Below are positions 1 through 25,823 of a stretch of DNA of 25,823 nt, piece after piece. The notes under the pieces are model-generated. The model saw only the letters and a list, made by a program, of their open reading frames with translations. It did no database searches and was not told where the DNA came from. Each line of letters starts with the position of its first letter. Position 1 is the stretch's first letter. Source of the DNA: a virus; the IMG/VR virus record IMGVR_UViG_3300027969_000390, positions 1-25,823 of that record. One strand, given 5' to 3'. Position numbers and translations under genes: made by a program.

Positions 1-2
1 CT

Positions 3-263
3 ACCGACAACGATATCAACGCGTTGAAGAACAACGGTTCGATTCCTGAAGGTTACACAATTAACCACTTCTTGACGGACAGCAACGGTTGGTATCTGAC
101 CACTGACGTGCCTAACGGTATGAAGCATTTCGTGCGTTCGCCTTTGGCTAACTCAATGGATGGGGATTTTGACACCGGAAACGTACGTTACAAGGCCCGC
201 GAGCGTTATTCGTTCGGCTGGTCTGACCCTCTGGGTATGTACGGTTCGCCCGGTTCGTCCTAA
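3..263 (+). CDS. Probable major capsid protein, C-terminal end (partial)
   Basis: The reading frame is already open at the left edge, so only the last 86 residues are present. Sequence marks are TDNDINALKNNGSIPEG, a LTDSNGWYLTTDVPNG stretch, and DGDFDTGNVRYKARERYSFG before a SDPLGMYGSPGSS terminus. From memory this ending matches major capsid proteins of podovirus-like aquatic phages, with the conserved RYSFGWSD near the C-terminus. That identification is recall, not a search. The role would be to form the icosahedral head shell. It is followed at once by a strong terminator, which suits a very abundant product. The first in-frame TTG in the window (24) is internal, not a start. An alternative is another abundant head protein. 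Confidence 0.7.
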   Translation, partial: TDNDINALKNNGSIPEGYTINHFLTDSNGWYLTTDVPNGMKHFVRSPLANSMDGDFDTGNVRYKARERYSFGWSDPLGMYGSPGSS

Positions 264-289
264 AAACCAAGGGTTTATCCCTAGTTTTT

Positions 290-313
290 AAGGCCCTTCG
301 GGGCCTTTTTCTT
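290..313 (+). terminator. Intrinsic terminator after the capsid gene
   Basis: Stem AAGGCCC (290-296), UUCG tetraloop (297-300), stem GGGCCTT (301-307), then a T-rich tail (308-313). The 7-bp perfect stem and stable tetraloop lie 27 bases after the capsid stop codon. It would end or attenuate the upstream head transcript. Confidence 0.9.
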
Positions 314-363
314 TGTCTACGTTTTGGCGCACTGATTACCTGTGTCGTAACGCAGGAGCCATC

Positions 364-392
364 TTGCACCCCCCTGAAAAATAGTGTATATT
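364..392 (+). promoter_or_regulatory. Sigma70-type promoter
   Basis: A -35 box TTGCAC (364-369) and a -10 box TATATT (387-392) are separated by exactly 17 bases. They lie between the terminator at 290 and the gene starting at 481. Transcription would begin near 399-401, giving a leader of about 80 bases. Host RNA polymerase could read this promoter. No operator-like inverted repeat is evident. The rest of the gap 264-480 shows no gene. Confidence 0.7.
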
Positions 393-480
393 GCACTTAC
401 TCCGGGGTTACCGGCGTATCAAACTGTCCCGGCAGACGACATACCGATTGATGCGCTTCACTTGTATGTAAGGACTCATC

Positions 481-984
481 ATGGGATTCGCTACTCACCT
501 TGGCCCTTGGCTCTTGGGCACTGTCAAAAACACCACCGGCACTACCGCTGGCACTATCCGTAATTTGGGCGCTACTATCGTTGCCCAGACCTACACAGCC
601 CCCACTTCTGTCATTCTGGCAAGCCCTGCTGCACAACTGATGTTCGTGCTCCCTGCTGGCGCTAAGATTGTTCGTTTTGGCCTTGAAGTCAATGTTGCCC
701 TGACTGGCGCGTCTAACTGCGGCGTTACCATCGGTAGCAGCGGCACTGCCAACTTGTACATGGCTACGGTCAACACCGGTACTTCGGCGGTTCAAACTTC
801 TCCAGCCACTATTGCAGCGGCTACTTCAGGTGTTTATGACAGCATCGGAACAACTGATGTGCTCGTCTACGGTACTTTTACCGCAGCTACCGCTGACGCT
901 ACTGCCGGTACGATTACTGTCACTGTTGAGTACATCGTTCGTGACTCTGACGGTTCTGCCAATCCATCTGCAACCCAGCAGTAA
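481..984 (+). CDS. Probable phage structural (decoration-like) protein
   Basis: 167 residues, rich in T, A, G, V and S, with alternating hydrophobic stretches that suggest an all-beta fold. One example is the run LMFVLPAGAKIVRFGLEVNV at about residues 56-75. There is no signal peptide or membrane helix. The ATG at 481 has TAAGGA six bases upstream. The gene has its own promoter upstream and a terminator-like hairpin just downstream, directly after the capsid gene. Such isolation fits a product needed in large amounts, such as a head decoration or other abundant virion protein. I do not recognise the family with certainty, so the decoration role is inferred from position and composition. Confidence 0.6.
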   Translation: MGFATHLGPWLLGTVKNTTGTTAGTIRNLGATIVAQTYTAPTSVILASPAAQLMFVLPAGAKIVRFGLEVNVALTGASNCGVTIGSSGTANLYMATVNTGTSAVQTSPATIAAATSGVYDSIGTTDVLVYGTFTAATADATAGTITVTVEYIVRDSDGSANPSATQQ

Positions 985-993
985 TTAGTCTCG

Positions 994-1013
994 GGGGCTT
1001 CGGCCCCTGTTTT
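994..1013 (+). terminator. Probable intrinsic terminator (short stem)
   Basis: GGGGC (994-998), TTCG loop (999-1002), GCCCC (1003-1007), then TGTTTT. It starts 9 bases after the stop of the preceding gene and uses the same UUCG loop as the terminator at 290. The stem is only 5 bp, so read-through into the downstream operon is likely. The Shine-Dalgarno sequence of the next gene follows immediately. Confidence 0.65.
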
Positions 1014-1027
1014 ACAGGAGATTGATT

Positions 1028-1312
1028 ATGATGCAGACAGACGTTAAAGCCGTCCATTTAGACGCAAGCGGTGTTGGGTATGCAGGTCGCACCCGTGTCC
1101 GAGGCTATCAAGTTGCTCCGGGCGGAACGGCTGGAGAAATCCAGTTTTATGACAACGCAACCACCAATAGCGGCAGCAATTCTTTGACTTTGCATGTCAC
1201 TACCAACACAGCAGTTATTGCTACGTTGATTCCCGGTGAAGGCGTGTTGTTTAACAACGGGTTCTATGTAGTGTTGCCTGCCAGTTCAAGCATTACGGTG
1301 TTCTATGGCTAA
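1028..1312 (+). CDS. Small beta-rich phage structural protein, unknown
   Basis: 94 residues from the ATG at 1028, chosen because AGGAG (1016-1020) lies seven bases before it. A TTG two codons upstream is less likely. The sequence is polar and beta-prone: GVGYAGRTRVRGYQVAPGG, a central N/S/T-rich segment, then GVLFNNGFYVVLPASSS and an aromatic end. It has no membrane helix and no catalytic motif. The last eight bases overlap the next gene. Position between head genes and small basic proteins suggests a minor head or head-tail joining component, but nothing in the sequence proves it. Confidence 0.65.
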   Translation: MMQTDVKAVHLDASGVGYAGRTRVRGYQVAPGGTAGEIQFYDNATTNSGSNSLTLHVTTNTAVIATLIPGEGVLFNNGFYVVLPASSSITVFYG

Positions 1313-1559
1313 GAAAAACCCCTCCCTTGCAGTTGGTCGTGGCGAGAAGCTACCCGTCTCCAAGGGGGCCGGGTTGACGGCTAAGGGCCGTGCCAAGTAC
1401 AACGCTGCAACAGGCAGCAACCTCAAGGCTCCGCAGCCCCAAGGTGGCCCGCGCAAGAACTCGTTCTGCGCCCGCATGTCTGGTATGCCGGGGCCGATGA
1501 AAGACGAAAAAGGCAAGCCCACCCGCAAGGCGGCTTCCTTGGCAAGATGGAAATGCTAG
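1305..1559 (+). CDS. Small basic phage protein (DUF6321-like)
   Basis: 84 residues, strongly basic. The order of motifs is LPVSKGAGLTAKGRAKYNAA, then QGGPRKNSFCARMSGMPGPM, then KDEKGKPTRKAASLARWKC at the very end. I recall this conserved pattern from a family of unknown function in phages (DUF6321, from memory, not searched). Two cysteines occur, C55 and the terminal C84. The start overlaps the previous gene by eight bases, implying translational coupling. The high lysine/arginine content suggests nucleic-acid contact, perhaps inside the head, but no function is established. Confidence 0.75.
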   Translation: MAKKNPSLAVGRGEKLPVSKGAGLTAKGRAKYNAATGSNLKAPQPQGGPRKNSFCARMSGMPGPMKDEKGKPTRKAASLARWKC

Positions 1560-1568
1560 GAGTACGAC

Positions 1569-2264
1569 ATGGCTACTAACAGACGTGATTTAACTGACCG
1601 AGAGCGTTTACGCGACCTAGAAGGCGGCGGTGCTGGCGGTGGCGGTGGTGGGTTTAGGCTTCCTAGCTGGATGCAAGAACCCGGACGCTTTGGGCCGACT
1701 ACGCTGCGCCCGTCATTGAACCAACCCGCGAGAGGGGACCTCCCCTACCGGTCACCTTCGCAAAGCCACGGGTTTAGCTTACTAGCCCACCCACTAGAAA
1801 ATGCTGTTCGGTCACAACGTGCAGACATTGGGCGTATGGCTAGAGGTGTGACTACCCCAGCGGCTTCCGAACGTGGTCGAGCAGCGCAACGCGCAGCGGG
1901 CCTGCGGGGGCTATCTAGGACAGGAAGCCGTGCTGCCTACCTTGTAGGCGCGGAACAACTTGGTGAAGCCGCTGGTGAATACGCTGGTGAAAAAATGAGC
2001 GCCGCCGAGAAGAAAAAGTTAGCTGCTGCCGAAGCCGACGCTAGAGAGTCGAAAGAGAGAGCGGATAAAGAGGTAGACACTAGCTCAGCGGACCCAGACG
2101 CTGTACGTGGAGAGCAGTATGGGCGTGGCGCTCCAGATGGTATGAAGCGTGGTGGTCAAGTAAAGAAAATGGCTTCCGGTGGTATGACTTCTAAAGCATC
2201 CGGTGCATCCAAACGTGCAGATGGCATCGCCCAGCGTGGCAAGACCAAAGGACGGATGTGCTAA
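1569..2264 (+). CDS. Hypothetical phage protein with Gly-rich N-terminus and basic KTKG tail
   Basis: 231 residues from an ATG with AGGAG six bases upstream. Residues about 20-28 form a glycine run after the charged DRERLRDLE segment. The middle is Ala/Arg-rich. Residues about 137-166 are helical and highly charged (EKKKLAAAEADARESKER), consistent with a coiled coil. The end carries KRGGQVKKMASGG and then SKRADGIAQRGKTKGRMC, a tail shared with the genes at 2504 and 2979. I do not recognise a domain. Its place among small basic head-region proteins suggests a virion-associated role. Confidence 0.65.
   Translation: MATNRRDLTDRERLRDLEGGGAGGGGGGFRLPSWMQEPGRFGPTTLRPSLNQPARGDLPYRSPSQSHGFSLLAHPLENAVRSQRADIGRMARGVTTPAASERGRAAQRAAGLRGLSRTGSRAAYLVGAEQLGEAAGEYAGEKMSAAEKKKLAAAEADARESKERADKEVDTSSADPDAVRGEQYGRGAPDGMKRGGQVKKMASGGMTSKASGASKRADGIAQRGKTKGRMC
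2196..2258 (+). repeat. C-terminal basic tail, copy 1
   Basis: These 21 codons end the 1569-2264 gene and read SKRADGIAQRGKTKGRM at their core. They align with copies at 2879-2941 and 3246-3308, each at the C-terminus of its protein. Confidence 0.75.
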
Positions 2265-2504
2265 ATGGACTTGAACTCAGCATGGTCAGCAGCGTTGACC
2301 TTAACGACGACCATCATTGGCTTTTTGTTGAAAGAGAAGTTCAACGAGTTAAAGCGGTTGGACATACTGCTCAACAAGACACGAGAGGAAATGGCCCGTG
2401 ATTACACTACTCAAGCTGAAGTGCAGCGCATTACTGACCACATTGACCAACGGTTTAACCGCCTTGAAGCAAAAATTGACCAGCTTATTCAAGCGGGGAA
2501 GTGA
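2265..2504 (+). CDS. Small membrane-anchored coiled-coil protein
   Basis: 79 residues. The start ATG follows the previous stop codon with no gap. Residues about 6-21 (AWSAALTLTTTIIGFL) form a short hydrophobic segment that could be a membrane anchor. The rest is a charged helix with heptad-like spacing, ending DQRFNRLEAKIDQLIQAGK. This resembles small phage membrane/coiled-coil proteins of unknown function. It shares its general design, one N-terminal TM plus a coiled coil, with the protein at 13541. It is not in the lysis cassette, so a holin or spanin role is unsupported. The stop overlaps the next start (TGATG). Confidence 0.65.
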   Translation: MDLNSAWSAALTLTTTIIGFLLKEKFNELKRLDILLNKTREEMARDYTTQAEVQRITDHIDQRFNRLEAKIDQLIQAGK

Positions 2505-2968
2505 TGCCAGCGACAAGCTCTAAGCAAAAGAAATTCATGGATGCTGCGGCGCACAACAAAGCGTTTGCCCAGCAGTCCGGGGTACCTCAGTCCGTTGCCA
2601 AAGACTTTAGCGAGGCTAGCAAAGGAATGAAGTTTGGTAAGGGGCCCAAGTCACGGGCCGATTTGCAGCGTATTAACAAGCCTGAAACTCGACAAGGCAA
2701 AATGGAACTATTTAAGAAAGGTGGAAACACTATGGCCTCTAAAATGCCCGCAGCCCTCATGGCTAAATTTGAAAAATCTGGTAAGGACGTTGAGAAAAAA
2801 GGCGTCAAAGAAGGCTCCAAAAAAGACATGATGATGGACCGGATGCAGATGAAGATGAAGACGAAGAAGATGGCTTCTGGTGGCTCTGCTTCTAGTCGCG
2901 CTGACGGTATTGCCCAAAAAGGCAAGACCAAAGGCAAAATGCTCAACAAGGGCGGCATGGCCTGCTAA
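2504..2968 (+). CDS. Lys/Met-rich basic phage protein, two-part
   Basis: 154 residues from the ATG at 2504, which overlaps the previous stop; the GTG one codon earlier is less likely. The N-terminal half begins MPATSSKQKKFMDAAAHNKA and includes SVAKDFSEASKGMKFGKGPK, a pattern I recall from small phage proteins of unknown function. The second half starts at an internal ATG (2732, residue 77) as MASKMPAALMAKFEKSGKDV. It then has the Met/Lys run MMMDRMQMKMKTKK and the tail SSRADGIAQKGKTKG. The protein looks like two short phage proteins fused. Basic charge suggests DNA or capsid-interior association, by inference only. Confidence 0.7.
   Translation: MPATSSKQKKFMDAAAHNKAFAQQSGVPQSVAKDFSEASKGMKFGKGPKSRADLQRINKPETRQGKMELFKKGGNTMASKMPAALMAKFEKSGKDVEKKGVKEGSKKDMMMDRMQMKMKTKKMASGGSASSRADGIAQKGKTKGKMLNKGGMAC
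2879..2941 (+). repeat. C-terminal basic tail, copy 2
   Basis: 21 codons with core SSRADGIAQKGKTKGKM, near the end of the 2504-2968 gene. Aligned without gaps to 3246-3308, 17 of 21 residues are identical. Confidence 0.8.
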
Positions 2969-2978
2969 GGAGAAAATT

Positions 2979-3314
2979 ATGGCCGACGTAAAGTACAAAG
3001 ACGCAACCCCGGTGGATGAGCCGGTTGCACGGCCCAAGCAGAAGGCTAAGCCTGCTCCCCCCAAAGGTAAGAAGCAGGGTATGCATCTATATGAATACCG
3101 CAATGAAATTGCGCCTATGACGGTGAAGCGCAAAGAATCCAATTTTGATTCACCTCCCACTGATTCCGAGGAAATCAAGTCTTCCCCCGTTGCTGGGCTG
3201 GATTTGACTGAGTCTGAACCAAACCCAGCTAACAGCTACGCTAAAGGTGGCTCTGCTTCTAGCCGTGCGGACGGCTGTTGCGTTAAGGGTAAAACCAAAG
3301 GAATGATGCGGTGA
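2979..3314 (+). CDS. Small phage protein with basic Cys-containing tail
   Basis: 111 residues from the ATG at 2979, supported by AAGGAG (2967-2972). The N-terminus is basic and proline-rich (KPAPPKGKKQGMHLYEYRNE). The centre is acidic, with D/E/S residues (DSPPTDSEEIKSSP). The end is SSRADGCCVKGKTKGMMR, the shared tail with a vicinal Cys-Cys replacing Ile-Ala. No domain is recognised. Its final four bases overlap the next gene's GTG start, indicating coupled translation. Confidence 0.65.
   Translation: MADVKYKDATPVDEPVARPKQKAKPAPPKGKKQGMHLYEYRNEIAPMTVKRKESNFDSPPTDSEEIKSSPVAGLDLTESEPNPANSYAKGGSASSRADGCCVKGKTKGMMR
3246..3308 (+). repeat. C-terminal basic tail, copy 3
   Basis: 21 codons with core SSRADGCCVKGKTKGMM. 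The DNA also resembles copy 2 over the first 25 or so bases (GGTGGCTCTGCTTCTAG is identical), so the two copies may come from recent duplication or recombination. Confidence 0.8.
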
Positions 3315-3586
3315 TAGCCTCTCGCGGCATGGGTGACATCAACCCATCCAAGATGCCCGGCGCGAAGAAAAAAGCGCGTCGGGATAACACCGACTTCACG
3401 CAGTATGCTGAAGGCGGCAAGGTCAATGCTGCGGGGAATTACACCAAGCCAAGCATGCGCAAACGCATTGTGTCCCAAGTCAAGGCTGCGGCTACGCAAG
3501 GTACAGGTGCAGGGCAGTGGTCAGCACGCAAAGCGCAGCTTGTAGCCAAGAAGTACAAGGTTGCTGGTGGGAGCTACAGAGATTGA
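3311..3586 (+). CDS. Small basic phage protein (MIASRGMG type)
   Basis: 91 residues. The GTG at 3311 is preferred because AAAGGA lies eight bases upstream and the start overlaps the prior stop (GTGA). An in-frame ATG at 3329 is the alternative. Motifs are GDINPSKMPGAKKKARRD near the start, AEGGKVNAAGNYTKP in the middle, and GAGQWSARKAQLVAKKYKVA near the end. I recall the QWSARKAQLxAKxYK pattern from conserved phage proteins of unknown function. It is strongly basic with no membrane segment. It is likely co-translated with the next gene. Confidence 0.7.
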   Translation: MIASRGMGDINPSKMPGAKKKARRDNTDFTQYAEGGKVNAAGNYTKPSMRKRIVSQVKAAATQGTGAGQWSARKAQLVAKKYKVAGGSYRD

Positions 3587-3816
3587 AAGCACCACAGCAA
3601 TCCCTGAAAGCTTGGAGTGACCAAAACTGGCAAACCAAGTCGGGAAAGCCGTCGTCGAAGACAGGTGAACGATACCTCCCTGAAGCTGCTATAAAGTCTT
3701 TGTCCCCATCCGAGTACGCTGCAACCACCAAAGCAAAACGCGCCGGTAAAGCAGCAGGTAAACAGTTTGTAGCGCAGCCCAAGAGCATTGCAAAGAAAAC
3801 AGCAGGTTTTAGATAA
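3583..3816 (+). CDS. Small basic protein, DUF5872-like
   Basis: 77 residues from a TTG at 3583 that overlaps the prior stop codon. GGGAG (3569-3573) lies nine bases upstream, and a longer frame reading back to 3517 lacks comparable support. The sequence runs SLKAWSDQNWQTKSGKPSSK, then GERYLPEAAIKSLSPSEYAA and AGKQFVAQPKSIAKKTAGFR. I recognise this as the pattern of a small phage/bacterial family of unknown function, probably DUF5872 (memory only). It is basic and soluble. It shares one base with the next ATG (TAATG). Confidence 0.75.
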   Translation: MKAPQQSLKAWSDQNWQTKSGKPSSKTGERYLPEAAIKSLSPSEYAATTKAKRAGKAAGKQFVAQPKSIAKKTAGFR

Positions 3817-4742
3817 TGGCGAATACTTCTGGCTCTACAGCTTTTAACCTTGACCTTACCGAGTTGGTCGAGGAGGCTTTTGAGCGGGCTGGAAGTGAAC
3901 TGCGTACGGGCTATGACATGCGCACGGCGCGGCGCAGCCTCAACATCATGTTTGCCGACTGGGCCAACCGGGGCATTAACCTATGGACAATTGAGCCGGG
4001 CACTATCACTATGGTGCAGGGGCAGAATACCTATGCCCTGCCAGATGACACGATTGACTTGCTGGAGCACGTCATCCGCACGGATGCCAACAGCACCTCC
4101 AACCAGTCTGACTTGACCATCACGCGCATCAGTGTTTCTACCTACGCCACTATCCCGAACAAGCTGACCCAAGCGCGGCCTATCCAGCTTTGGATTCAGC
4201 GGTACAACGGGCAGACTTCGGTAGTAGGGTTAACCCTAGCTACCACAATCACGAGCACCAGCACCGAAATTACCTTGAGTTCCACAGTGGGCCTGCCCGC
4301 TTCGGGGTTCATCAAAGTGGGCTCAGAGACCATCAACTACGTCTATATATCAGGGAATACCCTATATAGCTGTTTCCGTGGGCAGAACAACACCACCGCT
4401 GCGGCGCATAGTTCTGGAGACACCGTCTACTGGCAACAGCTTCCCGCCGTAACCGTCTGGCCTACCCCTGACAATGCGCAGACATACACGTTTGCATACT
4501 GGCGGCTACGCCGTACTCAAGATGCTGGCGGCGGTGTGAACATCATGGACGTACCGTTCCGGTTTATCCCCTGCATGGCAGCGGGGTTGGCGTTCCACAT
4601 CGCAGGCAAAATCCCCACAGGCATGGAGCGCATACCCATGTTGAAGGCTCAATACGATGAAGCTTGGGAGCTTGCAGCCTACGAAGACCATGAGAAAGCG
4701 GCCCTACGTTTGGTGCCGCGCCAGACCTATATTGGGCGGTAG
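3816..4742 (+). CDS. Head-tail adaptor (P22 gp4-like tail accessory factor)
   Basis: 308 residues. The N-terminal helical part contains LVEEAFERAGSELRTGYDMR and RRSLNIMFADWANRGINLWT, typical of P22-type adaptor proteins that bind below the portal. The C-terminus resumes helices, FRFIPCMAAGLAFHIAGKIP and LKAQYDEAWELAAYEDHEKA. Between them, at about residues 137-205, lies a beta-rich insert with the pattern VGLPASGFIKVGSETINYVY and RGQNNTTAAAHSSGD. I recall such modules from other phage tail proteins. The role would be to extend the portal and connect head to tail. Family assignment is from recall of conserved motifs. Confidence 0.75.
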   Translation: MANTSGSTAFNLDLTELVEEAFERAGSELRTGYDMRTARRSLNIMFADWANRGINLWTIEPGTITMVQGQNTYALPDDTIDLLEHVIRTDANSTSNQSDLTITRISVSTYATIPNKLTQARPIQLWIQRYNGQTSVVGLTLATTITSTSTEITLSSTVGLPASGFIKVGSETINYVYISGNTLYSCFRGQNNTTAAAHSSGDTVYWQQLPAVTVWPTPDNAQTYTFAYWRLRRTQDAGGGVNIMDVPFRFIPCMAAGLAFHIAGKIPTGMERIPMLKAQYDEAWELAAYEDHEKAALRLVPRQTYIGR

Positions 4743-4744
4743 TC

Positions 4745-5134
4745 ATGGGCAATAGATTCGCTTCTGGCAAGAATGCAATCTCGGAATGTGACCGCTGCGG
4801 CCAGCGGTTTAAATTGAAGGTTCTACGCACAGAAATCATCAAGACGAAGAACTACAATCTGCTAGTATGCCCAGCATGTTGGGACCCTGACCAACCGCAG
4901 CTACAGCTAGGTATGTTTCCTGTAGATGACCCACAGGCTTTGCGTAACCCGCGCCCTGACCGAAGCTATGTAGCTTCTGGGTTAGATACGCTGGGATATC
5001 CCGGTGGGGGTAGTAGGGACATCCAGTGGGGGTGGAATCCCATTGGTGGGGGTAGTAATTTTGATGTGGGTTTGACCCCCAACTACTTGGTCGGAACCAC
5101 GAGTGTTGGCACGGTAACAGTAACGGTTTCATAG
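4745..5134 (+). CDS. Zinc-ribbon phage protein
   Basis: 129 residues. Cysteines at 15, 18, 42 and 45 form two CxxC knuckles (CDRC and CPAC) separated by 23 residues, a typical four-Cys zinc ribbon. The C-terminal half is Gly/Asn/Tyr-rich and beta-like, ending in alternating T and V. It lies two bases after the adaptor gene and before more structural genes, so a virion assembly role is more likely than transcriptional control, though a DNA-binding function cannot be excluded. The family name is unknown to me. Confidence 0.7.
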   Translation: MGNRFASGKNAISECDRCGQRFKLKVLRTEIIKTKNYNLLVCPACWDPDQPQLQLGMFPVDDPQALRNPRPDRSYVASGLDTLGYPGGGSRDIQWGWNPIGGGSNFDVGLTPNYLVGTTSVGTVTVTVS

Positions 5135-5143
5135 GAGTCCATG

Positions 5144-5314
5144 ATGGATACAAAGACAGTCAAACGTATTGCCGATACCGAGGCCAAGAAAATGGTCAAG
5201 GGCCATGAGTCACGCATGCACGCGAAGGGCATGAAAAAAGGCGGGCCCACCTCCGAAGACCGGATGCGCGTTGGTCGCAACCTGTCTCGTGCAGCCAACC
5301 AGAAAACGGGGTAA
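5144..5314 (+). CDS. Very small basic phage protein
   Basis: 56 residues. The second of two adjacent ATG codons (5144) is preferred because AGGAG at 5133-5137 is six bases from it but only three from the ATG at 5141. The sequence MDTKTVKRIADTEAKKMVKG is a charged helix. It is followed by HESRMHAKGMKKGGPTSEDR and a C-terminal RVGRNLSRAANQKTG. It is lysine/arginine-rich with no membrane segment. It fills the gap between the zinc-ribbon protein and the next gene, in frame and well spaced. This is another member of the set of small basic proteins in the head region. Function unknown. Confidence 0.75.
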   Translation: MDTKTVKRIADTEAKKMVKGHESRMHAKGMKKGGPTSEDRMRVGRNLSRAANQKTG

Positions 5315-5317
5315 ATC

Positions 5318-5581
5318 ATGGCCTACAGTATGAAAAAAGGCGGCAAGGAAGTTGGCCAAGCCAGCGTCTACGCCAAGCCCCACACAATGGACGGTAAGGC
5401 GATGAAGATTTCTTCGACCCCCGGCAAAGAACCTAACCGCAGCAAGATGGACACACTAGACATCAGCGTTGGTGGCATCAGCAAGTCCGCTGGTGATGAG
5501 CAAGTAAAGACCACGGGAATCCAAACTCGCGGTAATGGCTGCGCAACCAAAGGCTTGATGGCAAGGGGCCCGATGGCATGA
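5318..5581 (+). CDS. Small phage protein with GNGCATKG tail
   Basis: 87 residues, starting three bases after the previous stop. It begins MAYSMKKGGKEVGQASVYAK, continues through a polar middle (KISSTPGKEPNRSKMDTLDI), and ends QTRGNGCATKGLMARGPMA. The tail has the same order of R, G, C, K, G and M as the tail of the 2979 gene, so it may be a diverged copy of that motif. The stop overlaps the next start (ATGA), implying coupling to the second adaptor gene. Function unknown; likely virion-associated by context. Confidence 0.65.
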   Translation: MAYSMKKGGKEVGQASVYAKPHTMDGKAMKISSTPGKEPNRSKMDTLDISVGGISKSAGDEQVKTTGIQTRGNGCATKGLMARGPMA

Positions 5582-6273
5582 ACTATTCTGAGCTTTCGGC
5601 GGCGATACAGACCTACACGGAAAACAACTTTCCGACGATTACCCTTGCGGATTCGTCTACGGTCTCGTCTACGACTCAGATTAACCGCTTCATCCAGCAG
5701 GCAGAGCAGCGTATATACAACTCGGTGCAGTTCCCCTCGTTGCGCAAGAACGTGACGGGAACGATTACGGCAAACAACAAGTACCTGTCCTGCCCCAATG
5801 ATTACCTGTCCTCGTTCTCCTTGGCTATCTACTCTGGTTCTGGCCCGTACACGTTCTTGCTCAACAAGGATGTGAACTTCATGCGTGAGGCGTACCCTAC
5901 GCCGACCGACACCGGCACTCCTAAGTACTATGCTCTGTTCGGCCCGACAGTCGCTAGTTCTATTATCAGCAACGAGTTGTCGTTCATCCTTGGCCCGACA
6001 CCCGACGCAACCTACTCCGCAGAACTGCACTACTACTATTACCCTGAGTCCATCACTACAGCATCCACAACTTGGCTGGGGGACAACTTTGACACCGTGC
6101 TGCTGTATGGGTCTCTGGTAGAGGCCTACACCTTTATGAAGGGTGAGGCGGACATGATTGGGCTGTATGAGGGCAAGTACAAAGAGGCCCTTGCACTAGC
6201 TAAACGTCTGGGCGATGGCCTTGAGCGTCAGGATGCGTACCGCAGCGGTCAGTATAGGCAGGCGGTGACATGA
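5578..6273 (+). CDS. Second adaptor / tail tubular A-like protein (SU10-type adaptor)
   Basis: 231 residues. The N-terminus MNYSELSAAIQTYTENNFPT and INRFIQQAEQRIYNSVQFPS, the CPNDYLSSFSLAI segment, and the C-terminal helices FDTVLLYGSLVEAYTFMKGE and EGKYKEALALAKRLGDGL follow the layout of phage adaptor proteins. Those are the T7 gp11 tubular A and SU10 adaptor families: helical bundle, beta middle, helical end. Such proteins form a ring between portal and nozzle. It overlaps both neighbours by four bases. Two adaptor-like genes in one operon (3816 and here) fit a short-tailed phage with a multi-ring neck. Confidence 0.75.
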   Translation: MNYSELSAAIQTYTENNFPTITLADSSTVSSTTQINRFIQQAEQRIYNSVQFPSLRKNVTGTITANNKYLSCPNDYLSSFSLAIYSGSGPYTFLLNKDVNFMREAYPTPTDTGTPKYYALFGPTVASSIISNELSFILGPTPDATYSAELHYYYYPESITTASTTWLGDNFDTVLLYGSLVEAYTFMKGEADMIGLYEGKYKEALALAKRLGDGLERQDAYRSGQYRQAVT

Positions 6274-6686
6274 GCATCGTCCAAACGCAGACCACCAGCT
6301 TCAAGAAGGAGTTGTACGAGGCCGTCCATAACCTGTCTACGGACACACTCAAGATTGCGCTGTACACCGGCAATGCCAGCTTGAACGAAGACACCACGGT
6401 CTATTCCGCAACCAACGAGGTTGTAGCGTCAGGCTACACAGCAGGCGGCAACACTCTGACTGGGGTGACTATCAGTTCCTCGGACTACACGGCCTATGTA
6501 AATTTTGCGAATACGTCTTGGACGGCTGCAATCACAGCCCGGTGTGCCCTGATTTACAACGTGACGCAGGGGAACAAATCCATTGCAGTGATTGACTTCG
6601 GGGCAGATAAAACGTCGACCACGACCTTTACAATCACCATGCCTTCCAACACCTCCACAACCGCACTTATCAGGAGTTCAAATTGA
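6270..6686 (+). CDS. Small phage structural protein, paralogue of 6884 gene
   Basis: 138 residues. Marks are STDTLKIALYTGNASLNEDT, YSATNEVVASGYTAGGNTLT and, near the end, TFTITMPSNTSTTALIRSSN. The same three blocks occur in the same order in the protein at 6884, so the two are paralogues. The composition is beta-rich, with no membrane segment. I recall the DTLKIALY...GYTAGG pattern from many phage structural proteins, of uncertain role in the tail or head. It starts inside the adaptor gene (ATGA overlap). Confidence 0.75.
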   Translation: MSIVQTQTTSFKKELYEAVHNLSTDTLKIALYTGNASLNEDTTVYSATNEVVASGYTAGGNTLTGVTISSSDYTAYVNFANTSWTAAITARCALIYNVTQGNKSIAVIDFGADKTSTTTFTITMPSNTSTTALIRSSN

Positions 6687-6874
6687 TTGTCACTACAACC
6701 AAAGGCGACATGGATACCTCCCTGCTGGAGAACCGAACCGGCACGGTTGAAAACGACAATGAAGCGACTACGTGGACAGAGTACTGGCTGGATGGCGAAT
6801 TGGTTCACCGGTCTGTGCATGTAACGCTGAAGAAAATGCCCAGCTTTGCTGGCGGTGAAACCGCTTCTTTTTAA
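6683..6874 (+). CDS. Small conserved phage protein, TTG start
   Basis: 63 residues. The TTG at 6683 overlaps the previous stop and has AGGAG (6672-6676) six bases upstream, so it is a real start. The sequence MIVTTTKGDMDTSLLENRTG is followed by WTEYWLDGELVHRSVHVTLK and a short Ser/Phe end. I recall the pattern EYWxDGELVHRSVHV from small phage proteins lying between structural genes, with no known function. It separates the two paralogues at 6270 and 6884. Confidence 0.7.
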   Translation: MIVTTTKGDMDTSLLENRTGTVENDNEATTWTEYWLDGELVHRSVHVTLKKMPSFAGGETASF

Positions 6875-6883
6875 GGAACTATC

Positions 6884-7375
6884 GTGGCAAATACCCAATC
6901 AATGTGTACTTCTTTTATGAGCGAACTGATGCTGGGTCAGCACCAGCTTGGCACTTCTACCATTGTGTCTCGCGGCAGCTTGACCTCGCCCACTACAGAC
7001 ACGCTTAAAGCAGCCTTGTACTTGGTTTCAGCCACTTACAACGCATCCACCACGGCATATTCAGCTACTGGAGAAGTCTCTGGTACGGGATACACGGCGG
7101 GCGGTGTAACGGTAACGAATGCTACGGCTCCAACTTCGACCAACAGTTCCGCAACTGCGGGCGTGGCGTTTTTTACACCGTCTGCTTCAATCACGTACAC
7201 AACGGTCACTTTGGCTACAGCGTTTGATACGGTGTTGTTGTACAACTCTACGCAGAGTAATAAGGCTATAGCTGTTTACACGTTTGGTAGTCAGACCGTC
7301 ACGGCGGGCACGTTCACACTGACCATGCCCTCTAACACCACAACTACTGCTTTGTTGCGGTTGGCTACAACGTAA
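6884..7375 (+). CDS. Small phage structural protein, paralogue of 6270 gene
   Basis: 163 residues from a GTG at 6884, with AAGGA six bases upstream. It carries TTDTLKAALYLVSATYNAST, YSATGEVSGTGYTAGGVTVT, then SNKAIAVYTFGSQTVTAGTF and TMPSNTTTTALLRLATT. These match the blocks of the 6270 protein. It adds an N-terminal segment of about 20 residues (including SFMSELMLGQHQLGT) and an extra insert. Predicted all-beta. It is probably a virion surface or tail component produced by duplication. Confidence 0.75.
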   Translation: MANTQSMCTSFMSELMLGQHQLGTSTIVSRGSLTSPTTDTLKAALYLVSATYNASTTAYSATGEVSGTGYTAGGVTVTNATAPTSTNSSATAGVAFFTPSASITYTTVTLATAFDTVLLYNSTQSNKAIAVYTFGSQTVTAGTFTLTMPSNTTTTALLRLATT

Positions 7376-7384
7376 GGATAGGCT

Positions 7385-8209
7385 GTGTCTCTCGGCTGGG
7401 GCGACAGTACTTGGGGCGCTAACGGTTGGGGCGGTACTCTTGAAGCAACGGGGGTTGCCGCTTCGGGGGCCGTGGGAACGGCGACTCCGGGAATTACGAT
7501 TGCCCTGACCGGGGTATTTGCCGCAGGAGCGGTGGGGACGGTTGTTCCAAGCCAGTCTTCAGCGGAGACTAGCGATACGGCGGAAGGTTTTGTAGGTACG
7601 GTTGGGCCGGTCACCACGGTCGCATTGGCAGGTGTAACGGCTATAGGCGCGGTTGGTACGATTACTCAGAGCCAAGCGTTTGATTTGTCTGGTGTTTCGG
7701 CTACAGGTAGTGTTGGGACAGTCTCCAGAGGAGCTACTTCTTTTGCTCTAACAGGCAATGAAGCTGCTGGATTGACCGGAACCCTGACAGGGGCTGTCTC
7801 GTTTGCCTTGAGCGGCAATTCAGCCAGCGGGGCTGTTGGAACAGTTGCGGTCACCAATGCAGAGGCTTTGACCGGCGTTGAGGCTATAGGAGCGTTGGGT
7901 CAGGCCATTGTCCCGTTGTTGCCAAATACGGCGATTGGCTCGGTTGGTACGGCTGGCCCTGAGACGATTATCGAGCTATCTGGTGTGTCTGCCAGCGGCG
8001 CGGTTGGTACGGTTGGTATAGGGCCAAGAAGCTTTGCTCTGACAGGCAATTACGCGCAGGGAGACGTTGGTGTTGTTATCGCTGTTTACTGGAAGCTGAT
8101 TGACGATATGCAGACGGCAAACTGGCAAAATATAGGTAGTTCGCAAACGGCAAATTGGGGCACAATAAGCAATACCCAGACTGCCAATTGGACGGAAATA
8201 GTAACTTGA
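7385..8209 (+). CDS. GAVGTV-repeat phage structural protein
   Basis: 274 residues from a GTG at 7385 (AAGGA six bases upstream). The N-terminus GWGDSTWGANGWGG repeats W-G pairs and resembles residues 201-213 of the hub protein at 14925. Residues about 19-236 consist of about ten imperfect units of about 20 residues with consensus L[ST]GxxAxGxVGTV. This suggests a beta-solenoid or stacked sheet. The last 33 residues are three exact-length 11-residue units built on QTANW. There is no catalytic motif. The position directly before the fibre genes suggests a fibre, spike or tail-attachment component. Confidence 0.75.
   Translation: MSLGWGDSTWGANGWGGTLEATGVAASGAVGTATPGITIALTGVFAAGAVGTVVPSQSSAETSDTAEGFVGTVGPVTTVALAGVTAIGAVGTITQSQAFDLSGVSATGSVGTVSRGATSFALTGNEAAGLTGTLTGAVSFALSGNSASGAVGTVAVTNAEALTGVEAIGALGQAIVPLLPNTAIGSVGTAGPETIIELSGVSASGAVGTVGIGPRSFALTGNYAQGDVGVVIAVYWKLIDDMQTANWQNIGSSQTANWGTISNTQTANWTEIVT
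7439..8092 (+). repeat. Tandem ~20-residue GAVGTV units
   Basis: About ten coding units such as ALTGVFAAGAVGTVVPS, ALAGVTAIGAVGTITQS and ELSGVSASGAVGTVGIG. The unit length varies slightly and the DNA has diverged, so the array is old or under protein-level selection. Confidence 0.8.
8108..8206 (+). repeat. Three 33-base units encoding QTANW repeats
   Basis: Units 8108-8140, 8141-8173 and 8174-8206 encode MQTANWQNIGS, SQTANWGTISN and TQTANWTEIVT. They form the extreme C-terminus of the repeat protein. Confidence 0.85.
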
Positions 8210-8217
8210 GGTAACAC

Positions 8218-9135
8218 ATGGCTACAGCATACACATCTCTACTTGGTCTGGCCCTTCCGGTCACGGGAGAACTGTCTGGTACGTGGGGAACCACGGTTAA
8301 CGATGCCATCACCTCGTTGCTGGACTCTGCCGTTGCAGGCACGACCACTTTAAGCACTGACGCAGACGTAACCCTGACCACAACCACTGGCGCAGCAAAT
8401 ACTTCACGACAGATTATTTTGTTGTGTTCGGGAGCAAGAACGGTTTTACGCACAATCACGGCTCCTGCTCAGTCAAAGATTTACACCATCATCAACGCTA
8501 CTACAGGCGGCTTCTCTGTCAAGCTGGTTGGTGTTGGCCCAACCACAGGTGTGACGATTGTTGCGGGCGAGTCTGCTGTTGTTGCATGGAACGGCTCTGA
8601 CTTTATTAGGGTAGCCAACACTTCCGGGCCGGGTACATTCACCACGCTGAACTGCACCACCCTAACAGCCACCGCAGACTCTACCTTCTCCTCCACTGGC
8701 GCGGTAACACTCAGCAAGGGAACTACTGGACAGCAGCCGGGAAGCCCTGTTACGGGCATGTTGCGCTACAACACCACGACCAACCAGTTTGAGGGTTATG
8801 CAGGCGCGTCTCCTGCGTGGGCGGGCGTGGGCGGCGCGTCATTGAGCAACGACACATCAACTGCCAGTTTTGAGTACCCGCTGTTTGCAGCCGCCACATC
8901 TGGCTCGGCCACGACGGTCTACACCAGCAACGCCAAGTTCCTGTACAAGCCCTCCACGGGCGAACTGCAAGCGTCTGAATTGGTGGCAAGCAACGGCCTT
9001 GTTCTGAACGCTACAAACATTGCGGCAAGCTACACTATCGGCACGGGCTACAACGCCATGTCTGTTGGGCCTGTCACCGTGGCATCGGGGCAGTCGGTTA
9101 CGGTTTCCAGCGGTCAACGCTGGCTCGTGTTTTAA
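8218..9135 (+). CDS. Tail fibre / receptor-binding-type protein
   Basis: 305 residues from an ATG with GAGGT five bases upstream. The N-terminus (LLGLALPVTGELSGTWGTTV, NDAITSLLDSAVAGTTTLST) is a pattern I recall from many phage fibre or fibre-associated proteins. The middle has FSVKLVGVGPTTGVTIVAGE and WNGSDFIRVA. Residues about 158-197 contain STGAVTLSKGTTGQQPGSPV and GMLRYNTTTNQFEGYAG, a module also present in the 10146 protein. The C-terminus is short and hydrophobic, GQSVTVSSGQRWLVF. There is no S74 domain. It probably forms part of the host-recognition apparatus. Confidence 0.7.
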   Translation: MATAYTSLLGLALPVTGELSGTWGTTVNDAITSLLDSAVAGTTTLSTDADVTLTTTTGAANTSRQIILLCSGARTVLRTITAPAQSKIYTIINATTGGFSVKLVGVGPTTGVTIVAGESAVVAWNGSDFIRVANTSGPGTFTTLNCTTLTATADSTFSSTGAVTLSKGTTGQQPGSPVTGMLRYNTTTNQFEGYAGASPAWAGVGGASLSNDTSTASFEYPLFAAATSGSATTVYTSNAKFLYKPSTGELQASELVASNGLVLNATNIAASYTIGTGYNAMSVGPVTVASGQSVTVSSGQRWLVF

Positions 9136-9144
9136 GGATAAATC

Positions 9145-10149
9145 ATGGCATCAAGCATTTCCGCAGGAACCACATCCAGCACCGCGCTGGTTGCTACAGC
9201 CGACACCACAGGCGCACTTCAACTTGCCACCAACAATGGCACGGTGGCGGTCACCGTAGATACAAGCCAGAACGTGGGTATTGGTACTACTACACCTAGT
9301 TCTTTTGGCAAACTTGCTGTGGTTGGTGACGGTTATTGCTCAGGCGCTTTGGGTATTGGTGCAGTCTCTACTCGCAATCTTGAAACCATAAAATCTGATG
9401 CAAATACTACTTATGGTGCAGCGGCGGCTCAATTTCCGTTAAACATTCGCAATACAGATACAACAGCAAACAATTGGACAGCTATTGGTTTTAACCAAGG
9501 CGCATCTAGTTTATCCAATCCAGTTTCAATTGGGGCGCAATTTGCAAGCTCAACTACGGGTTCTTTTGTTGTGGCTACCAGTGGCGCAGAGCGTATGCGT
9601 GTTGACTCCGGCGGTAACTTGCTGGTGGGTTCAACTACACTTACTAATAATGCAAAAGTAAGAGTTTACAAAACTGGTAATAGACCAACCATTGAGGCTG
9701 AACAAGGCGATTCTGGTGGTTACAACTTTCAATCTATTGCTTTTAACAACGGCGGGACTTATTACCATTGTAATTTTCAAGAAGGCGGAACTCAGCGTGG
9801 TTCTATTAGTTCTAATGGGTCAAACACCGCATACAACACAGGCTCAGACTATCGTTTAAAAGATGATGTTGCGCCTATGACTGGTGCCTTAAATAAAATA
9901 TCCGGATTGAATCCAGTTACTTGGAAATGGAAATCTAATGGCTCTGATGGTCAAGGATTTATTGCACACGAATTGGCTGAGGTGTGTCCTGATGCGGTTA
10001 CTGGGGAAAAAGATGCTGTGGATGGAAATGGAAACCCAGTTTATCAAATGGTAGATGTGTCTTATTTGGTTGCAACCCTGACCGCCGCCATCCAAGAACT
10101 CACAGCCAAAGTCACCTCGCTTGAAGCAAAAGTAGGAGCATCAGCATGA
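9145..10149 (+). CDS. Tail fibre with C-terminal S74 self-cleaving chaperone
   Basis: 334 residues. The N-terminal module (residues about 12-50) includes TADTTGALQLATNNGTVAVT and VDTSQNVGIGTTTPSSFGKL, common in phage fibres. The C-terminus is a peptidase S74 intramolecular chaperone: SDYRLKDDV with the expected catalytic Ser234 and Lys239, then GFIAHELAEVCPDAVTGEKD, then YQMVDVSYLVATLTAAIQEL and a coiled coil. In this family the domain drives trimer folding and then cuts itself off at the Ser. That would release about 101 residues and leave a 233-residue fibre. The gene overlaps the next by four bases. Much of 9290-10070 looks more A+T-rich than its flanks. Confidence 0.88.
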   Translation: MASSISAGTTSSTALVATADTTGALQLATNNGTVAVTVDTSQNVGIGTTTPSSFGKLAVVGDGYCSGALGIGAVSTRNLETIKSDANTTYGAAAAQFPLNIRNTDTTANNWTAIGFNQGASSLSNPVSIGAQFASSTTGSFVVATSGAERMRVDSGGNLLVGSTTLTNNAKVRVYKTGNRPTIEAEQGDSGGYNFQSIAFNNGGTYYHCNFQEGGTQRGSISSNGSNTAYNTGSDYRLKDDVAPMTGALNKISGLNPVTWKWKSNGSDGQGFIAHELAEVCPDAVTGEKDAVDGNGNPVYQMVDVSYLVATLTAAIQELTAKVTSLEAKVGASA

Positions 10150-11240
10150 CCACAACAATCAACGCCAGCAATTCGGGCGGAGGCGGCTTAGTCCAGACCG
10201 CAGATGCCTCGGGTATCCTTGCCCTGCAAACGGCAGGAACGACTGCGGTCACCATAGACACAAGCCAGAACGCTACGTTCAACAGCACAGGCGCATTGAC
10301 CCTGCCTAAAGGAACCACTGCACAGCAACCCACCGCAGTATCTGGGATGACGCGATTTAACACTTCAACTTCGCTTGTTGAGGTGTACAACGGGACGGTT
10401 TGGAATAGTATTACTACGCAGTACAACGCAGAGTTTTTGATTATTGCTGGCGGAGGCGGGGGTGGAGTTGGCCTTAATTCTGGAAATACTGAATCGGGTG
10501 GTGGCGGTGGTGCTGGCGGATATAGATGCTCTGTATCTGGTGAATCGTCCGGTGGCGGGGCTTCTGCTGAAAACACTTTAGGTCTTAGTCCGGGAACTGC
10601 ATATACAGTGACAGTTGGCGCTGGAGGGAATGGGGCTACATCCAGTCCCTCTAATGGAAGTCAAGGTTCATCTTCTACCATTAGCATAGTTACATCAATT
10701 GGCGGTGGTTATGGGGCAGGCTCTAGCACTGCGGGTGGTGCGGGCGGCGCGGGAGGTGGCGCAGGCTCAGGCGGCTCAACAAGTTCTGGCGGTTCTGGTA
10801 CTAGTGGACAGGGCTACGCTGGTGGTTCAGGTACTACTGGTGCTCAAGGCGGAGGCGGTGGAGGCGCTGGTGCCGTAGGCCAAAACGGAGTTACTTACAC
10901 CACTGGCGGTAACGGAGGAAACGGCGTCTCGTCTTCCATAAATGGAACAGCAACTACTCGTGGTGGTGGTGGTGGCGCTGGTAGCTACACAGGCGGGTCT
11001 GGCGGAACTGGAGGCGGTGGTGGCGGCGGAAGTTCAAGTACCAATGGAACTGCGGGGACAGCTAACACGGGTGGTGGTGGTGGTGGAGCTAAACACACCC
11101 CTTACACCGCAGGGAATGGCGGCTCTGGACTTGTAATCATTCGCTATCTCGGCGCTCAACGCGGAACAGGTGGCACTGTGACTACATCAGGCAGCTACAC
11201 CGTCCACACCTTTACCTCCAGCGGCACATACACGGCGTAA
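10146..11240 (+). CDS. Glycine-rich tail fibre adhesin
   Basis: 364 residues. AGGAG lies seven bases before the ATG at 10146. Residues about 15-85 carry QTADASGILALQTAGTTAVT, IDTSQN and STGALTLPKGTTAQQPTAVS, homologous to modules in the two preceding fibre genes. From residue about 100 the protein is dominated by glycine runs separated by short loops. It ends with SGLVIIRYLG and SYTVHTFTSSGTYTA, the closing pattern of phage glycine-rich domains. Glycine-rich tips such as S16 gp38 fold as polyglycine-II sandwiches with variable receptor-contact loops, and the same architecture is likely here. Confidence 0.82.
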   Translation: MTTTINASNSGGGGLVQTADASGILALQTAGTTAVTIDTSQNATFNSTGALTLPKGTTAQQPTAVSGMTRFNTSTSLVEVYNGTVWNSITTQYNAEFLIIAGGGGGGVGLNSGNTESGGGGGAGGYRCSVSGESSGGGASAENTLGLSPGTAYTVTVGAGGNGATSSPSNGSQGSSSTISIVTSIGGGYGAGSSTAGGAGGAGGGAGSGGSTSSGGSGTSGQGYAGGSGTTGAQGGGGGGAGAVGQNGVTYTTGGNGGNGVSSSINGTATTRGGGGGAGSYTGGSGGTGGGGGGGSSSTNGTAGTANTGGGGGGAKHTPYTAGNGGSGLVIIRYLGAQRGTGGTVTTSGSYTVHTFTSSGTYTA

Positions 11241-11248
11241 GGACAAAC

Positions 11249-11587
11249 ATGGCACATTTTGCAAAAGTATCAAACGGCGTAGTGGTTCAAGTCATTGTGG
11301 CTGAACCCGATTTTTTTCAGACGTTCGTGGACACAAGTCCCGGCGAATGGATTCAGACCAGCTACAACACCCACGGCGGGCAACACCCCGAAGGCCGTCC
11401 ATTGCGTAAAAACTACGCTGGCATCGGCTACACCTATGACCGCGCCCGTGATGCGTTTATCCCACCTAAGCCCTACGCAAGCTGGACGTTGAACGAAGAC
11501 ACTTGCCTATGGGATGCGCCAACTCCAATGCCAACTGAAGGCGTTTGCACATGGGATGAAATAACCAAATCTTGGAGTAATGCATGA
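11249..11587 (+). CDS. Small conserved phage tail-region protein
   Basis: 112 residues with AAGGA upstream. The sequence begins MAHFAKVSNGVVVQVIVAEP, has GEWIQTSYNTHGGQHPEGRP and LRKNYAGIGYTYDRARDAFI, then PPKPYASWTLNEDTCLWDAP. I recall this whole pattern, particularly RKNYAGIGYTYD and FIPPKP, from cyanophage and other aquatic phage genomes, where it sits beside fibre genes without a known function. It lies between two fibre genes and overlaps the next by four bases. A fibre assembly or accessory role is inferred. Confidence 0.75.
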   Translation: MAHFAKVSNGVVVQVIVAEPDFFQTFVDTSPGEWIQTSYNTHGGQHPEGRPLRKNYAGIGYTYDRARDAFIPPKPYASWTLNEDTCLWDAPTPMPTEGVCTWDEITKSWSNA

Positions 11588-12720
11588 CCATCACTTTAGA
11601 CGGCACAACGGGCATCACGACCCCTACTACCAGCACAACTGGGGAGTTTGTGACATCGGTCACAGGCTTCAAGAACCGCATCATCAACGGCGCGATGGTG
11701 ATTGACCAGCGCAATGCGGGGGCGAGTGTTACGCCAACTGCCAGTGGTACTTTGACTCTCGATAGATGGAAATTCTTTTTGAGTCAAGCGTCTAAATTTT
11801 CAACTCAACAAAATGCTGGTTCTGTTACTCCCCCAGTAGGATTTGCAAAATACTTAGGCGTTACATCTTTATCAGCTTATACCGTTGGTGCGTCTGAAAA
11901 TTTTTGCCTATTGCAAACTTTTGAATCGTCTAATGTCTATGATTTTGCATGGGGCACAGCTAACGCAAAACCAGTAACGCTATCTTTTTGGGTATACAGT
12001 TCATTGACTGGTACTTTTGGTGGTGCTGTTCGTAACTGGGCATATACATATTCATACCCTTTTAGTTATACTATTTCTTCCGCAAATACTTGGACATTTA
12101 TTACTGTCAATATCGCTGCGCCCACCGCTGGCACTTGGGTTATGGACGCAAGCAACAACGGCGCAATAGAGTTGTTATTTAGTCTTGGCACGGGAGCAAC
12201 TGTTAGCGGAACAGCGGGTGCGTGGGCATCGGCAAACTACCAATCTGCCACAGGCGCAACATCAGTAGTCGGCACAAGCGGAGCCACGTTCTACATCACA
12301 GGCGTACAGCTAGAAAAAGGCAGCACAGCCACATCGTTTGATTACCGCCCGTATGGGACTGAGTTGAATTTGTGCTTGCGGTACTATCAGCAATTAGCTT
12401 CTGGTGGTGATTATAATTCTTTTAGCGTTGGGCAATGCCACTCAACCACTGAAGTATTTTTATTTAATCAATTCATTGTGCCAATGCGCTCAGCGCCAAG
12501 CGTAACTCCTTCGACAATAGGTAATTTTCGCATTTATTCTGGAGCTTCAACACAAACGGTAACGTCTTTTGCTAGTCGCGTTGGTGGTTCTGTAAATGGA
12601 AATTACACAACTATTAATTTAGATGTTAGTGTGGCTTCTGGTTTAACTGCTGGTTCTGGTGCAACCTTAATGAATGCAGTGAGTACGACCCCTACGCTTG
12701 CTTTCTCATCGGAGCTTTAA
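11584..12720 (+). CDS. Tail fibre with carbohydrate-binding-like domain
   Basis: 378 residues. Motifs in order: FKNRIINGAMVIDQRNAG (about residues 29-46), LDRWKFFLSQASKF, then a jelly-roll-like stretch with LSFWVYSSLTGTFGGAVRNW, and FYITGVQLEKGSTATSFDYR followed by PYGTELNLCLRYYQQLAS. I recognise this layout from phage fibre proteins whose middle resembles carbohydrate-binding beta-sandwiches. After about residue 270 the sequence is divergent and A+T-rich at DNA level, as expected for a variable receptor-binding tip. The role is adsorption to host surface sugars, inferred from the family. Confidence 0.78.
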   Translation: MTITLDGTTGITTPTTSTTGEFVTSVTGFKNRIINGAMVIDQRNAGASVTPTASGTLTLDRWKFFLSQASKFSTQQNAGSVTPPVGFAKYLGVTSLSAYTVGASENFCLLQTFESSNVYDFAWGTANAKPVTLSFWVYSSLTGTFGGAVRNWAYTYSYPFSYTISSANTWTFITVNIAAPTAGTWVMDASNNGAIELLFSLGTGATVSGTAGAWASANYQSATGATSVVGTSGATFYITGVQLEKGSTATSFDYRPYGTELNLCLRYYQQLASGGDYNSFSVGQCHSTTEVFLFNQFIVPMRSAPSVTPSTIGNFRIYSGASTQTVTSFASRVGGSVNGNYTTINLDVSVASGLTAGSGATLMNAVSTTPTLAFSSEL

Positions 12721-12721
12721 A

Positions 12722-12877
12722 ATGTATAAATTACAAATTTCACAAATGTCAAATACCGTTGTTTCCGTTCTTCGGGTTGAAGATACTACATCAATCCCAT
12801 TTGACCCAGCCAACACCGACTACCAGCAATACCTAAAGTGGCTTGCTGAAGGCAACACACCACTACCAGCGGAGTAA
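12722..12877 (+). CDS. Very small phage protein downstream of fibre
   Basis: 51 residues, MYKLQISQMSNTVVSVLRVE then SIPFDPANTDYQQYLKWLAE and GNTPLPAE. The ATG is one base after the fibre stop, with GGAG about eight bases upstream. The DYQQYLKWLAEGNTPxPA ending is a pattern I recall from small phage proteins next to fibre genes. Function is unknown; a fibre accessory or chaperone role is inferred from position only. Confidence 0.75.
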   Translation: MYKLQISQMSNTVVSVLRVEDTTSIPFDPANTDYQQYLKWLAEGNTPLPAE

Positions 12878-12881
12878 CTGT

Positions 12882-13043
12882 GTGCTTGACCAGCTTGTCT
12901 CTGCTGAAAACCCGTGGCCCAATACCGAAACAAAAACGGTGTTGGTCTGCCGCACCCCTAAGAAAGATGACAAGCCAAGCGCAAACGAGTTTGTAGGTAA
13001 AGACGGACAAATCTGCCGCTGGGTGGTGATGGACAAAAAATAG
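12882..13043 (+). CDS. Very small hypothetical phage protein, GTG start
   Basis: 53 residues from the GTG at 12882, with GGAG (12871-12874) seven bases upstream. A longer frame back to 12843 would overlap the previous gene and lacks a better site. The sequence contains ENPWPNTETKTVLVCRTPKK and NEFVGKDGQICRWVVMDKK, with two cysteines. There is no membrane segment. No family is recognised. The stop codon is part of the Shine-Dalgarno (TAGGAG) of the next gene. Confidence 0.6.
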   Translation: MLDQLVSAENPWPNTETKTVLVCRTPKKDDKPSANEFVGKDGQICRWVVMDKK

Positions 13044-13050
13044 GAGCTTT

Positions 13051-13541
13051 ATGATTGACCCATTTACAGCTTTTGCCCTTGCCCAAGGCGCGGTAGCCGG
13101 TATAAAAAAGCAGTCGCTCTTGGTAAGGATATCCACAGCCTATATAAAGAATTCAGCAGTTTTTATCAAGCAGCGGACACGGTTCACCTAGCAAGCAGCA
13201 AGGCACGGATTGCTTCAATAGGAAAATCAAATGCACAGATTAGTTCCCAAGCACTCCAAATTGCAATGGCTTCCAAGGCGTTGCGGGAACACGAAAAGGA
13301 ACTGAAGGACATACTTTTCTACAGCGGTAACGCTCAGGTCTGGGAAGAGATGATGTCAGAGCGGACTAGGTTGATAAAGGAGCGCAACACGCTGGAGAGA
13401 GAAGAAGCGGAGCGCAAACAGAAGGACAAGGAAATGAAGGTAGCGATTATTATGAACACGCTCTGGATTACCGGCGCTTCCGCTATCATCGTGCCGTTGG
13501 TCAGTGTTGCATTTCACGTTGTAACGAACAGGGGCTTTTGA
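13051..13541 (+). CDS. Tail-anchored membrane protein encoded in two frames (-1 frameshift)
   Basis: The ATG at 13051 follows TAGGAG. Read straight it gives only 46 residues and stops at a TAG just after 13183. A -1 shift at A-AAA-AAG (13104-13110) joins MIDPFTAFALAQGAVAGIKK to AVALGKDIHSLYKEFSSFYQ. The frame then stays open to the TGA at 13539-13541, for 163 residues. The joined product is coherent: an N-terminal helix, ADTVHLASSKARIASIGKSN, a charged coiled coil (MMSERTRLIKERNTLEREEA), and a C-terminal TM helix (IIMNTLWITGASAIIVPLVS). I recall phage proteins with this layout in a single frame. The location upstream of the holin suggests a lysis-associated role, unproven. Confidence 0.72.
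13104..13110 (+). promoter_or_regulatory. Slippery heptamer A-AAA-AAG
   Basis: In the frame set by the ATG at 13051 the codons are ATA AAA AAG, so the heptamer is in the exact X-XXY-YYZ phase for -1 slippage. After slippage the next codon is GCA at 13110. AAGGCG lies at 13085-13090, further upstream than usual for a stimulatory Shine-Dalgarno-like element. I see no strong downstream hairpin, only a weak TGG/CCA pairing. Confidence 0.6.
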
Positions 13542-13888
13542 TGAGTGAAGAAAAAATCCAAGCAATGGAAACCAAAAGCGCCTTGGTTGAGAAAATCACA
13601 TTCGCTTTGTTGCCGCTATTATTTTCGTGCGTGGTTTATCTCATGTCGGCTCTGTCTAACCTGTCTCACGAAGTCACTATCCTCAATAGCAAAATCAGCT
13701 TGGTGGTGACCTCTGATAACAAGCAAGCGAGTAACACAGGTGCGGAGTTAGCAAGGGAAAAACTACGCCAAGACTTGGAAAAAGAAATCCAAAAGAACAG
13801 GGATGACATTCAAGTCAACCGTCTGCACATTGCCATCTTGGAAGACAGAGCAGGGATGAAAACCACGTTTAAAAAGGAAGATAAATGA
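13541..13888 (+). CDS. Membrane-anchored coiled-coil phage protein (lysis region)
   Basis: 115 residues. The ATG at 13541 overlaps the previous stop (TGATG). Residues about 18-40 (ITFALLPLLFSCVVYLMSAL) are one TM helix. The remainder is a soluble charged helix containing HEVTILNSKISLVVTSDNKQ, AREKLRQDLEKEIQKNRDDI and VNRLHIAILEDRAG. It sits between a tail-anchored protein and a holin, so it could be an accessory lysis protein (antiholin or inner-membrane spanin-like). It lacks recognised family motifs for either. The stop overlaps the next start (ATGA). Confidence 0.7.
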   Translation: MSEEKIQAMETKSALVEKITFALLPLLFSCVVYLMSALSNLSHEVTILNSKISLVVTSDNKQASNTGAELAREKLRQDLEKEIQKNRDDIQVNRLHIAILEDRAGMKTTFKKEDK

Positions 13889-14397
13889 TTCCAATCATCG
13901 GAGCATTGCTAGGTACGCTGGCTGAAAACGGTCTGGGGCTGTTGTCTAGTGCCATCCAAGCCAAAGGCAAAGAGGTGGTGGAAAACACCTTGGGCATCAA
14001 GATACCCGATAACCCGACACCGGCCGATGTTGAGAAGCTGCGTGAGTTGCAGTACCAGCATGAAGAGCGCCTGATTGAGTTGGGCATTGAGAAAGCCAAG
14101 CTGGAGATGGCCGAACTGGAACTGCTTGCCAAGGCCGCACAAGCCGATGCCGACAACATTACAGACCGTTGGCAGGCAGATATGTCTTCCGACTCTTGGC
14201 TGTCCAAGAACATCCGGCCTATGTCGCTGGTTGCGCTGTTTCTGGGGTACTTCTTGTTTGCCATGATGTCTGCTTACGGCTACAACGCAAACGAGAGCTA
14301 CGTGACCTTGCTAGGAAATTGGGGACAGCTAATCATGGGCGCATATTTCGGTGGACGCACAATCGAAAAGCTGGCTGAAATGAGGATTAAAAAATGA
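13885..14397 (+). CDS. Holin, GTA-type three-TM family
   Basis: 170 residues. The N-terminus IPIIGALLGTLAENGLGLLS is hydrophobic. Residues about 50-95 form a charged coiled coil (YQHEERLIELGIEKAKLEMA). The C-terminus contains two hydrophobic segments: IRPMSLVALFLGYFLFAMMS and WGQLIMGAYFGGRTIEKLAE. The signature SKNIRPMSLVAL...YFGGRTIEK matches the phage family described as holin of three TMs for gene-transfer-agent release (PF11351, from memory). The role is to permeabilise the inner membrane so that endolysin can reach the wall. The endolysin lies two genes downstream. Confidence 0.82.
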   Translation: MIPIIGALLGTLAENGLGLLSSAIQAKGKEVVENTLGIKIPDNPTPADVEKLRELQYQHEERLIELGIEKAKLEMAELELLAKAAQADADNITDRWQADMSSDSWLSKNIRPMSLVALFLGYFLFAMMSAYGYNANESYVTLLGNWGQLIMGAYFGGRTIEKLAEMRIKK

Positions 14398-14594
14398 GCA
14401 TCTTCATTCCCGTCCTCTACATCTGCATGAACGGGCACTGCGAGTTCCTGCAACAGCTTACCCACTACACTGACAGGCCGCAATGCATGACAGCCGTGCG
14501 GTCAAAGAAGCAGGACTACATTGATATGGGTGCGACGGTAGACGCAACGTGTATCGACCTAGTTGTTCAAAAAAGGGGTAACCATGAGTCTTAG
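14394..14594 (+). CDS. Small Cys-containing protein in lysis cassette
   Basis: 66 residues. The start overlaps the holin stop (ATGA). The hydrophobic N-terminus MSIFIPVLYIC is followed by MNGHCEFLQQLTHY. Cysteines at 11, 16, 31 and 53 could form two disulfides, suggesting export to the periplasm. No clear signal peptidase site or lipobox is present. Its place between holin and endolysin invites a spanin-like reading, but the motif evidence is insufficient. It overlaps the endolysin by 11 bases. Confidence 0.65.
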   Translation: MSIFIPVLYICMNGHCEFLQQLTHYTDRPQCMTAVRSKKQDYIDMGATVDATCIDLVVQKRGNHES

Positions 14595-14922
14595 TCAAGA
14601 ACAAGCCGCATTCCTGCTGGATATGTGCAAGCTGATTCAGTACGCCACAGACCAAGGCTTCATGGTCACAGGTGGGGAACTTGCCCGTACTCCAGAACAG
14701 CAAGCCATTTACGTGAAGACGGGTCGCAGCAAGACCATGAACAGCATTCATTTAAAGCGGTGCGCGATGGACTTGAACTTCTTTCGTGATGGGAAAATTA
14801 TCTGGGACAAAGCCATCCTAGCTCCAGTAGGTGCGTACTGGGAAACCCTGCACCCCAAAAACCGCTGGGGCGGAAACTTCAAGAGCTTGGTAGACTGCCC
14901 GCACTTTGAGCGCAACGTGTAA
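14584..14922 (+). CDS. Endolysin, M15 L-alanyl-D-glutamate peptidase type
   Basis: 112 residues from the ATG at 14584, preceded by AAGGGGT; a TTG at 14563 would add seven residues and is less likely. It is a VanY/M15C-like zinc peptidase. SIHLKRCAMDL gives zinc ligands His56 and Asp63 (spacing of seven as in T5 endolysin). DCPHFE gives catalytic-type Asp104 and ligand His107, matching the DxxH of that family. ELARTPEQQ near residue 32 is also typical. It has no wall-binding domain and is shorter than T5 endolysin (137 residues). It cuts peptidoglycan stem peptides during lysis after holin triggering. Confidence 0.87.
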   Translation: MSLSQEQAAFLLDMCKLIQYATDQGFMVTGGELARTPEQQAIYVKTGRSKTMNSIHLKRCAMDLNFFRDGKIIWDKAILAPVGAYWETLHPKNRWGGNFKSLVDCPHFERNV

Positions 14923-14924
14923 AC

Positions 14925-17036
14925 ATGCCACTACAAAAAGTCCTTCTCAAGCCCGGTGTAAACAGGGAGAACACTCGTTACACCAACGAGGGGGGTTACT
15001 ACGAGTCCGAAAAGGTTCGGTTTCGCCAAGGTACGCCTGAAAAAATTGGTGGGTGGCAACGTATTTCGGATGCGACGTTTCTTGGAATTTGCCGTTCCCT
15101 GTGGAACTGGATAACGCTGACTTCCTCAAATCTGCTGGGCGTTGGCACAAACCTCAAGTTCTACATTGAGAGCGGCGGACAGTACAACGACATCACGCCC
15201 ATTCGGGCCACCTACACGCTTGCCAACCCGTTCACCACCGCTACGTCCACCAACACCGGCACAACCACAACGGTCACTGTAACGGATGCCAATGGCGGGT
15301 TCATTAACAACGACTACGTCACCTACTACTGCTCGGGTGCAGCTTCGGTTACGTTTAACGGCATCACCATAACAACAAATACGCAGTACCAGATTACGTA
15401 CGTAACTGCAACGACCTACACCATTACGGTCACGGGTACGGCCTCCGCAAGCACCGCAGGGGGCGGGACAATCTACGCTGTCTACCAAGTCAACACCGGC
15501 CCTTCATTTGCTGTTCCTCTAACTGGCTGGGGTTCAAGCACTTGGGGTTCTGGTGCTTGGGGCATAGGCACTATAGCTGCCGACGCTTTACGTCTCTGGA
15601 ATCAAATGAACTGGGGGGAAGACCTCGTGTACGGCCCCCGTGGGTCTCCGCTTTATTACTGGGATGCAGCCATAGGGGTTGGCTCTACGCCAATAACAAT
15701 AACCATTGCATCCCCCGGCGTAGTTACATGTAGTCTTGGCCTTGCAAATAACACACCCATTGTACTTTCCACCACTGGTTGGTTGCCGACCGGCTTGTTG
15801 CCGGGGGTTACCTACTACGTCTTGTATTTATCTGCAACTACGTTTAACTTGGCAACCACTGCCAGTGGCACACCTATTATCACTACCGGTACACAGGGTG
15901 GTGTGCATTCCGTCACCCCTCGTGGGGTCTTGCTCTCCGCACTTGCGGGCTCAGATGGAAGCTGCCCGCTGTACCAGAACGCCTTTACGGTGTCAGATGC
16001 CAGCCGGTTCTTAATTGTGTTTGGTACGAACGACTACGGCAGTACGGTGCTTGACCCCATGCTTATTCGGTGGTCTGACCAAGAATCTCTGATTACGTGG
16101 TATCCAGCAATTACCAACCAAGCGGGCAGTGTGCGTTTGTCTCATGGCTCTAAGATTGTCACCACCCTGCAAAGCCGTCAGGAAATTTTGGTCTTCACCG
16201 ACCAAGCGGTCTACTCGCTCCAGTACCTTGGCCCTCCGTATGTGTGGGGCACTCAGATTCTTGCCGACAACGTGTCTATAGCTGGGCCAAACGCAGCCGC
16301 AATTGGCTCTGGCGTTACCTACTGGATGGGCGTGGACAAGTTCTACAAGTACGACGGACGAATTCAAACTCTGCGTTGCGACTTGCTTCGTTATGTCTAC
16401 AGTGACATCAACCCGCTTCAGTATGACCAAGTTTTTGCTGGCACAAGTGAAGGCTTTACTGAAGTCTGGTGGTTTTATTGCTCTATCAGCAGCAACACAA
16501 TAGACAGGTACGTCATATACAACTATGCAGAAGACATTTGGTACTACGGCACTATGGCTCGTACAGCTTGGCTGGATACGGGTCTACGCAATTACCCTGT
16601 CGCTGCTACCTACAGCTACAACATCGTCAACCAAGAATTTGGCGTAGACAACAACGAGACAAGCACAACGCTGCCGATTGAAGCCACCATTACTTCCTCC
16701 CAATACGATATTGGTGACGGGCACAACTTTGCATTTGTGTATCGCATGATTCCTGACTTGACGTTCCGTGGCTCCACGGGCGGAACAACACCTGCGGTGA
16801 CCATGTACCTACAGGGTTTAAACAACTCAGGCTCTGGCATCACACAGTCTGGCAACGCTGGGGTAACCTATAACGGCTCGGCTCCGTCAGTCATTAATGT
16901 GGACGAGTTCACCGGGCAGATTTACATTCGCCTCCGTGGTCGCCAGATGCAGATGCAGATTACTTCCAACACGCTTGGTACTCAGTGGCAGCTTGGCGCT
17001 CCCCGTATTGACATCAGACCGGATGGCAGACGCTGA
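14925..17036 (+). CDS. Tail hub/nozzle protein (P22 gp10 / T7 gp12-like)
   Basis: 703 residues, starting two bases after the endolysin. The N-terminus LLKPGVNRENTRYTNEGGYY, EKVRFRQGTPEKIGGW and WNWITLTSSNLLGVGTNLKF are motifs I recall from podovirus tail hub proteins. The later half (LIRWSDQESLITWYPAITNQ, LQSRQEILVFTDQAVYSLQY, WMGVDKFYKYDGRIQ) looks like beta-propeller blades. Two T/V-rich inserts at about residues 98-190 and 255-330 resemble Ig-like modules, and WG repeats occur at 201-213. They explain why it is longer than P22 gp10 (472). The role is to close the portal channel and carry fibres. Confidence 0.75.
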   Translation: MPLQKVLLKPGVNRENTRYTNEGGYYESEKVRFRQGTPEKIGGWQRISDATFLGICRSLWNWITLTSSNLLGVGTNLKFYIESGGQYNDITPIRATYTLANPFTTATSTNTGTTTTVTVTDANGGFINNDYVTYYCSGAASVTFNGITITTNTQYQITYVTATTYTITVTGTASASTAGGGTIYAVYQVNTGPSFAVPLTGWGSSTWGSGAWGIGTIAADALRLWNQMNWGEDLVYGPRGSPLYYWDAAIGVGSTPITITIASPGVVTCSLGLANNTPIVLSTTGWLPTGLLPGVTYYVLYLSATTFNLATTASGTPIITTGTQGGVHSVTPRGVLLSALAGSDGSCPLYQNAFTVSDASRFLIVFGTNDYGSTVLDPMLIRWSDQESLITWYPAITNQAGSVRLSHGSKIVTTLQSRQEILVFTDQAVYSLQYLGPPYVWGTQILADNVSIAGPNAAAIGSGVTYWMGVDKFYKYDGRIQTLRCDLLRYVYSDINPLQYDQVFAGTSEGFTEVWWFYCSISSNTIDRYVIYNYAEDIWYYGTMARTAWLDTGLRNYPVAATYSYNIVNQEFGVDNNETSTTLPIEATITSSQYDIGDGHNFAFVYRMIPDLTFRGSTGGTTPAVTMYLQGLNNSGSGITQSGNAGVTYNGSAPSVINVDEFTGQIYIRLRGRQMQMQITSNTLGTQWQLGAPRIDIRPDGRR

Positions 17037-17695
17037 TGGCTACGGCAAAAAACCTACGCCCAGCACAACAACCGCGCCTCCCAGCGGCTACGGTTCAGTA
17101 CGACATCAACTACCAGAACCAGTTAAACAATGTTTTACGGTTGTACTTCAACCAGCTAGACAACGTCTTCACCGCACTTTTGGATAGCAACGGCGGCGCG
17201 TACGTACGTAGCCCTTATGGCGCATTTTCTGACTTTACCGACCAGACCACAACAGCAAACACCGCCACCCTGATGGCGCTGGGCACTACAGACTTCAGCA
17301 ATCAGGTCACTATCAGTTCGTCCAAAATCACGGTGCAGAATGCAGGTGTTTATAACCTCCAGTTCAGTGCCCAGTTCCAAAACTCGGATAACCAAATCCA
17401 AGACATCAGCATCTGGCTGCGCCAAAATGGTACAGATATTCCGGGGTCAACAGGTTTGGTATCTATCCCCGCCAGAAAAAGTGCTTCCGCAGGGGAAGAG
17501 GCGCATCAGATTACTGGTTGGAACTACTATGTAAGTATGGCTGCGAACGACTACATAGAAATTTACTGGTCGACCACACTTGCATCCGTCACCATCCAAA
17601 CCTACCCTACCACCACAGGCCCAGTTCGCCCCTCAACTGCCTCTGTGGTAGCTACAATGTCATTCGTTTCCGCGCTTCCTATAGCCGCCGTCTAA
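17036..17695 (+). CDS. C1q/TNF-like tail protein
   Basis: 219 residues, overlapping the hub stop by one base (TGATG). Residues about 1-60 form a linker with QPRLPAATVQYDINYQNQLN and a helix LYFNQLDNVFTALLD that could attach to the tail. From about residue 80, FSNQVTISSSKITVQNAGVY NLQFSAQFQN gives way to ISIWLRQNGTDIPGS, YYVSMAANDYIEIYWSTT and VVATMSFVS. This alternation is typical of C1q/TNF jelly-roll domains in phage and bacterial surface proteins, usually trimers. It may be a tail spike tip or hub-bound fibre. Confidence 0.65.
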   Translation: MATAKNLRPAQQPRLPAATVQYDINYQNQLNNVLRLYFNQLDNVFTALLDSNGGAYVRSPYGAFSDFTDQTTTANTATLMALGTTDFSNQVTISSSKITVQNAGVYNLQFSAQFQNSDNQIQDISIWLRQNGTDIPGSTGLVSIPARKSASAGEEAHQITGWNYYVSMAANDYIEIYWSTTLASVTIQTYPTTTGPVRPSTASVVATMSFVSALPIAAV

Positions 17696-17704
17696 GGACT
17701 ATTT

Positions 17705-19618
17705 ATGAGCCTTCAACTTGTCGCCAATCACCTAGCCCAAAAGGGCCGTGGCCCAGACTCCACCCTCGTCCACATGTCCAACCGGGAAGTGGCAGGTTTA
17801 AACGCTCTTGCTCACAAGCATGGCGGTCAACTCAGTGTAAATCCCGACACCGGGCTCCCTGAAGCAGGGTTCTTGGACAACATCCTGCCTGCCGTTGCAG
17901 GTTTTGGGCTTTCAGCGGTGACCGGGATTGACCCCATAACTTCCGCTGCAATTGTCGGTGGTATTACCGCACTGGACTCCAAAGACCTGAGCAAGGGCTT
18001 GGTTGCAGGTCTTGGCGCTTACGGCGGCGCTGGTATGGCTGGAGGTTTGGCAACTCTTGGCGGAGCAGAAAGCCTAGCTACAGCCACCCCGGCACAATAC
18101 GGCGCAGGATATGATGCGTTTACCAATGCGCCAATGGCTTCCCTCTCTACCCTTGGCGGCGGCAGCGCACTGAAGGGCAGTCTCCCCATCTTGGAGGGCT
18201 TGGCCCCCGCTGCTGTTGAAGCGTTTGATGAAGAAGACGAAGACAAGCCACCAGAGCAACACAAGGGCTACATCCGCAAGTACGCGCTTGACCCTGTTAC
18301 TGGGCAATACAAACAAGTGGGCGCATATGAGGCGGGCGGTGACCCCAACGTGGATGTGTCGTCCAAAGCCGGTACGGCAGGCGCGTTTGGCGGTGTGGGC
18401 CAGTCTGAGTATGAAGCTGCGCAAGGCATGGCTGACGGCGGCACAACATCAAGCGACTCCAGCCGCATCTATGACTACCTGATGGGACGCGGGCCTAACC
18501 CCATGCAGTTTACACACACCACCTCCCCACAGGTGGACTACAACATAAACAAAACTCCTGCACCAATTACGCCCACCACTCCTATTTTGGAAGAGGTGTA
18601 TGACCCGTATGGGAATAGAAGTGGCGGCTCAGGGGGAACGGCAGAGCAACGCGAACAACGTGAAAAAGATTGGAACGCTCCACAAGATTATTTGAGTATT
18701 GACCGTGTTAACCCGGATGGGACAATATCTAAAGACGTTCAGTCAAATGCCAGTCTTGCAGCAATGAGCCCCTCCGAAAGAGCAATGCACATGGCAGATG
18801 TTCGGCGAATAAACCCAATCAGAACTTTTGTATCCGATGCAGTTACAAAAATTGGTTTAATACCCGTTGCAAAAAATATTTACGACCATTTTGCATATGG
18901 AAACCTTGGCAGGCCGCTACCACCGGGAATGCCGCCAGCGCCAGTACGAGATATACAGCCCGGAGAATACAAATTTAGCGAATTGGGAGCAATACAAAAC
19001 GCTATTAACAATACTGATTTTTCTGGAATGGACAGGGGTAGTACTTCTCAAGCGCCAACAACACCAGATACGCAGTCAGTTCAAAACGCTATTAACAATA
19101 CTGACTTTTCTGGAATGGACAGGGGCAGCAATGCATCTAGAGGAGACGGCCCAAATGGCCCTGAGGGACGCGGTGACCCCGGTGGAGATAGAGGTGGGTG
19201 GGGAAGAGGTGGGGGTTATGCTCGTGGCGGTCTACCAGCCCCCGGTGCTTTCTACCGCAAAGGTAAGTACAACTACAAAGGCCCACAGGTCTACGCAGAT
19301 GGCGGCGGCATAGCCGACCTTGAAGGCCATTACAACCTCGGTGGCTACTCCGATGGCGGGCGCTTGCTAAAAGGGCCGGGAGATGGCGTTTCCGACGACA
19401 TCCCAGCTACAATTGGTCACGGTCAGCCAGCCCGCCTTGCAGATGGCGAATTTGTGATTCCTGCGCGGATTGTTTCCGAAATTGGTAACGGTTCCACAGA
19501 CGCAGGTGCTCGTGAGTTGTACAAGATGATGGACAGAGTTCAAGCCGGTCGCCGTAAGACCGTAGGTAAAGACCAAGTGGCGAAGAACAGTAAAGCTGTT
19601 CGCCACCTTCCAGCGTAG
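17705..19618 (+). CDS. Large phage virion protein, possible internal protein
   Basis: 637 residues with AAGGA upstream. It begins SLQLVANHLAQKGRGPDSTL, VHMSNREVAGLNALAHKHGG and LPEAGFLDNILPAVAGFG, then an Ala/Gly hydrophobic stretch (about 60-140) that could insert into membrane. The middle is polar and low-complexity with a duplicated segment. The C-terminus has GDGVSDDIPATIGHGQPARL, ADGEFVIPARIVSEIGNGST and ARELYKMMDRVQAGRRK, a pattern I recall from uncultured phage structural proteins. It lacks enzymatic motifs. It heads a block of four large genes expected to include ejected inner-core proteins. Confidence 0.68.
   Translation: MSLQLVANHLAQKGRGPDSTLVHMSNREVAGLNALAHKHGGQLSVNPDTGLPEAGFLDNILPAVAGFGLSAVTGIDPITSAAIVGGITALDSKDLSKGLVAGLGAYGGAGMAGGLATLGGAESLATATPAQYGAGYDAFTNAPMASLSTLGGGSALKGSLPILEGLAPAAVEAFDEEDEDKPPEQHKGYIRKYALDPVTGQYKQVGAYEAGGDPNVDVSSKAGTAGAFGGVGQSEYEAAQGMADGGTTSSDSSRIYDYLMGRGPNPMQFTHTTSPQVDYNINKTPAPITPTTPILEEVYDPYGNRSGGSGGTAEQREQREKDWNAPQDYLSIDRVNPDGTISKDVQSNASLAAMSPSERAMHMADVRRINPIRTFVSDAVTKIGLIPVAKNIYDHFAYGNLGRPLPPGMPPAPVRDIQPGEYKFSELGAIQNAINNTDFSGMDRGSTSQAPTTPDTQSVQNAINNTDFSGMDRGSNASRGDGPNGPEGRGDPGGDRGGWGRGGGYARGGLPAPGAFYRKGKYNYKGPQVYADGGGIADLEGHYNLGGYSDGGRLLKGPGDGVSDDIPATIGHGQPARLADGEFVIPARIVSEIGNGSTDAGARELYKMMDRVQAGRRKTVGKDQVAKNSKAVRHLPA
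18995..19128 (+). repeat. 47-base direct repeat inside the 17705 gene
   Basis: Copies at 18995-19041 and 19082-19128 differ at two positions and are offset by 87 bases (29 codons), keeping frame. Both encode QNAINNTDFSGMDRGS, separated by a linker with PTTPD. They look like a recent in-frame duplication or slippage product. Confidence 0.9.
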
Positions 19619-19626
19619 GAGCTAAG

Positions 19627-20571
19627 ATGGCAGACCAAACAATACAGTACCAAACAGGCTTTGCGCCGGTAATCGCTCCCTACGCAGAGGGACTCCTTGG
19701 AGCCGCCCAAGCGGCATCTTCTCAGCCCTATCAGAGCTACCAAGACTTTGCCAAGAAATACGGCCTGAGTGGTGACCAAGTAGCTGCGTTTAACCCGCTG
19801 CAACAACAGTCGTTTGCACAAGCCGAAGGGCTTGGCGGGGCAGGAGCCAACTACTCCCAAAACGCGTTGCAAGGAATTCAGGCACTGTCGGGTCAGACCT
19901 TTGGTCAAGACCAAGCCCAGCAGTACATGTCGCCGTACATCCAGAGCGTCATTGAGCAGCAGCAACGGGATGCGCAGCGGCAATCAGAAATTGCGGGAAC
20001 TCAGCAACAGGCCCAAGCAACCCAGTCTGGCGCGTTTGGTGGTGGTCGTGATGCCATCATGCGGGCGGAACGGGAACGCAACCTTGCTCTACAAAAGGGT
20101 GACATCACTGCAACCGGTATGCAGAACGCATTCAATGCTGCCCAGCAACAGTACAACGCAGACCAAGCCAAAGGGCTCCAAGGGTATTCCCTACTGGGCC
20201 AGCAGGGCCAAGCCGGTCTTGCGCTTCAAAATCAAATTGGCGGTCAGCAACAACAGCAAGCCCAGAACCTGATTAACGTGGGTCAGCAGAACTACGCCGC
20301 TGAACAGAACTACCCGTTCAAGAACCTTGGGTTCATGTCGGACATCATTCGTGGTGCTCCTTTGACCCAGACTGGTTCAAGTGTTTATCAGGCAGCCCCA
20401 TCAACACTCAGCCAAGTGGCGGGTCTGGGAACCGCAGGCGCGGGATTGTTTGGCGCTTACAACCAGTACACCAAAAATAACCCCACTCCCACTGGTGGGG
20501 CACACGGCGGTCAAGTCACAAAGAAATCTAAAGGCGGTCTGCCTCAGCTTCTAATTAACAGCATGGGTTAA
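19627..20571 (+). CDS. Gln/Ala-rich virion protein, ejection candidate
   Basis: 314 residues with AGGAG five bases upstream. The sequence has YQTGFAPVIAPYAEGLLGAA, a predicted long helical region full of Gln (IQSVIEQQQRDAQRQSEIAG), then TQSGAFGGGRDAIMRAERER and QQYNADQAKGLQGYSLLGQQ, and an aromatic C-terminal part. I recall YMSPYxQxVIxxxxxDAxR...SGAFGGxR in marine and freshwater phage proteins found with ejection proteins. It has a long amphipathic helix layout and no enzyme motif. The end HGGQVTKKSKGGLP echoes the basic GGQVKK tail of the 1569 gene. Confidence 0.65.
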   Translation: MADQTIQYQTGFAPVIAPYAEGLLGAAQAASSQPYQSYQDFAKKYGLSGDQVAAFNPLQQQSFAQAEGLGGAGANYSQNALQGIQALSGQTFGQDQAQQYMSPYIQSVIEQQQRDAQRQSEIAGTQQQAQATQSGAFGGGRDAIMRAERERNLALQKGDITATGMQNAFNAAQQQYNADQAKGLQGYSLLGQQGQAGLALQNQIGGQQQQQAQNLINVGQQNYAAEQNYPFKNLGFMSDIIRGAPLTQTGSSVYQAAPSTLSQVAGLGTAGAGLFGAYNQYTKNNPTPTGGAHGGQVTKKSKGGLPQLLINSMG

Positions 20572-20576
20572 CAGAT

Positions 20577-22460
20577 ATGAATACTCAGCCATTGACCCCT
20601 CAGTCGGCTGGCATTACCGGCCCGATGAATATCAACGCCGTTATTACCCACCTGATAGAGATGACTCCCGGACAGCGCAAACAGTTTGCGCAGTTGCATA
20701 TGGACGACCCCATGATGTTGTCCGCTGCAAAGTTTGTAGACAATCAGGTTTTCAAGCAAGCGCAGTCCTTGGCTGCTCAACAAACCGGAGCCGCTCCTCC
20801 CCCTGTAAACCAACAGGCAGTGGAACAGATGGCTGGTTCCGTTCTACCAGAAGACACCGGTATTGCTCAACTCCCCGCTGAGAACATGCCTAGCGAATAT
20901 GCAGGCGGTGGCATTGTTGCGTTCAGTGGAGAAACTGGAAGCCAAGTGCGGATGACGGCGGCACAAAAGGCTGCACAACGTGAAGAAGACAGAAGAAACT
21001 TGCTCACTGTCCCCGCTCTTCTTGAGGACTCTGCTTTAGCCGTTCCCAAGCACCTAGCGAATGCTGGCACTTTCATTTCAAATAAAGCAAAAAATGCATA
21101 TGCAAGGGTTGCCAGTGCCCTTCAGAACGAAGATGTTCCAGTCAGTGAGGACGCTCCTTACTACAGAATTCTTGAGAACACAAACAGGGTTCGTGGCAAC
21201 GTCTCTCAAGAGGCAAGAGCGGACGACCGTCAGCGTAGAGACCCAGCCTTGTACGTTCCAGAGAGAGAGGTATCTCCAGCAGCCCGTAGAGATGACCGCC
21301 CAAATCTTTCCTCGTTGCAGGGGCAAACCAATAATCCTCTGCCTCGTGCCGAGACCCCAAGAGGTGGTGGCCCTCGTGCTGACACCGGCCCCACTGCGCC
21401 TACAGCATCTTCGTACAAAGAAACCCCGTATAAACCTGCTGAAAGCGAAGGGTTAGGAAAGATATACAACGATATTGTGTCCTCACAAGGGGAAGCTGTA
21501 GACCCATTTGCAGCGCAGAACGCTCAAAAAGCTCAATTGCGCAACAAGATGGGCCAAGAGGAATATGAAGCTGCCGAAGCCCGTAAGGCAGGTATTAAAG
21601 ATTTGCTGAACCCAAGAGAGAAACGAATTGCAGAGAGAGAAGCTCGCTTAGGACAGCAGGATGATTTAAACCTTAACATGTCAATGATTAACGCTGGTCT
21701 TGCAATGATGCAGTCCACAGGCAAGGGCCTTGCTGGTATTGCTGAAGGGGCACAGAAGGGCGTTGGTCAGTTCACTGAAGGCTTGAGAATTAACGAAGCA
21801 GCCCGTCAGAAGATTGAAGAGGCCAAAGATGCGTTTGATGAGTTGAAATACAACTTGACAAATATGTCTGAAAAAGAAATCATGGCTGCTAAACGCACCA
21901 TTGGTGAAGGTCAAATTACATCTGCGAATGAGGCCATTGCTGCTATTGCTCAAGACAGAGGTATCAAGCTAGAGGCTGCAAAGGTTATCTTTATGAAGCA
22001 GCTTGACCAGATGACTTCTCGTGACCGGATGGCCTTTGATGCTGCACAAGCCGCTTCTGGGCGTGAGTTTGCCTCTTCTGAGCGTCAATCAGAACAGGCG
22101 TTCCGCGCCACCGAGAGCGCCAAGCAACGTGCTGCTGCTGCGTCTCAAGCGGCGGCAAGCCTTGCTGCGCAGGAAAGACTTGCTACCCGTCCCGGTCAGC
22201 AGGAACGGTTTTATGAGTCAATTGCTACAAACCCAAGGGTAAGAGAAGGCTTTAGAATTGCCAAAGAAGAAGGAAGCGCAGGTTCTTTAGAGGCAGCAAA
22301 ACTTAGAATAGCCAAGGATATTGTCAACAATGCTGTGACCCCTTCTCAAAGAAACTCAGAAGAGTATAGGAACGCTCAAAGAACTTTGCAAAATGCTTTG
22401 AGAATGTCTGGTCTTACTACTGGAAATGTCCCGGATGATATGCTGATGAGCCGTCCTTAA
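20577..22460 (+). CDS. Large coiled-coil virion protein, ejection candidate
   Basis: 627 residues, five bases after the previous stop, with no clear Shine-Dalgarno. The N-terminus has MNINAVITHLIEMTPGQRKQ and FAQLHMDDPMMLSAAKFVDN. Residues about 108-115 contain YAGGGIVAFSGE, common in phage proteins of this class. Residues about 135-300 are polar and probably disordered. From about 310 to 590 the protein is largely helical and charged (AARKAGIKDLLNPREKRIAE, EAARQKIEEAKDAFDELKYN, SSERQSEQAFRATESAKQRA), consistent with an inner-core or ejection protein. There are no catalytic residues. The gap 22461-22486 is A+T-rich and short. Confidence 0.65.
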   Translation: MNTQPLTPQSAGITGPMNINAVITHLIEMTPGQRKQFAQLHMDDPMMLSAAKFVDNQVFKQAQSLAAQQTGAAPPPVNQQAVEQMAGSVLPEDTGIAQLPAENMPSEYAGGGIVAFSGETGSQVRMTAAQKAAQREEDRRNLLTVPALLEDSALAVPKHLANAGTFISNKAKNAYARVASALQNEDVPVSEDAPYYRILENTNRVRGNVSQEARADDRQRRDPALYVPEREVSPAARRDDRPNLSSLQGQTNNPLPRAETPRGGGPRADTGPTAPTASSYKETPYKPAESEGLGKIYNDIVSSQGEAVDPFAAQNAQKAQLRNKMGQEEYEAAEARKAGIKDLLNPREKRIAEREARLGQQDDLNLNMSMINAGLAMMQSTGKGLAGIAEGAQKGVGQFTEGLRINEAARQKIEEAKDAFDELKYNLTNMSEKEIMAAKRTIGEGQITSANEAIAAIAQDRGIKLEAAKVIFMKQLDQMTSRDRMAFDAAQAASGREFASSERQSEQAFRATESAKQRAAAASQAAASLAAQERLATRPGQQERFYESIATNPRVREGFRIAKEEGSAGSLEAAKLRIAKDIVNNAVTPSQRNSEEYRNAQRTLQNALRMSGLTTGNVPDDMLMSRP

Positions 22461-22486
22461 TACAACCTGCTTAAATATTAAAAAAT

Positions 22487-25400
22487 ATGGCACAAGCTGT
22501 ACAACTACCTGATGGCAGATATTTTCCTATTAAAGAAGGTGAGCGACCAGAGGATGCTTATCGTGCTGCAATGCAGTTGTATCCCGATGCATTTGAAATA
22601 AAACAACCAGAGCCACCTAAACCTGAAGCAGAAGGCGGGTTCTTTCCTGCGCTGAAGGCTGGTTACTCAGCACTCAAGTCAGACATTGCAGGACTTGCTG
22701 GTCGCTCCGGTCTTATGGATTTGGCTGAAGCAGAGAAGTACATTGCAGGCGAAAAGAAGTACCAAGCTGAAACGTTTAAACCTACAACGGAGGGCTTTGC
22801 TGACGCTCCTCTAACTAACATCAAGGAACTGCTGGGTGGCTCGTTGCCATACATGGCTGCTCCACTTGCTGTGGGCGCTGCTGCCTCTTCTACCCCTGTT
22901 GCGGGAGCCTTGGGCCTTGCTGGCGCGGGTGCAACGGCGTTAGGCTTGGGTGGAGCAGGTCTTGCATCCTTAACTCAATTCACAGGTTCCAACCTTGCCC
23001 GTCAAGTTGAGGATGGAGGCAAGACCCTTGGAGAGACAGACCTTGCAGATGCTGCACTGGCGGCTATTCCTCAGGCGGCATTGGACACTATCAGTCTGCG
23101 CATGATTCCCGGTCTCGGGAAGATACTTGAAGGTGCTGGTTTAAGGCTTGGCAAAGAAGAGATTCAAAACTTTGCCGGAGAAGCCATCAAGAAAACTGCT
23201 GTTGACTATGCCCTCAAGACCGGCAAGACAATGGGCATTGAAGGTCTGACTGAGGCAGGGCAACAGGTCTTTGAACGTGCCCAAGCAGGACTAAGCATTT
23301 CCGACCCAGAGGCTCGTCAGGAATACTTTGACAGCTTCATCGGAGGCGCGGTACTTGCTGGAGTGATTGGCCCTGCCGGTCGCTACATTGAGCGCGGACA
23401 GGCACAGACCCGATACGACATAGGCGAGGCTGTAAAGCAGCAGACAGCCCAGCAGGAACAACTCAAGCTAGATGCCTTAGCTGCCGCAGAGGAAGAGCAG
23501 AGGAAGAGCTCCCCTGAGTACTTCCAGACCCTTTCCGCTGAGTACAAAGCAGCGGAGCAGGCAAAGAATGACCTGATAGCGCAGAAGCGCAAGATTGTGA
23601 CTGGCTCTGATACAGAGACAGCAGACCGTTTACACAATACGGAACTCTCGGCACAGCTTAAAGAGATGATGCCAAAGCTGACTGAGCTAGGTTCTGAGTA
23701 CAACCGTCTTTTGAAGGTTCAGCCAAAGGCTGAAGAGATTACGGAAACTCCTGCAATCAAGCCTAACTTGGCAGTTGGAGACACACTGGACAACCCGCTG
23801 GGCAACTTCACCAAAGAAGAGCTTGCCAGCAGAGCCCCGACGGTTGCCAAGTACATAGACACACAACGTAAGAAGGCGGGCAAGCCTGCGCTGGAAACCT
23901 ATTCCATTGAAGACATCCGCAATGCAATGCCCAATCAGTTGCCCGAAGCAGAGCAAGCTGACCTGAGTAGTTTGATTGCAGCCAAGACTGGGCACACCGG
24001 AGAAATCACCTACAAGCCTACCGATGTTCTTGAGGTAGCTAAACAGAAGAACATTGACACCACTACAGATGGGTTCAAAGACTTCCTGCGCCGCGCCACA
24101 GGAGATGCAGAGATTGAGCAACTGACTCAACCTCAGCTTCATTCTGCGTTTACAGCACTGTCTTCTCTACCAAGGTTTGACGAGCCCCAGATTCTTCCTA
24201 CGAAGCGCAATGCTACGGACTACAGCAAAGAGCAGTACGACAAGGCAGTTACTGCACTTCAGAAGCTGGTGGAAAAGCGCGGCAAAGAGGTGGTCAAAGA
24301 AGGTGAAAAACCTATCACCCAGCCAGTGTCGATAGAAGAAGCCAATCAGGTTATCAAGTCCAAGACCGGTCTGAAGAATGATGCGGACGTGCAGACGCTG
24401 TTCCGTGACGCAAACCGTAACGGTGACATTGACTTCAAAGGCAACGAGGTTACATACCGAAAGAAGGGCGCTCAGGCCGAGTTCAACATTGAAGAAGGTT
24501 TTGCACCAGCAGAGGGTACTGGCTTCAATGTCATGCGCAATGGCGAGATGCTGTTCACCACCAATGATGAGGCAGAAGCCACCGCCAAGGCTGAGAAGCT
24601 AGGCAAGAACGCAACGCCCGCCATCAGCCAGATTGACAAGTCAATCGCCAAAGAAAACGCCACCGTAGCGGAAAGCCAAAAGGCTCTTGATGCTATGGAG
24701 GCAGAAGGCAAGTTCAGAACCCCCCAGTACACACAGGCAGCGGCCCGTCACGCTGGTGTGGTGGACAAGGCCAACAAGACCATTGAGAGCCTGAATGCCA
24801 AGAAGCAGATGCTGCAAAAGCCTGTAACCGTTCAGGCTGCTGGCAAGCCCACCAACCGCAAAACCTTCACCGTCAAAGAGAAGGGTGTGGAAGAGAAGGC
24901 ATTCAACACCCGAGAGGAAGCTGAGAAGCACGCTCTGGAGAACCTGCCAGAGGAACGTTTAAACGAGTTGTCTACCCAGACCAAGGCTCCGGGCTTTGCC
25001 AATCGTTTAAAGAAGGAACAGGAACGCCGCCAGAAGCCTGTGTTGGCTCTGCCTGCTCCCAAGCCTCCTGCGCCAAAAGGCCCAAGCCCTGAGGCTCAAG
25101 CTCTTGAGCAGAAACTACTACCCATGCTTCGCCGGTTTGGTTTAGGCAATGTAGCCCTCAAGATTCAAGAGGCTATGAAGGATGAAGGCTCCTATGGAGC
25201 CAGTGTCATCACAGTGGCATTGGATGCAGCTAACCCAATTAGGGTTCTGCGCCACGAGACCATTCATGGTTTAAAGGACTTGGGGTTCTTCACGCCCGGT
25301 CAGTGGGAAGTTTTGCGGAACAAGGCAAACAACGAGTGGATTGACAAGTACCTGAAGCAACGCAATGTGGACGGTGGCCCTATCCAAGCTGGAGAGCAAT

Positions 25401-25823
25401 CTCGCTTTGATGCCTATGTGGACTTGTACAACAGTGACATTGAAGCCATCAAGGAAGAAGCCATTGCTGACGCGTTTGCAGACTTTGATGTAAATGGCGC
25501 TCCTAAGGGATTGTTTAGCACTCTGCTGGATGCCATGCGCAAGTTCTTCCGCAATCTGCGTTCTGCATTGAACGGTGCAGGCTACGAGACCGCCGAAGAC
25601 ATCTTTGGCAAGGTGGAGCGCGGTGAGTTGAAGGCTACCAAGGCTGCTGAGAGCGGAGAGGCCAAGCCAAGCTTGCGTACAGCAGAAGAAGGTGTCCCAT
25701 TCTCTACACGAGCCATCATGGAGCAGAACACTGCGTTTGCTCAGAATGAACTTGGGCTGGAAACCGTCAAGAAGAAGGGCGCTGCCAATAGCAACAATGT
25801 CCGTGACGTTGCCATTGCTTTAA
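22487..25823 (+). CDS. Giant virion/ejection protein with HExxH metallopeptidase motif (partial)
   Basis: Open through 1112 codons and off the right edge; the last bases TAA are out of frame. The start ATG has poor Shine-Dalgarno support. N-terminus: VQLPDGRYFPIKEGERPEDA. Residues 119-165 and 283-302 are Gly/Ala hydrophobic segments that may insert in membrane. LTEAGQQVFERAQAGLSISD (about 252-271) recalls internal virion proteins of aquatic podoviruses. About 310-420 is a coiled coil. Residues 920-934 read RVLRHETIHGLKDLG, giving HExxH (His923, Glu924, His927). An EEAIADAF helix starts at Glu990 and may supply the third ligand. This fits zincin domains in phage polyvalent or ejected proteins. 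Confidence 0.75.
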   Translation, partial: MAQAVQLPDGRYFPIKEGERPEDAYRAAMQLYPDAFEIKQPEPPKPEAEGGFFPALKAGYSALKSDIAGLAGRSGLMDLAEAEKYIAGEKKYQAETFKPTTEGFADAPLTNIKELLGGSLPYMAAPLAVGAAASSTPVAGALGLAGAGATALGLGGAGLASLTQFTGSNLARQVEDGGKTLGETDLADAALAAIPQAALDTISLRMIPGLGKILEGAGLRLGKEEIQNFAGEAIKKTAVDYALKTGKTMGIEGLTEAGQQVFERAQAGLSISDPEARQEYFDSFIGGAVLAGVIGPAGRYIERGQAQTRYDIGEAVKQQTAQQEQLKLDALAAAEEEQRKSSPEYFQTLSAEYKAAEQAKNDLIAQKRKIVTGSDTETADRLHNTELSAQLKEMMPKLTELGSEYNRLLKVQPKAEEITETPAIKPNLAVGDTLDNPLGNFTKEELASRAPTVAKYIDTQRKKAGKPALETYSIEDIRNAMPNQLPEAEQADLSSLIAAKTGHTGEITYKPTDVLEVAKQKNIDTTTDGFKDFLRRATGDAEIEQLTQPQLHSAFTALSSLPRFDEPQILPTKRNATDYSKEQYDKAVTALQKLVEKRGKEVVKEGEKPITQPVSIEEANQVIKSKTGLKNDADVQTLFRDANRNGDIDFKGNEVTYRKKGAQAEFNIEEGFAPAEGTGFNVMRNGEMLFTTNDEAEATAKAEKLGKNATPAISQIDKSIAKENATVAESQKALDAMEAEGKFRTPQYTQAAARHAGVVDKANKTIESLNAKKQMLQKPVTVQAAGKPTNRKTFTVKEKGVEEKAFNTREEAEKHALENLPEERLNELSTQTKAPGFANRLKKEQERRQKPVLALPAPKPPAPKGPSPEAQALEQKLLPMLRRFGLGNVALKIQEAMKDEGSYGASVITVALDAANPIRVLRHETIHGLKDLGFFTPGQWEVLRNKANNEWIDKYLKQRNVDGGPIQAGEQSRFDAYVDLYNSDIEAIKEEAIADAFADFDVNGAPKGLFSTLLDAMRKFFRNLRSALNGAGYETAEDIFGKVERGELKATKAAESGEAKPSLRTAEEGVPFSTRAIMEQNTAFAQNELGLETVKKKGAANSNNVRDVAIAL

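Follow-up and report, generated by a model that had tools for sequence, protein, structure and literature searches.

Phage frameshifts are known mostly from tail chaperone and coat genes. An upstream Shine-Dalgarno-like stimulator is present in dnaX and is optional in the -1 frameshift class. Frameshifting at the heptamer A_AAA_AAG is established for dnaX, for tail chaperones and for insertion sequences (PMC3711429, PMC3483164, PMC4066793, PMC5009743). The authors of PRFect list lysins among frameshifted genes and recall expression of the MS2 lysis gene as frameshift-dependent (PMC10885494). In the literature searched, the scope of which excluded most subscription papers, no report was found of a frameshift in a lysis-cassette membrane protein of the phrog_32327-related family described here.

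The locus lies in IMG/VR virus record IMGVR_UViG_3300027969_000390, positions 1 to 25,823; this whole stretch of 25,823 nucleotides is referred to as the window, and its relevant features are collected in Table 1. The gene shares with E. coli dnaX the A_AAA_AAG heptamer, a hairpin approximately 11-12 nt from the P-site codon and early termination of one product. It is a different gene, and its shifted product is the longer of the two whereas that of dnaX is the shorter. Unlike dnaX, no conserved Shine-Dalgarno-like stimulator was found upstream, the nearest AAGG or AGGG ending ∼15 nt upstream and missing in 30%. With the phage tail assembly chaperone pair G/GT it has in common the phage origin, the -1 shift and the heptamer, which is used in several phages (PMC3483164); it differs in its location in a lysis cassette instead of upstream of a tape-measure gene, in the lack of a chaperone sequence match and in its tiny short product. 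Transposases of the IS3/IS911 type share A_AAA_AAG followed by a stem-loop (PMC4066793), whereas the present locus is without a transposase and falls in a phage lysis region.

Table 1. Positions of the features of the frameshift gene and of the genes that follow it in the window.
Feature	Positions	Strand	Remarks
Frame-0 ORF	13051..13191	+	Starts at ATG, ends at TAG; encodes the unshifted 46-aa product, which has its first 20 aa in common with the full-length protein
Slippery heptamer A_AAA_AAG	13104..13110	+	Invariant in 108 distinct split stretches and 74 dereplicated genes
-1 frame part of gene	13110..13541	+	143 aa; C-terminal transmembrane helix (hydropathy); TGA 13539-13541; pN/pS 0.05-0.10
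Spacer, heptamer to core hairpin	13111..13115	+	5 nt; RNAalifold consensus begins at column 13 of A3
Putative stimulatory hairpin, 5' arm	13116..13130	+	Possibly extended to 13114 by two further weak pairs
Putative stimulatory hairpin, 3' arm	13159..13174	+	13171 bulged; extension to 13176
Next gene, weakly spanin-like	13541..13888	+	Its ATG shares bases with the frameshift gene's stop (TGATG); transmembrane segment at the N-terminus and coiled coil; phrog_739, E 0.095
Holin	13885..14397	+	ATGA overlap with the preceding gene; phrog_3427 holin, 1.3e-12; PF11351 below cut-off
M15 peptidase endolysin	14584..14922	+	phrog_465, 1.1e-16; PF13539, 1.5e-7

The codons ATA (13102), AAA (13105) and AAG (13108) place the heptamer in exact X_XXY_YYZ phase with the ATG at 13051, in agreement with an earlier note on this DNA that had the two frames meeting at 13104-13110 in correct phase and an unshifted product of 46 residues; the TAG closing that product was located at 13189-13191. 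Frame 0 read to the heptamer and the -1 frame read on to the TGA together specify one protein of 163 residues, of which the -1 frame supplies the remainder, and the two frames thus encode one coherent protein as the note had it. The -1 frame opens at 13059 and contains no ATG, GTG or TTG until 13266, and for this reason it cannot initiate near the junction on its own. AAAAAAG occurs 7 times in the window against 6.3 expected. As the heptamer is no rarity there, the case was built on comparison with relatives, and it is the position within the split gene together with absolute conservation that raises the heptamer above chance.

A search of viral contigs yielded 425 relatives, and the split was inspected in the best 80 of these. 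The same split was present in 78 of the 80; of the other two, L052 ends at the end of its contig and L001 differs. The stretches were collected with a pattern that required one missing base and accepted any coding of Gly-Ile-Lys-Lys, allowing 12 codings of Ile-Lys-Lys, and at least 119 were obtained. Despite the 12 permitted codings, ATAAAAAAGC was found in all 108 distinct split stretches examined. The codons ATA-AAA-AAG showed zero synonymous variation in 74 genes (97% dereplication), whereas the other codons averaged 0.33-0.50. The earlier note had named reads with seven A, or close relatives continuous and without a conserved heptamer, as observations that would count against a frameshift, and the comparison with relatives favored the frameshift on both points. 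The A run of the shared split was six long, and in no case seven, in relatives drawn from 47 or more different metagenome projects. Among diverged homologues the site is conserved only as far as the split clade reaches, the more distant ones being continuous.

Purifying selection followed the proposed change of frame. The pN/pS ratio was 0.08 in frame 0 before the heptamer and 0.05 and 0.10 in the -1 frame after it, while values in the other frames tested exceeded 1. The shared split and the change of the selected frame at the heptamer support the programmed -1 frameshift that the earlier note considered likely. A homopolymer is a classic site of sequencing error, and the note had offered a one-base deletion in the A run, real or a sequencing error, as its alternative. 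Identical relatives in so many projects, the zero synonymous change and the strong purifying selection on both parts of the gene rule out both sequencing error and a decaying gene, leaving these a negligible probability. The same conservation and pN/pS evidence makes a strong case against a pair of independent genes, a short one in frame 0 and a downstream one with its own start. An ORF of 91 aa does begin at ATG 13266, yet the pN/pS of 0.05 in the -1 frame extends over the region 13059-13266 that has no -1 start codon, and approximately 78 distant relatives have the whole protein in a single continuous frame, making two genes highly improbable.

A hairpin that the earlier note had not seen was found downstream of the heptamer, and its covariation strengthens the case for frameshifting. 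The base of the stem lies 5 nt past the heptamer and 11 nt from the first base of the P-site codon. A structure 5-8 nt after the slippery site is the rule for -1 frameshift cassettes (PMC4066793), and the dnaX and HIV elements act at 11-12 nt (PMC7282821); the spacing of this covariation-supported hairpin falls within the former range. At 13118-13172 the pairing alternates between C-G and T-A; each site changed about seven times, and outside a divergent hairpin group no mismatch occurs. Among 2016 pairs of synonymous sites with two states, no other showed perfect association. When only starred branches were counted, four independent pairs agreed and none disagreed, numbers too few for a sign test at 0.05. 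The hairpin was paired in 93% of cells compared with 35-59% in slid versions, its covariation was matched by none of 500 shuffles, and the shuffle z was -2.84. Folding energy was only a little better than that of codon-shuffled versions (mean z -0.8). Since the stem positions as a group are no less variable than other third positions, the case for the hairpin is founded on covariation and position and not on overall conservation. Four genes without the main hairpin can form another that starts 6 nt past the heptamer. RNAalifold returned no structure for windows omitting the 3' arm, and the Rfam search of the region gave one sub-threshold match only.

These results bear also on transcriptional slippage, by which one A would be added to part of the mRNA at the A run, equal in frame to a -1 shift. 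In its favor, six A stand before G and an identical fusion protein would result; known realignment, however, uses runs longer than seven A (PMC3711429), and neither the unvarying AAG phase nor the covarying hairpin 5 nt further on is accounted for by a run of A alone. Transcriptional slippage is accordingly very improbable. As judged by comparison of the sequences, site, frames, hairpin and stop are all conserved, and it is highly probable that expression of the gene depends on a working programmed ribosomal frameshift (-1, dnaX type), an assessment that covers the frameshift and not its role.

Among the PHROGs the protein matched phrog_32327 and further families, all of unknown function, and no others, and no Pfam match above the cut-off was found. 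It is predicted to be helical with one C-terminal membrane helix, based on hydropathy and on a structure model of the continuous relative L236 (pLDDT 75, pTM 0.48), for which the viral structure library contained uncharacterised homologues only. Membership in a holin or spanin family was rejected on the lack of any such PHROG or Pfam match and on the single C-terminal transmembrane segment. Assignment as a tail assembly chaperone G/GT was likewise discarded, PHROG and Pfam revealing no chaperone homology and the neighbors encoding a tail fibre, a holin and an endolysin. Homologous proteins of the phrog_32327 type in HMO-2011, Limnohabitans DC31 and Roseobacter CRP phages are commonly encoded near holin, M15 or lysozyme genes, in one continuous frame unlike the window gene. 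Continuous relatives on contigs of 150-300 kb (L097, L112, L117, L235 and L237) indicate that very large phages carry members of the family too.

The holin directly follows the split gene at 58 split loci, and at 7 more, the window included, a spanin-like gene separates the two; in most relatives the holin is directly next. The earlier note had suggested that the ratio of short to long product could tune a membrane protein beside the holin. Stop and start of the split gene and the following gene overlap at most split loci, and an M15 endolysin lies downstream of the holin. Continuous relatives from cultured and uncultured phages are also commonly near lysis genes. At 7 loci a continuous version precedes the same holin, indicating that the cassette can work without the shift, which is therefore not essential. 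Since six of these overlap the holin gene (ATGA) and the seventh abuts it, the overlap was discarded as a feature specific to split genes. In L301, L302, L304, L298 and others the continuous version is about 35-41% identical and the holin mostly about 91-92% identical, and the slot before the holin holds exchangeable alleles with and without the frameshift. The gene at 13541-13888, a possible i-spanin, lies between frameshift gene and holin in few relatives, and some of the continuous relatives have sequences related to it at a distance of about 1.6 kb upstream. Elsewhere in the window, 17705-19615 encodes a 637-aa protein without a PHROG match, the last 90 residues of which are 47% identical to Planktothrix and Synechococcus phage proteins annotated as calcium-binding or solute-binding. 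Relatives of the frameshift gene were not found in bacterial genome contigs.

A profile search retrieved approximately 78 more distant relatives with 32-66% identity, all continuous, and the split formed one clade on the tree, with one gain and one loss, although many forks are weak. Since the distant relatives are continuous, the split would have arisen once, through loss of one base, and been lost once. The nearest continuous relatives read ATC or ATT AAA AAA GCA, which minus the wobble base gives ATA AAA AAG CA.

A sister lineage, represented by L001 (around 4001) and L109 (IMGVR 3300013014_000081 and 3300027798_002563), lacks the heptamer and reads ATC AAA AAG GCC, continuous at that spot. 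One additional T close to the start (ATG ATT GAT CCT TTT CGT TGC) puts its ATG +1 out of frame; since the two contigs differ at 48 of 761 bases, the T is not a single error. A +1 slip at UUU_CGU would yield MIDPFVAF. Alternatively a TTG start would serve, in which case the conserved DP would be dropped.

The slip itself, its efficiency and its role are inferred, and the course of events would be as follows. Ribosomes starting at 13051 would pause with AAA-AAG in the P and A sites and the hairpin at the mRNA entry. A part of them would re-pair one base back on AAA-AAA and produce the 163-aa protein with its C-terminal membrane anchor, and the remainder would end at the conserved TAG and release an N-terminal peptide of 46 aa, or 21 aa in some lineages. 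The most likely role of the frameshift would be to keep a tail-anchored lysis-cassette protein low and, through the overlap of the gene's stop with the start that comes next (TRATG), to limit how many ribosomes pass into the holin or spanin-like gene.

The purpose may be such a throttle on a lysis-cassette protein, or the shift may be a fixed deletion made tolerable by slippage. In its full form the throttle is rather unlikely: only slipped ribosomes would arrive at TRATG and supply the gene that follows, holin or spanin-like, and slip efficiency would thereby set the amount of the tail-anchored holin partner and the translation of the holin, hence the time of lysis, with one sister lineage perhaps using the +1 site UUU_CGU instead. 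A tolerated or corrective frameshift, a class recognised by Atkins et al. (PMC5009743), is a tentative explanation, less likely than not; it takes the frameshift as real and differs only about what it is for. The ancestral Ile wobble base would have been lost and A_AAA_AAG kept as the sole route to the full-length protein, short product and ratio being without a role. This would be consistent with the single gain, with nearest continuous relatives one base away, with the continuous distant alleles in the same slot before the same holin and with the residues of the frame-0 tail, which are not conserved. The ending of the short product, however, is conserved. The frame-0 stop is NTAG in 84 of 84 distinct genes, the -1 codon above it being CTA, TTA, GTA or ATA followed by G and so always giving TAG. 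On the tree this codon underwent 6 first-base and 0 third-base changes, a first-base-only pattern unique among 43 codons. About a quarter of the distinct genes have in addition gained an earlier TAG right after the heptamer, which would shorten the product to 21 aa. Since mere repair gives no reason for keeping stops, the conserved TAG and the extra stops count against a solely corrective shift, as does the finding of one reversion lineage only.

Overall, the results point to a -1 frameshift of a known type, very probably real and under selection, in an undescribed gene family. Standard gene callers likely miss or truncate the frameshift protein in hundreds of contigs. The finding places a conserved frameshift in a lysis-cassette gene of a large group of uncultured phages, and the continuous relatives occupying the same slot provide a natural experiment for asking what a phage gains from shifts of this kind.
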